From IMG/VR virus record IMGVR_UViG_3300020176_000010, positions 17,141 through 81,140 of that record: a DNA stretch of 64,000 nucleotides; one strand, written 5' to 3'. The DNA comes from a virus. The notes under the pieces were generated by a model that made no database searches, was not told where the DNA came from, and was given only the letters and a program-made list of their open reading frames with translations. The position numbers and the translations under genes are program-made. The number at the start of each line of letters is the position of its first letter. Position 1 is the first letter of the stretch. Shown here one piece after another: positions 1 to 64,000 of this stretch.

Positions 1-163
1 GCACAACAGAACCGCCAGCTCCGGCGACACGCACTACGCCGACCAGAAGGTTGGCCTGCTGCCACAGTGGGTCAGCGAAGAAGGTCGTCGCGATTCAACG
101 CCGGCCGAATACAATCAGCGCATCGAGGCGATGAAAGATCTGATCGCCTGCCTCCGCAACTAA
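1..163 (+). CDS. C-terminal end of a phage structural-region protein (partial)
   Basis: An open frame runs in from the left edge and stops with TAA at 161-163, leaving 53 codons. The visible tail ends in the residues KDLIACLRN. No domain can be recognised in so short a piece. It lies 12 bases upstream of the polyvalent gene on the same strand, so it probably belongs to the virion or ejection module. The start and most of the protein lie outside the window. Confidence 0.6.
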   Translation, partial: HNRTASSGDTHYADQKVGLLPQWVSEEGRRDSTPAEYNQRIEAMKDLIACLRN

Positions 164-175
164 GGACCGAAGTAC

Positions 176-3100
176 ATGGCCCAGATTACGAACTGCCTGA
201 AGCTCATCTCCCGCATGCCTGAGAGCGACCAGGACGCACTGGTTTCTCGACTTGACGAGCTGCAGGCTCTCGGCGTTCCTGCGCAGCGCGCACAGGTGCA
301 GGCGGCCATCGACCTGATGTCGCGCCTGGAGCGCGAGGCAAACCCGCAGGGTATTCAACGCAGCGCAGCGCGCGACGTCACCGAGACGCCGGAGTTCCGC
401 AGCTGGTTTGGCGATAGCAAGGTGGTGGATGCCGATGGCAAGCCGCTTGTCGTGTACCACGCAACCACATCGAACATTAAAAAGTTCTCGACGAAGAAGT
501 CAGCAGGCGGCTTCTACTTCACGCCAAACGCCGAAGATGCATACCCAAGCAAGCGCGGCGAAATGACGTCCGAGCGCGGTCTCAATGTGATGCCAGCCTA
601 CCTGGCCATCAACAGCCCACTGCGGACCAGCGACCCAGCCGATTGGCACAGGCTTGACGCAGACCGACGCTCCAGCATCGAGGATCGCGGATTTGACGGC
701 GTCATTGTTGAAAACGAAGACGGGTCTGTGCGCGAGTACATCGCCTTCGAGCCCAGCCAGATCAAGTCCGCCATCGGAAACCGGGGCACCTTCGACCCGG
801 CCGACCCCGACATCACCCGCAGCGCATCCCGCCTGCCCGCCGGTGTTGAAATCATCGAGGTCGATGATGGCTTCGACGCCATGCAAGACGGCAAGCGCAT
901 CGGCCGCCTGCGCGACAACCTGCCACGCGGCGCCGCTGAGCGGCTGGACGAAAACGCCAGCGTCGACATCGTCAAGGTCGAGAACGAGTTCAAGGGCCAA
1001 GGTGTTGGCGCGGCCCTGTACGACGCCTTCTACGAGAAGCACGGCGGCCGCATCGCGCCATCCGGCAAGACCTCGCCAGAGGCCTGGGCCCTGTGGAAGC
1101 GCAAGTTCCCTCAGAAGGTGCAGGAGTTCGTGCAGGCCGAAGCTCAGCGCATCCGCGACGGCGCAGACCCATTCATGGTCATGCGCAACATCACCGACAA
1201 GGACGTAGCGCGCGACGTGGCCATTGCGGCGGGCGACAACGTTATCCGCAGCGTGGCGCGGAATGTGGTCGATAGCGCCGAGTTCAAGCGCTGGTTCGGC
1301 GACAGTAAGGTGGCGGATGCCGAGGGTAAGCCGCTGGTGGTGTATCACGGCAGCCGATACAACGCCGACATCAAGAGGTTCAGCGCAGCAAAGTCCGAGC
1401 AATCGGCGGCGGAGCGCGGAATCTACTTTACCGACAGCGCAGATCATGCAGATCAATACGCGAGCCAGTGGGGAGACGCCAGCCCAGAAGACGGCGGCTC
1501 AATTTACCCCGTCTATCTGAAGATTGAAAACCCCTACGTTTCCAATGCGTGGGAGTGGAACATGGGCACAGACATCACGCCAGCCCAAGCTCGCAAACGA
1601 GGGCATGATGGCTACGTGATTCAAAACCACGAGGGCGGCACAACCTACATCGCCTTCCGCCCCGAGCAGATCAAGAGCGCCATCGGCAACCGCGGCACGT
1701 TCGACCCATCCGACACCGACATCACGCGCAGCGCCGCGCGCCCCGAATTCTTCAGCCAGCTGCAGCGCTCCATCGAACAAGTGCCAGACCGCCTGGCCAC
1801 CATGTCTGCGCCACAGTGGAAGCTCTGGCTTGACGCCAATGCAGCCAAGCTGGGCGTAAAGAAGGACGAGATTGAGTGGTCAACAATCAAGGATTACTTG
1901 ACACTTCGTGGCAAGGACAAGGTCACGCGCGACGAGTTGGCGGCATACCTGTCTGACAGCGGTGTGCGGGTGCGGGAGGTTGTTCTTGGTGGCGGCGGCA
2001 CTGAAAAGGTAACCTTGGTTCGAGACTCAACCAGGCAGGACGCATGGGGAGAAGTCGTCGTCTATCGAAGCTCCGACGGGGCTTTCGTTGTCGAGAATGG
2101 AATTGGTGGGCAGAGCTGGTCGGTTCAGGATGCCGATTCATACGACAGCGACTACTCAGAAGACGATGGAAGCTACGCAGGAAGCTTCAGCTCACGCGAA
2201 GCTGTAGAGTCTTTCATCAATGGCCAGACGCAGGCCGCCGACCCATATTACTCCGGCGTTGGATCGAACCCAGCAACCAAGTATGGCGCCTATACCGTGC
2301 CCGGCGGCCCGCTCTCGCGCGATACTGAGATCCTGACCCGTGATGGCTGGATGCGGATGGATGAGGTTCAGATCGGCGACGAGGTCATGACGCGACGAGA
2401 TGAAGACGGCGGCCTGGAGTGGCAGCCAGTTGAAGCGCTGCCGACCGTTTACGCAGAAAAGCTATACCACTTCAAGAATCAATCGATCAACATGCGCGTC
2501 ACGCCATGCCACAAGATGGTAGTCAAGCGTCGGCGCAGATCAACGGGCGAGATCGTTCGCGTCACGGCAGAGCAGCTTTGGGGCATGTCGGAGATGGTAG
2601 CCCCACTCACGGGGTCATGGGGCGGCGGTGAATTCTCTGACCTGTTTGATCAAGATCCTGGAGATGTCGCTGAGCTGCTTGGGTGGTTTATTGCAGAAGG
2701 CCACTACAAGACGGAGGCGGATGGCAAGAAGTCAACCATCGGTATTGCTCAGTGCCGATCAGCAAACAGCGACAAGTGCGCCCGTATCGAGTCCCTATTG
2801 GGGAGGATGGGTATCGCCTGGAATTACTCTGGCGGTCAGTATTGGCTGGGTGTCAAGAAGATGTCTGCCGATCTGGTGCAGCTTCTGCATGCACAAGGGA
2901 AATCTGCTGAAAAGTATGTGCCTGGCTTCATGTTCAATGCGCCAGCCAGCGTCATTCAGCGCATGCTTGATGGCCTCTTGCTTGGCGATGGCTGCCTTGT
3001 AAAGCAGAATGGCCGAAAGCCTCGGTGGACATACCACACGAAATCCAAGCAGCTGGCAGATGATGTCCAGGTGCTTGCTCTTCTCGTTGGTAAACGTGGA

Positions 3101-3739
3101 TCCGTGTCTCGGCGCAAGACGGGTCTTTACACGGTCACCATCAATGATAAGCAGTGGGCGAGCATCGATGATGCGAAGCACGCGGTCGTCGATTACAACG
3201 ACATCGCGTACTGCGTCACTGTGAAGAATCACTCGATCTACGTTCGTACCAATGGCGTCGCAGCGTTCACTGGAAACTCCAACTACCGCGAGGTGCTGAT
3301 CACGTTGCCTCCGATTGGCCGGGTGAGATACACCGAGGAAAATGTCGTCGCCATCGATGACGCGGACGACCCAAATCGTTCCCGCTACTTCTGGCGCTTC
3401 AAGGTTCCAGGCAATGAGCTACAGATCTCCAAGCAGGTTTACCGCACCCAGGAGGAGGCGAAGGCCTACATCCTGAGCGAGAAGCAGCCAGAGCCTCCGG
3501 CCGACAAGAACTACCGCTCCAGCCACTGGGATGCGCTGAATGTTATCGCGCATATCAGGGTGGATGATAGGGTGGACTCCGATGGAAAAAAAGTGCTCTT
3601 TGTGAATGAGCTGCAAAGTGATTTTGGCCAGGACTATCGCAAGGCAAAAGAAGCAATCGAGAGCGCTGTTGACACCGATTTTATGGGCATCGTCGAGCGC
3701 ATGAAAAAAGCAGGCGTACTGGAGGTTGTTTGTGATTAA
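176..3739 (+). CDS. Polyvalent internal-virion protein, N-terminal part (ART, GNAT, ART, intein)
   Basis: This 1187-residue product resembles the large multi-domain polyvalent proteins that some phages package and inject with their DNA. Residues ~65-216 and ~362-521 are two copies of an ADP-ribosyltransferase-like (ART-PolyVal) module, each with a KPLVVYH core and ending in IKSAIGNRGTFDP. Between them, ~220-318 looks like a GNAT acetyltransferase with the motif KGQGVGAAL. Residues ~533-612 match a segment frequent in this family (IEWSTIKDYL, VREVVLGG). An intein fills 714-1034, and the flanking extein reads PGGPL/SNYREVLITLP. The ATG at 176 follows AAGGA. The protein stops where homologues would continue, because a GIY-YIG gene is inserted; the missing half is the gene at 4367. 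Domain names are from recall of the families. Confidence 0.85.
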   Translation: MAQITNCLKLISRMPESDQDALVSRLDELQALGVPAQRAQVQAAIDLMSRLEREANPQGIQRSAARDVTETPEFRSWFGDSKVVDADGKPLVVYHATTSNIKKFSTKKSAGGFYFTPNAEDAYPSKRGEMTSERGLNVMPAYLAINSPLRTSDPADWHRLDADRRSSIEDRGFDGVIVENEDGSVREYIAFEPSQIKSAIGNRGTFDPADPDITRSASRLPAGVEIIEVDDGFDAMQDGKRIGRLRDNLPRGAAERLDENASVDIVKVENEFKGQGVGAALYDAFYEKHGGRIAPSGKTSPEAWALWKRKFPQKVQEFVQAEAQRIRDGADPFMVMRNITDKDVARDVAIAAGDNVIRSVARNVVDSAEFKRWFGDSKVADAEGKPLVVYHGSRYNADIKRFSAAKSEQSAAERGIYFTDSADHADQYASQWGDASPEDGGSIYPVYLKIENPYVSNAWEWNMGTDITPAQARKRGHDGYVIQNHEGGTTYIAFRPEQIKSAIGNRGTFDPSDTDITRSAARPEFFSQLQRSIEQVPDRLATMSAPQWKLWLDANAAKLGVKKDEIEWSTIKDYLTLRGKDKVTRDELAAYLSDSGVRVREVVLGGGGTEKVTLVRDSTRQDAWGEVVVYRSSDGAFVVENGIGGQSWSVQDADSYDSDYSEDDGSYAGSFSSREAVESFINGQTQAADPYYSGVGSNPATKYGAYTVPGGPLSRDTEILTRDGWMRMDEVQIGDEVMTRRDEDGGLEWQPVEALPTVYAEKLYHFKNQSINMRVTPCHKMVVKRRRRSTGEIVRVTAEQLWGMSEMVAPLTGSWGGGEFSDLFDQDPGDVAELLGWFIAEGHYKTEADGKKSTIGIAQCRSANSDKCARIESLLGRMGIAWNYSGGQYWLGVKKMSADLVQLLHAQGKSAEKYVPGFMFNAPASVIQRMLDGLLLGDGCLVKQNGRKPRWTYHTKSKQLADDVQVLALLVGKRGSVSRRKTGLYTVTINDKQWASIDDAKHAVVDYNDIAYCVTVKNHSIYVRTNGVAAFTGNSNYREVLITLPPIGRVRYTEENVVAIDDADDPNRSRYFWRFKVPGNELQISKQVYRTQEEAKAYILSEKQPEPPADKNYRSSHWDALNVIAHIRVDDRVDSDGKKVLFVNELQSDFGQDYRKAKEAIESAVDTDFMGIVERMKKAGVLEVVCD
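2315..3277 (+). mobile_element. LAGLIDADG intein in the polyvalent protein
   Basis: Codons 714-1034 form a 321-residue in-frame insertion with intein features. It starts with Ser followed by RDTEILTRDGW (block A). It has TPCH (block B, TxxH). It ends with SIYVRTNGVAAFTGN before a +1 Ser (blocks F and G). The two LAGLIDADG helices LLGWFIAEG and MLDGLLLGDG mark a homing endonuclease. The penultimate residue is Gly rather than the usual His, a known variant. Removal would join PGGPL to SNYREVLITLP, restoring a strongly conserved motif of these phage proteins, which is the kind of site inteins favour. Confidence 0.92.
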
Positions 3740-4367
3740 GACCTTCTATGTTTACAGGCACTACCACACCGACAGCGGACTCCCATTTTATGTTGGCAAG
3801 GGGACCAGACTATCCAAGAGTGACGGCTATCGCAGGGCTTTTGATGTGCATCGAAGGAAGGCCTCATGGAAAAGCGCGTCCGCAAAGCACGGCCTAGTGG
3901 TAGAGGTTGTGGCCGAGTTCTTTGCTGAGGCGGATGCTCTTGCGTTTGAGGCCGATTTGATAGCTATGCATGGTCGCCGGGATCTTTGTGCTGGCACGCT
4001 CATAAATCACACCGATGGGGGTGAGGGGTGCTCTGGGTTTAAGCACAAGCCGGAGTCAATCGAGCGCATTCGGATGGCAAGCCAAGGGCGCCGCCTTGGC
4101 GATGCGTCACGCCGCAGAATCTCCGATGCGCTAACCGGTAGTCGGCACCCTGGCTACGGCCGCCGGCAGTCGGCAGAAACGTCCGAGCGAAAAAGGGTGG
4201 CGATGCTAGGTAAAAACTTAAATGGTCGCTCTGTGCTGGATCGCTCAACAGGCGCTGTGTACAAATCAGTTCTTGCGGCATCAAGAGCAACAGGAATACC
4301 GGCACGAACACTCGCCAACTATCTGCATGGCGAGAGGAAGAATAGAACAGAAATGGAGTTCGCATAA
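3732..4367 (+). CDS. GIY-YIG homing endonuclease splitting the polyvalent gene
   Basis: This 211-residue protein opens with a GIY-YIG nuclease core: FYVYRH, then GLPFYVGKG, then an EADALAFEADLI helix carrying the catalytic glutamate. After it come NUMOD-like repeats (KPESIERIRMASQG, SRRRISDALTGS) and a C-terminal segment resembling an intron-encoded-nuclease-repeat/HTH (GAVYKSVLAASRATG), as in Seg-type free-standing enzymes. The GTG at 3732 is chosen because GGAGG (3721-3725) lies six bases before it. The gene begins inside the last codons of the upstream half and its TAA overlaps the ATG of the downstream half, so both junctions are translationally coupled. It sits where the polyvalent protein should be continuous. 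Confidence 0.88.
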   Translation: MIKTFYVYRHYHTDSGLPFYVGKGTRLSKSDGYRRAFDVHRRKASWKSASAKHGLVVEVVAEFFAEADALAFEADLIAMHGRRDLCAGTLINHTDGGEGCSGFKHKPESIERIRMASQGRRLGDASRRRISDALTGSRHPGYGRRQSAETSERKRVAMLGKNLNGRSVLDRSTGAVYKSVLAASRATGIPARTLANYLHGERKNRTEMEFA

Positions 4368-7300
4368 TGGCCTGCCGATACACCTACCAGGGCAAGACCT
4401 ACGAGGCCCACGAATTCGACGACGTGCTGCGCGCTATGGCGCCAATGGATGCGGAGAAGTTCATGCCTACCGTGAAGAGCATTCCATCAGCGCCACTGAT
4501 CTCCGACACCAAGGCCTGGGCCGGCCTCGCCCTGAAGCGCGCCATCATGATGGCCGTGGAGGAGGGGCACGACAAGATCGCTTTGATCACCGGGCAGCAG
4601 GCCGCGGATCTCTATGACCTGAGCAAGCAGATCAGCAGGGTCGAGTTCTCGGACGCCAGCAGCGGAGGCGTCAGTGATGCCAACCTTGGCGCGCCAGATG
4701 GATCTGGGAATCTGTCGGCATTCGACCTTGACGGCAAGCGTGTCATCGACACCTATGTCAGCGCCGACAAGATCGAGGACTATGTTGGCAAGGAGGTTGC
4801 GCGCAAACTACTCGAATCCGAGCCAAGGGCCGTCCGCGCCGCCGGAGTTGGCCTGCGTCGCCGCTCCCTTGATGGCCTAGACCTCAAGGTCGGTGGCGAA
4901 GGCATGCGCGCCTTCTACGACCAGATCATCCCCCAGGTGGCGCGCGACGTGCTGAAGAGGCTGGGCGGCGGGCAACTGGCCACAGCGAAAATCACAACCG
5001 ACAAGAATGGCTGGCACATCACGCCACCCAGCCAGACGGCCAGCGGAAAGTGGATGGTCAAGAGCAGCGACTACAACTCCGTCGGCCTCAAGTTCGACAC
5101 AGAGGCCGAGGCGCGCGCCGCCCTGGCCGAGAAGCAGGAAACGAGCGAGCAGGTTTCGCTCGACATCACGGACTCCATGCGCGAGAAGGTGGCCTCCGGC
5201 GTGCCGCTGTTCAGCCGCCGCCGTGGCTGGGATGCATTCCCTGACGCGATCATCGCGACACCGCCGTCCACACAATCAAGCGACCCATCGTACGCAGCAG
5301 CCAAGGGCGGCGACATGAAGGCCGCGCTCGAGCTCGTGGACCGCGTGATGCCCGATGACATCGAGCAGCGCGTGCGCGCAACCATTGGTGATGCCAAGCC
5401 TATCGTTGCCGCCGTGCACGCCGAAGAGGCCGCCGGCCGCAACAAGATCCCCTTGGCCACCGCCTTCGTGCTCGGAGAGCGCATGGGTCTGCAGGTCGAC
5501 GAGAAGCTGGTTCAGGCATCACGCGCCAAGCGCACCGGCTCCGACGGCATGGCCCGCCTCGGCGTGCAGCCAGAGTTTGCCGGCGAAGTGGAGCGCGACG
5601 CAGACTACCTGCTGGTCGATGACACCCTGGCCCAGGGCGGCACGCTGGCGCAGCTCAAGACCCACATCGAGGACAACGGCGGCCGCGTCGTGGGGGTATT
5701 CGCGCTGAGCGGCAAGCAATACTCTGCTAAGATTTCCCTTGATAATGCAACACTTAATGATGTCAGGGCGAAGTATGGATCGATCGAAGACTGGTGGAAA
5801 GGCGAGCTCGGCTACGGCTTCGAAGGCCTCACACAGTCCGAGGCCCGCTACATGCTCAACTCCGGGCTTTCGCCTGAAGCCCTGCGAGATCGAGTCGCTG
5901 CAGCACGACAAGCGGCTGGCGCTGGAGATGGCGCGCAGCGTTCGGAAAGCGTTGGCGATCAAGAAGTAGTACGCAGCATGCCGCGCGTTCCTGGTTTGAA
6001 CGCCGGGCCTGTCGAGAGCACGACAGGAGACTATGGCCGCGAGTACACGCCGCAGCAGTTGGCCATGTTCAAGAACACCGGCCGCACCACGCAGAAGCCG
6101 TCCCTCGTTGAGCGCCTAAAAGAGGCTCGCAAAGACTTGGGCAAGAAGATGGCCCAAGGCATCGTCGATCAATTCCGCCCGCTGCGCGATCTCGGCGGCA
6201 ACGCCTACACGCTGGCCCGCTTGTCAAAGGGCGCGGCCGGCGCGTTCGAGGCGCTGCTTGGCCACGGCAAACTGAAGATCGTCGATGGAGCCTACGACGC
6301 AGACACCAGCGGCGGCTTCATTGACACCGTCGGCAAACCCCTTGGCCGCGAGATCGAAGACTTCATGTGGTGGGTAGCCGCCAACCGCGCGGACAGCCTT
6401 TCTCTGCAGGACCGCGAGAACCTCTTCACTGACGACGACATTGCCGCGGGCAAATCGCTGGCAGACGGAGACCTCGAGTTCGACTACCTCCTGCAGAGCG
6501 GCGCAACAACGCGCGACCGCAAGGCCGCCTACGAGGACTCGCTGAAGAAGTTCAACGCGTTTGGCAAGAATGTGCTGGACATCGCCGAGGAGAGCGGACT
6601 GATCGATGGAGAGAGCCGCAAGCTGTGGGAGAGTGAGTTCTACGTGCCGTTCTACCGCGTGAGCGAAGAGGATGGCTCATTCATTGGCGCAAAGATCAAG
6701 GGCGGCCTGGCTCGCCAGCGCGCGTTCCACGAGCTCAAAGGCGGAAGCCAGAAGCTGAACAGCGACCTGCTGGCGAACACCATGCGCAACTGGGCGCACC
6801 TGATCGACGCGTCTGCGAAGAACCGCGCAGCCAAGGCGACGCTTGAGTCTGCGCAGAATGTCGGCATCGCGCTTGAGGCTGACGCTGAGACCGTACGCCA
6901 GCTCGGAAAGTCGATGGGCGGCAAGGGTGGCACCGTTTGGTTCATGGACGGCGGCCAGCAGCGCCACTTCCTGGTTGGCGACCCATACGTGCTCGAGGCA
7001 ATCAATAGCCTGGAGTACGCCGGCCTGCGCGGCCCACTGATGGACGCCCTTTCCACAATGAAGCACTGGCTGACCGTCGGCGTCACGGCGTCGCCAGCGT
7101 TCAAGATCCGCAACTTGATCCGCGACTCGATTCAGGCCATCAGCTTGAGCGGCCTGAGCTACAACCCGGTGACCAACCTGGTTGAGGGCTACAAGGCCAC
7201 AGATCGAGCAAGCCAGGACTACGTCTCTACGCTGGCATCTGGCGGCCTGATTCGCTTTGGCTCCATGCTGGAAGACAGCGCATCAGAGCGCGTACGGAGG

Positions 7301-8572
7301 CTTGTGAAGAAGGGCGTCGATGGCAACACCATCCTGGACAGCGAGAGCAAGGTGCAGGCCTTCTATGGGAAGTACCTTGAGCCAGCGATTGAGGCCTACC
7401 AAGAGATCGGCAACCGCGGGGAGGAGATCAACCGCGCCTCGCTGTACAAGCAGCTGCGCGCAAAGGGCGTAAGTCATGCGGAGGCATCCCTGATGGCGCG
7501 CGACCTTATGGACTTCAGCATGCAGGGAACGTGGACCAGCATTCGGTTCCTGACCCAGGTTGTGCCGTTCATGAACGCCCGCCTGCAGGGTATGTACAAG
7601 CTGGGCCGTGGAGCCATGGAGGATCCTCGTCGATTCGCCCTGGTTACCGGCGCCGTGGCACTCATGTCTATCTCGCTGCTGGCGGCCTACGGCGATGACG
7701 ACGACTGGAAAAAGCGCGAGGACTGGGATCGCGATGGATTCTGGTGGTTCAAGTTCGGCGGCACAGCATTCCGCATTCCGAAGCCATTCGAAATTGGCGC
7801 CATCGGCAGCCTTGCCGAGCGTGGAGTTGAGCTCTTCACCAACGACGAGTTCACCGCAAAGCGCTTCGGCAGCCGGGTGCTCCACCTGCTTGGCGACAAC
7901 CTGGCCATGAACCCAATTCCGCAAGCTGTGAAGCCAATGCTGGACATCTACGCCAACAAGGACAGCTTCTCCGGCAGGCCGATCGAGTCGATGGGCATGG
8001 AGCGCCTGCAGTCCGAGTACCGCTACAACGTGCACACAAGCATGATCGCCAGGGGCGCCAGCTCCGCGCTGAATGCGGCAACGCGCACCGTTGGCGCGGA
8101 GGCCCTCAGCCCGGTGCAGATCGACTCACTGATCCGCGGATACTTTGGATGGCTTGGAACCTTTGTGGTTGCAGGAGCGGATATGGCAGTGCGCCCACTC
8201 ACTGACGAGCCAGCACGCCCACAGGCCGATTACCTGAAGGTGGTGTCACAGGGTTTCTTGAAGACCTTGCCAGAGCCTGGCTCAAAGTACGTGAGCGCCA
8301 TGTACGACCAGGCAAAGGTAATCGAGCAGGCCTACGCCACGCACCGGCAGATGGTCAAAGAGGGCAAGGTCGACGAGGCGCGCGAGTTCGCGGCCGAGAA
8401 CAAAGATCTGCTGGAGCGCCACCGCAGGATCGAGGGCGTCAAAGAGGCCCAGTCCAAGATCAACAAGCGCGTGCGCGAGATCGAGCTCAGCGACATGGAC
8501 CCAGCTCGCAAGGCCGAGGAGATCCAAAAGCTGCGCGATCAGTCGGGCAAGATCGCTCGGAAGGTTTACTGA
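4367..8572 (+). CDS. Polyvalent internal-virion protein, C-terminal part (PRTase-like, LPD38)
   Basis: This 1401-residue product continues the gene at 176. Its start (YTYQGKTYEAHEF, then KAWAGLALKRAI) corresponds to the middle of homologous phage proteins. GGEGMRAFYDQIIP near residue 175 is a family motif. A type I phosphoribosyltransferase-like region holds the PRPP-loop signature YLLVDDTLAQGGT (~414-426). The C-terminal third is LPD38-like (VGVTASPAFKIRNLIRDS at ~905, IRFLTQVVPFMNARLQGM at ~1062) with a membrane-type segment FALVTGAVALMSISLLA (~1089). Such proteins are thought to be virion-packaged and to help genome entry. The ATG overlaps the endonuclease stop as TAATG, with GGAG eight bases upstream. 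Confidence 0.87.
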   Translation: MACRYTYQGKTYEAHEFDDVLRAMAPMDAEKFMPTVKSIPSAPLISDTKAWAGLALKRAIMMAVEEGHDKIALITGQQAADLYDLSKQISRVEFSDASSGGVSDANLGAPDGSGNLSAFDLDGKRVIDTYVSADKIEDYVGKEVARKLLESEPRAVRAAGVGLRRRSLDGLDLKVGGEGMRAFYDQIIPQVARDVLKRLGGGQLATAKITTDKNGWHITPPSQTASGKWMVKSSDYNSVGLKFDTEAEARAALAEKQETSEQVSLDITDSMREKVASGVPLFSRRRGWDAFPDAIIATPPSTQSSDPSYAAAKGGDMKAALELVDRVMPDDIEQRVRATIGDAKPIVAAVHAEEAAGRNKIPLATAFVLGERMGLQVDEKLVQASRAKRTGSDGMARLGVQPEFAGEVERDADYLLVDDTLAQGGTLAQLKTHIEDNGGRVVGVFALSGKQYSAKISLDNATLNDVRAKYGSIEDWWKGELGYGFEGLTQSEARYMLNSGLSPEALRDRVAAARQAAGAGDGAQRSESVGDQEVVRSMPRVPGLNAGPVESTTGDYGREYTPQQLAMFKNTGRTTQKPSLVERLKEARKDLGKKMAQGIVDQFRPLRDLGGNAYTLARLSKGAAGAFEALLGHGKLKIVDGAYDADTSGGFIDTVGKPLGREIEDFMWWVAANRADSLSLQDRENLFTDDDIAAGKSLADGDLEFDYLLQSGATTRDRKAAYEDSLKKFNAFGKNVLDIAEESGLIDGESRKLWESEFYVPFYRVSEEDGSFIGAKIKGGLARQRAFHELKGGSQKLNSDLLANTMRNWAHLIDASAKNRAAKATLESAQNVGIALEADAETVRQLGKSMGGKGGTVWFMDGGQQRHFLVGDPYVLEAINSLEYAGLRGPLMDALSTMKHWLTVGVTASPAFKIRNLIRDSIQAISLSGLSYNPVTNLVEGYKATDRASQDYVSTLASGGLIRFGSMLEDSASERVRRLVKKGVDGNTILDSESKVQAFYGKYLEPAIEAYQEIGNRGEEINRASLYKQLRAKGVSHAEASLMARDLMDFSMQGTWTSIRFLTQVVPFMNARLQGMYKLGRGAMEDPRRFALVTGAVALMSISLLAAYGDDDDWKKREDWDRDGFWWFKFGGTAFRIPKPFEIGAIGSLAERGVELFTNDEFTAKRFGSRVLHLLGDNLAMNPIPQAVKPMLDIYANKDSFSGRPIESMGMERLQSEYRYNVHTSMIARGASSALNAATRTVGAEALSPVQIDSLIRGYFGWLGTFVVAGADMAVRPLTDEPARPQADYLKVVSQGFLKTLPEPGSKYVSAMYDQAKVIEQAYATHRQMVKEGKVDEAREFAAENKDLLERHRRIEGVKEAQSKINKRVREIELSDMDPARKAEEIQKLRDQSGKIARKVY

Positions 8573-8775
8573 CAGCACGGGGCTGTGATGGCCCCGTATC
8601 TGATTGCCTGGAGGATGGATCCAACGATCCATCCGGCAGCCCCGAGGCAAACCATCCAGACGACAGCCGTGCCAAACAAGTCCTTGATGCGAGCCTTTGT
8701 GGCACCGCCAAGGATTGCAAAAAGACCAAAGAAAGCGAGTAGTGCGAGCATTGCCGATTTTATAGAGGTCGGCAA
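8566..8775 (-). CDS. Small two-helix membrane protein
   Basis: An open frame of 69 residues on the minus strand has two hydrophobic segments, AMLALLAFFGLFAILGGA and LFGTAVVWMVCLGAAGWIV, separated by a basic turn (TKARIKDLF). The start would be TTG at 8775 or an in-frame ATG eight codons in; the ribosome site is weak. It converges on the polyvalent gene, overlapping its last seven bases. A small hairpin GGGGC/GCCCC at 8582-8596 lies in its tail and may end transcription from either side. Function is unknown; a holin-like or superinfection role would be a guess. Confidence 0.45.
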   Translation of the reverse strand: MPTSIKSAMLALLAFFGLFAILGGATKARIKDLFGTAVVWMVCLGAAGWIVGSILQAIRYGAITAPCCQ

Positions 8776-8796
8776 TGCTTGAGTCTCTTTTCTGCG

Positions 8797-9010
8797 CTAA
8801 ATCGTGCAGAACTCGTGCAGCTGTCGCTTTTTTAAGACGTATGCCTCATGAGCCTTTTCTGGTGCCTCGTAGAAGCCTGCGTGGTGCTGCTTGCCATTCA
8901 GGTTCACCTTTGCTCCCCATGCGTTTCGCTGCGCAGACCAGTAGACGCCAAGCAGGCCCGATGCCTTGTTGTGCGACCACGCCTTCCGCGTGTTCTGCGC
9001 ATTCTGGGAC
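8797..9010 (-). pseudogene. 3' remnant of an HNH homing endonuclease (AP2-type DNA-binding tail)
   Basis: Read leftward, this frame encodes KSQNAQNTRKAW, then GLLGVYWSAQRNAWGAKVNLNG, ending in EKAHEAYVLKKRQLHE. That is the C-terminal AP2-like DNA-binding region typical of phage HNH homing endonucleases (usual form: G-V-x-W near the start, G-x-F/Y, then EEA-x-x-AY). No HNH nuclease half is found next to it. A TnpB element abuts its 5' side, and the gene beyond that element (188 aa) ends cleanly with its own stop. The endonuclease is therefore 5'-truncated and should be inactive. Confidence 0.75.
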
Positions 9011-9029
9011 TTTTGACATCCTCTCCGGC

Positions 9030-10103
9030 CTAAACGCCGGAGATTCCTTCTGCAAGACGGCGATGTCCCGCCGCGAGAATGTTTTTTGCTGCATTCACGT
9101 CCCGGTCGTGTACCGCGCCGCAGTCGCTGCAAACCCATTCTCTTATTCGCAAACCTGCTCTACCTTTCGGACTGCTGGCGGGTATGGCCCCGCAGCACGA
9201 ACAAGTCTGGGTGGTGTAGCTTTCGTTGACTACCTCGAAGACGATACCGGCCTGCTGGCTCTTGTATTCCAACATCGTCTTCAAACTGGCCCAGCCCGCA
9301 TCCAGCGTGCTCTTGGCCATCTTGGTTTTGACCAGCTTGGCGCTGGCCACGTCGCCCACGAAGATGGCGGCGTTGTTTTTCACAAGGTTCGTGGTGAACT
9401 TATGGATTGCATCCTTGCGGCGATTCGCAATCTTGGCGTGTATCGCCTTGACGCGCTTTTTCTTCCGCGCCCGTTGCGCGACCGCCAGATGCGGCTCAAG
9501 CTCACGGAACCACCGTCCTTGCAGCTTGTCGCCGTCGCTTGTGGTGGCGCACTCTTTCAGACCCAAATCGATGCCAACAGCCGATGCCCCCTGGCTGGGA
9601 AGAGCCTCGACCTCGACGGCAACATTGAAATACCAGCGCCCACGGCTGTCTTCGTTGAACGATCCGGCTCGCAGCTCAAAGCGGCTCAGGCCATAGCTGT
9701 CCCACAGGCTGAATTTGTGCCCACCAAACTGGACTTGGCCCGACTTGTACTTGGCGTGCCCGCCCTTGAATGGAATCCAGCCAAGCGAATACTTGGGCGA
9801 CTTCGGGTTGCTGACGCGCCAGTTGAGGCGGGTCTTCTTGAACTGCTTGCGGCGTGTGGCGTACTCCACGCACACCAGTTGCACTGTGCCGCTGCCGACC
9901 GTAACGCCATCGCACCTGCTGTAGCCGGCGGTGAGCTTCTGTAGGTCGTAGGCGCTCAGCCACTTGCCACGCTCACGGATGGCGCGGCTGCTGGTTTCGT
10001 TGGCGAAGTTGAACACCTGATTCACGTCGCGCGCCATGCGCCGAAGCACACTGGCGTGCTTGTCCTTGATGCGAATCTTGAGTGTCTTCACTGCCGTCTG
10101 CAT
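9030..10103 (-). CDS. tnpB: TnpB RNA-guided nuclease of the IS605 family
   Basis: The 357-residue protein has the TnpB layout: N-terminal wedge and REC region, RuvC-I GIDLGLKE (Asp179), a basic helix (KKKRVKAIHAKIANRRKD), a four-cysteine zinc finger (CSCCG at 301, CSDCG at 325) and RuvC-III HDRDVNAAKNIL (Asp335). TnpB enzymes cut DNA beside a short target motif, guided by RNA from the element's right end. At the usual RuvC-II glutamate position this protein reads IFVGDVAS, with Gly250 instead of Glu; Glu294 in VNESYTTQT may stand in. ATG 10103 is preferred over the longer upstream frame because the family starts MQTAVKTLKIRIKDK. Confidence 0.9.
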   Translation of the reverse strand: MQTAVKTLKIRIKDKHASVLRRMARDVNQVFNFANETSSRAIRERGKWLSAYDLQKLTAGYSRCDGVTVGSGTVQLVCVEYATRRKQFKKTRLNWRVSNPKSPKYSLGWIPFKGGHAKYKSGQVQFGGHKFSLWDSYGLSRFELRAGSFNEDSRGRWYFNVAVEVEALPSQGASAVGIDLGLKECATTSDGDKLQGRWFRELEPHLAVAQRARKKKRVKAIHAKIANRRKDAIHKFTTNLVKNNAAIFVGDVASAKLVKTKMAKSTLDAGWASLKTMLEYKSQQAGIVFEVVNESYTTQTCSCCGAIPASSPKGRAGLRIREWVCSDCGAVHDRDVNAAKNILAAGHRRLAEGISGV

Positions 10104-10167
10104 GGCGTTATTGTGGCACGAAAATACGACGCTTGCAATCTGTTCTCGTGCCACGGATAATTCGGGC

Positions 10168-10329
10168 ATGGAAGAACGAAAAAAGACCGGGCGCCCGCCT
10201 GTCGCGCCGGATAAGGAATTGGTGCATGGCACGCTGCGGCTCACGCGCTCGCAGTGGGAAAAGGTTCGCATAGCTGGTGTTCCTGCACTACGGCTGCTGA
10301 TTGATCGATGGCGCCCGAAGAAGCCCTGA
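10168..10329 (+). CDS. Small basic protein divergent from tnpB
   Basis: This 53-residue protein starts MEERKKTGRPPVAPDKE and continues TLRLTRSQWEKVRIAG. The second part looks like a short strand followed by a helix, as in ribbon-helix-helix DNA-binding proteins. Similar GRPP-x-RLT proteins often sit divergently beside IS605-type tnpB genes (recall). It lies within the element, between the tnpB start and the left-end hairpin. A regulatory or accessory role for the transposon is an inference. Confidence 0.6.
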   Translation: MEERKKTGRPPVAPDKELVHGTLRLTRSQWEKVRIAGVPALRLLIDRWRPKKP

Positions 10330-10386
10330 CGGGCTTCGCGCTTTCCTTCCCCGGCCTGAAGGCCGAGGCTTGACGCGCATTCTTGG

Positions 10387-10953
10387 TCACGGATGCGGGT
10401 CATACACAAAGTCCTGCTTGCTCTTTGGCTCTTCTGATTTCAGGTGGCGCTCGATCTTCGCGGTGGCTGTGATGTGCATTCCAGACATGTAGCCATTAAT
10501 GCTCACGGGGTGTACTGTGATCAGCTTTTGCGAGTCGATGAAGTAGGCCTGTACGCCTCCTTGCGTGATGATATTCAGCCGACCAAACAGGTCGCCAGGC
10601 CCCCACCCCGCGGTGCCGAGATACTGGGTGATAGTGTCGCGAAGCGCTTCGTCAATCTGGCGCGCGATGCGCATGCCGAGCTGACTTGATATCTCATTGC
10701 TGACGTCGACAATACCCCGCGAATTTGGGACGCTCTCGACGCGGAATACTTCAATACCAAGACCCGCCGCGTACCCCAGAACCCCCTCAACAGCGCGCTG
10801 TTCCATGCCCTGCTGAAAAAGAAGAAGCGTCGCGCCGCGGCAGCCGGCCATATCGGATGGCACTCGCACCATTCGGTATTTCTGTATAAACATCTTCTGC
10901 GCAAACATTTCTGCAGTAATCGTGTTCCGCGCGCAAATCAAAAGCTGACTCAT
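10387..10953 (-). CDS. Hypothetical phage protein
   Basis: 188 residues with no domain I recognise. It has a mixed alpha/beta look with a Gly-rich central part (GYAAGLGIEVFRV, GTAGWGPGDLFGRL) and a C-terminal stretch HITATAKIERHLKSEE. It is the last gene of the leftward operon starting at 13358. Its ATG overlaps the stop of the 98-aa gene as ATGA. Its TGA lies 13 bases before the TnpB element, so the insertion did not damage it. Confidence 0.7.
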   Translation of the reverse strand: MSQLLICARNTITAEMFAQKMFIQKYRMVRVPSDMAGCRGATLLLFQQGMEQRAVEGVLGYAAGLGIEVFRVESVPNSRGIVDVSNEISSQLGMRIARQIDEALRDTITQYLGTAGWGPGDLFGRLNIITQGGVQAYFIDSQKLITVHPVSINGYMSGMHITATAKIERHLKSEEPKSKQDFVYDPHP

Positions 10954-11246
10954 AAAACCACTCCTTCACTCCATGCGGCCACGTATTCAGCGCCGCGAAT
11001 GCTGTCCGTCCTGCGCACCATGCGCCACGCTGCGCGCCACGCCTTGCGTCTTGTCGGGTACATCTGCATCCAGCCCCAATGGCTGGTGATGCGATGGTCG
11101 TGCCCGTCGAAATAGTGCACAGCGCACCAGGTCTCCTTTGTCACGATGCACTCGTACACGTAGACCAGGTCCGCGTGCCCGCCATGGCCGCGGATCACAT
11201 CGAGCCGCCACCTTGTGTGGCCCTGCTTAATCCGGCGCCTTGTCAT
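10950..11246 (-). CDS. Hypothetical small basic protein
   Basis: 98 residues, rich in Arg, Trp and His (MTRRRIKQGHTRWRLDVIRG; AWRAAWRMVRRTDSIRG). No known domain is recognised. ATGA overlaps at both ends, with the genes at 11243 and 10953, show it is part of a translationally coupled operon downstream of rdgC. The basic, aromatic composition suggests nucleic-acid contact, but that is only an inference. Confidence 0.7.
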   Translation of the reverse strand: MTRRRIKQGHTRWRLDVIRGHGGHADLVYVYECIVTKETWCAVHYFDGHDHRITSHWGWMQMYPTRRKAWRAAWRMVRRTDSIRGAEYVAAWSEGVVL

Positions 11247-11839
11247 TTCGGCTGTATGCGAATACGCCGGTCATCGCCAAGCAGCCTGCGAATTTCATTG
11301 AATGCCACCATACGCTCCGATTCGACGTGCCTCGCAACCTTCAGTGCGACGTACCTGTTTGGCTTTGTTCTCAGCCGCTCCAGATCCTCCATGACGCCAA
11401 TGAGCTCAATGATCCTGTCTATCTTCTGGTAGTCGCTCTCGTTTCTGCCATCGAGCAGGGTTGACCTTTCGTTGCCAATCTTCTGCATGCGAGCTTCGAG
11501 CATCCTTGCCGCCTCCGCGTCAGCCTTCGCCTTATTCTTCGCGAGAAGCTCTTCGTTGCGCACGGCGGCTGGCGTCTTTGGCTTGGACTCCTGTGCAGAG
11601 GTCTCCTCTGGCGGGTTAAGAACCAGGGACCACACAATGCGTCCGCTGGCACTCTTTGAAGCCTCTACAACTCCGGCATCAAGTGCTACCTTCATTGCAT
11701 CAACCAGGTCTTGAGGCCGGTCGATGCAGAGAGCCTCCGCGAGATCCGGGCTTCGCATAGCGCAGTCGCACTCCCGCAGGTATGCAACCGCGCGGTGCGC
11801 GATGGTCCCTGGTTGCAGAATGTTTTCTCCAGTCGCCAT
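11243..11839 (-). CDS. Winged-helix and coiled-coil hypothetical protein
   Basis: 198 residues. The first ~70 resemble a winged-helix fold (IAHRAVAYLRECDCAMRSPDLAEALCI, then LVDAMKVALDAGVVEAS). A linker rich in Pro, Lys and Ala follows, then a long helical region (NKAKADAEAARMLEARMQKI and on to LERLRTKPNRYVALKVARHVE). It lies directly after rdgC and overlaps the next gene by four bases. It may bind DNA, perhaps as a regulator or a recombination partner. Function is not established. Confidence 0.7.
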   Translation of the reverse strand: MATGENILQPGTIAHRAVAYLRECDCAMRSPDLAEALCIDRPQDLVDAMKVALDAGVVEASKSASGRIVWSLVLNPPEETSAQESKPKTPAAVRNEELLAKNKAKADAEAARMLEARMQKIGNERSTLLDGRNESDYQKIDRIIELIGVMEDLERLRTKPNRYVALKVARHVESERMVAFNEIRRLLGDDRRIRIQPK

Positions 11840-11850
11840 TGCCTTAGCCC

Positions 11851-12798
11851 TTACGCTTGAGTGGATGCCGCAGCTTCAGCAGCGCTGGCTACGCCGCTTT
11901 CCGCCTCGCCCCCAAGAGCTTCGATCAGGTCTGGGATGAGCTTTACCAGCTCGCCTGTTGCAATCGCCACGTCAGTGTCAAAACCGCCGTCATCGACTTT
12001 AGCGCCCTCAAACACGGCGTCCAGGAACTGCAGCCTCTTCAGCTGACAGCCCTCGGTCAGCATGAACGAGACGCGGTCGCCCCAGGTCAGTGCCAGCTTG
12101 GTTGGCAGCTTGCCATGCTGGATGTGCTGCTGCACTTCGGCAATGTCCAGCGGGTGGCGGCCGTAGCGCACCACGGCCTTGCTTTCATCGCAGGCCTTCA
12201 GCTCACACTCGCGGTCAATGGTGAAGCTGTGCATCTCGTAGAGGTCGTCATCTCCGCCAGACAGCCAGTGCGCCATGGCGGCCTGCGGGCTTGTTTGCGT
12301 GCTGAGCAGCGACAGAGATAGACCGGGGATCGCATCAACCAATAGCGTCACGATCTCGTCGGCGCGGCTTTGGCTGGATGCATCAACCAGCAGTGTGCGC
12401 GCAGCAGGGTCGATCCACACCCAGGTGCTTGCCTGCTTCGTGAATGCGTACGGCAGCAGGTCGAGCAGAGCCTCTTCCTTGAGCTCCTTGGTCTCTTTGC
12501 GGCCAGGCTTGCGGCCAGTTTCTTTCTCGATGAGTGCGACCTTCTCCGCAACCTTGCGAGCCAGCACAGAGCCTGGCACAACCTTGGCCTCCGACATGAA
12601 GCGCAGGATCCACTGGCCAGCAACACTCTCAATGAGTGCTCCGTTCTTGTCGCCGCGCGGCGGAATCCACCCGTAGGACTTCTGCTGGGTTGCGCCGCAC
12701 TCCAGGAACGGAGCCTTGGCCAGAGAGCTCTCGATGGCGCTTAGGTCATCGCCCACAAGACTGTTGGCGATGCGATAAATGATTGCTTGTTTGAACAC
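11851..12798 (-). CDS. rdgC: RdgC-like recombination-associated protein
   Basis: The 315-residue product begins MFKQAIIYRI and carries typical RdgC segments: ECGATQQKSYGWIPPRG, then IESVAGQWILRFMSEAKVVPGSV, and EKVALIEKETGRKPGRKETKELKEE. RdgC forms a ring-shaped dimer on double-stranded DNA and restrains RecA; ~300 residues is the family's usual length. The start is GTG at 12798, with AAGGAG upstream. It lies in the operon led by the gene at 13358, near the phage exonuclease/RecT/SSB set, so it likely tunes recombination in favour of the phage pathway. Confidence 0.93.
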   Translation of the reverse strand: MFKQAIIYRIANSLVGDDLSAIESSLAKAPFLECGATQQKSYGWIPPRGDKNGALIESVAGQWILRFMSEAKVVPGSVLARKVAEKVALIEKETGRKPGRKETKELKEEALLDLLPYAFTKQASTWVWIDPAARTLLVDASSQSRADEIVTLLVDAIPGLSLSLLSTQTSPQAAMAHWLSGGDDDLYEMHSFTIDRECELKACDESKAVVRYGRHPLDIAEVQQHIQHGKLPTKLALTWGDRVSFMLTEGCQLKRLQFLDAVFEGAKVDDGGFDTDVAIATGELVKLIPDLIEALGGEAESGVASAAEAAASTQA

Positions 12799-12802
12799 TT
12801 GA

Positions 12803-13000
12803 TTACTCCTTGTTGCTTACTTCTGGAACCTGTGTTGCCGCCTCTTTTTGGTGTGCGCTCAGCTTGAGCTGCTCGCGCAGCCTGTAGATCATCGCCTCAC
12901 GCTCGAGCAGCATTTTTTCTTGCACGCTGATGTGCCGCGTTGCCATTGCCAGCGAATTCTTCAGGGCCCGAAGGCGCTTCGTCGTGATGACGGTGATCAC
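12803..13000 (-). CDS. Small coiled-coil protein
   Basis: 65 residues, mostly one predicted helix (MATRHISVQEKMLLEREAMI, then YRLREQLKLSAHQKEA). The start is GTG at 13000, five bases after GGAGG and just after the TGA of the upstream gene. It ends four bases before rdgC. Probably a small partner or regulator; no function can be assigned. Confidence 0.65.
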   Translation of the reverse strand: MITVITTKRLRALKNSLAMATRHISVQEKMLLEREAMIYRLREQLKLSAHQKEAATQVPEVSNKE

Positions 13001-13001
13001 G

Positions 13002-13358
13002 TCAGCCTCCGTTCATCTTCTTGATGAATTCCGCGTACAGGTCGCCGAGCGTTTTTGCGATCGACCCAACCTCTTCTGCCTGCTTCTCCTCAAATCCAGA
13101 ACCAAGAAGTGCAGCCGATGAGGAAGCGCTTTCGGCAAGGATGATGATGCCTGGAATCTCTGGTAGATCATCCAAGACACACCTGCCCTCATTCTCGAGC
13201 TTCGAAGTCATTGATGCCAAAGCGAACATCATCTGATGCATGTTGAAGATGATCGAAACAGCTGTCACAAACTGCTCGCCCTTGATCTTCCGTGTGTTGC
13301 TTACGATTTCGTTCACAGATTCATGGAAGTCGTGCTTGATCTTTTCCGGGTTGCTCAT
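13002..13358 (-). CDS. Hypothetical helical protein, first gene of the rdgC operon
   Basis: 118 residues from the ATG at 13358 (AGGAGA upstream). The sequence is largely helical, with hydrophobic heptads (FVTAVSIIFNMHQMMFALAS) and a C-terminal helix ending DLYAEFIKKMNGG. No known domain. It directly follows the promoter/operator at 13382-13410 and leads the operon running to 10387. Confidence 0.7.
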   Translation of the reverse strand: MSNPEKIKHDFHESVNEIVSNTRKIKGEQFVTAVSIIFNMHQMMFALASMTSKLENEGRCVLDDLPEIPGIIILAESASSSAALLGSGFEEKQAEEVGSIAKTLGDLYAEFIKKMNGG

Positions 13359-13381
13359 TGAATCTCCTTTTGATGGCGCCA

Positions 13382-13410
13382 ATTATCACACGAAAAGTTG
13401 GCGCCACAAC
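13382..13410 (-). promoter_or_regulatory. Leftward promoter with GTTG-N6-CAAC operator
   Basis: On the minus strand, -35 TTGTGG (13404-13409) and -10 GATAAT (13382-13387) are spaced 16 bases apart. GTTG-N6-CAAC at 13397-13410 overlaps the -35 box. An upstream CGCAAGTTTTTG block resembles those before sister promoters at 20157 and 43801. It drives the operon 13358 to 10387. Confidence 0.75.
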
Positions 13411-13444
13411 AAAAACTTGCGTTCGTGGCGCAAAAAAGCAACGG

Positions 13445-14086
13445 CTATTTCGGCAGCTGCTCCTTGAACCAGCTGTCGTATGCGATATGCACGCCTGCCA
13501 GGTAGTTGATCGCACCAAGGATCTCCGCCTGGGCCCGGCCATCCTGCAGGCGGCGCGACTCGCCAGCCTTCTTGGAGGCCTGGTACAGCATGCCATCAAC
13601 GCTGCCGAGTGTGCGGCTGATGGAGCTCATCGGCTGATCCTCGAACTGCACGCCAGCGCTTGCGTGGCGGTCCTTGCCCTTGCCATTGGCGGCCTGATCC
13701 AGTGCTGCCACCAGAACGTTCAGCAGCTTCTCGTAGCCCTTTGGCACCTCGATCGTCAGCATGCTGCGGTCAGGCTTGCTGGCAATGTCGACGCCAAAGG
13801 CGACTGGCTTGACTTCTTCGCCCTCTTGCTCTGCGGGTGTCTCGACACTCTTCGCCGGCTCATCTGGCAGCAGGTGGGTAAGGTCGTCTGAACTGTCCCC
13901 GGCATCACCGAGGTCGCCCCACGCCTTGCCGTTTTTTCCGCAGCTGCCAACATCCTCGCCAGTGCGGTCGCTCAAAAGATTTACCGGGAAGTCATGATGA
14001 CCATCGATCGAACCAATCCGAACAACATCACCACAGCGCGTGCGCCACCGCTGCCCAACAGCGATCTCAATTCCGTTTACTGCCAT
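13445..14086 (-). CDS. Hypothetical phage protein
   Basis: 213 residues from ATG 14086, preceded by GAGGAAG. The first ~45 residues (VNGIEIAVGQRWRTRCGDVV) look like a small beta domain. An acidic linker follows (SVETPAEQEGEEVKP), then a helical region with YEKLLNVLVAALDQAANGKG and a C-terminal helix AEILGAINYLAGVHIAYD. It is the last gene of the operon that includes SSB, the exonuclease and RecT. No function is assigned. Confidence 0.7.
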   Translation of the reverse strand: MAVNGIEIAVGQRWRTRCGDVVRIGSIDGHHDFPVNLLSDRTGEDVGSCGKNGKAWGDLGDAGDSSDDLTHLLPDEPAKSVETPAEQEGEEVKPVAFGVDIASKPDRSMLTIEVPKGYEKLLNVLVAALDQAANGKGKDRHASAGVQFEDQPMSSISRTLGSVDGMLYQASKKAGESRRLQDGRAQAEILGAINYLAGVHIAYDSWFKEQLPK

Positions 14087-14088
14087 AG

Positions 14089-14259
14089 CTACTTCCTCTT
14101 CGAATTGAATAGGCGCCAGCATGCTGCGCAGCGCCACTTGCCAGGCGTCAGCTCGACGCCGCTTGCCTGCTCCTTTTTCTCGCCACACTGCACGCATTCG
14201 CGAAGTGGGCGAGCATCACGGAGCGACCCATCAAGAGCGTGATACTGGTGATGGGCCAT
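14089..14259 (-). CDS. Small zinc-knuckle protein
   Basis: 56 residues with two cysteine pairs, CVQCG and CAAC, about 22 residues apart, fitting one zinc site. The ATG at 14259 lies just after the stop of the MazG-like gene, and its stop is three bases before the next gene. The ribosome site is weak. Possibly a small nucleic-acid or protein-binding adaptor. Confidence 0.55.
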   Translation of the reverse strand: MAHHQYHALDGSLRDARPLRECVQCGEKKEQASGVELTPGKWRCAACWRLFNSKRK

Positions 14260-14263
14260 GGCG

Positions 14264-14956
14264 TTAGAACGACTTGCCGCCCTCTGTTGTGCGGTTCTCG
14301 ATCTTGTGATCTGGCCGGTGAGCGTTGTAGCGAATCTTTTCTGCAATTGCGCCGCCGAGATCCATTTCCAATCCGCCCGCCAGATCGCAAATGCGAATGA
14401 CAGCATCTGCCAGCTCAACCTCCAGCATTGGGCGGTGCGGCAGCTTGTCGTCCATCAGGCCCTTGCGGTGGCCCTCCAGACCTTCGGAGACCTCGCTGTG
14501 CACCAGGGCCAGCTTGGTGCCAATCCACAGGCTGAGGAACTTCGTAGGCCACAGGCGCACATCCTCGCCGGTCTCTGTGTCTTTCCACCAGCCGGAGCTT
14601 GCTGCAGCGCCGTGGCACACGGCCACCAGCAGGTTGCCTGAGTTGGCCACATCGTCTGACGATACATCGGCAGAGCCTTTGTTCTCTGTCACGGAGCCGA
14701 GCAACGAGAGCAGCATGTTGTAGGCGTACTGCATGTCCGTGGCGCGCTCGTCGTCATCGAACTTGATGTCGCTCAACAGGTCCGCGGCGATGCCCAGGCG
14801 GTCGGCTGCAGGCGATTGATCCTTCACTGCGGTGACGTACGCCTTGACCAGCTCCTCTGCATCGGTGATGTCGATGCTGGACTTGCGTGGGCTGAGAACG
14901 ATGGAGGCAGCAACTGCGTGCTGCAAGGCGGTCTGGCTGATTGGTGCGTGGTTCAT
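14264..14956 (-). CDS. MazG-like nucleotide pyrophosphohydrolase
   Basis: 230 residues. The C-terminal half has the all-alpha NTP pyrophosphohydrolase signature: LALVHSEVSEGLEGHRKG supplies the first E-x-x-E pair and EVELADAVIRICDLAG the second E-x-x-D pair, both metal ligands. DDKLPHRP between them and YNAHRPDHK near the end are frequent in phage MazG-like proteins. Such enzymes hydrolyse nucleoside triphosphates and may adjust nucleotide pools or alarmone levels. The N-terminal ~100 residues are unassigned. It overlaps the 64-aa gene as ATGA. Confidence 0.8.
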   Translation of the reverse strand: MNHAPISQTALQHAVAASIVLSPRKSSIDITDAEELVKAYVTAVKDQSPAADRLGIAADLLSDIKFDDDERATDMQYAYNMLLSLLGSVTENKGSADVSSDDVANSGNLLVAVCHGAAASSGWWKDTETGEDVRLWPTKFLSLWIGTKLALVHSEVSEGLEGHRKGLMDDKLPHRPMLEVELADAVIRICDLAGGLEMDLGGAIAEKIRYNAHRPDHKIENRTTEGGKSF

Positions 14957-15147
14957 TGTGTGTCCTTGTCGTCCGTTCTGGACGTGAGATTGAAATTGGG
15001 GCCGAACTCAAGGCCATCGCGCGGACTGGCTGTGATTCGGTTGCGGTGGGTGCAGTCCACGTGGCTGCACTCCCATGTTGCATTGCTTCCAAGAGGCTTC
15101 CCTGCGGAGGCCTTCTTGCTGCAAATGGCGCACTGCTGCTGTTGCAT
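14953..15147 (-). CDS. Small cysteine-rich protein
   Basis: 64 residues with Cys pairs in CAICSKKAS and WECSHVDCTHR, enough for one zinc site. It overlaps the MazG-like gene (ATGA) and the upstream gene (TGATG), so it is translated as part of the coupled operon. Function unknown. Confidence 0.6.
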   Translation of the reverse strand: MQQQQCAICSKKASAGKPLGSNATWECSHVDCTHRNRITASPRDGLEFGPNFNLTSRTDDKDTQ

Positions 15148-15368
15148 CAGCGCAGCGTGGCGAGGCCCAGGCGATGCTTCTCTGCCTTACGCGTCAGCTT
15201 GCTGCCTGCTGGGCGCTTAGGGCCCTTGGTGCGCGAGCGGAAGACGTACCCGCCACGTGAGTTGACGGGCGCAGGGCCAAATGGCGTGAAGCCGAGTGGG
15301 TTGAGAGATGTCGGCGCACCGACGCCAAACATGGCCGCAATGGATGCAAGGATGGTTGCTGCTTTCAT
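15147..15368 (-). CDS. Small hypothetical protein with hydrophobic N-terminus
   Basis: 73 residues from ATG 15368. A short hydrophobic start (KAATILASIAAMFGVGA) is followed by a very basic tail (FRSRTKGPKRPAGSKLTRKAEK). It could be a membrane-attached or secreted basic peptide. It lies downstream of ssb with a 72-base gap and overlaps the next gene by one base. No family recognised. Confidence 0.5.
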   Translation of the reverse strand: MKAATILASIAAMFGVGAPTSLNPLGFTPFGPAPVNSRGGYVFRSRTKGPKRPAGSKLTRKAEKHRLGLATLR

Positions 15369-15440
15369 GGGTACTGCTTTCAAAAGTTGATGGGCCGAAG
15401 CCCATATTCTAACGCAAGTTTTTGTTGCTACTGCAGAAAA

Positions 15441-16010
15441 TCAGAAGGGGACATCTTGGTCAAAATCATCAAACCCACTTCCACCACCGCCGCCTCCGCC
15501 GTAGTTCTGCTGCTGGCCCTGCTGTTGGCGCTGCTGCCCGCCCTGCTGTCGCTGATGCGGCACGCCGTACCCGCCGCCACTCCCTTGGGGTGCCTGGCGC
15601 TGCTGCTGCCGCTGCTGGCCGCCGCCGTAGCCGTCATCATAGCCACCGCCATCGCCACCGCGGCCGCCGCCGTCTTGGCGCGGGCCCAGCATCTGCATCT
15701 GGCCGGCGCGGATCTCGGTGCTGTACTTTTCAACGCCGGACTGGTCCGTCCACTTGCGGGTGCGCAGGCTGCCTTCCACGTACACCTGCGAGCCCTTGCG
15801 CAGGTACTGGTTTGCGATTTCGGCCAGCTTGCCGTTGAATACGATGCGCACCCACTCGGTGTGCTCCTTATGCTCGCCGGTTTGTTTATCCTTCCATTTC
15901 TCCGTGGTGGCCACGGTGATGTTGCAAACCATGTCACCCGAAGGGAACGTCCTTGCTTCTGGGTCGCGGCCAAGGTTGCCGATGATTTGAACCTTATTCA
16001 GACTTGCCAT
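15441..16010 (-). CDS. ssb: Single-stranded DNA-binding protein
   Basis: 189 residues. The N-terminal OB fold is clear: [16 protein letters not shown], then [29 protein letters not shown] Gly/Gln-rich linker follows, then the acidic tip DDFDQDVPF that SSB proteins use to recruit partners. It protects single-stranded DNA in phage replication and recombination and probably acts with the RecT and exonuclease of the same operon. Its start overlaps the last 17 bases of the HNH gene upstream. Confidence 0.97.
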
Positions 16011-16467
16011 TTCTCTTCACTCCGTTTTTTATTGCGATCCGTCCAGCGTACTGCCGACTGATTCCAAACTGCCTTCCAATATCTGCGTACGGGACCCCAT
16101 TCCTTGCCAGCTCAACGATCGCTAACTCGTCTTCAGCGCCGATGACTGTGTGCGGCAACATGAATCCCTTTGCTTGGCGCCCTTTCTTCACGGCGTCCTG
16201 CATGTTCTCCTTTCTCGTTCCGGCGAATAGATGGAGCGGGTTGATGCACTTTCTGTTGTCGCACAGATGGCACACATCAAGCCCATCAGGTATTTCCCCG
16301 TTGACAAGCCTGTATATGTGCCGATGTGCCCCATCAGCCTTTCGGTTGACTGTCGCCCTGGCGTAGCCGTTGCCTTGGACGCACCCCGTGTACTCCATAC
16401 ACCCGGCTTCTGTTGTTACTGTTTTCCTCAGCAGCGTCGCCGCGCTGCCGCAAACATCAAGCAGCAC
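15994..16467 (-). CDS. HNH homing endonuclease next to ssb
   Basis: 157 residues with an HNH_3-type core: [20 protein letters not shown], then [21 protein letters not shown] and [12 protein letters not shown]. The C-terminal part ([26 protein letters not shown]) is a helix-turn-helix, giving target recognition. Such free-standing HNH genes home into phage genomes beside conserved genes. It overlaps the ssb start by 17 bases. The start is GTG at 16467 without a clear ribosome site, so the N-terminus is uncertain. Confidence 0.88.
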
Positions 16468-16477
16468 AACCGAATCG

Positions 16478-16747
16478 CTACAGCGTTTCGTTCAGGTTCT
16501 TGCTGGGGCGAAACTTCGCCACCCGCTTGGCCTTGATCTTGATTGGATCGCCAGTGCCAGGGTTGCGGCCGGTGCGCGCAGCACGCTTTGCCAGCTCGAA
16601 TGTCCCGAAGTTTGTGATGCTCACACTGCCGCCGCGGCGCAGCGACTTCTTTGTGCGCTCCACAAAGGAATCGAGCATGCGCGCGGCCACTGCCTTGCTC
16701 ACATCCGCGTCCGCGGCGATTGCCCCGATCAGTTCTGACTTGTTCAT
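16478..16747 (-). CDS. HU/IHF-family DNA-bending protein (copy 1)
   Basis: 89 residues, the normal length for HU. The start MNKSELIGAIAADADVSKAV and the arm region GSVSITNFGTFELAKRAARTGRNPGTG with the intercalating Pro are diagnostic. It bends DNA as a dimer and may help replication, recombination or packaging. ATG 16747 is chosen as the family start. A second, diverged HU is at 36228, so the phage could form homo- or heterodimers. Confidence 0.94.
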   Translation of the reverse strand: MNKSELIGAIAADADVSKAVAARMLDSFVERTKKSLRRGGSVSITNFGTFELAKRAARTGRNPGTGDPIKIKAKRVAKFRPSKNLNETL

Positions 16748-16775
16748 TGCTTGCTTCTTTCTGCCCTGCGGGCGG

Positions 16776-16982
16776 TTACTGCGCACCCTTGCGCATTTTC
16801 TTGTAGGCCTTCTTCAGCTGGATCTCCATGCCTCGGACGGTCAGTGGGTTGTTGATCACTCGGTCGTGCCCTTTGATGTTCGCAATGACGAGCTCTCGCT
16901 CGGGTGCTGCGTACATCTGCTGGTCCATGGCCATCTCTTCGCGCGCCAGTTTGCGCAGCCGCTTGGCCACGCGCCCGCTCAT
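16776..16982 (-). CDS. Small basic hypothetical protein
   Basis: 68 residues, strongly basic at both ends (MSGRVAKRLRKLAREEMAMD; QLKKAYKKMRKG) and largely helical. It lies between the exonuclease and HU genes on the same strand. A nucleic-acid-binding role is possible but unproven. Confidence 0.6.
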   Translation of the reverse strand: MSGRVAKRLRKLAREEMAMDQQMYAAPERELVIANIKGHDRVINNPLTVRGMEIQLKKAYKKMRKGAQ

Positions 16983-17029
16983 TTGAGAACCTCGCTCTTT
17001 TTCATCTGCTACTTTCGACGATATTGAAA

Positions 17030-17938
17030 CTATGCCAGCAGCAGGGCCGCCAGCGGTGAAGAAAGCTGCGCAGGGGCCGCAGCTGCAGCCTGACTCACAA
17101 CAGCCCGCGGCTCAAGGTCCGTGGGCGCATCGGTCGACAGGATGTTTGAGTTCAGTCCGTCGCGACGGAATGGCTTGGACCAGAACTTAATGGCCTCCTC
17201 GACGCGCGCATTGAATGCCATGAGCTCCATCTCCATCTTCTCGATGAAGTTGTCGTCTCGGTACACCCGCTTGACCAGGAGCTCGTTGCGCACGTTCTTG
17301 AGCTGCGGCATCCAGATGATGTTGTCAACCCACTCCCACCCGCGGATCCACATTCCGCCCTGCACCTGGTGCTCGTACTCAGAAAGGTCGAGGCTCTGGA
17401 CCATCTCGCGCAGCTTTGCCGTGCTGGACGGCGTCTTGATCTCGATGCCGCCGTTCTGGCCGCGCACCTTGCCATCAGTGCTGTAGCCGAACAGTCGATC
17501 TTCGGTGAGCGCGATACCGCTCTCCACAATCTCGACGTCGTACAGCTCCTCGTAGCGAGCGCGGGCCCACATCTCCTCCTCATTGCCGCGGCGCATAGCC
17601 TGCGTCTGGTAGGTATCGCCGTATGGTTTGCCGCTGATGCGCTCGAACGCGAGCTCGTCGCAGTAGGCGATCGACGCACTGCTTGGGCCGACTGTTGGCT
17701 TGCCAGCCAGCGCGTCCGCCACAGACTGAGCTTTGGGGTCAGCCTTGTAGCCGGCGATTGCGCGAGCCTCAGCCTTGTCCTTGCCAGCCAGGATGGCGTC
17801 GACATAGGCGCGCTGCTTATCGTCCAGCGTGGACACCGTGGAGATGGCGGTGCTGAACATGCTCGCGGTAATCACACCGACGCGCGCCAAATGCCACTCT
17901 GGAGTCCCTTGTTCACACTCGATGATGTGGTAGCTCAT
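17030..17938 (-). CDS. YqaJ-type exonuclease (lambda Exo-like)
   Basis: 302 residues of the YqaJ/lambda-exonuclease PD-(D/E)XK family. Typical pieces are GTPEWHLARVGVITAS at the N-terminus, AMRRGNEEEMWARARYEELY, and the catalytic strand FGYSTDGKVRGQNGGIEIKTPSS (read as DG-x16-E-x-K). It resects double-stranded ends to leave single strands for RecT. Its ATG overlaps the RecT stop by four bases, the classic exonuclease/annealase pairing. Confidence 0.93.
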   Translation of the reverse strand: MSYHIIECEQGTPEWHLARVGVITASMFSTAISTVSTLDDKQRAYVDAILAGKDKAEARAIAGYKADPKAQSVADALAGKPTVGPSSASIAYCDELAFERISGKPYGDTYQTQAMRRGNEEEMWARARYEELYDVEIVESGIALTEDRLFGYSTDGKVRGQNGGIEIKTPSSTAKLREMVQSLDLSEYEHQVQGGMWIRGWEWVDNIIWMPQLKNVRNELLVKRVYRDDNFIEKMEMELMAFNARVEEAIKFWSKPFRRDGLNSNILSTDAPTDLEPRAVVSQAAAAAPAQLSSPLAALLLA

Positions 17939-18864
17939 TTCGATGACCCTTCTGCATCAATGACAATCCCAAGCTCCTGGCGGCGCTTCAGCACCGCCGC
18001 GCGGATGCGGTCGTACGCGCCCTTGTCGCGCGCCTCGCTTGCGGCTGTAAGGCCCTCCTTGCGGATGGCGTCGATCTCCTTGCCGCTCTCTGCGCCGTCG
18101 AGTCGAGCAAGAATGTTGCCGACATTGAATGCTGGCCGATCCGGCTCGATGACCTGCTCGGACGCGAAGTCGATACCCTCTCCGCCGTCGGTGTTGAGGT
18201 GGTGCACAGCCTTGTCCAGGCGCTCGGTCTTTGGCCACATCTTTGATGCGCGCTTCACCAGCGTCTTCTTCACCATCTCGCTGTAGTCCGTCACCCATGG
18301 GCATGGACGCTTCTTTGCGATCCAGGCCTGCCACGCATCAGACCGATCGCGGATGGCATTGACCTCGTCGATGGACATGGTGTCTGTGAGGTAGTCGCCG
18401 TCAGCGGTCTTTGCCACGCAGTACACGCCAACGATGTCGCCGCGATCTTTGGCGAACGGGTCGAACTCATGGACCGGCGGCTTGTCGACGCCCTTCAGAA
18501 TCAGGCGGTCCGCCTGACGAACAACCTCGCACTTCACCCAGCGGATAGACCCGCTCTCGACAGCCAGGTCGGCAAGCCCCATGTAGGAGATCACGAGCGT
18601 GATTCCACCCTTTCGCGGCACCAGGTAGGCTTGCTTCTTTGCAGGGTTCAGCGAGATACCGATGGCAGCGACATTAATCACCGCATCGCGCACCGACTGC
18701 GGGTTCTTCAGCGCGATCTGGCGCGCATAGTCGTTGCTGTAGATGGACTGCAGCGCAAACTCCTGCTCGCGCGCAAACTCGATTGTCTTGTCGACGCGGA
18801 CCCTTTCGAATACCGGCGCGGCAGAGTCGATGATCGACTCGATCGTCATTACTTCGTTGCTCAT
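17935..18864 (-). CDS. recT: RecT-family single-strand annealing protein
   Basis: 309 residues with the RecT core: SVRDAVINVAAIGISLNPA, KQAYLVPRKGGITLVISYMG and AKKRPCPWVTDYSEMVKKTLVKRA. RecT coats single strands made by the partner exonuclease and anneals homologous DNA. The order here (recT then exonuclease, ATGA overlap) and the nearby ssb make a complete phage recombination module. The C-terminal ~70 residues are more variable, as usual for the family. Confidence 0.95.
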   Translation of the reverse strand: MSNEVMTIESIIDSAAPVFERVRVDKTIEFAREQEFALQSIYSNDYARQIALKNPQSVRDAVINVAAIGISLNPAKKQAYLVPRKGGITLVISYMGLADLAVESGSIRWVKCEVVRQADRLILKGVDKPPVHEFDPFAKDRGDIVGVYCVAKTADGDYLTDTMSIDEVNAIRDRSDAWQAWIAKKRPCPWVTDYSEMVKKTLVKRASKMWPKTERLDKAVHHLNTDGGEGIDFASEQVIEPDRPAFNVGNILARLDGAESGKEIDAIRKEGLTAASEARDKGAYDRIRAAVLKRRQELGIVIDAEGSSK

Positions 18865-18880
18865 GGATTGCTCCGCTTTC

Positions 18881-20119
18881 TCAGAATGGAACTTGCATGT
18901 CGACGCTCAGCTTTCGCAGGTCCATCGACATGAGCCAATCGAGGGCAACCGCCTCCGACACCTTGTAGGCATTAGCCATTACGCGAAGGATGTCTGCGTC
19001 GGATGGGCGGCCTGGCAACTCAGCCGCTGGATCCGAATCAACGGTCTCGCGCACAGGCTGGTCGACAGCCTGCTCAACCGCGTGCGATGGCTTTGCTGAC
19101 TCCTCGGCAGCCTTTTGTGCGCGCCCAGCCTCTTCGGCCTCGGCGCGCTTGCGCTCGCGCAGCTCGACCTCCTGCTTGCGGACGGCCTCGCGCTCTGCAT
19201 TCAAGCGATCCTGCTCTTCGCGCAGCACGCGCTCAGCCTCGGCGCGCTCTGCTGCGAATGCGTCCTGTTGAGCCTTCAGCTGGGCGGCCGCGTCGGCGGC
19301 ATCGCGCGCAGCCTTGTCTGCTGCTTGGCGGCGCTGCTCTTCTGCCAAGATCTGCGCGTTGCGCGCCTCTTCCTCTTGCCGCTGGCGCGCCTCATCCAGT
19401 TCGCGCTGCTGGGCGGCGATGCGCTCGCGCTCTGCCGCGGCCAGCGCTTCCTGCTCTGCGCGGGCTTCTTCGATGGCCTTGCGCTCTGCATCGAGTCGGG
19501 CGGCCTCCTGCTCGCGGCCGAGCACAGAGTCGCGCACCTCCGTGAGCTTGACCTTCATCTGGTCAACCAGCGCAACAGCCTCTTCCAGAAACTCTGCGAA
19601 GCGCTCCTCGTTGATTGGCATGGCTCCGAGGTCTGCAATGACCGCAGAGATCTGGGCACTGTTCATGTTAATGACGGCGAGCGGCAGGCCTGCAATCACG
19701 GCGATGCGGTCGCGGATGGTCTTCACACGCGCAGCCTCGGCCTCTGCTTTGGCTTTTCGCTCCGCTTCGCGCCGAGCCTCGTCTGCAACGATCTGCTCAT
19801 CGATCGGCTTCTCGAGTTTTTCGACTTCGTCCTTGATGAACTTAACCTTTTCGCGAGCCAGGCGCTGCTGCTCTAGCACAGGCTTGTTCCACTCGGAGTA
19901 GGCCTTATCGGCGCTTGTGCGAATGCGGACAAGTTCGGCGCGAGCTTGGCGCGCCTCTTTGTCGCCCTTGGTGGTGGTCAGGTCGAACACCGCGTTCTGG
20001 TACTTTGTGCGTGCGTCGTTGAGGATGGTCTCGATTGGATCGAGAACGGTCAGCGCGCCCTTGAAAGAAACCACTTCTTCCGCCGACTGCTCGCCGGCGG
20101 GTGCTGCTTCAGATGTCAT
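18881..20119 (-). CDS. Long coiled-coil protein of the recombination operon
   Basis: 412 residues from ATG 20119 with AGGAGA upstream. About residues 100-340 are heptad-rich coiled coil full of Glu, Arg, Ala and Gln (KAEAEAARVKTIRDRIAVI; ERERIAAQQRELDEARQRQE). The C-terminal ~50 residues (ADILRVMANAYKVSEAVALD) form a compact helical end. It is the first gene after the promoter at 20157 and precedes recT by 16 bases. Similar coiled-coil proteins sit beside RecT genes in other phages (recall). Its role is unknown. Confidence 0.8.
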   Translation of the reverse strand: MTSEAAPAGEQSAEEVVSFKGALTVLDPIETILNDARTKYQNAVFDLTTTKGDKEARQARAELVRIRTSADKAYSEWNKPVLEQQRLAREKVKFIKDEVEKLEKPIDEQIVADEARREAERKAKAEAEAARVKTIRDRIAVIAGLPLAVINMNSAQISAVIADLGAMPINEERFAEFLEEAVALVDQMKVKLTEVRDSVLGREQEAARLDAERKAIEEARAEQEALAAAERERIAAQQRELDEARQRQEEEARNAQILAEEQRRQAADKAARDAADAAAQLKAQQDAFAAERAEAERVLREEQDRLNAEREAVRKQEVELRERKRAEAEEAGRAQKAAEESAKPSHAVEQAVDQPVRETVDSDPAAELPGRPSDADILRVMANAYKVSEAVALDWLMSMDLRKLSVDMQVPF

Positions 20120-20156
20120 TTGATCTCCTGTTAACCGATGCGTGTCGGCAGGAGAA

Positions 20157-20185
20157 ATTATAGCGGCAGTTGTTGGTGACACAAC
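20157..20185 (-). promoter_or_regulatory. Leftward promoter with GTTG-N6-CAAC operator
   Basis: On the minus strand, -35 TTGTGT (20179-20184) and a perfect -10 TATAAT (20157-20162) are spaced 16 bases apart. GTTG-N6-CAAC at 20172-20185 overlaps the -35 box, with GCAACTTTTTG just upstream. It drives the operon from 20119 to 13445 (coiled coil, recT, exonuclease, HU, ssb). Confidence 0.8.
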
Positions 20186-20213
20186 AAAAAGTTGCGCCAC
20201 CGTCGCAAAAAAA

Positions 20214-21017
20214 TCACACAGCCACCGGCATGGGAACGAAATCCCGAGGCGTGTACCCGACGATGCGGAAGTCGTCGATGGTGTACCCGTCGATGTCCGT
20301 GTTGTCCGTCAGGATCTCGAGCTGGGCTCTATCGCCCCACACGGGCCCGGCCTCCACAACCTTGCGCATCTGCTCGACGTGGTTCAAGTAGATGTGCGCG
20401 TCGCCGTAGTTGAACACCAGGCGGCGCGGCTTTCGACCTGTGGCGCGAGCATAGAGATGTAGGAGTAGGGCGTACGCGCTTATGTTGAATGGAGCCCCAA
20501 GGGCGATGTCCCAGCTGCGCTGGTAGACCTGCATGTCGAGCCACTCGTCTCCGCCTGCGTAGCACTGGTGCCAGGCATGGCATGGGGGTAGGGCCATGTA
20601 CGGAATCTCCGATACGTGCCACGCTGTTACGATGTGCCGCCTTCCATGCGGGTCTTTCTTGATGCCGTCGATCAGCCCGGCAACCTGATCAATCTCCTCT
20701 CCGCGCGGCCCGACAAAGCACCTCCAGACGGAGCCATAGACTGGCCCAAGGTCTCCACCCTTGTTGGCCCATGGAGTCCACAGCTTGCTTCCGCGATCCT
20801 CGAGCCACTTGACATTTGTCTGCCCAGCCAAGAAGAAAAGCATTTCAAGAAACGCTGTGCGCCACCGCGTCTCCTTTGCCGTCACCAGCGGGAAGCGATG
20901 GCGCAAATCCCACTCAATGCTGCCACCAAAGATGCTGAGCGTGCCGACGCCTGTGCGATCTTTCCGCTCCTCGCCGGTCATGAGGATATTCTGTGCGAGC
21001 TCAATGTAATTCTGCAT
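20214..21017 (-). CDS. thyA: Thymidylate synthase
   Basis: 267 residues. It converts dUMP to dTMP using methylene-tetrahydrofolate, releasing dihydrofolate. Visible signatures are ERKDRTGVGTLSIFGG, the catalytic Cys in LPPCHAWHQCY (family PCH), QRSWDIALGAPFNISAYALL, and the C-terminal APMAV-type end read as VPMPVAV. ATG 21017 is preferred; a TTG three codons upstream is possible. Its stop lies 28 bases from the operator at 20172. It pairs functionally with the DfrB-like domain at 24138. Confidence 0.96.
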   Translation of the reverse strand: MQNYIELAQNILMTGEERKDRTGVGTLSIFGGSIEWDLRHRFPLVTAKETRWRTAFLEMLFFLAGQTNVKWLEDRGSKLWTPWANKGGDLGPVYGSVWRCFVGPRGEEIDQVAGLIDGIKKDPHGRRHIVTAWHVSEIPYMALPPCHAWHQCYAGGDEWLDMQVYQRSWDIALGAPFNISAYALLLHLYARATGRKPRRLVFNYGDAHIYLNHVEQMRKVVEAGPVWGDRAQLEILTDNTDIDGYTIDDFRIVGYTPRDFVPMPVAV

Positions 21018-21055
21018 ATCGTCCAATCAGCTGTTGTTGCAATAAATTCTATTCG

Positions 21056-21529
21056 TTAATTGGCCATCGGCCTGGTTGGCTTGAACCATGCTGGGTCCAT
21101 CCACCCCCCGCCACCGCCGGGAACGTCGGGGTGCACCTTGATAAGCACACCCGTGTACGATACCTGCACCTTGCGCAGCTGCCCCGGCGGCGCCTTGCCG
21201 AGCTCGAAGTCTGGCTGGCGGTGTGTGACGGTGTGCTGCGTCACGCGGCCTGAGAACCTAGTGAACACCTCATCGCCAACAGCAATGGCCCGTGCAGCAT
21301 CGCGGTTGCACCCCATCCACTGAGGGCTGTCGTCCCAGGCGCCAACAGCACCAGATGGCTTGTACATGACGACTCCTGCTGCCGACTGGATCCACAAGCG
21401 CCAGTGCTTTCGCTCGCCGGCGGCGGCAAGCTCGGCGGCCCTCTCGGAGCTTGGCGCAACGATGGTCATGATGTCCCAGCCAGCCGCGCCGCTCCATGGG
21501 TGGCCAGCGTTGCGCTCTACGGTTATCAC
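21056..21529 (-). CDS. Hypothetical phage protein
   Basis: 157 residues from GTG 21529, which overlaps the previous stop as GTGA; longer upstream starts would overlap that gene by about 90 bases. The sequence has VGDEVFTRFSGRVTQHTVTH, suggesting an SH3-like beta barrel, and ends VPGGGGGWMDPAWFKP. It lies between thyA and small genes. No known function. Confidence 0.65.
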   Translation of the reverse strand: MITVERNAGHPWSGAAGWDIMTIVAPSSERAAELAAAGERKHWRLWIQSAAGVVMYKPSGAVGAWDDSPQWMGCNRDAARAIAVGDEVFTRFSGRVTQHTVTHRQPDFELGKAPPGQLRKVQVSYTGVLIKVHPDVPGGGGGWMDPAWFKPTRPMAN

Positions 21530-21738
21530 AGCCTGCCCTTGCTCTCTGCTGTCATGCGGCCCTTCACACTCTTTGGAATGACGGGCTTCTTCGACCAGCA
21601 GAGCGCGCCATCGTACCAAGGCATCACCGCCAGCCGGCCGCCCTCGGTGACGACCAGTAGCTCACCGCTTGGCGGCGGCTCGATGGCTGGGTCTTTCATG
21701 ACCCAGTCCTTGTTCGTTGGGTGCTGTGGATCTGACAT
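21526..21738 (-). CDS. Small hypothetical protein
   Basis: 70 residues from ATG 21738 with AAAGGAG upstream. It contains GELLVVTEGGRLAVMPWYDG, a short beta-rich stretch seen in small phage proteins of unknown role. It overlaps the next gene by four bases. Confidence 0.6.
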   Translation of the reverse strand: MSDPQHPTNKDWVMKDPAIEPPPSGELLVVTEGGRLAVMPWYDGALCWSKKPVIPKSVKGRMTAESKGRL

Positions 21739-21762
21739 TGTTTTAACTCCTTTTATTTACAC

Positions 21763-21987
21763 TTATCGCTGGTTGTTGCTATTAGTTTTGACGTCCTTGA
21801 ACGATCGCCTTGGGTAACCCTGGGCCGAGATTCGGCTCCAGATTTCATCCTTCTTGGTCCGGTCCAACTGGTTCCAGTTGGCCACCTCGAGGTAGTGCCT
21901 CCCGCAGGCGCGACAGTTCTCGTCATAGAGCGTCGTGCACACACCAACGCAAGGGCTGTCAGGACGCTCCGCATTCGATGTGGTCAC
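21763..21987 (-). CDS. DUF1289-like cysteine-rich small protein
   Basis: 74 residues with SPCVGVCTTLYDENCRACGR followed by a Trp and a helix (NQLDRTKKDEIWSRI), the layout of DUF1289 proteins. Four cysteines could bind a metal. The start is GTG 21987, overlapping the previous stop (GTGA). The family's function is unknown; bacterial copies are common, and presence in a phage is less usual. Confidence 0.75.
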   Translation of the reverse strand: MTTSNAERPDSPCVGVCTTLYDENCRACGRHYLEVANWNQLDRTKKDEIWSRISAQGYPRRSFKDVKTNSNNQR

Positions 21988-22205
21988 CGGGCTTCCCTTT
22001 TGCAGTATTCGCAGGAGATTACGCCAAAGCGCAGAGGGGCTCCGCAGCCTTCGCAACACGAGAAAATTCCACCTCGACGCAATGCGCCGCTGGTGGTGTC
22101 ATTCCCTCTTTCTTGCGTATAACCCGCAATCACCCTCTTCACCTCGTGCGATTTAACAGCAGACACCGCTGCCGCTGCCGCTGCCGCAGTCGAAATGGCC
22201 GCCAT
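21984..22205 (-). CDS. Small zinc-ribbon protein
   Basis: 73 residues. An Ala-rich hydrophobic start (MAAISTAAAAAAAVSAV) is followed by a basic middle and a zinc ribbon, CEGCG and CEYC, at the C-terminus. GAAGG precedes the ATG. It overlaps the DUF1289-like gene. Function unknown. Confidence 0.55.
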   Translation of the reverse strand: MAAISTAAAAAAAVSAVKSHEVKRVIAGYTQERGNDTTSGALRRGGIFSCCEGCGAPLRFGVISCEYCKREAR

Positions 22206-22207
22206 GA

Positions 22208-22471
22208 TTATTGGCCTTCGCCATCTTCCGTCTTGCGCTCACGCATCTTGCGCGCGGCGACGGCGCCACTGAGCACATCGTTCGCATACTCCAGGATGGC
22301 CATCGGCCGGTACTCCTGAGTCTCGCCGCCGTCAGCGTCTGGGGGCATGCGCTTTATTGGCAGCGGGAAGCCTTTGCGCTCCCAGTCTGGCTCGTGGCGA
22401 ACGGTGATTGTCCGTTGCTCGATCAGTGCCTCTGTCGCCTGTCGCGCGAGCGTTTGAATGTCTGCTGTCAT
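22208..22471 (-). CDS. Small hypothetical protein
   Basis: 87 residues with IEQRTITVRHEPDWERKGFP and a helical C-terminus (RPMAILEYANDVLSGAVAAR). It sits two bases before the zinc-ribbon gene and overlaps the upstream gene as ATGA, within a tightly packed run of small genes. No family recognised. Confidence 0.6.
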   Translation of the reverse strand: MTADIQTLARQATEALIEQRTITVRHEPDWERKGFPLPIKRMPPDADGGETQEYRPMAILEYANDVLSGAVAARKMRERKTEDGEGQ

Positions 22472-22680
22472 GCTGCTGGATCCTTCCCCGTTGAATGAAT
22501 GATCGGCACCAGGGTGCCTTTGTCCGTCAGTTGGCTACCCCACTCGTGCGCATAACCATGCTTGATGAGCCCCTTCGCGATGCGGTCGACAGACCCTCGC
22601 CTCAGGCTCAGCCGCTCCGCCAGCTCTGCGCGCGTGGCAGGCAGTGCCGCCTGCGCCTTGCTTATGGTCTCTGGAGTCAT
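22468..22680 (-). CDS. Small winged-helix DNA-binding protein
   Basis: 70 residues that read as a winged helix: LPATRAELAERLSLRRGSVDRIAKGL, then GYAHEWGSQLTDKGTLVPII for the wing. It could be a small regulator. ATGA overlaps on both sides tie it to its neighbours. No direct evidence for its target; the shared operator seen at several promoters would be one candidate. Confidence 0.65.
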   Translation of the reverse strand: MTPETISKAQAALPATRAELAERLSLRRGSVDRIAKGLIKHGYAHEWGSQLTDKGTLVPIIHSTGKDPAA

Positions 22681-22904
22681 GTATTTTCTCCAAGCCTTGC
22701 TTTGGCTGCGGCAACTGCCGCCGACCGCTTGATGACAAAGGCTTCCGGCTTCCAGGCGAAGGTGGCATCTGTGTGCGGAGAGGACTGCTCAAGAGCATCC
22801 AGAAGCTGCCGAATCAGCGCATCGTCCTGCTTGCGCGCAGCCTCAAGAATTGCGATTGACTGGTACGCAAAAGCTAATTTTCCGGTCGGTTTACCCAGCG
22901 CCAT
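22677..22904 (-). CDS. Small hypothetical protein
   Basis: 75 residues, helical (YQSIAILEAARKQDDALIRQ, LLDALEQSS, then KRSAAVAAAKARLGE). It overlaps the winged-helix gene by four bases and the zinc gene upstream by 14. No family recognised. Confidence 0.6.
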   Translation of the reverse strand: MALGKPTGKLAFAYQSIAILEAARKQDDALIRQLLDALEQSSPHTDATFAWKPEAFVIKRSAAVAAAKARLGENT

Positions 22905-23079
22905 GCTGGCCTCCTACCGGCCTGATGGATAAGCATTGCCCCGCATCTGTGTTCTTGTAAGCAGCCCACCATTTGTTGGCGCAGTCATTGCAGAAGGTTG
23001 CCGACTGAGGTCCCTTGCTTGTGGGCCATTTAAAATTCTGAGTTGCCAGCTTTTCGCACTGGCTGCATTTTTCATCCAT
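22891..23079 (-). CDS. Small zinc-finger protein
   Basis: 62 residues with CSQCEKLATQNFKW and CNDCANKWW, a four-cysteine zinc site about 25 residues apart. It overlaps genes at both ends. Such single-knuckle proteins are common in phage early regions; role unknown. Confidence 0.6.
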   Translation of the reverse strand: MDEKCSQCEKLATQNFKWPTSKGPQSATFCNDCANKWWAAYKNTDAGQCLSIRPVGGQHGAG

Positions 23080-23635
23080 GCTGACCTCCTTTGATGCCGT
23101 GTTCGGCTTCTGTTGTGCGAAGCAGCCGCAGCATGTCGTCCTTTTCTTGATCGTCTAGCGACCACCCCATGGAGTCGATGAGCGCATATGCCTTGCAATC
23201 CGGCAGCGGCTCCCTCGCAGCTGGCTGCGTGACGCCCCGAACAAAGGCCATCGCATCCAAGATGGCGGAGTAGGCATCTGGGTGTTGCGACTCGTCAATA
23301 AAGCCGCTGCCCTCAAGGATCTTTGAGAGGTTGTGTAGACTCCAGTAGAGGTCTTCGCTTGACTCCCGTGCAACTGGCTGACTTGCCATCAACCTTGCGT
23401 TCTCATTCTCCAGCCGCGCAATCTCTGTTCGCAGCAAACAATAGCCGCTCATGTCTTCATGGGGGTGGCTGCGGGTGCAATCTGCTGGCTGTGATGCGCC
23501 CCACTTTTCGAGGGCTGCGCGGGCGAATTCCACTTCACCCTCAAACCAAACTTCACCTGAGCTGAATTGTGCAAAGGCTTTTAAGTGTTGTTGCGCCAGC
23601 GCCAGAATCTCCGCATCGCTCGGTGTGTTGCTCAT
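23072..23635 (-). CDS. Hypothetical modular phage protein
   Basis: 187 residues, acidic and helical, with RLENENARLMASQPVAR marking a short coiled coil and SQPVARESSEDLYWSLHNLSK after it. The SQPVAR and TQPAAREP linkers resemble those of the proteins at 24138 and 30313. It overlaps the HNH gene upstream by four bases. No function recognised. Confidence 0.6.
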   Translation of the reverse strand: MSNTPSDAEILALAQQHLKAFAQFSSGEVWFEGEVEFARAALEKWGASQPADCTRSHPHEDMSGYCLLRTEIARLENENARLMASQPVARESSEDLYWSLHNLSKILEGSGFIDESQHPDAYSAILDAMAFVRGVTQPAAREPLPDCKAYALIDSMGWSLDDQEKDDMLRLLRTTEAEHGIKGGQHG

Positions 23636-24141
23636 GGTGTGTCTCCTGTGTGTAAAGGAGAGTATGGAGAGTATTCACCTTTTATCCTTATGGATGCCTC
23701 CCTGTAGCGCTCCCACGCGGCTTCCGGTGTTTTGAACGTTCCCAAGTGAATCACCTTTCTGCAGTGACTAATAGTGGCTTTGTATTTGCCATTAGCCAAC
23801 CTAGAAACTCCGCGAAAACCACTTTGGCTTTTTGTCTTCACAATGTTTGCACTGTTCTGGCTGCAATTTGAAGGCCTCAAGTTGCAAATGCGGTTATCCA
23901 GCCTGTTTCTATTTATGTGGTCTAAAAACATGGGTGGCTTCTCCCCATAAAAAATCATCCACGCGACACGATGTACTAAATAGGTTTTCCCATGGCATAT
24001 GACCTTTCTGTATCCGTGTCGATCGAAGCTGCCAGCGACTATTCCCTTTTTGTTGTGGCCTCGCTGAATACGCCATCTAAGCTCGCCACTTTCAGGGTCG
24101 TAAACAAAGCAGGAGCGCAAGAGTTCAATCTCGTCCGTCAT
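23632..24141 (-). CDS. HNH homing endonuclease with AP2-like tail
   Basis: 169 residues. The HNH core is [20 protein letters not shown], then [15 protein letters not shown]. The C-terminal AP2-type DNA-binding part is [20 protein letters not shown] with [23 protein letters not shown] precedes the ATG at 24141. It overlaps the genes on both sides (ATGA-type), so it was fitted into the operon without breaking it. Confidence 0.9.
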
Positions 24142-25514
24142 ATTCCTCCCTGTGCGGCTAGAGCTGCGTCGATGGCAGCATCCCATTCGCACCCGCACAA
24201 ATTCACAGCAACGTACCATGCTGCGCCGTGTTTTGCGTCATTACCTTCGCGCAGCCACCGATACCGCGCAGCATCCTTCGCGTCATCACTCAGCGGCTCA
24301 GGCGCTCGCTGGGGTGCTGCTTGTTGTTTACCGATGGCTTCAGCGGCCATAACCGCAGCTTTGATCGTTGCGTTTACACAGATCAAGTCGTGAAAACGCT
24401 GAATTGCTGCGTGTAGGTCTCCGACCCTGCTAGCAGGGCCAATGAGACCAACGCTTTCCGCAAGCTCCATCGTCTTTTTGACAACGGTAGTAGGCTCCTG
24501 CGCCTCCTGCTGGGGTGCTGCCTCAGCTTCCATCAAAGCCCTTTTGAGCAGCGCAATCTCTGCCTCGCGGGATGCCAAAACACCACGCACAGAAAGCAGC
24601 ATTGCGCTCAGGGATGCCTTTTCATCGTGTGCCCAACGAGCGGCTTGAACAAACTTGCGCACAGCCTCACCGCTGACAGTCTTGCCACTCAAAAAGTCTG
24701 CGGCAGTCTTGTGGTCAAAGCCGCTATTCCCCACCCCTGGCGCTGCCTCGGGTGCGGCTTGCTGCTCTGCTTGTGTGTGTAATGCTGCACAAAGCTGCAT
24801 ACCGTTCACCGCCTCAATTGCGGCAGCCCACACGGTTCGAGGATCGGGGTTCCCCTTGTACGGGCACCAATCGTCAAACATTTGCTGTTCTTCAAGTGGC
24901 GAGATAGTCAACGGCTCCCCTGGCGCTGCCTTGGGGGCGGCTTGCTCCATGCGCAGTGCATGGGTGCGGTCTGTGAAGTTGCGGGCTTGTTCGGTGGTGT
25001 AAAGCGTGCGCTTTGGGTGCATCGACGCATGGAATGACTGGTGCGATGGCTCCACCCGCCACCCAACGATTGCGTCTCCGTGTTCGCATGCTTTGAGCTC
25101 CGCAATCTGGTGGGTAGTTGGCTCAGGCAGCTCCGCATAAACCGCGCCGGATTCGGATGTGATAGCTGACTTCTCTGCCTGCGCCACCTCGACAAGCTCC
25201 AGCGCTGCGGCCGGGTATATCTGAACGGAGCCGCGCTCCGTGTTGCTCTCCACTGCATAACCTTCAGGTGCGAGGGCGGTGGAGTACGTGCCAACGACGC
25301 GCCCTGTCCACTGGCTGCCCTTGACCTTGGTGACCAGGACGCCAACTTTGAACTTGGCTGCTGGCGCTGCGCTGAGCGCATGCACACCGCTCAATGCCTT
25401 GATCACTGCCTTGCGCGCCGCCTCGGTCTTGGCGTTGTAGGTCGCGCATCCGCAGCGGTGCCGCGTCTCTGCGTATTCGTCGATCAGCTCGATCAGCGTC
25501 TTGGTGTTGCTCAT
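24138..25514 (-). CDS. Modular protein carrying a DfrB/R67-like dihydrofolate reductase domain
   Basis: 458 residues. Residues ~54-108 match the type II (R67) dihydrofolate reductase SH3 barrel: [23 protein letters not shown] and the active-site motif [12 protein letters not shown] (VQIY at 97-100). R67 works as a homotetramer that is insensitive to trimethoprim. The N-terminus ([20 protein letters not shown]) and the C-terminus ([15 protein letters not shown], then [10 protein letters not shown]) are common phage modules joined by Ala/Pro/Gln-rich linkers. A DHFR domain in the same cluster as thyA makes metabolic sense. Whether it is catalytic is untested. Confidence 0.8.
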
Positions 25515-25792
25515 TGCAAGCCGCCTTCCGTATCGTCCGCCGGAAGGCGCTTCACTGAAATCGCGCCACCAAGCTCCTCGGCCGGTATGAACTCACCGGA
25601 CTCGAGGGCGACCCCGGGGCGAAACGCAGGCGCCTTAGCGCCAACGCGCTCGAGTGATTCGATAGCCGGTCCAAGCAGGCCCTCCGCAATGCGTTTGGCG
25701 CTTGCTGTGTCGCGCACCTGTCCGCCGATCATTTGCGCATACAGGTGCCGCAGGTTTGCGACAGCTGCGCTGCTTGTTGTGGCATTAGCCAT
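25511..25792 (-). CDS. Small hypothetical protein
   Basis: 93 residues: a helical N-terminal half ([20 protein letters not shown]) and a C-terminal half with [20 protein letters not shown]. It overlaps the DfrB-domain gene by four bases. No family recognised. Confidence 0.6.
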
Positions 25793-26024
25793 TCTTCTTC
25801 TCCTTGCTTGCGCCCGTGGCGCTCAATGCGAATACATAGTTGCTGTGGCTGTCTATGCCTGACGGCCGAAGGGTTCCGTCGGTCGCCAGGCGCTTTGCCT
25901 CACTCTGGTCGACGGGTAGCTGCTCGCTGTTTTTGACCAGGAAGAAGGTCTGGCTGCGCGCCCCGAACTTGAGCACGCCGCCATCGCGCAGCGCTGGCAG
26001 GATCTTGATGCTGCCTGCCGTCAT
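25785..26024 (-). CDS. Small hypothetical protein
   Basis: 79 residues from ATG 26024 (a GTG one codon earlier is possible). It contains FGARSQTFFLVKNSEQLPVD and a basic end, SKEKKNG. It overlaps both neighbours by a few bases. No function recognised. Confidence 0.55.
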   Translation of the reverse strand: MTAGSIKILPALRDGGVLKFGARSQTFFLVKNSEQLPVDQSEAKRLATDGTLRPSGIDSHSNYVFALSATGASKEKKNG

Positions 26025-26425
26025 CACACGCCACCCAGCGATGCGATGAGCTTTTCAACCCTCTCACCCACGTTGTCACGCATGTACGCGAACAGCGCTC
26101 GGTTTTGCTCAGCCAGCTTGCGCACCTCTCCGGTCAGCTCTTCAATGCGCTCCTCGAGAACATCCAGGCATTGCGGAGAATGCTCCTGCTGCCGCTGTGG
26201 ATTTTCGTTCTCGCGCTTCTGGAGCGCTGCACGGATTGCATTTCGCGCAGCCTCTGGCTCGTACAGCCGCATGAGACCCCGGCCATACGGAACTGAGTGC
26301 ACCGGCGCAATGCCAGCCTCGTCGAGAATCTTGTTTGCCTGCGCGTTGAATATGCCGAACTCCCTGGCGAGCTGCCCTGGGTTCATGAGGTCTGTCGTCT
26401 TTGTGCTGCTTGCCGCCTGGTTCAT
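26024..26425 (-). CDS. Helix-turn-helix and coiled-coil protein
   Basis: 133 residues. The N-terminal half resembles a small HTH (NPGQLAREFGIFNAQANKIL, then GLMRLYEPEAARNAI). A C-terminal coiled coil follows (LEERIEELTGEVRKLAEQNR). The layout suits a dimeric DNA-binding protein. It lies near the promoter end of the leftward operon, a usual place for an early regulator, but its target is unknown. Confidence 0.65.
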   Translation of the reverse strand: MNQAASSTKTTDLMNPGQLAREFGIFNAQANKILDEAGIAPVHSVPYGRGLMRLYEPEAARNAIRAALQKRENENPQRQQEHSPQCLDVLEERIEELTGEVRKLAEQNRALFAYMRDNVGERVEKLIASLGGV

Positions 26426-26444
26426 TTAAATCTCCCGCATGCAA

Positions 26445-26723
26445 TCAGATGTCCGTAGCGTGCGAGCGGTGAAGGCGGTGACCTTCCTTGAACTCGCAGC
26501 ATGCAGGGAACTGCCGGCCGGTGAATTGGTTGTGAGACACGCACCCGTGGATCGTATTGCAGGATGGGCAGCACCATGTTCCGCCAACGAGGCGCGAATC
26601 CAGGCACTCGTAGGTGTGCACTCGGTTGTGTGCCAGGGCAGTCTTGAAAGACTTGCGCTTGGCCGCGGCACGGCGCCATTTGTGCCATGCTGCCGTGATG
26701 AAAAGAATCGGGATGTCCAGCAA
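26445..26723 (-). CDS. Small cysteine- and histidine-rich protein, first gene of the thyA/DfrB operon
   Basis: 92 residues from TTG 26723, which has AAGGAG at a good distance; a TTG two codons earlier sits too close to it. The sequence has a short hydrophobic start (LLDIPILFITAAWHKWRR) and a zinc-type C-terminal part (ECLDSRLVGGTWCCPSCNTI). It directly follows the promoter at 26751. Function unknown. Confidence 0.6.
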   Translation of the reverse strand: MLDIPILFITAAWHKWRRAAAKRKSFKTALAHNRVHTYECLDSRLVGGTWCCPSCNTIHGCVSHNQFTGRQFPACCEFKEGHRLHRSHATDI

Positions 26724-26750
26724 TTTCAACTCCTTGTTGTTGATGATTCA

Positions 26751-26779
26751 ATTATAGGAGGAAATGTTGGCATCGCAAC
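26751..26779 (-). promoter_or_regulatory. Leftward promoter with GTTG-N6-CAAC operator
   Basis: On the minus strand, -35 TTGCGA (26773-26778) and -10 TATAAT (26751-26756) are 16 bases apart, and GTTG-N6-CAAC (26766-26779) overlaps the -35 box. It should drive the run of genes from 26723 down to thyA at 20214. Confidence 0.82.
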
Positions 26780-26802
26780 AGAAAGTGTGTGCGGCAGGCA
26801 AC

Positions 26803-26825
26803 AAAAAGCCCGGACTTGCCGGGCT
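26803..26825 (-). terminator. Intrinsic terminator of the large non-coding RNA
   Basis: On the minus strand, AGCCCGG-caagt-CCGGGCT is followed by TTTTT. It ends leftward transcription from the 27-28.5 kb region and insulates the promoter at 26751. Confidence 0.85.
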
Positions 26826-27737
26826 TAGTGTCTTTGACGTAGTTTGTGCTGCAGTATTAACGATTCATAGGCATTGCTCCTTGGGGTGCTGATGATGGTC
26901 GCTTCAAATAAAGAAGCTCCATTCTCTACAGCTCAAGACCCGTGTCAATAGGGGTTGATGGCGGCCGGCGCTGAACTCCGGCATCTCTTAGACGAACGGC
27001 CCATTTGGGCCATACCCGGGCCAGTTTCCGGGATCTCCCCATGCGGGGAATCTTTACTGGAGAAGCCCTTTTGTATCAGGGGCGCATCAGCCTGCGGATT
27101 CACCATCATTGAAGCGGGCCGGACGGCCATTCCCGGCTATGACACTGTTTGACGTGCCTCACAAGCCATGCCTCCCGCGCTTTCGCGCCGCCTGGAGCAT
27201 GAACTCCAATTCTTCCCCGGGTATCGACTACCGGCTTCTCGGCTGTTTTGCGACCCCGTTGCAGGTTTCCCGCACTTCGTCGCGTCCGCTTCAATGATGG
27301 CCCTCGTCTTTCCGAGGCGTCTCCTGCCGCGAGTGCACCAGCCGAAGCCGAGGCGTCGCTAAGTTGCAAGCATCGTGGTCAGGACACCACCAGCGTCACA
27401 GGTGCAACTCCCGCTGACCGTTATCCACTCTATGTTTCAGGTCAGAAAGCCAAACCCCTTTCGGGTTGTGGAGGCTGGATTCACCATCGTGGCGGAGCAC
27501 TGCCCGACGGGTTGCAAGCAGGCCAGGCTGCAAGAACCCACAATGCTCCGACACGATGGCTCTGCTTTCGCAGAAATCGTGGCGGTGTTTTTCAATCCAC
27601 CGCTGCCCCAGATGCTTGGGCCTTATCGCCGTGCTCGCCCGTTTTCTGGCACTTCGTCTTCGGTACTCGCCGAGCTTTCCCTACTGGCTTCGCCATACTT
27701 CCACGACGGTCCGCACTCTTTTGCGCTCCGCCGCCAG

Positions 27738-28367
27738 TTAGGCGGCAATGCGATCATCACTCATCCTTGGCATGTGAGCGTGGTAGTTGCTCAGTATTGC
27801 CAGCTCGTTTGCATAGAAGCTCCTACGCCTCTCTACAAAGATGCCCTCATCGTGGTTTGACAAGCGGCCGGATTTTCCACTTACTCCAATAATGTCTATC
27901 AGCTTCGACTCAAGCATCAATGCTTCGAGCTCTGTGAGCCCATCCCTCATGATGACGGGCACAACCCTGTGGCCAGAATCCTGAATTCTCTGCTTCACCT
28001 TTCTGTGGAGGCCATTTCTGTTCATGTTGAGCGCCCTATCTCCAGCCCCCTTGCCTATGTAAAATGGGTTGAACTCGGCCCCAAGCGATGCCAAGAATGT
28101 TGAAACTGGGTGCGCTCCTGCACGTATCGGCTTCGATGAATCGCAGTGTGCATACACGTAGAACTTACGCTCATCTGATAGTCGAACGGACTCGTATATC
28201 GAGCTGATGTCACAGTCCCAGATTGCGTTCGCAGCCTCAAACTTCCTCTTGTAGTCTTTATTCTTGCTTACCGGGCGAAGACATCCGGCCGCAGATTTCA
28301 GCTGGTTAATTGCCCGCACGATTGAGTCCAGGTCATCAAGGTCTACTGAGAAATTCTTGATCTTCAT
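27738..28367 (-). CDS. GIY-YIG homing endonuclease inside the structured RNA
   Basis: 209 residues. The nuclease core is KFYVYAHCDSSKPIRAG, then FNPFYIGKGAGDRAL and the catalytic Glu helix LTELEALMLESKLIDIIG. An N-terminal ~85 residues are specific to this protein. ATG 28367 lacks a clear ribosome site. The stop codon lies in the loop of a perfect GCCGCC/GGCGGC hairpin at 27730-27746, so coding and RNA structure meet there. It is unlike the GIY-YIG gene at 3732 in length and accessory domains, so it is a separate invasion. Confidence 0.85.
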   Translation of the reverse strand: MKIKNFSVDLDDLDSIVRAINQLKSAAGCLRPVSKNKDYKRKFEAANAIWDCDISSIYESVRLSDERKFYVYAHCDSSKPIRAGAHPVSTFLASLGAEFNPFYIGKGAGDRALNMNRNGLHRKVKQRIQDSGHRVVPVIMRDGLTELEALMLESKLIDIIGVSGKSGRLSNHDEGIFVERRRSFYANELAILSNYHAHMPRMSDDRIAA

Positions 28368-28528
28368 GCTGCTACTTCGATCACGGAATCGGGCTCTCGC
28401 GAACCGGATTTCGTGATGCACATCTTGCGATGTGCGCCACGGCTGCCGACGCATGTAGGGATGCAGCGCTCCCCAGGAGATCCCCACCTCTCGGTGGCCG
28501 GATGCGTCTACCGGTGTGGACTGATCAA

Positions 28529-28557
28529 AGTATAGCCGCAGCTGCAACAAAAAACGC
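28529..28557 (-). promoter_or_regulatory. Candidate promoter for the large RNA
   Basis: On the minus strand a -10-like TATACT (28529-28534) lies just before the structured region. No good -35 is visible; GCGTTT at 17 bases is the best. A CAAC half-site with a following A-run (28546-28552) resembles the upstream block of the sister promoters. Confidence 0.4.
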
Positions 28558-28739
28558 GCCAGCAAAACATTTTTATGTGAACTTGTTGCAAAGACGCACT
28601 GCCGTCGCAGCCATTTGGCTCGAGCTCTCGACAAGCGGCCAGCCGTCGGTGCATGCGCCGCGGCAACAAGGATCACTCAGCGCAGCCGAATTGCCCAGCC
28701 AATCCGCACACCCGTGGCCATAATACAACACAACAAACC

Positions 28740-28769
28740 GTTGGCGCGGCAACAATTACAAAATACAAT
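28740..28769 (+). promoter_or_regulatory. Rightward promoter with GTTG-N6-CAAC operator
   Basis: -35 TTGGCG (28741-28746) and -10 TACAAT (28764-28769) are 17 bases apart, and GTTG-N6-CAAC (28740-28753) overlaps the -35 box. It leads the rightward operon starting at 28817, divergent from the large RNA. Confidence 0.75.
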
Positions 28770-28816
28770 GCCTACTGCGCTGCAGGCGTGCAGTGCATTT
28801 GCAACAAGGAGTATTC

Positions 28817-29179
28817 ATGACATTTGTAAACATCCACGGCCAGCCGATCGACATCGCAGCGCTGGTCACCAAGAAGACCTCCAAGGTGAAGATGCCAACT
28901 GTCTCCGTGCACAAGGGCTTCCAGCCCATGGGCTACAGCCAGGAGCAGATCTCCGAAGCCCGCCGCAAGCACGAGTCCGACAGCCGGCTCGAGATGCAGG
29001 CCGGTCGCCCGCCGCTGGAGCCATTCTCGCTCGATGGGTTCCTGCGCAAGGCAAGGCCGAAGAAAATCGGCAAGCCGCTCTCTTCACACGACGCAGCAAG
29101 CGTGGCCGCAAGCCTTGCCGAAAAAGGCGGATGGGTGAAGGTCCATGTTGTTGAGCTGAAGAAGGGTGGAGCAGCATGA
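28817..29179 (+). CDS. Hypothetical protein, first gene of the rightward operon
   Basis: 120 residues from ATG 28817 with AAGGAG five bases upstream. It has a basic helical middle (GYSQEQISEARRKHESDSRL) and a C-terminal part SSHDAASVAASLAEKGGWVK. No domain is recognised. It overlaps the next gene as ATGA. Confidence 0.7.
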   Translation: MTFVNIHGQPIDIAALVTKKTSKVKMPTVSVHKGFQPMGYSQEQISEARRKHESDSRLEMQAGRPPLEPFSLDGFLRKARPKKIGKPLSSHDAASVAASLAEKGGWVKVHVVELKKGGAA

Positions 29180-30297
29180 CACTCACACCAAAGGGACAGA
29201 TCGACCGCGCCGGCCGCGTCAGCTTCGGTGATGCGAGCCTTGACGTGTGGGAGGACACCATGCCACCCCTGTCGGGCCTCGATGCCCACAAAAAGCGCGA
29301 CGCATGGGAGGCCGCATTCAAGCGGCAGGTCTTCGCCCGCATCATCCAGCAGCTGAACCGCATCGGCTGGACAGTCCAGAAGCCGCCAGTCAACCCGCAC
29401 GACGTGAAGCACTACGGCGGACGGGTGGCTCGGTGGGCTGCAGAGCGGCATCGCAACTGCAGCAAGGGCGACCTAACAGGCGAGCTGAAGATCAGTGGCC
29501 GCTCCATCAATTTCCAGATGTGGCAGGGCGTCAACACCCCCACCCGCCCAGACCACGGTGGTCGCTACGAAAGCGACCTCGAAGGCTGCATGCCTTACGT
29601 GCTGCGCCTGGAGATGGAGCGCACGCGCCGCCGCATCCGCGACTACCTGTGCGCGGTTTTCGCTGGCTACACTTTTGATAGCAAGCGCCGCACCATCTAC
29701 AGGCGCCCGCTACAGTTCACAGCCATGGACTTGATCGAGCAGAGCTACGCAAAGAGCTGCCACTTCAAGGGGGACATGGCCGACTACCTCAAGCGGAACG
29801 GATACACCGAGCTGCCCAGCTACAACTGCACCAGCCGCGACGGACATCGGATCCAGCACGGCCAGCGCGTCTGGTTTCAGGATTACAACGGCCGCATCTG
29901 CGAGGGCATCGCCTACTACAACATCAACAACATGTGGTGGGTGGTCACTGGACGCTACGACCGGCGCAACATCGGCACGAGCGACATCTGGGTGAAGTGC
30001 CCAGAAAACCCGCGCGTCAAACGCAACGAGCGCCAGCGCCGCAAGCGCCTGGAGGGCCTGCTGGCCGACGCCGTGAAGGCCATGGACTTCGACCGCGCGA
30101 AGGTGCTCAAGCGCATCCTTTGGCCTGAGCCCGAGCCACTGTTCCACATCATGAAGGGCGACGCCTACTTTGCGCCGAACTACTGCGGCTACCGCAGCAG
30201 CCCGATCGACGCCGGCAAGTACACCAAGGCTGAGCTGCGCCCCTACCAGGACCAGATACAGCGCGGCACCCTGCGCGCCATCCCTGCCTCAGAATAA
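29176..30297 (+). CDS. Hypothetical DNA-associated phage protein
   Basis: 373 residues, rich in Arg, Tyr and Trp. The C-terminal half has a small beta region (HGQRVWFQDYNGRICEG, then NNMWWVVTGRYDRRN) followed by a basic helix (RVKRNERQRRKRLEGLLADA). The N-terminal part reads AFKRQVFARIIQQLNRIGW. I do not recognise a family. Its place at the head of the replication-type operon suggests an early role. Confidence 0.7.
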   Translation: MTLTPKGQIDRAGRVSFGDASLDVWEDTMPPLSGLDAHKKRDAWEAAFKRQVFARIIQQLNRIGWTVQKPPVNPHDVKHYGGRVARWAAERHRNCSKGDLTGELKISGRSINFQMWQGVNTPTRPDHGGRYESDLEGCMPYVLRLEMERTRRRIRDYLCAVFAGYTFDSKRRTIYRRPLQFTAMDLIEQSYAKSCHFKGDMADYLKRNGYTELPSYNCTSRDGHRIQHGQRVWFQDYNGRICEGIAYYNINNMWWVVTGRYDRRNIGTSDIWVKCPENPRVKRNERQRRKRLEGLLADAVKAMDFDRAKVLKRILWPEPEPLFHIMKGDAYFAPNYCGYRSSPIDAGKYTKAELRPYQDQIQRGTLRAIPASE

Positions 30298-30312
30298 CCA
30301 ACGAGGAATCAC

Positions 30313-31344
30313 ATGAGTGCTACAGAAAAGATATCTGCCGGCGCAGATCCCGCAAGCGCTGGCGGCGAAATACACCAGGATGGCGGCCCGCCGGGCTCGG
30401 GTGGATGGAGGGCTCACGCTGAGAACATGGAGCGCGAGCGCGACCACTGGCGCGAGCGTGCCCGGACCATGGAAGATCACCAGCGCTGCACGGTCTGGTA
30501 CTGGCAGGGCGATGGCAACGACCACCCTGAATCGATGGTGAACAGCTTGCCAGTGGTCATCCGCGCAGACCAGCTGCGGGCGCTCATCGCTGGCGGGGTG
30601 CAGTCGCTTTCACAGAAAAAAGCTACGCCGGCAAGCGTGGATAAAGCGCAGGCAGCTATCAATTCAGGAGCGGCGGCGGGGCCGAGCTGGTGGAGCAAGC
30701 GCGCCGACGAGATCGAGGGTCAGGTGGCGCTCACGGGCAGCCCGGAGGCCATGCGCTGCTACACCGACATGCGGACATTGCTGCAGGCTGCGGCTGGGGC
30801 AGCACCCCAGCAGGAGGCGCAGGAGCCGGGAGAAATTCCCGAATCAATCGAGCGCATGGCTACCGGCAGATACAAAGTGGTGCCTTCACATGAAAGCATG
30901 TTCCATCGATGGGCTGTTGTCGCAGGCTCTGGAACGCAGCAGCTCTATCTAGGGCGCGAAGTTGAATGCCAAAACATGGCGCGCAAGTTTGCTGGCGCAT
31001 TTCTCGACGGCGCATTTTTTGCCATGCAGCAGCCAGCACCCCAGCAGGAGGCGCGGGAGCCTGTGGCATTCAGGTGCTTGCATGAATGGGATGGACTGAT
31101 CCGAACATCCATGCCTCCAAAATATGCGTGCAAGCACTGCCACAACTTCTTCGATGCGCCGCCCTCACCCGCACTCCAGCCAGCGCCTGCGCCGCTGAGT
31201 GATGACGTTTTCCAAAAAACATGGAGGCTGCTCGACGAGCTGGAAAAGCTGCGCAGCGCAAACCGTGACGAGGAAGACTGGGGTGCGCTCAACAGGCGCG
31301 ATAGCGAACTGCGCGCAGCGCTGGCAGAACGGGAGGGCGCATGA
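30313..31344 (+). CDS. Modular hypothetical protein with APQQEA linkers
   Basis: 343 residues built from blocks separated by [11 protein letters not shown]- and APQQEAREP-type linkers. One block (MATGRYKVVPSHESMFHRWA) looks beta-rich, and another holds CLHEWDGLIRTSMPPKYACK with CKHC, a zinc-like unit. The end is helical (LLDELEKLRSANRDEEDW). The same linkers occur in the DfrB-domain protein on the other strand, so the two may share ancestry by module shuffling. Function unknown. Confidence 0.65.
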   Translation: MSATEKISAGADPASAGGEIHQDGGPPGSGGWRAHAENMERERDHWRERARTMEDHQRCTVWYWQGDGNDHPESMVNSLPVVIRADQLRALIAGGVQSLSQKKATPASVDKAQAAINSGAAAGPSWWSKRADEIEGQVALTGSPEAMRCYTDMRTLLQAAAGAAPQQEAQEPGEIPESIERMATGRYKVVPSHESMFHRWAVVAGSGTQQLYLGREVECQNMARKFAGAFLDGAFFAMQQPAPQQEAREPVAFRCLHEWDGLIRTSMPPKYACKHCHNFFDAPPSPALQPAPAPLSDDVFQKTWRLLDELEKLRSANRDEEDWGALNRRDSELRAALAEREGA

Positions 31345-31601
31345 CCACCAGAACAATTCCGGCGCATACGATCAAGACCTGCGACTGCTGCGACGTGATC
31401 ATGAATAGAGAGAACTCGCGGCAGGATGGAAGCCTGACCCTCAAAGCTGACGCGCTGGACATGCATGGCCACGCGGTTGCAAGCGCAACCCGCAAGCTGG
31501 ACCTATGCGACTCGTGCCCGCATGACATGGAGAAGGGCATCGGCGCAGTCCTGCGCAGCAAAGCTGAGCAGCGAAAGGCCAACGAAGGAGCAACGAAGTG
31601 A
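31341..31601 (+). CDS. Small zinc-binding protein
   Basis: 86 residues with CDCCDVIMNRENS and, 30-odd residues later, LDLCDSCPHDM, enough for one four-cysteine zinc site. It overlaps both neighbours by four bases (ATGA, GTGA). No function assigned. Confidence 0.65.
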   Translation: MTTRTIPAHTIKTCDCCDVIMNRENSRQDGSLTLKADALDMHGHAVASATRKLDLCDSCPHDMEKGIGAVLRSKAEQRKANEGATK

Positions 31602-31912
31602 CTCACTTTTTCGACGACATCCAGGTCATCAAGAAGCGCGTGCGCGCGAGCGATCCGGTGAGCAGCGTGCAGGCCGCCGAGCGATCAACGAGGTTCTCAG
31701 AGACCCACAAGGGTCGGATCCTGGCGGCCATGGAAAGGCTGGGCGGATCAGCTACAGCGCACGAGATCAGCATATCCACAGGACTGTCCGTGGTCCAGAT
31801 CGACAGGCGACTGCCAGAACTCGAGCGCGACAATCTGGCGGGTGTGGTTGAGCTGGCCGGAGAAGATGTTATGCGGGGCGGCTTTCGCTTGTGGCGGCTG
31901 AAAAAAATTTAG
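31598..31912 (+). CDS. Winged-helix DNA-binding protein
   Basis: 104 residues from GTG 31598, seven bases after AAGGAG. KGRILAAMERLGGSATAHEI and SISTGLSVVQIDRRLPELER form a clear winged-helix unit with a wing GGFRLWRLKKI. It may be a transcription regulator or part of replication initiation. It is the last gene before a structured 220-base gap. Confidence 0.7.
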   Translation: MTHFFDDIQVIKKRVRASDPVSSVQAAERSTRFSETHKGRILAAMERLGGSATAHEISISTGLSVVQIDRRLPELERDNLAGVVELAGEDVMRGGFRLWRLKKI

Positions 31913-31929
31913 CCGTAGGGCGGCAAACA

Positions 31930-31961
31930 GTTGCGCTGCCAAGCGCTTGTTGCACTACAAT
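31930..31961 (+). promoter_or_regulatory. Candidate rightward promoter with a near-match operator
   Basis: GTTG-N6-CAAG (31930-31943) differs by one base from the operator seen elsewhere. TTGCGC (31931-31936) could act as -35 and TACAAT (31956-31961) as -10, but the 19-base spacing is long. It would drive the structured leader and the genes from 32134. Confidence 0.45.
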
Positions 31962-31995
31962 CCAATCGCGGCGCGCAATGCGCTGCACCATAGCT

Positions 31996-32122
31996 CCCGC
32001 ACGAACTTGGCCGTGAGTGCGGGGTTTCAGTAGTCGTAGAGGGCTCAGGGAGAGGGAGCTGTGCGAAAGCACGCCCCGATCTGCGACGGGGAGGCCAAGA
32101 GCTTCTCTCTCACCCTGAGCCC
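31996..32122 (+). ncRNA. Structured RNA leader before the HNH gene
   Basis: The 221-base gap at 31913-32133 holds two strong folds. One is CCCGCAC/GTGCGGG (31996-32002 with 32017-32023). The other is a long helix from GGGCTCAGGG/CCCTGAGCCC (32041-32050 with 32113-32122) continued by GAGAG/CTCTC and GGAGCT/AGCTTC. It closes a three-way junction with GTGC-GAAA-GCAC (32061-32072) and CCCCG/CGGGG (32074-32091). No U-run follows, so it is not an intrinsic terminator. It may be a regulatory leader or a separate small RNA. Confidence 0.55.
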
Positions 32123-32133
32123 GGGAAGTAGTA

Positions 32134-32559
32134 ATGAATCACGAAAACGAAGAGCAATTTGAGGCCACCTACAGGAAGCGCCTCGCGGAATCGATAGCCG
32201 AAGAGCGCTCCCATACCGAAGCCATCGAACGCATGGCGCGCGATAACGCCGAGTCAATTCGCTACCTATGGGAGCGCGGCAACGGGTACGGCGGATGGAT
32301 TCATCGCGTTCTTGCGAGCGCCGCCGGTCGCGCAACCGGGCCCGCGGGATGCGCCGACTCTGGCAGAAAGAAAAAAATTGATGGCGCACTTCGAACAAAA
32401 GTGTTTGAGCGCGATGCCTACCGATGCGTTCACTGTGGGGCGCACAAGGATCTTTCCTGCGACCACATCCTCCCAGAGTCAAAAGGCGGAGAGACAACCT
32501 TCACCAACCTGCAGACGCTATGCCGCCCGTGCAACAGCAAGAAGGGGGCGCGTCAATGA
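32134..32559 (+). CDS. HNH nuclease
   Basis: 141 residues. The C-terminal half is a canonical HNH with zinc cysteines: YRCVHCGAHKDLSCDHILPE, then GGETTFTNLQTLCRPCNSKK. The N-terminal half is helical and charged. It lacks an obvious homing DNA-binding domain, so it may be a phage nuclease rather than a homing enzyme. It overlaps the initiator-like gene as ATGA and follows the structured leader. Confidence 0.85.
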   Translation: MNHENEEQFEATYRKRLAESIAEERSHTEAIERMARDNAESIRYLWERGNGYGGWIHRVLASAAGRATGPAGCADSGRKKKIDGALRTKVFERDAYRCVHCGAHKDLSCDHILPESKGGETTFTNLQTLCRPCNSKKGARQ

Positions 32560-33479
32560 CCATCAGGCGAGGTGCCCGGCGAAATGGGTTCACGGTTCTC
32601 GATAACGCCGTCTTTAATTCCGGCCTCAGCTTTCGAGCAATTGGACTTTTGACGTACCTGCTGAGCAAGCCGGACCACTGGGAGGTCTCTGTCCAGCAGC
32701 TCGTCAACATATCCAGTGGAACGCTGCGCCCAGACGGGCGGGACAGCATCTATTCGATCATCGATGAGCTCATGAAAAAGGGGTTCATTCGTCGCGAGAG
32801 AAAGCGCGACAACGGGCGCATGAATGGCTACGACTACGAGGTTCACGACGTTCCTCAGAGAGAGTTCCCATCACCGAAAACGCCTCTGCCGGAAACGGCG
32901 GCGCCGGAAACGCCTCTGCCGGAAACGGCGGCGCCGGAAACGCCTCTGCCGTCTACGGCAGAATCGACACAAGTAAAGACTGACTTGGAAGTAAAGACTG
33001 AATTGGAAGTAAAGACTGAATTGCCGGCAGCTTCGCAGCCGCCCGCAGTGAAGGTGGTCGCTGAGCCTGTTGATGAAAAAGAGACAGCCCTGCAGTCGGC
33101 ATGCCGAGCGACATGGGCGGCCTACGGTGAGGCGTACGCAGCGCTGTATGGCGCCCCTCCGCTGCGCAACGCGTCAGTGAACGCGAAGATCAAGCAGTTC
33201 GTGCAGCGGATTGGCTACGAGGAATCTCCGGAGGTTGCCCGCTTCTACGTGGAGCGCATTCGAGAGCGAATCGTCTCCCAGAGGTTCCATGACGTTGGGT
33301 TGCTGCTGTCTGGTGCTGAGGGCTATCGGACCCAGTGGTACACCAACACCACGATGACCGGGACGCGCGCCCAGCAGATTGACAAGACGCAGAGCAACGC
33401 CGACGCGGCCGATGAGGCGCTTGCAATCCTGATGGCCCGCCGCCGCGCGCAGGCGGAAGGGGGTGATGCATGGCACTGA
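32556..33479 (+). CDS. Winged-helix replication initiator-like protein
   Basis: 307 residues. The N-terminal domain resembles phage O-type or DnaD-like initiators: GFTVLDNAVFNSGLSFRAIG, LLTYLLSKPDHWEVSVQQLV, and SIYSIIDELMKKGFIRRERK. A low-complexity linker carries repeats of about 10 residues (TPLPETAAPE) and 6 residues (EVKTEL), coded by near-exact DNA repeats at ~32880-33020. The C-terminal domain (FVQRIGYEESPEVARFYVER) may contact a helicase loader. Initiator genes often carry the phage origin; the repeats here could serve as one (inference). Confidence 0.75.
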   Translation: MTIRRGARRNGFTVLDNAVFNSGLSFRAIGLLTYLLSKPDHWEVSVQQLVNISSGTLRPDGRDSIYSIIDELMKKGFIRRERKRDNGRMNGYDYEVHDVPQREFPSPKTPLPETAAPETPLPETAAPETPLPSTAESTQVKTDLEVKTELEVKTELPAASQPPAVKVVAEPVDEKETALQSACRATWAAYGEAYAALYGAPPLRNASVNAKIKQFVQRIGYEESPEVARFYVERIRERIVSQRFHDVGLLLSGAEGYRTQWYTNTTMTGTRAQQIDKTQSNADAADEALAILMARRRAQAEGGDAWH

Positions 33480-34273
33480 GCGACAACGATCTTGCCTGGC
33501 TGGTGCGGCAGCTGGCGGCAACAGCCGAGCTGCTCGGGCAGGAGATGAGGCCAAACGCCGCAGCGCTGCTTGCTGACGACCTGTCAGCCTACGACAGGCC
33601 AACTCTTGCTGCAGCGCTCCAGAGGGTTCGCATGGAGCACACCGGCAAGCTTACGCTCAAGGCAGTCATTGACCGGATTGACGAGGCGGCTGGCCGACCT
33701 GCGGCAAATGAGGCGTGGGCAATGGCGATGAGCGCCCAGGATGAGCGCAACACCGTTGTTTGGACGCAGGAGGCTTCGGATGCCTGGCTGGTGGCAAAGC
33801 CCATTGCAGACAGTGGCGACATGGTTGGCGCTCGCATGGCGTTCATTGCGGCGTACGAGCGGCTTGTGCGCACCGCGCGCGAGGAGCGCAGGATGCCAGC
33901 CGTTACCGTGTCCCTTGGTTGGGATGAGCAGCTGCGCGCCTTGGCCGTCGAGAAGGCGGTAAAGGCTGGATACCTAACGAAGAATGCAGCTCTCGAGTAT
34001 TCGCAGCCGGCCGGCCGGCTGACATGGGTTGACCCCGTGAAGCTGCTTGCCGGGGATGTGCAGCCAGGCCACACAGCAACCCCAGAGCAGCGTGAGAGGC
34101 TGAAGAAATTGCGCGACGAGATTGCCTCAAAGGCCGCCCGCAGAGCTGAGGAGTCTGCAGCAAAGGCGAAGGTTGAGAGAGATGCACTTACCGAGCGAAA
34201 GCGCCTCGCGCAAAAGGCTGTTGATGAGCGCTTAATGAATGGAGCTGAAGATGTACGCACAGAACACCGCTAG
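33470..34273 (+). CDS. Possible helicase-loader-position protein
   Basis: 267 residues, mostly helical (DDLSAYDRPTLAAALQRVRM at the start; ERLKKLRDEIASKAARRAEE at the end). It follows the initiator-like gene, where lambda-type phages place a helicase loader, and overlaps it by ten bases. No Walker motif is seen, so it is not an AAA+ DnaC-type loader. Function rests on position only. Confidence 0.6.
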   Translation: MALSDNDLAWLVRQLAATAELLGQEMRPNAAALLADDLSAYDRPTLAAALQRVRMEHTGKLTLKAVIDRIDEAAGRPAANEAWAMAMSAQDERNTVVWTQEASDAWLVAKPIADSGDMVGARMAFIAAYERLVRTAREERRMPAVTVSLGWDEQLRALAVEKAVKAGYLTKNAALEYSQPAGRLTWVDPVKLLAGDVQPGHTATPEQRERLKKLRDEIASKAARRAEESAAKAKVERDALTERKRLAQKAVDERLMNGAEDVRTEHR

Positions 34274-34757
34274 TCATTGGGCGGAGATCCGAGAGATCTA
34301 CTCTGGAATCACCGATGGAATTAGCAAGTCTCCCGCAAACCGGTACGCAGTGGATCCATATTTTTGGTGCGGGACAACGATAGAGCTCAGCCCAATTGAG
34401 CGGATTGTCTGGGACGAGGCGCGCGCTTTTGGTCTCGTTCTCTACCCGCAGTTTCCGATAGATAGGTTCTTCGCTGACTTTGCGAGCCCGGCTGCAAAGG
34501 TGGTGATTGAGTGCGATGGTGAGGAGTTTCACAAGGACGCAGCAGCGGATCGTGCGCGCGAGCGTGTCATGGAATCTCTTGGGTGGCATGTGTATCGAAT
34601 CAGTGGGGCTGCGCGCCACCGGGCAATGCGCGGAGAGGGGCACAGGATCAACGAGATGGACTGGTTGTTCAATCGAATTTGCTCCGAGCACCCGGAGGTG
34701 GTGTCAGCTCAGATGGTCTCTCGCATTCGCTCCGGTGGCCGAGAGTTCCAGCAATGA
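34251..34757 (+). CDS. DUF559/Vsr-like endonuclease
   Basis: 168 residues from ATG 34251, six bases after GGAG. The core AKVVIECDGEEFHKDAAADR then ERVMESLGWHVYRISG matches the DUF559/Vsr-type PD-(D/E)XK fold: a conserved E-C-D-G-x-x-H strand, then R-x-x-x-L-x-x-x-G-W-x-V. It is likely a nicking or repair nuclease. It overlaps the previous gene by 23 bases and the next as ATGA. Confidence 0.78.
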   Translation: MYAQNTASHWAEIREIYSGITDGISKSPANRYAVDPYFWCGTTIELSPIERIVWDEARAFGLVLYPQFPIDRFFADFASPAAKVVIECDGEEFHKDAAADRARERVMESLGWHVYRISGAARHRAMRGEGHRINEMDWLFNRICSEHPEVVSAQMVSRIRSGGREFQQ

Positions 34758-34927
34758 CAACGAAGCAACGCGCAAAGCAAGCGCTAGCCGACCTCCGGCC
34801 AAACGCCACGATCAAGTGCCTGCAATGCGACCGGCAAAAGTCGCATGCTGGCAGCGTGAAGTTTCACGCCCACCACATCTGCGAAGAGTGCGCGGCAAAT
34901 CTGAAGGCAAAGGAGGTCGCAAAGTGA
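34754..34927 (+). CDS. Small zinc-finger protein
   Basis: 57 residues: a basic start (MTTKQRAKQALADLRP), then CLQCDRQKSHAG and CEEC 21 residues later. It overlaps both neighbours (ATGA and GTGA), so expression is coupled. Role unknown. Confidence 0.65.
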   Translation: MTTKQRAKQALADLRPNATIKCLQCDRQKSHAGSVKFHAHHICEECAANLKAKEVAK

Positions 34928-35238
34928 CCGTCTCAAGCACGCTTCCGCAGGTTCTTGGAGCCTACAAGCCAACGCCTCGCCCGCCGCGCAAGCAGCAGTA
35001 CCGCGGTTACTCCGTCGAGCCAAGGCGCACCTCCGAGACCCTGCTCTCCGACCACCAGGTGCGCGAGGCTCGATGGCTCAGCCAGTACGGCGGATGGACG
35101 CACGCCATGGTCCGTGATCACTTTGGGCTTACGGCTCAGTACACGAACCGGCTGCTGTCCTATGTGGTCAGGTCGAAGATCTACACAAAGGAGGGTGATT
35201 TCCCTCCAGGGTACAAGCCAGGAACGGCGACAAACTAA
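34924..35238 (+). CDS. Small HTH-like protein
   Basis: 104 residues from GTG 34924, seven bases after GGAGG. The segment HQVREARWLSQYGGWTHAMV followed by RDHFGLTAQYTNRLLSYVVR looks like a helix-turn-helix of the kind found in small phage regulators. It overlaps the zinc-finger gene. Target unknown. Confidence 0.65.
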   Translation: MTVSSTLPQVLGAYKPTPRPPRKQQYRGYSVEPRRTSETLLSDHQVREARWLSQYGGWTHAMVRDHFGLTAQYTNRLLSYVVRSKIYTKEGDFPPGYKPGTATN

Positions 35239-35252
35239 GACACAATCGCAAC

Positions 35253-35465
35253 ATGAAATTACTTCACATCGATGAGTCCCGCTGCGCGGGCCGCGACACA
35301 AAACCAAACCCCACGATCTGCGCCGAGCGCCAGTCCTGCCTGCGTCACACCCAGATGACCAAGGACCGGGAGATGGGCCTTGAGAGCCTCAAGGTCATCA
35401 AGGTGATGACCCTGCCACGCGTCGGGGCGCACGCGTGCAACTACCGCCTGCGGCAGACGCCATGA
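35253..35465 (+). CDS. Small hypothetical protein
   Basis: 70 residues with four cysteines (SRCAGRD, TICAERQSCLRH, HACNYR), possibly metal-binding. It overlaps the next gene as ATGA. No family recognised. Confidence 0.6.
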   Translation: MKLLHIDESRCAGRDTKPNPTICAERQSCLRHTQMTKDREMGLESLKVIKVMTLPRVGAHACNYRLRQTP

Positions 35466-35677
35466 GCGCCACCGACACAACGAGCGCCGAGTGCATGCAC
35501 CAGTGCCTGGTACGCCATGTGCTGAAGATGCGCGCCGCGCGTGGTGGCGCAGATCGTGCGCGCGACTTCCTGGATGGCTGGGAGAAGAAGCACCCTGGCG
35601 AGAAGACGCTACGCGCGGATGTCATGGACCAGTGGGGTCGAGGCAACCGTGGCGCTGACGGCGACTGGAGGTCGTGA
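35462..35677 (+). CDS. Small hypothetical protein
   Basis: 71 residues from ATG 35462. The order MHQCLVRHVLKM, DFLDGWEKKH and WGRGNRG is reminiscent of small conserved proteins found between phage replication and resolvase genes. It overlaps both neighbours by a few bases. Function unknown. Confidence 0.6.
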   Translation: MSATDTTSAECMHQCLVRHVLKMRAARGGADRARDFLDGWEKKHPGEKTLRADVMDQWGRGNRGADGDWRS

Positions 35678-36150
35678 TGGCTGAGATCCTGATGATCAAG
35701 ACAGCAGCCGGCGGCCTAGCTCCAGCAAACGACGATGAGGCCGAGAAGCTGCGGCGCATGAAGACCGGCGCCACGGTGAAGGTCGCCGTCTCCGAGATGC
35801 GCAACGGCCGCTTCTTCCGCAAGTGGTGGGTGCTGGCCAAGTTCGCGTTCGACACATGGGCGGAGACTGCGCCGCGCGCCATGTACAAGGGCGAGCCAGT
35901 GGAGCACAGCTTCGACAGGTTCCGCAAGGATCTGATTGTGCTCACAGGCCACCACCGCTGTGTGTTCAACGCCCTGGGAGAGATGCGCCTGGAGCCGGAG
36001 TCCATCAGCTGGGCAAAGATGGACGAGGACTCGTTCGAGAAGCTGTACTCCAGCACGATCAATGTGATTCTCGGGAAGATCCTGCATCGTCCCGAGCTGA
36101 CAGAGGATCGCTTACGCAGCCTTATCGACCAACTGATGAGCTTCGACTGA
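35677..36150 (+). CDS. DUF1367-like phage protein
   Basis: 157 residues. Typical family pieces are GGLAPANDDEAEKLRRMKTG, RNGRFFRKWWVLAKFAFDTW and SISWAKMDEDSFEKLYSSTI. DUF1367 proteins are found in many lambdoid and related phages near replication or resolvase genes; their role is unknown. ATG 35677 follows GGAGG by five bases and overlaps the previous stop as TGATG. Confidence 0.75.
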   Translation: MAEILMIKTAAGGLAPANDDEAEKLRRMKTGATVKVAVSEMRNGRFFRKWWVLAKFAFDTWAETAPRAMYKGEPVEHSFDRFRKDLIVLTGHHRCVFNALGEMRLEPESISWAKMDEDSFEKLYSSTINVILGKILHRPELTEDRLRSLIDQLMSFD

Positions 36151-36161
36151 GTGTTGTGTTT

Positions 36162-36191
36162 TTGCACGTTGCTTTTCTGCGACGCTATTCT
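36162..36191 (+). promoter_or_regulatory. Rightward promoter before the second HU gene
   Basis: -35 TTGCAC (36162-36167) and -10 TATTCT (36186-36191) lie 18 bases apart in a 77-base gap. A CAACAAAA block follows at 36211. The full GTTG-N6-CAAC operator is not present. Confidence 0.55.
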
Positions 36192-36227
36192 GTGTTAAAA
36201 CCTGCCGTCACAACAAAATGTTTTCAC

Positions 36228-36506
36228 ATGAATAAGCAAGAACTCATCGCAGCAGTAGCCAAAGAATCTGGCCAGGCGGCCAACACGGTGCGCGCCATTC
36301 TCGACGCCACCGACAGCGTCGTGCGAAGAGCTGTCGGCGCCGGCGACGAGGTGTTCCTGTTCGGGCTTGGCAAGGTCTTCACAAAGCGCCGCGGCAAGAC
36401 AGTTGCCAGCAACTTCGGCAAGTCGCAGCCGATTGTTGTGCCGGAGCGCAACCTGGTCCAGTTCCAACCATCTTCGGGCCTGAAGCAGGCCGTCAACCAG
36501 AAGTAA
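36228..36506 (+). CDS. HU/IHF-family DNA-bending protein (copy 2)
   Basis: 92 residues. The start MNKQELIAAVAKESGQAANT and the region GAGDEVFLFGLGKVFTKRRG identify the HU fold. The arm is diverged (KTVASNFGKSQPIVVPERN): it keeps a proline but lacks the usual RNP-G-T tip of copy 1 at 16478. It may therefore differ in bending strength or partner choice. It has its own promoter. Confidence 0.9.
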   Translation: MNKQELIAAVAKESGQAANTVRAILDATDSVVRRAVGAGDEVFLFGLGKVFTKRRGKTVASNFGKSQPIVVPERNLVQFQPSSGLKQAVNQK

Positions 36507-36509
36507 CGC

Positions 36510-36944
36510 GTGCTGGTGCGTTTCACCGTACCGGGCGACCCGGTGGCAAAGGGGCGGGCCAGGTCTGTCGCGCGCAGGGGCAAGGGCGGTGCCTCGTACA
36601 TCGCCCACATCACGCCAGAGAAGACGGAGCGGTACGAGGCGCGCGTAGCCGTGTTTGCGCAGCAGGCTATGGCTGGCCGCCCGGTGATCGAGGGACCGGT
36701 GGCGCTGTCGGTGACCGCGCTTTTCCCGATCCCGACCAGCTGGACGAAGAAGCGCCAAGCCGCCGCGCGCGCAGGCACCGAGCACCACACCAAGCGACCA
36801 GACGCGGACAACTGCGCAAAGGCAGTCCTTGACGGACTCAATGGGGTGGTTTGGAAGGACGACTCTCAGGTCGTAACGCTGTCAATCGAAAAGCGATACG
36901 CGGAAGTCCCGCGCGTCGAGGTTATTGTTGGGGCCGTTGAATGA
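36510..36944 (+). CDS. rusA: RusA-like Holliday junction resolvase
   Basis: 144 residues, close to the usual ~120-140. Signatures are GDPVAKGRAR near the start and KRPDADNCAKAVLDGLNGVV with WKDDSQVV, which hold the acidic metal ligands. It cuts four-way junctions made by recombination or replication, fitting the RecT and exonuclease module. The start is GTG 36510. Confidence 0.93.
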   Translation: MLVRFTVPGDPVAKGRARSVARRGKGGASYIAHITPEKTERYEARVAVFAQQAMAGRPVIEGPVALSVTALFPIPTSWTKKRQAAARAGTEHHTKRPDADNCAKAVLDGLNGVVWKDDSQVVTLSIEKRYAEVPRVEVIVGAVE

Positions 36945-37456
36945 GTGGCGGGATCACAACCCTAGAGAGGATCGCTAGGGCATACAGCTCAAGCGACCTC
37001 GGCATGGAGAGCTACGAGCGGCAGCGCATCAAGGATGTAGATGTGCTCACCGCAACAGGCATTGCGGCAAAGCGCAACAGCCTATCGGCGGCCATCATGG
37101 CGGCCCAGGCTGGCGGTGGCGTGACAGCCCTCAAGCACGCGCGCGAGTCCATCCTTGGCCTTGCTCGCAAGCTGAGCATCCGGCGCAATTGGCAGGTATC
37201 CGAGGGTGATCTGGTTCGCATTGCGGAGCTCTCCCTGGTGCACCACATCAGCCCGGCATGCAGGCACTGCGGTGGACTCGGCTACCACGTCACACCAGGC
37301 GCTGACAGCCTATCCAGTCGCAAGTGCAGCCACTGCAAGGGCACCGGCAGACACCCAATCCAGAAGAGACACAGGGCCCACGTCGAGGTTGTTCTTGGGT
37401 CTCTTGCAAGCATCGACTCGCTGGCCGAGTACCACGTAAGAAAGCTGCTCAGATGA
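36941..37456 (+). CDS. DnaJ-type zinc-finger protein in the place of a Q antiterminator
   Basis: 171 residues. The C-terminal half has two CxxC-GG units, CRHCGGLGYHV and CSHCKGTGRH, as in DnaJ-type zinc fingers and in some phage Q-type antiterminators. The rest is helical (LARKLSIRRNWQVSEGDLVR). It follows rusA directly (ATGA), the usual site of a Q gene. A late promoter with a leader terminator exists at 43907-44064, which a Q-like factor would need to pass. The assignment is by context. Confidence 0.6.
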   Translation: MSGGITTLERIARAYSSSDLGMESYERQRIKDVDVLTATGIAAKRNSLSAAIMAAQAGGGVTALKHARESILGLARKLSIRRNWQVSEGDLVRIAELSLVHHISPACRHCGGLGYHVTPGADSLSSRKCSHCKGTGRHPIQKRHRAHVEVVLGSLASIDSLAEYHVRKLLR

Positions 37457-38010
37457 CGGGGCTCATCACGATCGACGAAGCTCTGGCCGACCCCATGGCT
37501 GGCCGCGCAAAGATCCTGGGGGGAACGTTCGAGGACATAGTCAATCCGGTTGATGGTGTCGTCTACCCAGCTATCAACCGCGACCCGCACCAGGATGTCG
37601 TGCGCGAATTCCACTCCAAAATTGAGAGCGCAATTGGTCGCAGCATCAGTCCAAAGGTGACATTTTCCAGGGCAATGTTCCTGGGCATGAGCGCGCCCAA
37701 CAAGATCCACAGCGATCGGATCATGGCGTCTCATGCTGCCCATATCTACCTATCGACGGACTGGCCGGAGGGGTCTGGAACCAGCTTCTGGGAGCACAAG
37801 GTGTACGGCCCCGTGCACGACGATCGTGTTGTTCCGGCCGACATCAGGACCAACGAGATGAGCGACTGGAACAGGCTCTATCTCGCGCAGGCGGCTTTCA
37901 ATCGCATGCTGGTGCACCGCGGTGACCTGTGGCACTTAGCAGAGCCAATCGGTGGGTGGGGCGACAAGCCGGAAAACGCCCGCTTGGTCATCACCTGCTT
38001 CTTCGACTGA
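37453..38010 (+). CDS. 2OG-Fe(II) oxygenase-like protein
   Basis: 185 residues. PNKIHSDRIMASHAAHIYLS gives an H-x-D pair, SGTSFWEHKVYGP resembles the double-stranded beta-helix core, and MLVHRGDLWHLAEP followed by ARLVITCFF provides a distal His and an Arg suited to 2-oxoglutarate. The fold is that of prolyl-hydroxylase or DUF6445-like dioxygenases (from recall). The substrate is unknown; DNA, protein or a small molecule are all possible. It overlaps the zinc-finger gene as ATGA. Confidence 0.65.
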   Translation: MTGLITIDEALADPMAGRAKILGGTFEDIVNPVDGVVYPAINRDPHQDVVREFHSKIESAIGRSISPKVTFSRAMFLGMSAPNKIHSDRIMASHAAHIYLSTDWPEGSGTSFWEHKVYGPVHDDRVVPADIRTNEMSDWNRLYLAQAAFNRMLVHRGDLWHLAEPIGGWGDKPENARLVITCFFD

Positions 38011-38498
38011 TGCTGCGCCGCACTCCATTCAAGCGCACTATGCCAGCCTCGCAGGCGGGATCCCGAGAGGAGCGCCTACAGTCCCGGGCGGCGGCCGCGC
38101 TGAGAAATAGGGCCACTAGGGCTGCTGTGGTTGTTGCGTCACAGGCCGCTGTGGTGTCGACGCCAAAGCGAGAGTACGTCAGGAGCAAGGAACTGCGCGA
38201 GGCGTACCGCCTGATACCGTGCCAGCACTGCGGCAGAGACGATGGCACGGTGTGCTGCGCGCACAGTAACTGGGGGGCTCACGGCAAGGGTGGCGGAATC
38301 AAGGCTGATGACAGCCGCGGTGCCAGCCTGTGCTCTGCATGCCATGTGCCGGTGCTCGACCAGGGGTCGAAGCTGAGCAAGGCCGAGCGGCAGGATATGT
38401 GGTGGCGGGCCCATGTAAGGTCTGTTGGCCTTCTGGTGAAGCGCGGACTGTGGCCACATGGCGTGGCCGTTCCTGACATCTCGTCACCGCCCTGGTGA
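38010..38498 (+). CDS. DUF1364-type HNH-like nuclease
   Basis: 162 residues from ATG 38010 (TGATG overlap). A basic N-terminus leads to LIPCQHCGRDDGTVCCAHSN, GGGIKADDSRGASLCSACHV, and QDMWWRAH. This C-x-x-C, H, C-x-x-C-H pattern fits the DUF1364/HNH nuclease group of phage recombination regions. It is the last gene of the rightward operon and ends tail-to-tail over the last 15 bases of the DUF2493 gene. Confidence 0.75.
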   Translation: MLRRTPFKRTMPASQAGSREERLQSRAAAALRNRATRAAVVVASQAAVVSTPKREYVRSKELREAYRLIPCQHCGRDDGTVCCAHSNWGAHGKGGGIKADDSRGASLCSACHVPVLDQGSKLSKAERQDMWWRAHVRSVGLLVKRGLWPHGVAVPDISSPPW

Positions 38499-38870
38499 CA
38501 GAGCGTATGGGTGTCTGCGAAGGTCCATGACCGGAACGCCTGCGGACGCTGCCCTTGACACCATGTCGTCAGTCCCGTTTCCGCCGGGGAATGCCACGAC
38601 GCCGTCTGGCTTTCCCTCCCGTAGCATCCTTTCGTTGCGACTGCTGCCTGCGCGTCTTCCGAGCATGCGCCACATCTCTGGAGTAACTGGAAATGCGATA
38701 TGCTCTACGCCTCGATAGATCGCCCAGTCTTTTGCCAGGGTGTCTGCGCCGCGGGCGTCTCCATGGATCAGCAGTGAGATTCCAGACTTCCTGAACACTG
38801 CATCCAGCGCTGAATAGACAGCGCTGCGGTTGCTGTAGTTTCTGCCTCCTGTAACCAGCACCCTTTTCAT
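38484..38870 (-). CDS. DUF2493 (SLOG-like) nucleotide-binding protein
   Basis: 128 residues from ATG 38870. The Rossmann-like signature is KRVLVTGGRNYSNRSAVYSA, then LLIHGDARGADTLAKDWAIY and VVAFPGGNGTDDMVSRA. This matches DUF2493/YspA-type proteins of the SLOG superfamily, which are thought to bind nucleotide-derived ligands; some relatives act in stress or defence signalling. It is the terminal gene of the leftward run. Its function here is unknown. Confidence 0.85.
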   Translation of the reverse strand: MKRVLVTGGRNYSNRSAVYSALDAVFRKSGISLLIHGDARGADTLAKDWAIYRGVEHIAFPVTPEMWRMLGRRAGSSRNERMLREGKPDGVVAFPGGNGTDDMVSRAASAGVPVMDLRRHPYALSPGR

Positions 38871-39151
38871 GCCGCTGTCTTGCTCGCGTTCTTCTTCAGA
38901 GCCTTCTCCCGCGCCTCCTGCGGCAACGCTGAGAACCAAGCCCTGGCCACCGACATCTTGAACTTGCGACTCTGACCGGTTCCGCTGTTGTTGTTGCGCT
39001 CGAATTCGTGGGCCATGTGGCCATAGTGCTTTCCGAGTGCCACGATCTGCTGCCTGGATATGCCAAGCTTTTCGGAGATCTCTTCCATGGTGTAGAGCGG
39101 CTCGCGCTTTACACCGCTTCGGCGGTAATTGACCAGCGACGCGTAGTTCAT
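38867..39151 (-). CDS. HTH protein
   Basis: 94 residues with a clear helix-turn-helix, YTMEEISEKLGISRQQIVAL, then a basic tail (REKALKKNASKTAA). It overlaps the DUF2493 gene by four bases. It could be a small transcription regulator; target unknown. Confidence 0.7.
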   Translation of the reverse strand: MNYASLVNYRRSGVKREPLYTMEEISEKLGISRQQIVALGKHYGHMAHEFERNNNSGTGQSRKFKMSVARAWFSALPQEAREKALKKNASKTAA

Positions 39152-39315
39152 TTGATGCGGACCCCCGGAAGCGTCAGCCGACTGATGCGCGCACCAATGT
39201 CGGTGGCGTAGTGTGGCGTGTAGCGGAAGTCCTTGTTGGCCAGCCCGCCGTTGGATGGCTCAATGCGGCTGCGCACGCGTGGCGCCTCCGTCTTTTGGTT
39301 GGTTGTCTGTTGCAC
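39148..39315 (-). CDS. Small hypothetical protein
   Basis: 55 residues from GTG 39315, seven bases after AGGAG. The sequence runs MQQTTNQKTEAPRVRSRIEP and ends SRLTLPGVRIK. It overlaps the HTH gene as ATGA. The clear ribosome site and coupling support it despite its length. Function unknown. Confidence 0.6.
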   Translation of the reverse strand: MQQTTNQKTEAPRVRSRIEPSNGGLANKDFRYTPHYATDIGARISRLTLPGVRIK

Positions 39316-39331
39316 GATGATCTCCTATTGA

Positions 39332-39499
39332 TCAGCCTGGGTAAGCGTTGAATTCAAGCTCGCGCTCGAGCGCCTTGTCTGCCGAAGATTGGCGGTATGG
39401 ATCCAGCTCTTTTGCGCGAGCCCGCAGAATGTCTGCAGCTGCGAGCTCCTCCTCTGTTGGGATTTGGAGCTCGGCTGGCGCCTTGTTAGGCTGCAGCAT
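39332..39499 (-). CDS. Small hypothetical protein
   Basis: 55 residues if started at ATG 39499 (MLQPNKAPAELQIPTEEELA). An ATG at 39552 would overlap the upstream gene by 67 bases and is less likely. The C-terminal half is helical and charged (ADKALERELEFNAYPG). No family recognised. Confidence 0.5.
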   Translation of the reverse strand: MLQPNKAPAELQIPTEEELAAADILRARAKELDPYRQSSADKALERELEFNAYPG

Positions 39500-39716
39500 G
39501 CTCTGGGCTGTGGATGCGGCCGGATCGATCTGGCGACACCGCGGTGTACTCATTGCGAGCAACCTCGGCATCCTCGCGGGTGGCATGCTTGCTGAAGTCG
39601 ATGAAAGTCAGGCCGGCGTACTTGGCCAGGACGTGGTGCCCCTGGGCGACAGCCTTGGGGATTTCGGCCTCAACAGCCTTGGCGTTTTGGCGAGCGATAA
39701 CGTTCAGATCATTCAT
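39486..39716 (-). CDS. Small hypothetical protein
   Basis: 76 residues from ATG 39716. The first part is helical (NVIARQNAKAVEAEIPKAVA), then HHVLAKYAGLTFIDFSKHAT. It shares 14 bases with the next gene. Function unknown. Confidence 0.6.
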   Translation of the reverse strand: MNDLNVIARQNAKAVEAEIPKAVAQGHHVLAKYAGLTFIDFSKHATREDAEVARNEYTAVSPDRSGRIHSPEHAAA

Positions 39717-39792
39717 GGTGTACCTCTTAAAAGTTTGGTGGTGACGCAGGGATTTGCATCGGTGAGTGCGGCTCGCCACACTCACAGCTACA

Positions 39793-40068
39793 TCATCCTC
39801 GCTGTGCTGCGTATCGGCTCCACTGGCGCTGGTTGTGTGCCATGGCGCGTGATGCGCCGAGGTTTCGATCTTTGGCGCTCTTCAGCGCGAAGGCCTTTTC
39901 GACGGCGCTGTCGTAGGTTCCAGTCCAGATGTACTGCCCGCCTGGAGTGACAACACCGTACTCGAGCTTGCTGCCAGACTGGCGAGCTGCAATCACGTAT
40001 GGGTAGAGGCCTCCTGCGCTGTGGCGCTGAATCGAGCTTCCGTCTGAGAGATGTCCTTGATACTGCAC
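39793..40068 (-). CDS. Small hypothetical protein under the operator-type promoter
   Basis: 91 residues from GTG 40068, six bases after AAGGAG. A beta-rich middle (KLEYGVVTPGGQYIWTGTYD) is followed by a basic end (HNQRQWSRYAAQRG). It is the first gene after the promoter at 40095. No family recognised. Confidence 0.65.
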   Translation of the reverse strand: MQYQGHLSDGSSIQRHSAGGLYPYVIAARQSGSKLEYGVVTPGGQYIWTGTYDSAVEKAFALKSAKDRNLGASRAMAHNQRQWSRYAAQRG

Positions 40069-40094
40069 TTTGAGCTCCTTGCTGCGATGACCTC

Positions 40095-40123
40095 ATTATG
40101 CACGAAAATGTTGTGGCACCAAC
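40095..40123 (-). promoter_or_regulatory. Leftward promoter with GTTG-N6-CAAC operator
   Basis: On the minus strand, -35 TTGGTG (40117-40122) and -10 CATAAT (40095-40100) are 16 bases apart, with GTTG-N6-CAAC at 40110-40123 over the -35. It serves the genes from 40068 down to 38484. Confidence 0.78.
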
Positions 40124-40136
40124 AGAAAGTTCAAAT

Positions 40137-40343
40137 TCACGCATGCGCCGTGTGGGTATTGGCCTCGTTCCATCGACCACCCTCGTAGAAGCCAATAAAC
40201 GGACCGACGCAAAACACCAGCGTGCTGGTGGTTCGCAGAAAGACTCGGTCGCCTGATGCTGGTCCTCCGCTCGCACGGTACGCCCTTGCGGGCCCCAGCT
40301 TGCGCGGCACGCGGCGACGACGTGGCTTGATCTCCTTTGCCAT
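40137..40343 (-). CDS. Small basic protein
   Basis: 68 residues from ATG 40343, seven bases after AGGAG. The start is very basic (MAKEIKPRRRRVPRKLG) and a hydrophobic stretch follows (STLVFCVGPFIGFYEGG). It lies just upstream of the promoter at 40095. Function unknown. Confidence 0.55.
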   Translation of the reverse strand: MAKEIKPRRRRVPRKLGPARAYRASGGPASGDRVFLRTTSTLVFCVGPFIGFYEGGRWNEANTHTAHA

Positions 40344-40352
40344 AGTTGGCTC

Positions 40353-40445
40353 CTATGCTGTGATGGTGATGATGACCGCAGATGCGATTGAGACGGCGGT
40401 GATGGCCGCCCACCACACCTTCGAGTATTGGCGGCCGGAACTCAT
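40353..40445 (-). CDS. Single-pass membrane peptide
   Basis: 30 residues: a short polar start (MSSGRQYSKVWW) and one hydrophobic helix (AAITAVSIASAVIITITA). The ATG overlaps the stop of the exported protein gene as ATGA, supporting translation by coupling. Too small to classify. Confidence 0.5.
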   Translation of the reverse strand: MSSGRQYSKVWWAAITAVSIASAVIITITA

Positions 40446-40834
40446 GTGGTTGGCCGCTTCTGGGCCGGCTTGGGCCTCGCCTCCCCAGCAACGCAGATCA
40501 TGACAGCAAGGATGTCGTAGACGCGCGTTCCGTCTTCCGTCCACTCCTTCACCGTCCCCTGGATGACACCGCCCTGCAGGTCGACGCGGCCAATCTGGCC
40601 ATAGCTTGTGCCGCATCCGGTGACACCCATTCGGACGCGGAAGTCGCCTTTGTCGGACGTCAGGTCGACCAGGGCGTCTGACTGCTTGGCCTGGTTGCTG
40701 TTGGTGTACGTGCGCACAGACGACTCCAGCACCTTAGCCTTGCCGCCATCGAAGTGCACGACCCAGAGGTCTTTTGTCTGGGCGTGGGCTGCGCCGGATA
40801 GGATGGCGGCAGCAATGATGAGTTTCTTGATCAT
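40442..40834 (-). CDS. Exported hypothetical protein
   Basis: 130 residues with a Sec signal peptide (MIKKLIIAAAILSGAAHA, cleavage after AHA). The mature part (WVVHFDGGKAKVLESSVRTY; two cysteines, one in GVTGCGTSY) should be periplasmic. Phage periplasmic proteins sometimes block superinfection; that is only a possibility. It overlaps both neighbours. Confidence 0.7.
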   Translation of the reverse strand: MIKKLIIAAAILSGAAHAQTKDLWVVHFDGGKAKVLESSVRTYTNSNQAKQSDALVDLTSDKGDFRVRMGVTGCGTSYGQIGRVDLQGGVIQGTVKEWTEDGTRVYDILAVMICVAGEARPKPAQKRPTT

Positions 40835-41067
40835 GATTTTTTCACTGTGTATTTGCCCTGGTACTCTCCACCAATGCGCTGCAGGTGCGGGTTGTTCTTG
40901 GGCTCGTTGAGGTCGGCTGTGGTGTAGGGTTGCAGCTCGGATGCGCCAGCCTTTTCGCGCACCCAGCCGTTGTCGTTTCCGATGACGGAGAAGAGGATGC
41001 CGCCCTGCACGAATGCGCGCAGTCCATTCCACTTGCCGTACACGCGGCCCGGGTTAGGCTGATGCAT
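40831..41067 (-). CDS. Small hypothetical protein
   Basis: 78 residues from ATG 41067 with AGGAGA upstream. It contains FVQGGILFSVIGNDNGWVRE and ends GEYQGKYTVKKS. It overlaps the exported-protein gene by four bases. No family recognised. Confidence 0.6.
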   Translation of the reverse strand: MHQPNPGRVYGKWNGLRAFVQGGILFSVIGNDNGWVREKAGASELQPYTTADLNEPKNNPHLQRIGGEYQGKYTVKKS

Positions 41068-41434
41068 GCTCTGTCTCCTGTGAAGCCTGCGCCTTGAGCG
41101 CTCGAATTTCAGCGAGGCGTGCAAGCAGCTCATCCTCCTCGTCGGCCATCGATAGATTCACGCGCTGCCGCAAGTCATCCAGCGCCTGCGCCGCAAGCTC
41201 TTCGAAGCGCCTGGCGATCACCTCCGCCAGCGCGACATCGAAGATCTTGCTCCTCCAGTAGTTTTGCGCACCGTGGCTTGCTTGGTGCCCAATTTGCGTT
41301 TCAACATTGATGGTGTGAAGTTTCCCAACAGGGCTGCCATCGAAGTGCGGCTGAGGCTTTTTGAGGAGGCTGACGTAATGCGCTGCGATGTCGTACTCGC
41401 GCTTCAGCTCGTCTGTTTTTTCGAACTTGCGCAT
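41054..41434 (-). CDS. Hypothetical helical protein
   Basis: 126 residues from ATG 41434, seven bases after AGGGG (a GTG two codons earlier is possible). The C-terminal half is a long helix (VIARRFEELAAQALDDLRQR; LLARLAEIRALKAQ). It follows the acyl carrier protein gene directly. Function unknown. Confidence 0.6.
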   Translation of the reverse strand: MRKFEKTDELKREYDIAAHYVSLLKKPQPHFDGSPVGKLHTINVETQIGHQASHGAQNYWRSKIFDVALAEVIARRFEELAAQALDDLRQRVNLSMADEEDELLARLAEIRALKAQASQETEHASA

Positions 41435-41436
41435 GA

Positions 41437-41721
41437 TCACGCCCCTGGGATTTTCGACTGGGCCAAGCTCGTCAGCTTCTGAACTAGCGTGACGGCGTCG
41501 CCGATGGTTGCAACCGCGGAGCCCTCTTCGTCGGACACCTCGATCTCGAACTCATCCTCGAGCGCCATGACCAACTCCACCAGGTCCAGGCTGTCGCAGC
41601 CCAGGTCTTTTTCTAGTGACTGCTCGGCGGCGATCGAGGCTTGCTCAATGCCGAGCTGCTCTGAGACCAGCTTGGTGATCCGCGGCAGGATCTCTTGCGT
41701 TGAAATTTCTGCAGTGCTCAT
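41437..41721 (-). CDS. acpP: Acyl carrier protein
   Basis: 94 residues. It carries the phosphopantetheine attachment motif GCDSLDLVELVMALEDEF, with the modifiable Ser in DSLDLVE, and the ACP helix I sequence ILPRITKLVSEQLG. Acyl carrier proteins ferry acyl chains on a 4'-phosphopantetheine arm added by the host. ATG 41721 follows GGAAAG. In a phage it could alter lipid metabolism, sequester host enzymes or act in a post-translational acylation; none is shown here. It has its own promoter at 41827. Confidence 0.9.
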   Translation of the reverse strand: MSTAEISTQEILPRITKLVSEQLGIEQASIAAEQSLEKDLGCDSLDLVELVMALEDEFEIEVSDEEGSAVATIGDAVTLVQKLTSLAQSKIPGA

Positions 41722-41826
41722 GTAATGCTTTCCAATGCAGGGCAACATCGCCCGCAACAACCCTGCACGCAGGGCTGGCGCGGATGTGGTCACGCCATGT
41801 TTATCTCTTTTTAAGCGAATGAGATA

Positions 41827-41854
41827 ATTATTGCAGAAGCAACATAAAACGCAA
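41827..41854 (-). promoter_or_regulatory. Leftward promoter with a near-match operator (acyl carrier protein gene)
   Basis: On the minus strand, -35 TTGCGT (41849-41854) and -10 AATAAT (41827-41832) are 16 bases apart. ATTG-N6-CAAC (41830-41843) is one base off the operator but lies across the spacer and -10. The 95-base leader to 41721 holds a CCCTGC/GCAGGG hairpin. Confidence 0.55.
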
Positions 41855-41888
41855 GTTCCGGCTGTTCCGGTGTTGCGTTTTTGTTGCG

Positions 41889-42233
41889 TCAGATCCTGAT
41901 AAATGAGATCTGGCAGTCGCAGATGTCTTCGCAGTCAATCCTGCTGGACGCCGTGAGCTGCTCGTAGGTGGGGCGAGCGATGCGGTAGCCGGCGCGCCTC
42001 ACATCTTCCAGGCAGAACTGCTCGCGGAACCAGACATCCAGGCCATCGGTTTGCCTGGCCAGCTCCGTCGCACGCCCGAGGCTCATGCCGTCCAGCTGAA
42101 TGTGCATCAACGCATAGTCGTCCTCCACTGCAACGCGGCTGACGATGTAGGTGTTGCCATCTGGGCACTTCACGCGAACGGCGTTCCATGCTGGATTGGT
42201 GGGTTTGGTGGTCTTCGTCCAGTAGTTGGCCAT
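41889..42233 (-). CDS. Hypothetical phage protein
   Basis: 114 residues: a beta-type first half (NAVRVKCPDGNTYIVSRVAV) and a Cys-containing end (SRIDCEDICDCQISFIRI). Its stop lies upstream of the acyl carrier protein promoter. It is two bases from the gene before it. No family recognised. Confidence 0.65.
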   Translation of the reverse strand: MANYWTKTTKPTNPAWNAVRVKCPDGNTYIVSRVAVEDDYALMHIQLDGMSLGRATELARQTDGLDVWFREQFCLEDVRRAGYRIARPTYEQLTASSRIDCEDICDCQISFIRI

Positions 42234-42235
42234 GG

Positions 42236-42667
42236 TTAGATTTCCTCACTTTCGATGCCATCCATCCGCTCGCGCTCGGCACGTAATGACTGGGCGGATT
42301 CCCAGCTGTCGACCCACTCCTGGAAGTGGTTGCGTTCATCGGTTTGCTCTCCGACGGTGGCCATATGGCTCTTCACCTGCTCGACCAGCGCGGCGCGCAG
42401 TGGCATGGTGGCGCGGTGGATGATGACGCCGGCGAGCTTCTGCTTCACCGGGAAGGCTGCGCACATCATCACCTCAGCTATCGCCTGACGCAGCTTCGGG
42501 TCTGCTGGGTTGAAGCCGTAGTGGCGCAGGATGCTGGCCACGCCCGGGGCATCCAGGCTCGGCGGTTTGAAGGCATCATCGATTGCGGCATCCACCGTGG
42601 GGCAAGTCTCGGGCACCAGCTCGAAAGAGCGACGCTCGGCGGCGGTGTAGTTGATCCTGGTGGCCAT
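42236..42667 (-). CDS. Hypothetical phage protein
   Basis: 143 residues, mainly helical. It includes APGVASILRHYGFNPADPKL and RAALVEQVKSHMATVGEQTD. It follows the J-domain-like gene by two bases. No family recognised. Confidence 0.65.
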   Translation of the reverse strand: MATRINYTAAERRSFELVPETCPTVDAAIDDAFKPPSLDAPGVASILRHYGFNPADPKLRQAIAEVMMCAAFPVKQKLAGVIIHRATMPLRAALVEQVKSHMATVGEQTDERNHFQEWVDSWESAQSLRAERERMDGIESEEI

Positions 42668-42669
42668 GG

Positions 42670-42960
42670 TCAGCCCGCCTTCCGCAGCGCCAGCAGGCGC
42701 GCAGTGATGTCGTTGGCAGCCTTGGAGCCGCCGTGTTTGTCCGGGTGGCACAGGCGCACCAGGGTGTCGATCTCGTCGGGCGTGAATGTGCCGCGCTGCA
42801 TCTGTGACTTTGGCACCAGGTCGCCGCGGTTGACCCGCCGCACCAGGTCATTCCACTTGTTCAGCAGCTCTTGGTACTCGAGCTCGGTGATGCGCTTCGC
42901 GATATCAAGCTCGGCAGCTGCGCGCAGCAAGCGGTTGTAGCTCTTCTGTGTGACGAACAT
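42670..42960 (-). CDS. Small J-domain-like protein
   Basis: 96 residues. The C-terminal part has the HPD tripeptide in VRLCHPDKHGGSKAANDITA followed by a helix LLALRK, the arrangement of the second and third helices of a J-domain. The upstream helix (LDIAKRITELEYQELLNKWN) could be the first. J-proteins stimulate DnaK/Hsp70. A minimal J-like protein would be a way to recruit the host chaperone for replication or assembly; this is inference. Confidence 0.6.
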   Translation of the reverse strand: MFVTQKSYNRLLRAAAELDIAKRITELEYQELLNKWNDLVRRVNRGDLVPKSQMQRGTFTPDEIDTLVRLCHPDKHGGSKAANDITARLLALRKAG

Positions 42961-42991
42961 GCGGGCCTTTCTGTACGGAGCTTTGCTCCCG

Positions 42992-43038
42992 AATTGATAG
43001 CTGCAAGCGCTTTCTGAATAAGCGCTAGACGTGAATTT
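42992..43038. repeat. Comamonadaceae-type interspersed repeat, copy 1
   Basis: AATTGATAGCTGCaAGCGCTT...AAGCGCTAGA is a ~47-base unit with an internal AGCGC stem. I recall this AATTGATAGCT...AGCGCTAGA repeat as abundant in intergenic regions of Acidovorax-like genomes. It lies right after the stop of the 83-aa gene. Confidence 0.65.
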
Positions 43039-43039
43039 G

Positions 43040-43291
43040 TCAGTCGAACTTGAAGACCAAGCCGCCGGCCAGCGGCTGGCAGTCAACCAACTCCTGGCGC
43101 TGCTCATCGGCTCCGCTGAAGCACACCAGATTGCCCTGGTAGTTCACCAGTCCGACTTCAGACCAGAGCTCAGGGTTCTGCCGGTAGTGATCTCCAGCGG
43201 ATGCGGAGACGTAGCCCGGGAATTCGTACACCCGACACTGCGGGTGGTGGACGTCGCCGGATGGTGGCGCGATGTAAAGAGTGGTGGTCAT
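43040..43291 (-). CDS. Hypothetical protein flanked by host-type repeats
   Basis: 83 residues with a beta-type sequence (YIAPPSGDVHHPQCRVYEFP; NPELWSEVGLVNYQGNLVCF) and an end DCQPLAGGLVFKFD. The gene sits exactly between two direct copies of the Comamonadaceae repeat, so it may have arrived from a host chromosome as a small cassette. No family recognised. Confidence 0.65.
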   Translation of the reverse strand: MTTTLYIAPPSGDVHHPQCRVYEFPGYVSASAGDHYRQNPELWSEVGLVNYQGNLVCFSGADEQRQELVDCQPLAGGLVFKFD

Positions 43292-43301
43292 AATTGCTCC
43301 T

Positions 43302-43349
43302 TAATTGATAGCTGCTTGCGCTTGCTAATCAAGCGCTAGAGGCAGATTT
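43302..43349. repeat. Comamonadaceae-type interspersed repeat, copy 2
   Basis: TAATTGATAGCTGCTTGCGCTT...AAGCGCTAGAGGCAGATTT, same orientation as copy 1 and about 310 bases from it. The GCGCTT/AAGCGC stem could also act as a hairpin in the leader of the 83-aa gene. Confidence 0.7.
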
Positions 43350-43387
43350 CACTGGGAAACCCTGGCACGCAGGGCTTCGCGGTGGAA

Positions 43388-43774
43388 TCAGGCCGCCTGC
43401 TTCAGTTCGCCGCGACCCAGGCGGGTGCCGTCGAGCTGGAAGAAGTACACGGGGTTGAACTCACCCCAGGCGGCGGCGCGCGGGCCGTACAGGTGACCTT
43501 CATCCTTGGATGGGATGTAGACCGCGATGCAGTCCTGGTTCAGCTTCTCTGCCAGCCAGGTGGTGCACACACGGACGTCACCGGTGTGGGATGCGCGCAC
43601 CACCAAAGTGGGCTCCGTGTCGCTGGCCACGATGGCAAAGCCGATGACCTTGAAGTTCAGGCACTTCACAGATGTGAGTGCTGTTTCGAACAATGGGATC
43701 TCGCGGCCAACCGAGTAGACGTTGTCGAACTCTTGTGGGATTCCGTTCAGGCCAATATTGAGAATGACTTCCAT
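43388..43774 (-). CDS. Hypothetical phage protein
   Basis: 128 residues from ATG 43774 with AAAGGA upstream. It is beta-rich (VKCLNFKVIGFAIVASDTEP; CTTWLAEKLNQDCIAVYIPS) and ends GTRLGRGELKQAA. A longer frame exists upstream, but it crosses a CAACAAAAACTTGCG block shared with the leftward promoters. It is the first gene of the 43.8-40.1 kb leftward run. Function unknown. Confidence 0.7.
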   Translation of the reverse strand: MEVILNIGLNGIPQEFDNVYSVGREIPLFETALTSVKCLNFKVIGFAIVASDTEPTLVVRASHTGDVRVCTTWLAEKLNQDCIAVYIPSKDEGHLYGPRAAAWGEFNPVYFFQLDGTRLGRGELKQAA

Positions 43775-43906
43775 GATGTTTCCTTTACTACTGCAACAAA
43801 AACTTGCGATAGAGTGATTATGCACGCCAAGGAAAAATCAAGGAAATAAATAACCTTGCGACTTTGTCTGGTATTGGTGAAGATCGTTGTCTTCGCGCAA
43901 CGTTTG

Positions 43907-43935
43907 TTGCGAACACGACAGGATGTGTGTAGAAT
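43907..43935 (+). promoter_or_regulatory. Candidate late promoter
   Basis: -35 TTGCGA (43907-43912) and -10 TAGAAT (43930-43935) are 17 bases apart. The inverted repeat GCAAC-gttt-GTTGC (43897-43910) covers the -35 box. It is the only clear promoter before the lysis and morphogenesis genes, and a terminator lies about 125 bases downstream. Confidence 0.75.
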
Positions 43936-43941
43936 CGCGCG

Positions 43942-44064
43942 CAGTCAGAATTGACCACGGCCATCAACAGGCCCGGCGCCAGCGGAACCCGTCTTTCGCT
44001 GACGTACTGTTAACCCGGCAGCGCGCCCATCACATCTTGATGCGCGAGCTCGTCCGGGTTTTTT
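43942..44064 (+). ncRNA. Late leader transcript or small RNA ending at an intrinsic terminator
   Basis: From the likely start near 43942 a ~123-base RNA runs to the terminator. Inner pairing includes GTCAG (43944) with CTGAC (43999), and CAGCG with CGCTG. No credible gene lies here. In lambda the late promoter gives a short leader RNA that ends at a terminator unless Q is present; the layout here is the same. Confidence 0.6.
44012..44064 (+). terminator. Leader terminator of the late operon
   Basis: AACCCGG (44012-44018) pairs with CCGGGTT (44054-44060) and runs into TTTTTTG; the loop holds further GCGCG and CATCA/TGATG pairing. It would stop transcription before the lysis genes unless antiterminated. 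Confidence 0.85.
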
Positions 44065-44151
44065 GTTTTGCGGCGCCCGCTGAAGTGATGGCGGGTTTGG
44101 GTTGGGGGTTCCTGGCCGGTGGCCGCAGCTATATCGCCAACCGGAATATCC

Positions 44152-44286
44152 ATGCGCTACAAAGCCAAGTTCCAGAATGGCGTGTGGAAGTTGTTTGACA
44201 GCCACACGTACACCGACATCGACACCTTCGATACGCAGAAGGCTGCCGAGCTGGCGGCCGATCGGGCCAACGCTCGCAGGCGTTGA
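44152..44286 (+). CDS. Small hypothetical protein
   Basis: 44 residues: MRYKAKFQNGVWKLFDSHTY, then DIDTFDTQKAAELAADRANA and a basic end. The pattern of a strand pair with FDT-x-x-A-A resembles small phage proteins acting on nucleic acid, but it is too short to classify. It is the first possible gene after the late terminator; the ribosome site is weak. Confidence 0.5.
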   Translation: MRYKAKFQNGVWKLFDSHTYTDIDTFDTQKAAELAADRANARRR

Positions 44287-44308
44287 TCGCAAACCCAGCA
44301 AGCGATTG

Positions 44309-44425
44309 ACACCGCGCCCGCTCAGGGTGTGGTGAAGACAAAGCTGGCCCAAGCAAACGGTGGGCAAACCGCTTGCCACCGGATGCGCCCGGCATCAGCT
44401 CCCACCACCACGGGACGCCGGGCGC
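44309..44425 (+). other. Cluster of three RNA hairpins before the lysis genes
   Basis: The 165 bases at 44287-44451 hold no gene but three stems: ACACC/GGTGT (44309-44330), GGTGGgCAA/TTGCCACC (44359-44380) and a perfect 9-bp GCGCCCGGC/GCCGGGCGC (44385-44425). No U-run follows. It may be a regulatory leader of the lysis operon. Confidence 0.5.
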
Positions 44426-44451
44426 AAGCCGCAGAAGTTAAGAGGTGCCGC

Positions 44452-44763
44452 ATGCAGGACAGCCCACGCCGCCCTGATGGGGGATCGGATAGACGTGTCG
44501 GTCAGGCGTTGACGACTGAGATCGTCAAATACATCGACCACGCTGTCGAGAGCAAGGTGCGCGAGTTTGCGAACTCAGCAATCCCAGACGGAGACGTCGC
44601 CAAACACAAGGCAGGGCACCTACAGAGGATGGAGTCCGAAAAGGACCGGCAAGCCCTGTGGAAGAGCGTGCGGGAGAAGGTACTCGCAGGCGGCATCTGG
44701 TCCGCTGTGGCGCTGCTTGCAACGGCTGCGGCCGAAGGAGCAAAGCAATGGCTTCAACGTTGA
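44452..44763 (+). CDS. Holin-like protein with C-terminal membrane segment
   Basis: 103 residues from ATG 44452 (AAGAGG upstream). A soluble helical region (YIDHAVESKVREFANSAIPD; RQALWKSVREKVLAGG) ends in one hydrophobic segment (IWSAVALLATAAAEGAKQWL). The position directly before the lysozyme group fits a holin or antiholin with a tail-anchored topology. No holin family is certain. Confidence 0.6.
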   Translation: MQDSPRRPDGGSDRRVGQALTTEIVKYIDHAVESKVREFANSAIPDGDVAKHKAGHLQRMESEKDRQALWKSVREKVLAGGIWSAVALLATAAAEGAKQWLQR

Positions 44764-45212
44764 GGCACAAGCTGCGGTGCATGCTTGTGAACACCATCCC
44801 GTTCGCGGTTGTTCTTGGGTTGCTTTCCACTGTGAAGATGCTCGAGCCAGTTGTGCTGCCTGTGGTCACTGGTTTCGTGGTGCACGAGATCTCCCAAGCG
44901 GGACAGCTTGTGACCATCTCCGGCACGATGATCAAGGAGCGCGAGAGTTGCAAGTTCGAGAGTGTGACTGCGTACAGCGTGTTCCCTGCCGGTATCGAGA
45001 AGCAGCGCGTGCCGATCTTGTTCCTGGACTCCCGCGGTGATGACATGTCAAACCGCACCAGTGGCGCCCAGAAGTGGGGTCCGTGGCGCATCACCATACC
45101 GGTGTCACCCAAGACGGTGGCCATCGAATTAACAAGCCTTCACACCTGCCATTGGATGTGGGGGCAAACAACGCTGCTCGCTACGGTGCCACTGGTCAGC
45201 GAGACCCACTGA
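44748..45212 (+). CDS. Membrane-anchored hypothetical protein of the lysis region
   Basis: 154 residues from ATG 44748 with GAAGGAG upstream. One or two hydrophobic segments lie at the N-terminus (NTIPFAVVLGLLSTVKML; VVLPVVTGFVVHEI). A soluble part follows with SGTMIKERESCKFESVTAYS and GPWRITIPVSPKTVAIEL. It overlaps the holin-like gene by 16 bases. It may be a holin partner or a periplasmic factor in lysis; unproven. Confidence 0.6.
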   Translation: MASTLRHKLRCMLVNTIPFAVVLGLLSTVKMLEPVVLPVVTGFVVHEISQAGQLVTISGTMIKERESCKFESVTAYSVFPAGIEKQRVPILFLDSRGDDMSNRTSGAQKWGPWRITIPVSPKTVAIELTSLHTCHWMWGQTTLLATVPLVSETH

Positions 45213-45224
45213 GCGAGGTAGCGC

Positions 45225-46088
45225 ATGGCACAAATCAACAAGGCTGGAGAGGATCTCGTCTTCAGCTACGAGCAGTACCGTGAGTTCGCGTACCCAGACC
45301 CAGCAAGCCCCCTGGCCAAGGCCACCCGCGGCATGCGTGTACGCTGGGGCTATCGCCCTGCTCGAGAAATCATTGCGGAGCTCGACGAAAGCGTTAAGCA
45401 TCTGCACGGCAACCCATGGACCTGCGGCATCGGCCGCACGCGTGGCGTGACCATCGATACCCGCATGTCCAAGGCTGAGGCCTGGAAGGACATGAGAGCC
45501 GAGCTCGACATGGTCGCCACCCAGGTGCGCGACGCGTGCAAGATCGAGCCCAACGAAAACGAACTGGCCGCCATGACCAGCCTGGCCTACAACATCGGCA
45601 TGGGCTGGAGTGGCTCCAAGAAACCAGCCGGCGCAAAAGACGGCTTCCGCCAGTCCAGCGTCCTGCGCGCCCACAACCGTGGCGACAAGCAGGCGGCCGC
45701 CCGGGCGTTCCGATTGTGGAACCGCGCCGGCGGGGTGGAGATGGATGGGCTGACCAAGCGCCGGGTGTCAGAAGCTGACCTGTACCTGAAAGCGCCGCGA
45801 GTGCTGATGGACCCAGCTGTAGATGATGGCGATGACCCAACGATGCCTCAGACGGTGGATGCCGAGCGCCCCATGACGCAGAGCTCCATCAACCGCAGCG
45901 CCTTGGTGGCCGGCGGCACGGCCGCTGCAGCCACGGTTGCTGAGACGGCCCGCACGGCGGCCGAGGTGAAGTACAGCGTGGCCCAGCTGGGCGACTGGCT
46001 TCTGCCCGTTATGTTGCTGGTGATTGTGGCCCTGTGCGGCTACATCATTTACGAGCGCGTCCGCGTGCGCAAGCAAGGCTGGTACTGA
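45225..46088 (+). CDS. GH24-type lysozyme with C-terminal transmembrane anchor
   Basis: 287 residues. The start LVFSYEQYREFAYPDPASPL shows the lysozyme pattern of a catalytic Glu16, eight residues, then Asp25. WGYRPA, AYNIGMGWSGS and SSVLRAHNRGDKQAAARAFR, LWNRAGG follow as in the phage lysozyme fold. It would cut the glycan strands of peptidoglycan. No signal peptide is seen. Residues ~258-276 (LPVMLLVIVALCGYIIY) form a membrane helix followed by a basic tail, an unusual place for an anchor. It overlaps the next gene as TGATG. Confidence 0.85.
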   Translation: MAQINKAGEDLVFSYEQYREFAYPDPASPLAKATRGMRVRWGYRPAREIIAELDESVKHLHGNPWTCGIGRTRGVTIDTRMSKAEAWKDMRAELDMVATQVRDACKIEPNENELAAMTSLAYNIGMGWSGSKKPAGAKDGFRQSSVLRAHNRGDKQAAARAFRLWNRAGGVEMDGLTKRRVSEADLYLKAPRVLMDPAVDDGDDPTMPQTVDAERPMTQSSINRSALVAGGTAAAATVAETARTAAEVKYSVAQLGDWLLPVMLLVIVALCGYIIYERVRVRKQGWY

Positions 46089-46543
46089 TGACGGTTATCG
46101 CCTGGGATGGAAAGATACTGGCAGCAGACAAGCGCTGCTTGAGCGCCTGGCGCGCCGGCACGGTAACCAAGCTGCACAGCATCAACAACAAATCCGTTGC
46201 CGCCATTGCCGGTGATCTGGCCAAAGGCATGGAGATGATCCAGTGGTTGCGCGATGGTGCAATACCGGGCTCATTCCCAGCTGCGCAGCGCACCAGCGAA
46301 TACGTGCTTGTTGCCGAGCTCCGGCACGGTGGACTGCTGTACCTCTACGAGGACTCGCCAGTGCCGTTTCGAGTCGAGGACAAGGTGTGGGCTGGTGGGA
46401 GTGGGCGCGACTTCGCCCTGATGGCCATGCACCTTGGGCACAGCGCTGTTGATGCGGTGAAGCTGACGTCCGTGCTCACCCAGGGGTGCGGCAACGGCGT
46501 GAACTCCGCATGGTTCGAGCGCGGCAGCCTGGAGATGAGATGA
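46088..46543 (+). CDS. HslV/proteasome-beta-like Ntn-hydrolase
   Basis: 151 residues beginning MTVIAWDGKILAADKR: after Met removal the N-terminal Thr would be the nucleophile of an Ntn-hydrolase. Lys residues and the segments AAIAGDLAKGMEMIQWLRDG and VWAGGSGRDFALMAMHLG match phage proteins annotated as proteasome-beta or HslV-like. It sits between lysozyme and spanin genes, coupled to both. Its substrate is unknown. Confidence 0.75.
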   Translation: MTVIAWDGKILAADKRCLSAWRAGTVTKLHSINNKSVAAIAGDLAKGMEMIQWLRDGAIPGSFPAAQRTSEYVLVAELRHGGLLYLYEDSPVPFRVEDKVWAGGSGRDFALMAMHLGHSAVDAVKLTSVLTQGCGNGVNSAWFERGSLEMR

Positions 46544-47076
46544 CCAAGATATTCGACCTGATCCCCAGCTGGGTGTACGCCGCTGCTGTCGCGCTGCTGT
46601 CGACCATGCTGCTCCTGCAATGGAGCGCCAGCAACGTCGAGATCCAGCGCCAGAAGATGGCCGTGCTGGCGGAGCAGAAGAAGCACAGCGACTGCGTCGC
46701 CGAGCAGCTGAAGATCAACACCAAGGCCAAGGACGAAGCCCGCCAGCGCGAGCAGGACCTGCAGGCCCAAGCCGACAAGGATCGCCATGAATCGCAAACT
46801 CGCATCAATCGCCTGCGCACTGAGCGCGATGCTGCTCTTGCCAAGCTGCGCGACCGCCCCCAGCGACCCGCAAGTGCAAACGGAATTGTCCTGCCCTCGC
46901 CTGCCGGATCCGGGCCCCAAGCCAGCGGTTGCACAGGGGCCGAGCTTTACCGAGAGGACGCTGAAGCTGCTCTCGGGATCGGCTTCGACGCAGAAGAGCT
47001 CCGACTTGAATACAACAAGCTCTGGTCCCTCTACGAGCGGGCTCGGGCTCAAACCCCCCAAGCAGTGAAGCAATGA
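46540..47076 (+). CDS. Rz: Rz-like inner-membrane spanin
   Basis: 178 residues from ATG 46540 (ATGA overlap). A single N-terminal membrane helix (WVYAAAVALLSTMLLLQW) leads to a long periplasmic coiled coil (AKDEARQREQDLQAQADKDR), as in i-spanins. With the outer-membrane lipoprotein Rz1 it fuses the two membranes in the last step of lysis. The Rz1 gene lies wholly inside this one in another frame. Confidence 0.85.
   Translation: MTKIFDLIPSWVYAAAVALLSTMLLLQWSASNVEIQRQKMAVLAEQKKHSDCVAEQLKINTKAKDEARQREQDLQAQADKDRHESQTRINRLRTERDAALAKLRDRPQRPASANGIVLPSPAGSGPQASGCTGAELYREDAEAALGIGFDAEELRLEYNKLWSLYERARAQTPQAVKQ
46787..47068 (+). CDS. Rz1: Rz1-like outer-membrane spanin lipoprotein (embedded)
   Basis: 93 residues read in a second frame within Rz. 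The start MNRKLASIACALSAMLLL is a lipoprotein signal with lipobox LPSC, so Cys21 would be lipid-modified. The mature part is Pro- and Ser-rich (PRLPDPGPKPAVAQGPS), typical of Rz1. Full embedding is one of the known Rz/Rz1 arrangements. Confidence 0.88.
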   Translation: MNRKLASIACALSAMLLLPSCATAPSDPQVQTELSCPRLPDPGPKPAVAQGPSFTERTLKLLSGSASTQKSSDLNTTSSGPSTSGLGLKPPKQ

Positions 47077-47363
47077 CCAACCAATACCAACCTCACGAAG
47101 AGCGCGTCATCACCGAGAAGGCAGAGCTCGACCAGAAGATCGAGAAGCTGGGCGCGTTCCAGAATACCGACGCCTTCAACGCCCTGCCAGAAGAGCAGCG
47201 GAAACTGCTGACCATGCAGTGCAATACGATGCGCAACTACAGCTGGATTCTCGGCAAGCGCATCGAGCTGTTCACGCCAACACCCCAGGAAGACGACAAC
47301 GACTTCCCCCTGGGCAAGGCTTGTGACCTGAGCGGCGACGGCACCTGCGAAGCATGCACCTAA
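47073..47363 (+). CDS. crAss001_48-like small phage protein
   Basis: 96 residues. ERVITEKAELDQKIEKLGAF, ALPEEQRKLLTMQCNTMRNY and SWILGKRIELF match a small helical family known from many phages (crAss001_48-related, from recall). Function unknown. It overlaps the spanin gene by four bases and the HNH gene by ten. Confidence 0.75.
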   Translation: MTNQYQPHEERVITEKAELDQKIEKLGAFQNTDAFNALPEEQRKLLTMQCNTMRNYSWILGKRIELFTPTPQEDDNDFPLGKACDLSGDGTCEACT

Positions 47364-47830
47364 CGCAGTCCAGGCTTATTGAGTTGCTTGAGTACGACCC
47401 AGATTCTGGGCGCTTCATGTGGCGAGCAACCGGGCCCGGCCGCCGTCGCAAGGAGGCTGGCAGTGCGCCAAACAAGGGAAACCCATACCGACGCATACAG
47501 GTTGATGGGGTGCTCTATTACGCGCACCGCTTGGCATACCTATACATGACAGGAGAAATGCCGGAGGTCGTTGATCATAGGGATGGCGACGAATCCAACT
47601 GTCGTTGGGAAAACCTCCGCGCCTCAAGCGGCTCAGATAACGGAAAAAACGTAAATAGGCGCGGCTACCATCAGAGCAAGAGTGGGCGATTTGTAGCTCA
47701 ACTGACTACCGACTACAGAACAGAACACATCGGCACCTTCGATACGCCGGATGAGGCCAGGGCGGCATATGTCCAGGCAAAGGCAGCCTCTCATGCAGCC
47801 TGGATCACCGGGCAAGGCTCTTCCGCATAA
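47354..47830 (+). CDS. HNH homing endonuclease with AP2-like tail
   Basis: 158 residues. The HNH core is YYAHRLAYLYMTGEMPEVVD, then HRDGDESNCRWENLRASSGS. The AP2-type tail is RGYHQSKSGRFVAQLTTDY, then GTFDTPDEARAAYVQAKAAS. It overlaps the previous gene by ten bases. Free-standing homing enzyme between the lysis and terminase genes. Confidence 0.9.
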   Translation: MHLTQSRLIELLEYDPDSGRFMWRATGPGRRRKEAGSAPNKGNPYRRIQVDGVLYYAHRLAYLYMTGEMPEVVDHRDGDESNCRWENLRASSGSDNGKNVNRRGYHQSKSGRFVAQLTTDYRTEHIGTFDTPDEARAAYVQAKAASHAAWITGQGSSA

Positions 47831-47888
47831 GCGAACTTCGCCAGTAACCCTGGCGCAAGAGATCAACAACACCTCACCGAGACCCACC

Positions 47889-48608
47889 ATGAGCAACATC
47901 ATCAAACCCACAGTCGGCCGCAAGGTCTGGTATCGCCCAAGTGAGGCTGACCAGCTCGGCCCAGCTCCAATGATTGTCACCAGCAATCAGCCGCTGGATG
48001 CCACGATCATTGCCGTGTGGAGCGACCGCATGGTGAACCTCTTGGTGACGGACTCCGTCGGGCGCCAGTTCCCCGTGCTGTCGGTGAGTCTGCTCCAGGG
48101 GGACGACAAGCCACACCTCGACCGAGAGGGCAAGCCGGCCGGCCGCTATGCCGAATGGATGCCCTACCAGAAGGCCCAGACTGAGGTGGTGAAGCCTGCG
48201 ACACAAAAGACGGAATCCGTCACGCTGGGCGCCATCGAGGATGCACTGATCCGCGGCATTGGCGTCTCCGCCGTGCACGTGGATACCGCCAGCATCTTCA
48301 ACCGCGAATGGAAGTTCCGTGAGCACAGCAAGCTGGAGCGGCTGGTCGAAAGCCAGGGTGCAGTGAACGGCAAGCTGTACTCCGCCATCAAGGAGGCGAT
48401 GGACAAGCTGGGTGAGATCCCAGAGAACGCAAGCCCCACGGTCAACGCCGCGTTCAACACGCTGCGCAAGGCCTTCTGGCTCGAGACGCCGGCGCCTGCC
48501 AATGCTGCGCCAGAGCGCGCGGTGCGTGTGTGTAGGTGCGGGCCCAACGAAGGTTGCACCGCTGGCTCTACGTGCATGACGTTCACTGGCGACCTGAAGG
48601 GGAGGTAA
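47889..48608 (+). CDS. Conserved phage protein of unknown function
   Basis: 239 residues from ATG 47889. The N-terminal ~95 residues (IIKPTVGRKVWYRPSE; AVWSDRMVNLLVTDSVG; EWMPYQKAQ) match a widespread phage module of unknown role. A C-terminal helical part (KLERLVESQGAVNGKLYSAI) and a Cys-rich tail (VCRCGPNEGCTAGSTCM) follow. It lies just before the small terminase gene. Confidence 0.7.
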   Translation: MSNIIKPTVGRKVWYRPSEADQLGPAPMIVTSNQPLDATIIAVWSDRMVNLLVTDSVGRQFPVLSVSLLQGDDKPHLDREGKPAGRYAEWMPYQKAQTEVVKPATQKTESVTLGAIEDALIRGIGVSAVHVDTASIFNREWKFREHSKLERLVESQGAVNGKLYSAIKEAMDKLGEIPENASPTVNAAFNTLRKAFWLETPAPANAAPERAVRVCRCGPNEGCTAGSTCMTFTGDLKGR

Positions 48609-48617
48609 GGGGTAGGC

Positions 48618-49238
48618 ATGGCTCGCAGAAGCAAGGACAACGCGATCGACTGGGATGCCCTCGAAAAGCAATACCGCATCGGTCAAAAGTCAAATAAGCA
48701 GCTGGGCGAGGAATACAACGTCGACCCAGCGACGATCGGCAGGCGGGCGAAGAAGTTCGGCTGGGTCGTCGACAAGTCGGAAGAGGTTGCTGCCGCAACG
48801 AATTCACTGCTGATCCAGGCTGCAAGCGGAACGTCAAATCCGAACGCAACCCCCTCTGCATTGGACATTAAAGCGGCCGCCCAGACCAACTTCACGGTGA
48901 TCATGGGGCACAGGGCTGGCCTGGCCAGACTGGCTAAGGTCAAGGACAAGATGCTCGACCACATCGAGTCGGCTGTTGAGGGTATGACGTCGGTCGATGA
49001 GATCGTCGCATTCGTGCGCAATGCAAGCGACGACGATGAGTCTGTTGGCAAGGCGCTGGAGATGCTCCGCAAGGCTGTCGGGCGTGGCGCATTAGTCGAT
49101 GACCTGAAGAAGCTCTCCGAGATCGATGAGAAGGTTCGCAAGGGTGAGCGCGAGGCGTTCGGCATCGACAAGGAAGGCGACAAGCCGGCCTTTGAGTACG
49201 AGGCTGTTCTGAGGCGCATCCGTGAGCTCAAAAAATGA
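48618..49238 (+). CDS. Terminase small subunit-like protein
   Basis: 206 residues. An N-terminal HTH (ALEKQYRIGQKSNKQLGEEY, VDPATIGRRAKKFGW) suits packaging-site recognition. A central helical region and a C-terminal segment ending VLRRIRELKK could form the oligomer and contact the large subunit. The position right before the large terminase supports the call, although sequence similarity to known small subunits is loose. Confidence 0.78.
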   Translation: MARRSKDNAIDWDALEKQYRIGQKSNKQLGEEYNVDPATIGRRAKKFGWVVDKSEEVAAATNSLLIQAASGTSNPNATPSALDIKAAAQTNFTVIMGHRAGLARLAKVKDKMLDHIESAVEGMTSVDEIVAFVRNASDDDESVGKALEMLRKAVGRGALVDDLKKLSEIDEKVRKGEREAFGIDKEGDKPAFEYEAVLRRIRELKK

Positions 49239-49382
49239 CCTCACACAGGCGCAGCTGAAGGAGCTGCTCAGATCAAGGTCAACGGCAAGCGCATTTATTT
49301 GGGCCTCTTTGTTGAGGCGGAGGATGCTCACCAGGCGTATTTGGCGGCGAAGCGTGAGCTGCACCCGTTTGGAAACCTATGA
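49239..49382 (+). pseudogene. Remnant of an HNH endonuclease AP2-like tail
   Basis: Between the terminase genes the frame ending TGA at 49380 encodes QIKVNGKRIYLGLFVEAEDA, then HQAYLAAKRELHPFGNL, the C-terminal AP2-type DNA-binding end of a homing HNH endonuclease. No start or nuclease half remains. Its stop overlaps the ATG of the large terminase. It marks an old homing event followed by loss. Confidence 0.8.
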
Positions 49383-50890
49383 CAGAACAAGAACAGGCCG
49401 AGTCGCTGGAGGTGCTTGCGAATGACCTCGAGGTCTTCTGTGCGTACTGCATGAAGATCAAGACGAAGTCTGGCTCGATGGTTCCATTCATTTGGAATAA
49501 GGCCCAGCAGATCGTTCACGAGATGCTTGAGAAGCAGCTGCGCGAGACCGGCAAGGTGCGCGCCCTGGTGCTCAAGTACCGCCAGGGCGGGATCTCGACC
49601 TACATTGCGGCGCGCTTCTATCACAAGGCGACGACGCAGGAAGGGCAGAACGTCTTCGTGGTTGCGCACGAGCAGAAGGCGACCGACAACCTGTTCTCGA
49701 TGGTCAAGCGGTATCACGACTACAACCCGCTGCCGGTTAGCACCGGCAACACCAATGCGAAAGAGCTGATCTTCGACAAGCTGGAAGGCGGATACAAGCT
49801 GGCCACAGCAGGCACCAAAGACGTCGGCCGCTCCAATACCGCGCAGATGCTGCACGGCTCAGAGTACGCATTCTGGGCAAATGCTCAGATGCACCTTGCC
49901 GGTATCGGCAGCACGATTGCCGATGTGGATGGCACGGAGATCATTCTTGAGTCGACGGCGAACGGCCTTGGCAACTCGTTTCATGAGCTATGGCAGGCAG
50001 CGGAGGCTGGACAAAACGAGTGGCTGCCGATCTTTTTGCCGTGGTTCATACAGCCCGAGTACCGAGCGAAGGTTCGACCCGACCTCGAGCTCACCACTGA
50101 GGACATCAAGTACCAGCAGGCGTACGGCCTGGACATGGAGCAGATGCAGTGGAGAGCGAACAAGATCTCCACGTATGGCAAGGGTTTCGAATGGCTGTTC
50201 AGTCAGGAGTTTCCGGCGACCGCGGCCGAAGCCTTCCAGACATCAACACAGAACCCGCTGATCTCTCCGAACGATGTGATGGAGGCGGTGAACAGCGGCT
50301 ACCGCGATCGAAGTGGGCCGCTGATCATTGGGTGCGATCCAGCCGAAGAGGGCGCTGACCGCACCGCGATCGTGTTCCGCCAGGGTCGCACGGTTTTCCG
50401 CATGGAGTATCACGAGCGCAAGCGGACGATGCAGATCGCTGGGATCCTGGCTGGCTACTGGCAAGAGTTCAAGCCAGACGCAATGTTCATCGACCGCATC
50501 GGCATCGGAGCTGGAATCTACGACCGGCTGCTGGAGCTGAACATTCCAGTGATTGGCGTGCACTCTGGCGAGCGAGCCAACGAAAGCGACATCTACGAGA
50601 ACAAGCGTGCCGAGATGTGGTGGCTGATGAAGGAGTGGATTGAAGACCACCCGAATCGACTTCCAAAAGACGCCGCCCTGATCGCAGACCTTATCGCCCC
50701 GCAACCGAAGGTCACCAGCAAGAGCAAGCGATTGCTCGAGTCAAAGGCCGACATGAAGAAGCGCGGCATCCGAAGCCCAGACGGTGGAGACGCCCTGGCG
50801 CTGACTTTTGCAGAACCTGTCGTGAGGCGGGATGAGAACTGGGGCGCGAGCTCCGGGGGCTACAAACCGGCAACACGAGTCGGCTACTGA
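49379..50890 (+). CDS. terL: Terminase large subunit
   Basis: 503 residues. The ATPase half has a Walker-A-like loop RALVLKYRQGGISTYIAA and a Walker-B-like strand GTEIILESTANG. The nuclease half has the acidic motifs LIIGCDPAEEGADRTA, DAMFIDRIGIGAGIYDRL and SPDGGDALALTF. It powers DNA packaging and cuts the concatemer. ATG 49379 overlaps the stop of the HNH remnant. Length and motif order are typical. Confidence 0.96.
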   Translation: MTEQEQAESLEVLANDLEVFCAYCMKIKTKSGSMVPFIWNKAQQIVHEMLEKQLRETGKVRALVLKYRQGGISTYIAARFYHKATTQEGQNVFVVAHEQKATDNLFSMVKRYHDYNPLPVSTGNTNAKELIFDKLEGGYKLATAGTKDVGRSNTAQMLHGSEYAFWANAQMHLAGIGSTIADVDGTEIILESTANGLGNSFHELWQAAEAGQNEWLPIFLPWFIQPEYRAKVRPDLELTTEDIKYQQAYGLDMEQMQWRANKISTYGKGFEWLFSQEFPATAAEAFQTSTQNPLISPNDVMEAVNSGYRDRSGPLIIGCDPAEEGADRTAIVFRQGRTVFRMEYHERKRTMQIAGILAGYWQEFKPDAMFIDRIGIGAGIYDRLLELNIPVIGVHSGERANESDIYENKRAEMWWLMKEWIEDHPNRLPKDAALIADLIAPQPKVTSKSKRLLESKADMKKRGIRSPDGGDALALTFAEPVVRRDENWGASSGGYKPATRVGY

Positions 50891-50899
50891 GGAACCACT

Positions 50900-51679
50900 A
50901 TGGCAACGACCACCGAAGATGATTTCGCCCGCACATGGAGAGAGGCTACAGCCCTCGACGGTGTTGAGCAGGCTGCAGGCGAGAAACCTGCAGAGCTGCC
51001 AACGACCACGGCGATGACGCCCGAGGAGCTCTACTCCACGACATGGAAGAACGAGCAGAACGGGTACTACAACACCAAGCCACTGCGGGTGGATGCCCCC
51101 ATCGCCGAGAAGCCCGTTGGCATCGATGTCCCAGTGGCCGAGAAGCCTGTCGGCACCATGGTTGAGCCAGAGGTTGAGTACGAGGTGCGCTGGACGGGCG
51201 GCACCGAGGCTGACGATGGCCAGACCGTACTGATCGACCCAAAGACTGGTCAGACGGTGAAGTCGTTCGCCGGCAAGCTGTTTGATGACGCCGAACTGGC
51301 AGGCAACAACCGCATGGCCGCTAGCAAAATCAGCGAGATGACTGGCTGGGCGGCTCCAGCAAAGCCTATGCCAAAGCCAGCCGCGGCCATCACGCCAGAT
51401 GCCGTGGAAATTGGTGGCGTCAATGGCAGCGCGAGCCCCGCCAGCGATGTTGTCGCAAAGCCTATGCCCAAGCAGCCTGTGGTTGATGCGGGCCCAGTGG
51501 CGACTCCAATGCCAAAGAAGCCTGCGACATATACGGGCTCGTCTGGCGTTTCCATGACTGGAGCTCAGAGTGGCTTCGGCTGGGGCCGCGACATCGCGAA
51601 CGGCGTGGCGCAGCGGCAGCCCGCAGGAGACGCTGGAATGGCGGATAGCTACGAACAAGCCTGGAAGGATCAAGCGTGA
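50900..51679 (+). CDS. Low-complexity protein between terminase and portal
   Basis: 259 residues with repeats of APAKPMPKPA, VAKPMPKQP and ATPMPKKP type and another pair, IAEKPVG and VAEKPVG. Such Pro/Lys-rich sequence suggests an extended, disordered protein. Short structured parts are EEVRWTGG-like (EYEVRWTGGTEADDGQTVLI). The end overlaps the portal start as GTGA. A head-assembly or portal-associated role is inferred from position. Confidence 0.7.
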   Translation: MATTTEDDFARTWREATALDGVEQAAGEKPAELPTTTAMTPEELYSTTWKNEQNGYYNTKPLRVDAPIAEKPVGIDVPVAEKPVGTMVEPEVEYEVRWTGGTEADDGQTVLIDPKTGQTVKSFAGKLFDDAELAGNNRMAASKISEMTGWAAPAKPMPKPAAAITPDAVEIGGVNGSASPASDVVAKPMPKQPVVDAGPVATPMPKKPATYTGSSGVSMTGAQSGFGWGRDIANGVAQRQPAGDAGMADSYEQAWKDQA

Positions 51680-54063
51680 CCCAAACACTGAGCCCTGACG
51701 AGATCGAATTCGCTGCGGCTCATGTGGAGGCCGTGAAGGAAGACGAGACCGGCGCCAAGATGCACTTGAGCACCCTTGGCGCTCTGCTGCAACGCGAGTT
51801 CGGGCAGGCTGAAAACGATCGCCGAATGACCGAGGAGCGCTGGCTGAAGGACATTCGCCAGTACCGCGGCAAGTACGACCCTGACGTCGAGCGCAGCATC
51901 GGCAACCGCTCCAGGGCCTTTGTGCGCAAGACGCGCGTGAAGGTCAAGACGGTGGACAGCCGCGTGGCCGACCTGCTCTTCCCCGCTGGCAGCGAGAAGA
52001 ACTGGTCCTGCGACCCAACGCCGAAGCCCAGCATTGCCGAGGACTCGCGCAGGCAGATCGCGGCGCAGCTGGCCCAGGCTTCGGGTGGCCAGCCTCCATC
52101 ACAGCAGGCGCTCGATGAGGCCGTTCTGGCCGTGGCCAAGGAGTCCGCCAAGCGGATGACCAAGACCATCGAGGACCAGCTGATCGAGGCGCGCTACAAG
52201 GACGCCTGCGTGAAGGCGGTGCACTCTGGCAACCTGTATGGCACCGGTGTGCTGAAGGGCCCACTGGTCGAGCGCAAGGTGCGCACGCGGTTCCGCCACG
52301 TTGTGAAGACCGTGATGGGAGCTGGCGGCCAGCCAACCCAGGTGCAAGCCTGGGAGCAGTACAACGAGTCGTACGTGGTGCCGTTCGTGGACTACGTGCC
52401 GCTCTGGCGCTTCTACCCCGACATGGCCGCCACAACGCTGGACCAATGCCGGTACGTGTACGAGCGCCACAGCATGGCCAAGCACGAGGTGCTGGCGCTG
52501 ACCAAGCGCAAGTCGTTTGACGCGCAGAAGATCGTCGACTACGTGAAGGCGAACCCAGATGGATCTGTGGTCGCCCGGTACTACGACAACGAGCTCAAGA
52601 GCATTGGCGAGCGCGAGGCCACACAGGCCAGCGCATTCGGCCAGTACGAGGTGCTTGAGCGCTGGGGGTGGATCGATGGCCAGCACCTGAAGGATGCTGG
52701 CGTGGATGTGCCAGAGGCGCGCATTCACGAGACGTTCTTCAGCAACGTGTGGATGCTGCCAGGCGGGTGCGTGATCAAGGCCGCGATTCAGCCGATCAAC
52801 GGCGTGACGTGGCCCTACCACATGTACTACTTCGACAAGGACGAGACATCGATCTTTGGCGAAGGGCTGGCATCGATCATGCGCGACGACCAGGAGATGC
52901 TGAACGCCGCTGTTCGATTGATGATCGACAACGCCGCCATCTCCTCTGGCCCGCAGCTTGAGATCGCGGTTGGCCTGCTGTCGGCCATGGAGAATGTGGA
53001 CGAGATTGTCCCGTGGAAGGTGTGGAAGCGGAATCGCGAAAGCCCGGGTCAGCGCGCCATCCATGTGGTGGACCTACCAAGCCGCGTGAACGAGCTCTCC
53101 GCCATGGCGCAGATGTTCGAGGCGAACGCCGACGAGGTCACCGCGATCCCGCGTTACATGACGGGCGAGAATGCAACCACTGGCGCCGCCGGTACGGCTG
53201 CAGGCATGTCGATGCTGATGGCCGCTGCCAACATCGTGATCAAGGATCTGATCACCAGCTGGGATGAGGGCGTGACCCGGCCCTTCATCCAGGCGATGTA
53301 CAGCTGGAACATGCAGTTCAACCAGGACAACAGCATCAAGGGCGACTACGACGTCAAGGCACGCGGTACTGCAAGCCTGGTGGCCAAGGAGGTGCGAGCC
53401 CGTCAGCTCAACGAGTTTGCTGCGATGGCAAGCGATCCGCAGGACGCCCCGTTCATCAAGCGCCACAAGCTTCTGCTGCAGCGCGCGGAGGCCAACGAGC
53501 TGTCCGACGCTGTCAAGACCGAAGATGAGGTCAAAGCTGAACAGGAAAGCGAGCAGGCCAAGCAGGCCGCAGATCTCCAGCAACAGCTGGTGCAGGCGCA
53601 GCTGAAAGAGGCGCAAGGACGTGCCGAGAAGATCGTGGCCGAGGCCGAGGTCGCGCGGCGCAAGTCGGAAGAGATTCTGGCCAACATCGACCTACTGGTC
53701 GCCAAGAAGGTCAGCGAGAAGGTCAGCGCCGTGTATGCAGCGCTGCAGGCTGGTGGTGTAGCAACCAACAGCCCCTACACCGCGCCAGCTGGCGACGAGA
53801 TCCTGCAGAGCTCAGGGTGGGAAGACGAGAACGGCGACCCAACGGTGGCCATGCTCAACGGCCCGCCCGTGCAGCAACTGCAGGGCACTCAGCAGCTGGT
53901 CGGCAGGGGGCAGTCATTCCAGACTCAGCTGCGCGGCACAACGACGGTAGAGGCCGATGTGGCCGCAGCTCAGTCCCAGCAGCAACCATCCGCAGGCCAG
54001 CCGCAGCCAGCCACCGGCATGGTCGGCGTGCAGCAGGGTATTGAGACCACGAGGATCGACTGA
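51676..54063 (+). CDS. Portal protein
   Basis: 795 residues from GTG 51676. The podovirus-type portal signature includes ERWLKDIRQYRGKYDPDVER, IGNRSRAFVRKTRVKVKTVD, VDYVPLWRFYPDMAATTLDQ, and ITSWDEGVTRPFIQAMYSWN. The C-terminal ~250 residues are a helical barrel-like region rich in Gln and Ala (QQQLVQAQLKEAQGRAEKIV). It forms the ring through which DNA enters the capsid. It follows terL as expected. Confidence 0.93.
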   Translation: MTQTLSPDEIEFAAAHVEAVKEDETGAKMHLSTLGALLQREFGQAENDRRMTEERWLKDIRQYRGKYDPDVERSIGNRSRAFVRKTRVKVKTVDSRVADLLFPAGSEKNWSCDPTPKPSIAEDSRRQIAAQLAQASGGQPPSQQALDEAVLAVAKESAKRMTKTIEDQLIEARYKDACVKAVHSGNLYGTGVLKGPLVERKVRTRFRHVVKTVMGAGGQPTQVQAWEQYNESYVVPFVDYVPLWRFYPDMAATTLDQCRYVYERHSMAKHEVLALTKRKSFDAQKIVDYVKANPDGSVVARYYDNELKSIGEREATQASAFGQYEVLERWGWIDGQHLKDAGVDVPEARIHETFFSNVWMLPGGCVIKAAIQPINGVTWPYHMYYFDKDETSIFGEGLASIMRDDQEMLNAAVRLMIDNAAISSGPQLEIAVGLLSAMENVDEIVPWKVWKRNRESPGQRAIHVVDLPSRVNELSAMAQMFEANADEVTAIPRYMTGENATTGAAGTAAGMSMLMAAANIVIKDLITSWDEGVTRPFIQAMYSWNMQFNQDNSIKGDYDVKARGTASLVAKEVRARQLNEFAAMASDPQDAPFIKRHKLLLQRAEANELSDAVKTEDEVKAEQESEQAKQAADLQQQLVQAQLKEAQGRAEKIVAEAEVARRKSEEILANIDLLVAKKVSEKVSAVYAALQAGGVATNSPYTAPAGDEILQSSGWEDENGDPTVAMLNGPPVQQLQGTQQLVGRGQSFQTQLRGTTTVEADVAAAQSQQQPSAGQPQPATGMVGVQQGIETTRID

Positions 54064-54305
54064 TGGATAGCGAGCCAATGATCCGCGGCAGGATTGCATC
54101 GGCGGTCGCTCTCGTGCGCGAGTACGAGGGCACCCCGGTGCACCGCGCCTTCTTGGAGCTCTTTGGGGCCCTCGAGGACGATTACATGCGGCGCCTGATG
54201 ACGGTGACCGTTGAAGAGTTGGCGCGAACGCAAGCGGCACTGCACCAGGTTTTGGAGCTGCAGCGAGCATCCGTCAAGGATGGCCAGTCTGATGGACGCA
54301 TTTGA
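54063..54305 (+). CDS. Small hypothetical head-region protein
   Basis: 80 residues, helical (RIASAVALVREYEGTPVHRA; RRLMTVTVEELARTQAALHQ). It overlaps the portal stop as TGATG-type coupling and precedes the scaffold gene by 72 bases. Probably a minor assembly protein; unproven. Confidence 0.7.
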   Translation: MDSEPMIRGRIASAVALVREYEGTPVHRAFLELFGALEDDYMRRLMTVTVEELARTQAALHQVLELQRASVKDGQSDGRI

Positions 54306-54377
54306 TTTTTTGAGCCCCGGGGAAGCCGGGCAACAACGCCGGGCGAACCGGCATTCCCTGGAACGAAAGGAACCGCA

Positions 54378-55412
54378 ATGGCAATGACCGAAGAACAGCT
54401 GCGCAAACAAGAAGAAGAGTTTGCTGCAGCCTACGGCGAAGACGAACAGAAGCCCGACGAGCAGACTGAAGACGCAGCCTTCGGCATCGACCCAGAGCCC
54501 GCGTCGGAAGGCGATAAGGAGGCTGTGGTCGTGGTGGCTGACGGCGAGCAGTTGCAAGAGGCTGCCGGCGAAGCTGCCGCAGACGAAACCTCCAAGGCCG
54601 AGACCGATGCGGCAAACGCAGAGGCCCAAAACACTGGCGACAACGAGGTGATCGACACAGCAGCCGCTGCGCCCGAGTCACCAGCTGTTGACGTCGACAA
54701 GGAAACCCAGCGACTGAAGTCCTGGGAGGGTCGTCTCAAGGCTCGCGCCAAAGAGCTTGGCATGAGCCTGGACGAGGGTGGCGAAGTCGAGAACGCTGGC
54801 TCCGAGGCCCTCGAGGAGGTCGCAGACAAGGCAGAGGCCGCAGGCGACACCGAGAAGGCTGCCGCAGCAGAGCAGGCTGCTGATGCAGTTGAGTCTGGCG
54901 CAATGTCGTTCGAGCAGGCCATCAAGGCGCTGTCCGAAGACTTCGGCGACGAGTTCGTCAAGATGATCGAGGCCGTGGCCGCCAAGGCTGCAGCCGACGC
55001 CGCGTCCAAGACTGCCGACGGCAAGCTGGGCGAGCTGGGCAAGACGGTCGAAGAGATCATCGCCCACATCGGCGACAGCCAGCAGCGCGCGCACTTCGAG
55101 GCCATTGCTGACGCGCACCCAGACTTCAACGACCTCAAGGACTCGCCAGAGTTCAAGGAGTTCGTGAAGGCCTACGCCGATGGCGAGAAGATCGCCAACG
55201 AAGGCTCCGCCCGCCAGGTCATCAAGATGCTGACGGCCTTCAAGGAAGGCGCCAAGAACGCCGAGCAACCAGCCGAGAAGGCTGCACCAACCGAGGCCCC
55301 TGTGGACACCGCGGCAATGGATGCAGCAGAAGGCGTGCGCTCCGGTGGCCTGCGACTGCCTGAAGAGCCTGTCGAATCTGGCGACTACGCGGCGGCCTGG
55401 TCCGAGGCGTAA
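54378..55412 (+). CDS. Scaffolding protein
   Basis: 344 residues, very acidic (EEFAAAYGEDEQKPDEQTED; AAEQAADAVESGAMSFEQAI) with a helical middle and a C-terminal region FEAIADAHPDFNDLKDSPEF. Acidic, helical proteins between portal and capsid genes are usually scaffolds that guide capsid assembly and then leave or are cleaved. Some N4- and Bcep22-type relatives look the same (recall). Confidence 0.82.
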   Translation: MAMTEEQLRKQEEEFAAAYGEDEQKPDEQTEDAAFGIDPEPASEGDKEAVVVVADGEQLQEAAGEAAADETSKAETDAANAEAQNTGDNEVIDTAAAAPESPAVDVDKETQRLKSWEGRLKARAKELGMSLDEGGEVENAGSEALEEVADKAEAAGDTEKAAAAEQAADAVESGAMSFEQAIKALSEDFGDEFVKMIEAVAAKAAADAASKTADGKLGELGKTVEEIIAHIGDSQQRAHFEAIADAHPDFNDLKDSPEFKEFVKAYADGEKIANEGSARQVIKMLTAFKEGAKNAEQPAEKAAPTEAPVDTAAMDAAEGVRSGGLRLPEEPVESGDYAAAWSEA

Positions 55413-55690
55413 CAGCTGACCCACCATGCGTGGGCACAGTATCTGAGCCCGTTGCGCACCCAGCGCAGCGAGCTCTGTCCGATCTCCTCACGAGACCGCC
55501 GTTGCAGGTGCGGCGGACACCAATCACCTGCGATTTGGAGCACGACGAACCAGTCGCGCTGGATGACACCACGGGACACGCGCAAGCGCCCCGGGCACGG
55601 TGTCGAATGTCTGGCATACGGCAATCGGGAAAGTCTTAGCGCTCCTTTTGAAAGCACTTCAAGAGTAACTGCCAACGAAAGGAATTTGTT
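55413..55690 (+). other. Gene-free leader before the capsid gene
   Basis: The 278 bases between scaffold and capsid hold no frame with a convincing start or family match. AAAGGA at 55677-55682 is the capsid ribosome site. No clear intrinsic terminator or promoter is seen. Short frames on either strand have no recognisable homology. Confidence 0.5.
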
Positions 55691-56674
55691 ATGGCACAAA
55701 CCAACTACGGCGATATTTCGCCCCGCACCGCCGCCTATGCACAGAAGGATCTGTTGAAGCGCGGCATCCCCTTCCTGGTGATCGAGAAGTTCGGTCAGGC
55801 CAACCAGGTGCCCAGCAACGCGACCAAGGTGACGAAGTTCCGTCGCTACACCGCGCTGTCCAACACACCCAACGCCCTGGTCGAAGGCGTGACGCCCGCC
55901 GGTCAAACCCTGACCCACACGGACATCACCGCCACGCTGACCCAGTTCGGCGACAAGATCACGATCACCGACGTGATCATGGACACCCACGAGGACGACG
56001 TCCTCAAGGAGGCCACCGCACTGCTGGGCGAGCAAGCCGCGCAGATGATCGAGAAGATGCGCTTCGGCATCCTCAAGGCCGGCACCAACGTGATCTTCGC
56101 CAACGGCACCCAGCGCACGGACGTGAACACGGCTGTGACCCTGGCCCTGCAGCGTCGCGCCGTGCGTGCCTTGAAGCGTCAGAATGCGCGCCCGATCACC
56201 TCGATCGTGCGCTCCACGCCCGCCTACGGCACTGAGGCTGTGGCTCCCGGCTTCGTTGGCCTGATCCACCCCGACTGCGCCAACGACGTACGCAACCTGG
56301 TTGGCTTCACGCCCGCCGAGAAGTACGGCTCTGTGACCCCCTGGGAGAACGAGCTGGGCAAGTGCGAAGACGTGCGCTACGTGGAATCGACCATCTTCGA
56401 ACCCTGGCAGAACGCTGGCGGCGCGAAGGGCACGATGCTGTCCACCGGCGGCACGAACGCTGACGTGTACCCGATCCTGTACCTGGGTCGCGATGCATAC
56501 GGCATCACCGCGCTGAAGGGCATGTTCTCGATCACCCCCATGGTCGTGAACCCCAAGCCTTCCGACTCCGACCCTCTGGCCCAGCGCGGCCATGTGGGCT
56601 GGAAGACCATGCAGACCGCTCAGATCCTGAACGACGCCTGGCAAGTTCGCGTGGAAGTTGGGGCGACCGCCTAA
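55691..56674 (+). CDS. Major capsid protein, N4-gp56 family
   Basis: 327 residues. Typical family features are MAQTNYGDISPRTAAYAQKD, GVTPAGQTLTHTDITATLTQ, FGDKITITDVIMDTHEDDVL, and GFVGLIHPDCANDVRNL. This fold is HK97-like. AAAGGA lies eight bases upstream of the ATG. It would be the most abundant virion protein, made after the scaffold. An HNH gene follows it directly. Confidence 0.95.
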   Translation: MAQTNYGDISPRTAAYAQKDLLKRGIPFLVIEKFGQANQVPSNATKVTKFRRYTALSNTPNALVEGVTPAGQTLTHTDITATLTQFGDKITITDVIMDTHEDDVLKEATALLGEQAAQMIEKMRFGILKAGTNVIFANGTQRTDVNTAVTLALQRRAVRALKRQNARPITSIVRSTPAYGTEAVAPGFVGLIHPDCANDVRNLVGFTPAEKYGSVTPWENELGKCEDVRYVESTIFEPWQNAGGAKGTMLSTGGTNADVYPILYLGRDAYGITALKGMFSITPMVVNPKPSDSDPLAQRGHVGWKTMQTAQILNDAWQVRVEVGATA

Positions 56675-56730
56675 TGATTGATTTCGCATGAGTTGATCTC
56701 CAGGATACAATGTTGTCCTGGAGGTCTCTT

Positions 56731-57534
56731 GTGCCAATGAAAATCTGCGAGTGCTGCGGCACTCAGTTCCACGCAAGGCTCTCGGCAACGAGGACTTGCG
56801 GTGTTGCGTGTCGCAACAGGTTGATCGCGGCCGAGAAGGCGGAGAAGCACAAGAGCACAAAGGCGTGCCCCGTGTGCAAATCCGACTTCGAGGTCACTGG
56901 CGCCAACCCGCACCAACAAACATGCTCGAAGGAGTGCTCGTACAAGCTGCGCGGTGAAAATCGCTCAGATCGCGTCGACATGAAGTGCGCCACCTGCGGC
57001 AATGTCTTTGCCGCCCTGCGCAGCAAGGCTGAGCGAGGCGGTCCGCTGTATTGCTCGAAGGCGTGCTTTTACGAGCGCAACAAGGCGGCCATGACAAGGC
57101 AGTGTGAGTGTTGCGGACAGAGTTTCAGCTCCCCGCCAAGCCATTCGCACGTCAAGACATGCTCGCAGGAGTGCGGCTACAAAATCTCCTCCGGAGAGAA
57201 CAAGCCGAACTACAAAGGATTGACCGAGCTGGTCGTTATTGACGGCGTCAAGAAGTCCAGGCGAACAGCCTACGGCTCTGGCGTCCATAACACGATGAGG
57301 CGAGTGTCGATCGCTCTTGCGACTCCATCCTGGGCAAGCCAGGAAAAGATTCGCAAGATCTACGAGCTGCGCGCAAAGATCGACGAGATGACTGGCATCA
57401 AACACCACGTTGACCACGTCGTTCCATTGAACAGCAAGCTGGTGTGCGGACTGCACAACGAGTTCAATCTGGCTGTAATGCTGGGCGCTGAAAACGTGCG
57501 GAAGAACAACAGGCATTGGCCTGACATGTGGTGA
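56731..57534 (+). CDS. Zinc-finger HNH homing endonuclease after the capsid gene
   Basis: 267 residues from GTG 56731, six bases after GGAGG. It has four tandem cysteine units (CECCG...CGVAC, CPVCK...CSKEC, CATCG...CSKAC, CECCG...CSQEC), which probably read DNA. The C-terminal HNH-type core is KHHVDHVVPLNSKLVCGLHN, then EFNLAVMLGAENVRKNN. It sits between capsid and the next virion gene. Its GGAGG-N6-GTG start is like that of the GIY-YIG gene at 3732. Confidence 0.9.
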   Translation: MPMKICECCGTQFHARLSATRTCGVACRNRLIAAEKAEKHKSTKACPVCKSDFEVTGANPHQQTCSKECSYKLRGENRSDRVDMKCATCGNVFAALRSKAERGGPLYCSKACFYERNKAAMTRQCECCGQSFSSPPSHSHVKTCSQECGYKISSGENKPNYKGLTELVVIDGVKKSRRTAYGSGVHNTMRRVSIALATPSWASQEKIRKIYELRAKIDEMTGIKHHVDHVVPLNSKLVCGLHNEFNLAVMLGAENVRKNNRHWPDMW

Positions 57535-57553
57535 CACGCGCCACACAAACCCA

Positions 57554-57577
57554 ACGGGGCCTTCGGGCCCTTTTTGC
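57554..57577 (+). terminator. Intrinsic terminator after the capsid/HNH unit
   Basis: GGGCC-ttc-GGGCCC is followed by TTTTTG. It would uncouple the very highly expressed capsid gene from the downstream genes. Confidence 0.85.
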
Positions 57578-57628
57578 TTTCTGGGATCCGGGAGGCATCA
57601 CATCGCGACAACGTAGCGAAGGAACACT

Positions 57629-58159
57629 ATGTCCAACATTTCTGAAGTCCACTCTGTAGGCGTACGGGCGGCAGTCGGCGACCGCTGCATGAGCAAGGTC
57701 ACTCTTGCGATCAATGCGGCGGCCGCTGCCACGGTAAAGACCACCGGCGCGGTCGTCTACACCATCGGCGGCGTGTTCTACACGAAGGCAGCGCTGGCAG
57801 CCCAGTCGATCGCGGCGACCCACCGCTTCGACGGCGAGGCCGTGAGCGCAGCAGACCCAGCCTACGTGCAGCCCGCCGGCACGACCGTGATCTATGTCGT
57901 GGCGCTGAATGCGGCCGGCACGGTGGCGGTGGTGCAAGGCAGCTATGCCGGCCAAGAAATCACCTACGCCAACGACAAGTCGAAGGTTCTGGTGGGTGCT
58001 GGCGGCATCCCCAAGCTGCCCGCCGGCTATGTGCCGATTGGCGCCATCAAGGTGGCCACGGCGAACGCCGCAACCTTCACGCCAGGCACGACCGCACTGG
58101 ACGCAACCAACGTGACGGCAACCTACTTCGACCTGGCAATCCTGCCTGCGTCGCTGTAA
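57629..58159 (+). CDS. Putative head decoration or fibre-like virion protein
   Basis: 176 residues, beta-rich and Ala/Thr/Gly-rich (VVYTIGGVFYTKAALAAQSI; GAGGIPKLPAGYVPIGAIKV). The sequence from residue ~38 resembles small capsid-decorating or fibre modules. It has its own terminators on both sides, so it is expressed as a separate unit next to the capsid gene, as decoration proteins often are. The function is inferred. Confidence 0.65.
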   Translation: MSNISEVHSVGVRAAVGDRCMSKVTLAINAAAAATVKTTGAVVYTIGGVFYTKAALAAQSIAATHRFDGEAVSAADPAYVQPAGTTVIYVVALNAAGTVAVVQGSYAGQEITYANDKSKVLVGAGGIPKLPAGYVPIGAIKVATANAATFTPGTTALDATNVTATYFDLAILPASL

Positions 58160-58181
58160 TCCAGCTGCTGCTGGTAACCAT

Positions 58182-58208
58182 CGGGCCCTTCGGGGCCTTT
58201 TCTTTTTC
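58182..58208 (+). terminator. Intrinsic terminator after the decoration-type gene
   Basis: CGGGCCC-tt-CGGGGCC followed by TTTTCTTTTT. Very like the terminator at 57554 in stem and loop. Confidence 0.82.
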
Positions 58209-58221
58209 GTGAGGAAAAACC

Positions 58222-58623
58222 ATGAGCGAAGACACCAAAGTAACCACCCTAGACGACGGCAACGACAACGAAACCGTCGAGACCGTCACAACACCCAGCA
58301 AGACCAAGGGCAAGGCCGTCACCAAGACGGCAGCCGCCGTGCCCGCTGCTGCTGATGCAGAGGCCGCTGCGCTTGCCGCCGATGGCGAGATTGGCCACAT
58401 CGGCCGATGCCTGGTGACGGTGCACGCCGACAAGGGTGAAGGCGGCAACCAGGCCGTGTTCGTGAGCGTGAACGGCCAAGCCTTCCAGATCCCACGCGGC
58501 AAGCCTGTCGATGTGCCCCTCGAGGTTGCCCAGGCCCTCGAGAACGCTGTCGAGACCATCTACGACGGTGGTGGCGCTGGTCGCGAAGCGCCCCGCTACG
58601 CAGTGACCATCAAGCACCTGTAA
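58222..58623 (+). CDS. Hypothetical virion-region protein
   Basis: 133 residues. A disordered, acidic then Ala-rich N-terminus (ETVETVTTPSKTKGKAVTKT) is followed by a folded part, CLVTVHADKGEGGNQAVFVS, VNGQAFQIPRGKPVDVPLEV and AQALENAVETIYDG. The latter looks like a small conserved head-tail region domain. Exact role unknown. Confidence 0.7.
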   Translation: MSEDTKVTTLDDGNDNETVETVTTPSKTKGKAVTKTAAAVPAAADAEAAALAADGEIGHIGRCLVTVHADKGEGGNQAVFVSVNGQAFQIPRGKPVDVPLEVAQALENAVETIYDGGGAGREAPRYAVTIKHL

Positions 58624-58626
58624 GAC

Positions 58627-59403
58627 ATGGCCGCATCCATCCTTGTGCGCGACATCCTCTCGAGGGTGTCAACACAGCTGCTCGATGCGACTCCGCAGTT
58701 CGAGCGCTGGACGGAGCGTGAGCTGGTCTACTGGCTCAACGACGCCCAGCGCGCGATTGCGAAGTACATCCCGCAGGCCTGCTCCAGGGTGGATGCCATC
58801 AGGCTGGCGCCCGGTACGAAGCAGGCAATCACAGAGATCTCGTCGTCCGACGTGATTCCTGGTGATGGGACATCCGCCCGCGTGATCCGCGGCATTGCGG
58901 TGCAGGACGTTGTGCGAAACATGGGCACCACAGGCTCATCGCCTGGGCGCGCCATCAAGCGCATCGATCGCGAGACGCTCGACGCAGCGAATCCCGACTG
59001 GCACTCGGCCAAGGCTTCATCGCCGGTGCGTGAGTACGCCTTCGATCCCCGCACGCCGACCGTCTTCTACGTCTCGCCACCAGCGCCTGTTGGTTGGTGG
59101 GTCGAGGTCTCGTACATGGCCAATCCTGACGAGATCCCAAACCCTGGCAACGCTTACGCAGCCGACGGCACGTCGATGGTCAAGATCTCGATCGACGACA
59201 AGTACACCGACGACATCGTGAACTACGTGCTGGCCAGGGCCCACCTGAAGGACGCCGAGTTTGCCGGCAACGCATCGCTGGCCTCGAGCTTCACCGCACT
59301 CTTCACGAGCAGCATCAATGCCCAGGCCGTCGCCCTCACGGGCGTCAATCCAAACCTGGAGTCGTTGCCGCTCTCACCGTCGCCACTGGCGGCAGCAAAG
59401 TAA
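58627..59403 (+). CDS. Head-tail adaptor (DUF6682-like)
   Basis: 258 residues. QLLDATPQFERWTERELVYW and LNDAQRAIAKYIPQACSRVD, with VSYMANPDEIPNPGNA later, match a phage adaptor-type family (DUF6682, from recall). It probably sits below the portal. It ends three bases before the next gene, with which it likely forms the neck. Confidence 0.72.
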   Translation: MAASILVRDILSRVSTQLLDATPQFERWTERELVYWLNDAQRAIAKYIPQACSRVDAIRLAPGTKQAITEISSSDVIPGDGTSARVIRGIAVQDVVRNMGTTGSSPGRAIKRIDRETLDAANPDWHSAKASSPVREYAFDPRTPTVFYVSPPAPVGWWVEVSYMANPDEIPNPGNAYAADGTSMVKISIDDKYTDDIVNYVLARAHLKDAEFAGNASLASSFTALFTSSINAQAVALTGVNPNLESLPLSPSPLAAAK

Positions 59404-59406
59404 GAC

Positions 59407-60045
59407 ATGAAGATCGAGGACTTCTACAAGTTCGTGAGCTTCGAGCTGCCCGGGTGCCCCGAGGAGCTGATGCGGCAAGCGATCGTCTACACAGCCAAGG
59501 ACTTCTGCTCGCGCACGCACGCGTGGAACGTCTTCATGGATCCTATCCGGCTGGTGGACGACGTTGCAGAGTACGAGCTCGAGTACCCCTACGGCTCAAA
59601 GCCTGTGGCTGCCATGGCGGTGTGGATCGGTGCGCGAAAGCTCGACCCGATCACCAGCAACCAGCTGGCCGACGCCCTGCCTGATTGGCAGACAGCAAAG
59701 TCCAACGAGCCGCGGCACTACAACTCAGCGAAGCTGGACAGCGCCATCACGGTGTACCCAACGCCGATCAACAGCACAGCCGAGCTGACCATGCGCGTCG
59801 CGCTCGAGCCAAGGCTGGACTCCGCGCAGCTGCCAGACATGCTGCTCGAGAAGTATGCGGACGCCATCGCGTCTGGCGCAAAGGCCAGGCTGATGGTGAT
59901 GCCCAACAAGCAGTGGAGTGCGCCGGCCAACGGCGTTGCATACAAGGCAGCCTACGAAGGCGCGGTCGTTGAGGCCCGCATCGAGGTGATCCACGACGGA
60001 GTACCCGGAACCATCCGCGTGCGCCCGCGCCGCTTTGGCGCTTGA
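59407..60045 (+). CDS. Tail-tubular/neck-type protein
   Basis: 212 residues. LPGCPEELMRQAIVYTAKDF, CSRTHAWNVFMDPIRL and YPTPINSTAELTMRVALEPR fit the neck or tail-tubular-A type of podoviruses, where an N-terminal helical part and a beta part build a ring under the portal. It lies four bases after the adaptor. Confidence 0.7.
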   Translation: MKIEDFYKFVSFELPGCPEELMRQAIVYTAKDFCSRTHAWNVFMDPIRLVDDVAEYELEYPYGSKPVAAMAVWIGARKLDPITSNQLADALPDWQTAKSNEPRHYNSAKLDSAITVYPTPINSTAELTMRVALEPRLDSAQLPDMLLEKYADAIASGAKARLMVMPNKQWSAPANGVAYKAAYEGAVVEARIEVIHDGVPGTIRVRPRRFGA

Positions 60046-60071
60046 CCAACCAACCATAGAAAGCGAATCAC

Positions 60072-60503
60072 ATGTCCGCAGCATCGAACTACCTGGAATC
60101 CGGCCTCCTGGAGCACTTCCGCGGCACCCAGCTGCCACTGCCCTCTGGCTTCTACGTCGCCCTGCACACAGCAGACCCAACCGATGTCGCAACCGCCGGC
60201 ACCGAGGTGAGCACCGCGGCATGGCCAGCCTATGCGCGCCAGACCGTTGGCACGCCACTGTCGTCTGCATTCACAGCCTCTGCAGATGAGGCTGGCGGCG
60301 GCAAGCAGATCACCAATGCCAACACCATCAACTTTCCAGCCAACAACGGTGCTGGCGCTGTGGTGGTGACGCACTTCTCGGTTTGGGACTCGGCATCTGG
60401 TGGCAACATGTGGTGGCACGCACCCCTGGCGGCCGCGAAGACCATCGACCCCACCGACATCTTCTCCGCCATCCCAGGCGCACTGCGTCTGATCGTTCGC
60501 TAA
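60072..60503 (+). CDS. Phage tail-fibre-like protein
   Basis: 143 residues. The layout NYLESGLLEHFRGTQLPLPS, GFYVALHTADPTDVA, YARQTVG, INFPANNGAGAVVVTHFSVW and GNMWWHAPL is that of a common phage family usually called tail-fibre or minor tail protein. It overlaps the next gene as TAATG. Confidence 0.75.
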   Translation: MSAASNYLESGLLEHFRGTQLPLPSGFYVALHTADPTDVATAGTEVSTAAWPAYARQTVGTPLSSAFTASADEAGGGKQITNANTINFPANNGAGAVVVTHFSVWDSASGGNMWWHAPLAAAKTIDPTDIFSAIPGALRLIVR

Positions 60504-61657
60504 TGCGTCTCAACAGCGCGACACTCAATGGGCGCCGATTCAACATCGGCCCCACGATCTACCCGACCAAGTTCTCGTCGGACTCGATCGGAATTGTGGC
60601 GTCCGCGCTGGATGCGACGCGCTATGCGAATGGCGCTGCCGCGGCCGTCGCGGAGCTGCGCGGCAACCTCCTTGCATCGGCGCTGCGCTACTTCAATGGC
60701 GACGTTGTCGCTGAGGTAGATGCTGAGCTGCTGGCCAACGCTGTGCGCAGCGGCGCAGGCGCCGCCATCGTTGAGGCTGGCGGCAGCCTGTTCTACACCA
60801 GGCTCATCTACGGGTCTGGCGGCGCAGAGGTTCGCATCATTGCAATCTCTGACGTTGGTGTGGTGTATGGCGAAGGCTCTGGCGTCGCAATGCCAACAGC
60901 CATGCTTGACGGAGCGCGCGTGCGCGTCAGCTCTGGCGAGGCCATAGCAACCACCGATGGCAGCCTTGCGGCATCGGCCATCCGCGTTCCGGCCACAGAG
61001 GTTTCTCAAGAGATCGTTCCGCTGATCGCTCAGCTGGACACGGCTCACATCAGCGCCGGCGGCATTCGCTACATCAACGGCGGAGCAGATGCCTACGCCT
61101 ACATCGAGATCGAGGATGCTGGCATGCGGCGCCAAGTGTTCATTGGATCCCTGGATCTTGAGCCCATGGCCACCGGATCTGCAACCGCCATCAGGCATGG
61201 CAAGGGTGATGCGCTGGTCACGTCCACGATGCTTGGCACATTCGAGGCGACTCGACGCGGAGAGGGCTCAGGGATCGTGCGAGGCATCAGTCAGCTCGAT
61301 GGCGAGGTGCTTGTTCGCTTCTCCGGTGATGCTGTTATTGAGCTGGCCGCCAGGATGACTGGATACGTGTACCGCCGAGGTGGCGTGCTGAACGCGATCT
61401 CCACGCTGGCTACTGAGCTGAACGGGGCTCGATCCAAGGCCTCGGGCGGATCGGCCATCGTCGTCACCGTCATGGACGCGTCAGCGAACATCCGCAAGCT
61501 CGCTTCCGGCACGTCTGTCATCGAGCTAAATGCAGAGTCCACGGCCACCGACTTTAATTTCAGTGGCGAAGACGATGACACCGAGGTCTTTTACCGACCA
61601 TCGATGCAGCGCGAGTTCTACCGCGCAGCAATCCAAAGAGAATGGAGGCGATCGTGA
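60503..61657 (+). CDS. Repetitive beta-rich virion protein
   Basis: 384 residues from ATG 60503. Recurrent units of ~28-40 residues resemble one another (for example ALDATRYANGAAAAVAELRG and ALRYFNGDVVAEVDAELLAN), each with a Gly/Ala-rich turn and beta strands. It ends YRAAIQREWRRS, common in proteins beside phage fibres. It is probably a fibre or tail-tip component. Confidence 0.7.
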   Translation: MRLNSATLNGRRFNIGPTIYPTKFSSDSIGIVASALDATRYANGAAAAVAELRGNLLASALRYFNGDVVAEVDAELLANAVRSGAGAAIVEAGGSLFYTRLIYGSGGAEVRIIAISDVGVVYGEGSGVAMPTAMLDGARVRVSSGEAIATTDGSLAASAIRVPATEVSQEIVPLIAQLDTAHISAGGIRYINGGADAYAYIEIEDAGMRRQVFIGSLDLEPMATGSATAIRHGKGDALVTSTMLGTFEATRRGEGSGIVRGISQLDGEVLVRFSGDAVIELAARMTGYVYRRGGVLNAISTLATELNGARSKASGGSAIVVTVMDASANIRKLASGTSVIELNAESTATDFNFSGEDDDTEVFYRPSMQREFYRAAIQREWRRS

Positions 61658-61941
61658 AGGTCGGAACTTTTGAAAAACAACCAGGCGAGCGCATAAGCAA
61701 CTCGATCATCTACGACGACGCACTCGACGTTGGGGACTACCTGGAAACGATCGTCTCATGCACCGCATCTCCTGCAGGCCTAACCGTCAACGCAGGCCTA
61801 GCCAGCGACAAGCGCGTGCGCATCTGGCATGAAGGTGGCGATGACCGCGTCACCTACACCGTCACCGTCGTTGTTACCACCCACACCGGTGAGCGATTCG
61901 AGGATGAGATCATCTGCAAGGTCCGAGAGGTTAGTCGATGA
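61654..61941 (+). CDS. Small hypothetical tail-region protein
   Basis: 95 residues from GTG 61654, five bases after GGAGG and overlapping the upstream stop (GTGA); an ATG at 61642 would put the start inside the ribosome site. It carries KQPGERISNSIIYDDALDVG and VTYTVTVVVTTHTGERFEDE, a small beta domain found beside phage tail-fibre genes. Function unknown. Confidence 0.7.
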   Translation: MKVGTFEKQPGERISNSIIYDDALDVGDYLETIVSCTASPAGLTVNAGLASDKRVRIWHEGGDDRVTYTVTVVVTTHTGERFEDEIICKVREVSR

Positions 61942-63113
61942 ATTACAGCAACAACGCTTTCTCCGTCATTGTTGGCGCCATTGCAAGCGCAAACACCATC
62001 ATCGCGCTTGCCCCAGGTACTGGTTCGCGCTTCCCGGCATCTGACTTTCGTGCAACGCTTGTTGGCTACGACGTCAATGGCAACGAGGATACGTGGGAGA
62101 TCGTGCACTGCTCGTCACGCTCTGGAGATGTGCTCACGGTCACGCGCGGCCAGGAGGGCACTTCCGCCGTAGCGTGGGACAACGGAGCTCGCATCGAGAA
62201 TCGCATCACCGCCGGATCCATGGCTGCACTCGAGCCAACAATAACTCCAGGCACAACTGCGCAGTACCTGCTCGGCAACAAGACCTGGCGCGACTTCTTC
62301 ACTGACGTTCGCGCAGCAACCCTTACGGGCCTGAGTACAGCGACAAACGCCGTGGTAGCTGCTACCGATACTGTGCTTGCTGCTATCGGCAAGTTGCAGG
62401 CACAGGTGAGCGCCAAGTTCGACAAGACGGGTGGAGATGTTGACGGGAACATCAACTTCACTGGAACTGCGCGGCGTATTACTGGGGATTTCAGTAATGC
62501 GACGATTGCAAATAGGTTGGCGTTTCAAACTAGCGCGGTAAATGGAATAACGTCAGTATCAGCCGTTCCAAATGGAAGCGGCACAGTTGCTCAATATTCC
62601 CTTTATAACCGTTCGGACGTAAATAACGCAACGCTGTTTGACTCGCTTGTAAATTCAGCAGAGGCGCGAATCCGGGTCTTGGCTGCTGGCACTGGTTCAA
62701 ATTTGCCATTGGTCTTTCAGGTCGGAGGACTTGAGCGCCTGCGCATCGACCCGACCACCGGCAACGTCCTAGCCACAAGCGGCGCACTTGGATACGGGGT
62801 AGGCGCTGGTGGGACTGTGGTGCAGGCTACGAGTAAGTCCACTGCTGTGACGCTGAATAGGCCGAGTGGTCGGATCACGATGCACAACGCTGCGCTGGCT
62901 GCTGGAGCATTCGTCGTATTTAATTTTACAAACGCCACTATCGCTTATGGTGATGAAGTGTCGATCACCATGATTGGAGGGATCAACTACCGGGTTGAGA
63001 CAATCGACATTTGGGATGGCGCGTGCACTCTCCGCGTGACAAATATCAGTGCAAGCAGTCTTTCTGATGCACTGGCTTTCAACTTCAAAGTGTTCAAGGG
63101 GGCATGGTCATGA
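61938..63113 (+). CDS. Tail fibre protein
   Basis: 391 residues. The N-terminus (NAFSVIVGAIASANTIIALA, then RGQEGTSAVAWDNGARIENR, ITAGSM) is a typical virion-attachment domain of phage fibres. The middle has DKTGGDVDGNINFTG, a repeat-like fibre motif. The C-terminal half is beta-rich and more AT-rich than its neighbours, as is common for horizontally exchanged receptor-binding tips. Confidence 0.82.
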   Translation: MNYSNNAFSVIVGAIASANTIIALAPGTGSRFPASDFRATLVGYDVNGNEDTWEIVHCSSRSGDVLTVTRGQEGTSAVAWDNGARIENRITAGSMAALEPTITPGTTAQYLLGNKTWRDFFTDVRAATLTGLSTATNAVVAATDTVLAAIGKLQAQVSAKFDKTGGDVDGNINFTGTARRITGDFSNATIANRLAFQTSAVNGITSVSAVPNGSGTVAQYSLYNRSDVNNATLFDSLVNSAEARIRVLAAGTGSNLPLVFQVGGLERLRIDPTTGNVLATSGALGYGVGAGGTVVQATSKSTAVTLNRPSGRITMHNAALAAGAFVVFNFTNATIAYGDEVSITMIGGINYRVETIDIWDGACTLRVTNISASSLSDALAFNFKVFKGAWS

Positions 63114-63577
63114 TCCTCAAACAAGTAATCCGCTACACCAACGCCCCAGCCCTTGAAGCCACATGGGTCGATGAAAACGATGTGGTCATCAAGTGCCAAG
63201 CCTACAGCAACCACCCCGAGCAGATTGCCATGCTCCGCGCTGATCTTGGCGCAGACGCTGCGCAGTATGAAGACCTGATTGCCGAGGTCGAGGCAACCTA
63301 CGTGCCGCCTGAGCCTCAGCCAATCCCCGTACCGCAACAGATCACCCGCGCCCAGGGTAAAGCCGCCCTAATCATGCAGGGCTTGTGGGGAGCAGTTCTG
63401 GACTACGTGGCGTCTATCCAAGACCCAACACAGCGCGCACTTGCCGATGTTGCACTTCACGACACCCTGACATGGGAGCGCAGCAGCCCGTTCCTCAACG
63501 CTGCAGCCGAAGGTATGGGCATGACAGCCGAACAACTGGACGCGCTGTTCATCCGAGCCGCAGGGATCGCGCTGTGA
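63110..63577 (+). CDS. Small tail-fibre-associated protein
   Basis: 155 residues from ATG 63110, seven bases after AAGGGGG. An N-terminal part with IRYTNAPALEATWVDENDVV is followed by a Pro/Gln linker (PPEPQPIPVPQQ) and a helical C-terminus (GKAALIMQGLWGAVLDYVAS). The layout resembles fibre-tip or fibre-assembly proteins found after fibre genes. It overlaps both neighbours. Confidence 0.65.
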   Translation: MILKQVIRYTNAPALEATWVDENDVVIKCQAYSNHPEQIAMLRADLGADAAQYEDLIAEVEATYVPPEPQPIPVPQQITRAQGKAALIMQGLWGAVLDYVASIQDPTQRALADVALHDTLTWERSSPFLNAAAEGMGMTAEQLDALFIRAAGIAL

Positions 63578-64000
63578 ACTACGAGAAGTACCTGATCGCG
63601 GCGGGTGTTGACGACCCAGAGTTGCGCGCTCAGGCCCTGGAGTACCTATCCAAGTGTGAGCGTGACTACCGGGCCGCCCGGATTGCATGGCATAAGGTCA
63701 CAGCCTGGGCTGTTGTTGGATGGCTTCTCCTCACTGGTAAGGTGCCGTTTGAGGCCGAGGCACTACCAGAGCGCTGGGAAGCCTACGACAACGATGTGTC
63801 GATCAACGGCGACCGTGGTGTGTGGCTTCGGGCTGATGGCCAAGAAGGCACCTATGCCGAACTGCAACCCTGCCCCATTGATGATAGCGCACGGCAGTGG
63901 AGCTACTGGCCACCACATCACCCGCGCAGCAAGTGGCACCGCTGGCTGTGGCTTGGCACTCGCAACATGGCATCGCGCCTTGCCTCCGATGCCGGCCCAG
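63574..64000 (+). CDS. Hypothetical phage protein (cut by the window end)
   Basis: The GTG at 63574 overlaps the previous stop (GTGA). About 142 residues are visible: a helical start (NYEKYLIAAGVDDPELRAQA), a hydrophobic AWAVVGWLLLTGKVPF, then EAYDNDVSINGDRGVWLRAD and SKWHRWLWLGTRNMASRLA. The DNDVSINGD-type motif occurs in a phage family of unknown function (recall). The C-terminus lies outside the window. Confidence 0.65.
   Translation, partial: MNYEKYLIAAGVDDPELRAQALEYLSKCERDYRAARIAWHKVTAWAVVGWLLLTGKVPFEAEALPERWEAYDNDVSINGDRGVWLRADGQEGTYAELQPCPIDDSARQWSYWPPHHPRSKWHRWLWLGTRNMASRLASDAGP

Follow-up and report, generated by a model that had tools for sequence, protein, structure and literature searches.

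The Locus and the Proposed Transcript

The window (the whole 64-kb stretch of DNA that we analysed, taken from an 81-kb IMG/VR virus record) contains a region bounded by leftward genes from near position 26729 and by rightward genes from near 28820. Between these two flanking operons there is no credible protein besides a GIY-YIG gene on the minus strand (27738-28367), in agreement with a preliminary description of this DNA. There are no tRNA genes in the window. The features of the region are the following.

26803..28530, minus strand: proposed transcript, a structured non-coding RNA with a homing gene inside it and an intrinsic terminator at its end, as suggested by GNRA enrichment, folding and the terminator
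28529..28534, minus strand: possible -10 hexamer TATACT, from sequence only, with no good -35
28484..28497, minus strand: hairpin CCACC-GAGA-GGTGG, from the GNRA scan
28418..28435, minus strand: hairpin GCACATC-GCAA-GATGTGC, from the GNRA scan
28380..28417, minus strand: long hairpin with a GCGA loop (28400-28397), from folding and the GNRA scan
27738..28367, minus strand: GIY-YIG homing endonuclease gene (Pfam LEM-3_GIY-YIG), inserted between the 5′ hairpins and the remainder
27560..27575, minus strand: hairpin TTCTGC-GAAA-GCAGAG, preceding helix arm A1, from the GNRA scan
27477..27560, minus strand: incomplete unit 1, helix 27560-27544/27499-27483 followed by GATGGTGAATCC, without the conserved P2/P4 part
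27302..27317, minus strand: hairpin CCTCG-GAAAGA-CGAGG, preceding arm A2, an arrangement found in many homologues
27286..27301, minus strand: arm A2 (GCCATCATTGAAGCGG), 16 bp with arm B2 (27117-27102)
27118..27285, minus strand: variable inner domain between A2 and B2, holding a GCGC-GAAA-GCGC hairpin
26952..27112, minus strand: conserved module (model R1, 56.7 bits, E = 9.4e-14; covariation in homologues)
26806..26826, minus strand: intrinsic terminator, 8 bp plus U-tract

The proposed 5′ end of the RNA is tentatively placed by the TATACT hexamer alone, which a promoter consensus scan missed. In the phage of the window, the RNA would be the leader of the leftward operon, lying ahead of the terminator, and a GIY-YIG homing gene would have landed inside it. 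The sequence GCNNNNGCAACAA is repeated at 28538-28807 and could provide operators between the two divergent operons. Elsewhere in the window, homing-type nucleases bring the kinds present in this phage to three: besides GIY-YIG, there are two HNH endonucleases (23632-24219 and 32134-32559) and a LAGLIDADG domain, which lies in an intein-like insert of a 1187-aa polyvalent protein with ADP-ribosyltransferase domains (176-3739). The window also encodes a TnpB-like protein (9030-10409, minus strand; OrfB_IS605, Cas12f1-like TNB domain), a thymidylate synthase (20214-21026) and, at 24138-25514, a protein of 458 aa whose dihydrofolate reductase domain is of the R67 type (PF06442).

Helices, GNRA Loops and a Repeated Motif

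Seven GNRA tetraloop hairpins (stem of at least 4) are found on the minus strand of 26803-28530 as compared with one on the plus strand, while 300 dinucleotide shuffles gave a mean of 0.95 and a maximum of 5; one of the seven, at 28168, falls within the GIY-YIG gene. The minus-strand bias of these loops that the preliminary description had reported is therefore real, and its three pairings (27301-27286/27117-27102, of 16 bp; 27560-27544/27499-27483; and the hairpin around 28417-28380) as well as its minus-strand terminator are all present. The fold of 26800-27740 has a z of -4.4 on the minus strand (20 shuffles) and of -3.8 on the plus strand, and since the plus strand folds well too, folding energy alone says little. 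When the RNA was folded without the GIY-YIG gene, only 4 kcal/mol were gained over the two separate parts, a gain so small that the splitting of one RNA by the gene is neither proven nor excluded.

The motif GATGGTGAATCC, which had been described as duplicated after helix arms, has exactly two copies in the 64-kb window (27096-27107 and 27477-27488, minus strand), both directly trailing a helix arm, and none in 100 shuffles (expected 0.00). The exact spaced pair had no match in viral contigs, because homologues carry GGTGAATGCGC and different spacings.

Homologues of the RNA

Neither phages nor plasmids gave a BLAST match to the whole region. When the flanking gene at 29176-30297 was used as a query, 80 phage loci were obtained, one of which (L049) matched the RNA of the window (nhmmer E = 2e-4). 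L049 is a tRNA array with structured sequence between its tRNAs and has weak tmRNA matches. Two conserved strings from its alignment, GGTGAATNCGCAGGCTGA and CCGGAGNNCAGCNCCGGCCNCCA, were each found in at least 120 viral stretches, and among the matches listed, 80 loci had both in the correct order and no more than 300 nt apart. A scan of 84,980 species genomes gave 75 stretches, nearly all from Beta- and Gammaproteobacteria; the few matches from other phyla were mostly metagenome bins, and in the phylum of one such bin, assigned to Verrucomicrobiota, that bin was the one strong match in 145. For Enterobacteriaceae, the module was present in 13 of 149 genomes, with seven copies in one genome. 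The module was recovered from about 165 distinct loci in phages or prophages, and some counts are inflated by related prophage sets, which were thinned by shared 16-mers only.

A Conserved 3′ Module

The part of the RNA that is conserved among these loci is a module at its 3′ end, which in the window is composed of the following elements.

27109-27101/26963-26955, minus strand: P1, the stem closing the junction
27097-27094/27085-27082, minus strand: P2, a hairpin with loop 27093-27086
27081-26983, minus strand: P3 insert, variable, between P2 and P4
26982-26978/26968-26964, minus strand: P4, a hairpin with loop 26977-26969

In the consensus, the order is P1 (NNNNGGTG/CACCNNNN), AAU, P2 (GCGC-AGGCUGAU-GCGC), P3 and P4 (GCCGG-AGAUCAGCA-CCGGC). 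By the test used for the module (P1-P2-P4, with the loops AGGCUGAU and AGAUCAG), the window carries it, with two deviations: its P4 loop reads AGUUCAGCG, and an outer pair of P2 is missing. The GGTG/CGCC stretch of P1 is still paired in the window, via G-U. Model R1, which was built on 48 diverse members with the window excluded from training, recovers nearly all viral and genome loci and gives 84.7 bits for phage HK620; it finds no second match in the window, for instance at the incomplete unit 27560-27477.

The preliminary description had proposed covariation among homologues as a check on the RNA, and the 3′ module passes it. Among the 48 members, 12 pairs were changed on both sides compared with 5.0 in shuffles, and there were 67 covariation cells compared with 21, a value reached by none of 500 shuffles; all covariation measures exceeded every one of the 500 shuffles as well as slid controls. 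We also picked 143 cores by loop and flank sequence alone, so that pairing was not a criterion. P2 was complete in 135 of them and P4 in 129. The outer pairs of P1, likewise free of selection, covary and were formed in 143, 141, 129 and 92 cores, compared with 115, 82, 71 and 63 after shuffling. Pair exchanges in P2 and P4 include ACGC/GCGT, GCGA/TCGC, GTCGG/CCGAC, GCTGG/CCAGC and GTAGG/CCTAC. Given this strong covariation, the 160-nt 3′ part is a structured RNA, and it is conserved and absent from Rfam.

The loops of P2 (AGGCUGAU) and P4 (AGAUCAGCA) are complementary over 5-6 bases (GCUGAU, AUCAGC), and we predict from their sequences that they contact each other; as both loops are nearly invariant, this pairing shows almost no covariation and stays at the level of a prediction. 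A tertiary contact between the two copies of GATGGTGAATCC had been suggested earlier and is not borne out by the homologues, which instead show GGTG closing P1 and AGGCUGAU able to pair with AGAUCAGCA. GGTGAAT is, nevertheless, a real conserved element.

For the other ~900 nt, the case for a structured RNA rests on folding and GNRA loops. Searches for homologues of the 5′ part (28367-28560) and of 27574-27737 found none, and a resemblance between the 5′ part and L221 was dismissed as chance similarity in a coding region. Because such homologues are lacking, a fold shared by the 5′ hairpins, 27574-27737 and the module is a proposal. Thus, of the 1.1-kb structured RNA originally envisaged, the minus-strand phage RNA and its 3′ module stand, and the single full-length fold remains a proposal.

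The GIY-YIG Gene as a Passenger

The product of the gene inserted into the RNA matches Pfam LEM-3_GIY-YIG with an E of 2e-5, slightly below the curated cut-off. Five viral contigs encode relatives without any match to the RNA, and the protein was therefore dropped as a bait for RNA homologues. The endonuclease is likewise missing from the homologues of the RNA. The gene does lie inside the RNA, as had been described, but it is a passenger and no regular part of it. Two permuted tmRNA genes (Rfam RF04321, above gathering) are abutted by relatives of this GIY-YIG protein in two of these viral contigs (L003 3001-3852 and L006 2653-3588) and, judged from these neighbours, it looks as if the endonuclease family homes into structured RNA genes.

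Upstream Arms and Variable Cargo

In 71 of 136 cores, compared with 5 controls, an upstream arm A is complementary to arm B, which contains P1, and in homologues arm A is often preceded by a hairpin of the form CC..CGGAAAGACG..GG. The window keeps this order (hairpin 27317-27302, A2 27301-27286, inner domain, B2 27117-27102, module). Arms homologous to A2 are present in L274, L093, L262 and L118, and the inner domain (27118-27285) terminates in CGGCCCGCTT, as do those of L274, L262 and L118. The same GGTG-bearing stretch could pair either with arm A or with the strand that follows P4, and this choice of partners may act as a switch.

Two sites take up variable cargo: one separates P2 from P4, and the other lies within the long helix of arms A and B that precedes P1. 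T-arms of tRNAs lie inside the variable parts of some modules. The idea that every module holds a tRNA was rejected, as intact T-arms were rare both in upstream arms (6 of 124) and in P3 inserts (4 of 152). tRNA-like sequences were seen in the P3 inserts of L154 and L285 (4153-4213), the latter with D and T arms and with the anticodon arm missing. A second conserved RNA-like domain (ACGGCATATGGCACATGTGTCGCAG...) occurs upstream of the module in L110 (6413-7010) and L137, and it also stands alone, unannotated, in E. coli E2348/69 and in Salmonella phages of the SPN1S type.

Genomic Context and Possible Functions

The homologues sit in untranslated phage transcripts, that is, in leaders between Q and holin genes, before N, or beside tRNAs. 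A tRNA lies within 800 nt of 23 of 151 cores (~15%, with 0.6% for random positions), on the same strand in 21 of these, and nine tRNAs begin 8-15 nt past the module. Non-lambdoid carriers supported by R1 include PE007 (Schitoviridae) and cp21 and Magnus (Ackermannviridae), as well as phages KP591P3 and HC8A, all with same-strand tRNAs at distances between a few hundred and about 2,300 nt; KP591P3, HC8A and PE007 are of the virulent type. Terminators within 250 nt of 146 cores are mostly in the sense orientation (23 as opposed to 4 antisense).

The explanation that we consider best, and on the whole probably correct, starts from the conserved structured module of a non-coding RNA and gives it a role as RNA alongside phage tRNAs. 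This role is itself a conjecture somewhat short of an even chance: the RNA would act as such rather than as a coding message, and the module would be made within untranslated phage transcripts, often carrying tRNAs, would fold unaided, and would present or protect tRNA or tRNA-like cargo. It could do so as a stable scaffold, as has been proposed for GOLLD and ROOL, or by giving tRNA precursors a defined upstream border. We favour this explanation over a leader acting in cis given the link to tRNAs, the presence of the module in non-lambdoid phages and the variety of features downstream. Against it, most loci lack a recognisable tRNA within 800 nt (one is present at only ~15%), and the window itself is tRNA-free.

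A rather unlikely alternative, which also fits and stays alive because in lambdoid phages the module occupies antiterminated operon leaders, adjoining N, Q and terminators, is that of a cis-acting leader element, serving either in antitermination (put-like, or as an accessory to nut or qut) or in the translation or stability of the first gene. In HK620, for example, the order is pR', qut, module, tQ and holin S, and in L199 and L333, boxA and boxB are followed by the module and, ~30 nt later, by N. More generally, the genes upstream belong to several unrelated Q antiterminator families or encode S24 repressors, and those downstream are mostly holins, followed by terminase small subunits and N. 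A boxA-like string, YGCTCTTW, occupies a fixed spot in arm B in 22 of 130 cases and occurs anywhere in 120 nt in 27, compared with 0.5 after shuffling; the window and many homologues lack this string, however, and common descent may explain how often it occurs. In addition, antitermination is already available to phages that have Q or N, the feature downstream is inconstant (tRNA, N, terminator or holin), and the module also occurs near tRNAs in Schitoviridae and Ackermannviridae, whose life styles are quite different. Since it is found in such non-lambdoid phages, antitermination as the sole function was demoted.

It is less likely still that the module is a by-product or stabiliser of small regulatory RNA precursors, in which terminated leaders of lysogens would yield Hfq-binding sRNAs from their 3′ ends. 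Pas sRNAs, for instance, are abundant and terminator-ended, adjoin holin/lysozyme genes or lie near Q in lambdoid prophages, and are flanked by tRNA matches (PMC13192938); IsrJ is located immediately upstream of the module in L299, and sense-strand terminators often trail the module. Nevertheless, the module is the most conserved part and occurs without any such sRNA, and the Rfam model STnc100 had no match in the 19 loci scanned. Least probable of all is a DNA repeat that is selfish or prone to recombination and acts as a mobile cassette site, folding as single-stranded DNA and gathering tRNAs and other cargo, for even though cargo varies at two fixed sites, a genome may hold up to 7 copies and the surrounding pieces are mosaically distributed, the strand-specific terminators and same-strand tRNAs indicate RNA rather than DNA, no integrase or transposase regularly adjoins the module, and G-U pairs are in slight excess over A-C pairs (24 versus 15, a weak argument).

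Returning to the RNA that works with phage tRNAs, we suggest, as a speculation with the balance against it, a new class of modular RNA, shared by phages of Beta- and Gammaproteobacteria whether temperate or virulent, with an autonomous core, two contacting loops and interchangeable tRNA or tRNA-like cargo. It would serve the tRNA economy of the phage, and could do so by acting as a scaffold or by decoying tRNA-cutting defences. A well-defined structured RNA without an Rfam family sits in the long-studied HK620 and in many other isolated phages, and as the module is found beside tRNAs and in leaders, the role of large phage RNAs becomes testable in ordinary laboratory coliphages.

Comparison with Known Systems

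Rfam 15 gave no match in the window, and none was convincing at E <= 10; sub-threshold asX2 and Trp_leader matches in the region cover only the terminator. The module is also absent from the papers searched: its consensus strings were not found among 5.39 million papers, and open papers gave no description of it. Closed journals or unpublished catalogues could hold one, and we do not claim priority. A splicing intron, already judged unlikely in the preliminary description, was rejected, as the element is intergenic rather than within a gene and the group I and group II intron core models had no match at E <= 10.

HEARO resembles the locus in having an endonuclease ORF beside an RNA; here, however, the ORF is GIY-YIG rather than HNH/IsrB, the homologues have no endonuclease, and there is no Rfam match to HEARO. 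The put element of HK022 is a short two-hairpin element. Like put and nut, the module is a structured element within phage operon leaders, but it is a junction with complementary loops, has tRNA neighbours and occurs in phages with N or Q antitermination of their own. Pas and STnc100 are likewise intergenic RNAs near Q and holin genes with flanking tRNAs (PMC13192938), with the difference that they are short, Hfq-bound, terminator-ended sRNAs.

The resemblance to GOLLD and ROOL that had been pointed out from the start holds in style (phage-borne, large, with tRNA-associated kin) and not in sequence models, for neither Rfam model has a match in the window, be it above gathering or at E <= 10, or in L049 or L110. 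ROOL is a phage or prophage RNA of complex structure near tRNA islands (PMC12286853), and the likeness lies in the phage location, the complex structure and the tRNA neighbourhood of homologues, the difference in its unmatched Rfam model. The large RNA GOLLD, from phages or prophages, lies near tRNAs or contains them and has a conserved 3′ and a variable 5′ region (PMC12286853). The window is from a phage record and is tRNA-free, and its homologues are often near tRNAs. The RNA resembles GOLLD in being large and phage-borne, with tRNAs near such homologues and with a conserved 3′ and a variable 5′ region, but differs in its conserved core, a module of ~100-160 nt that is often the sole conserved part.
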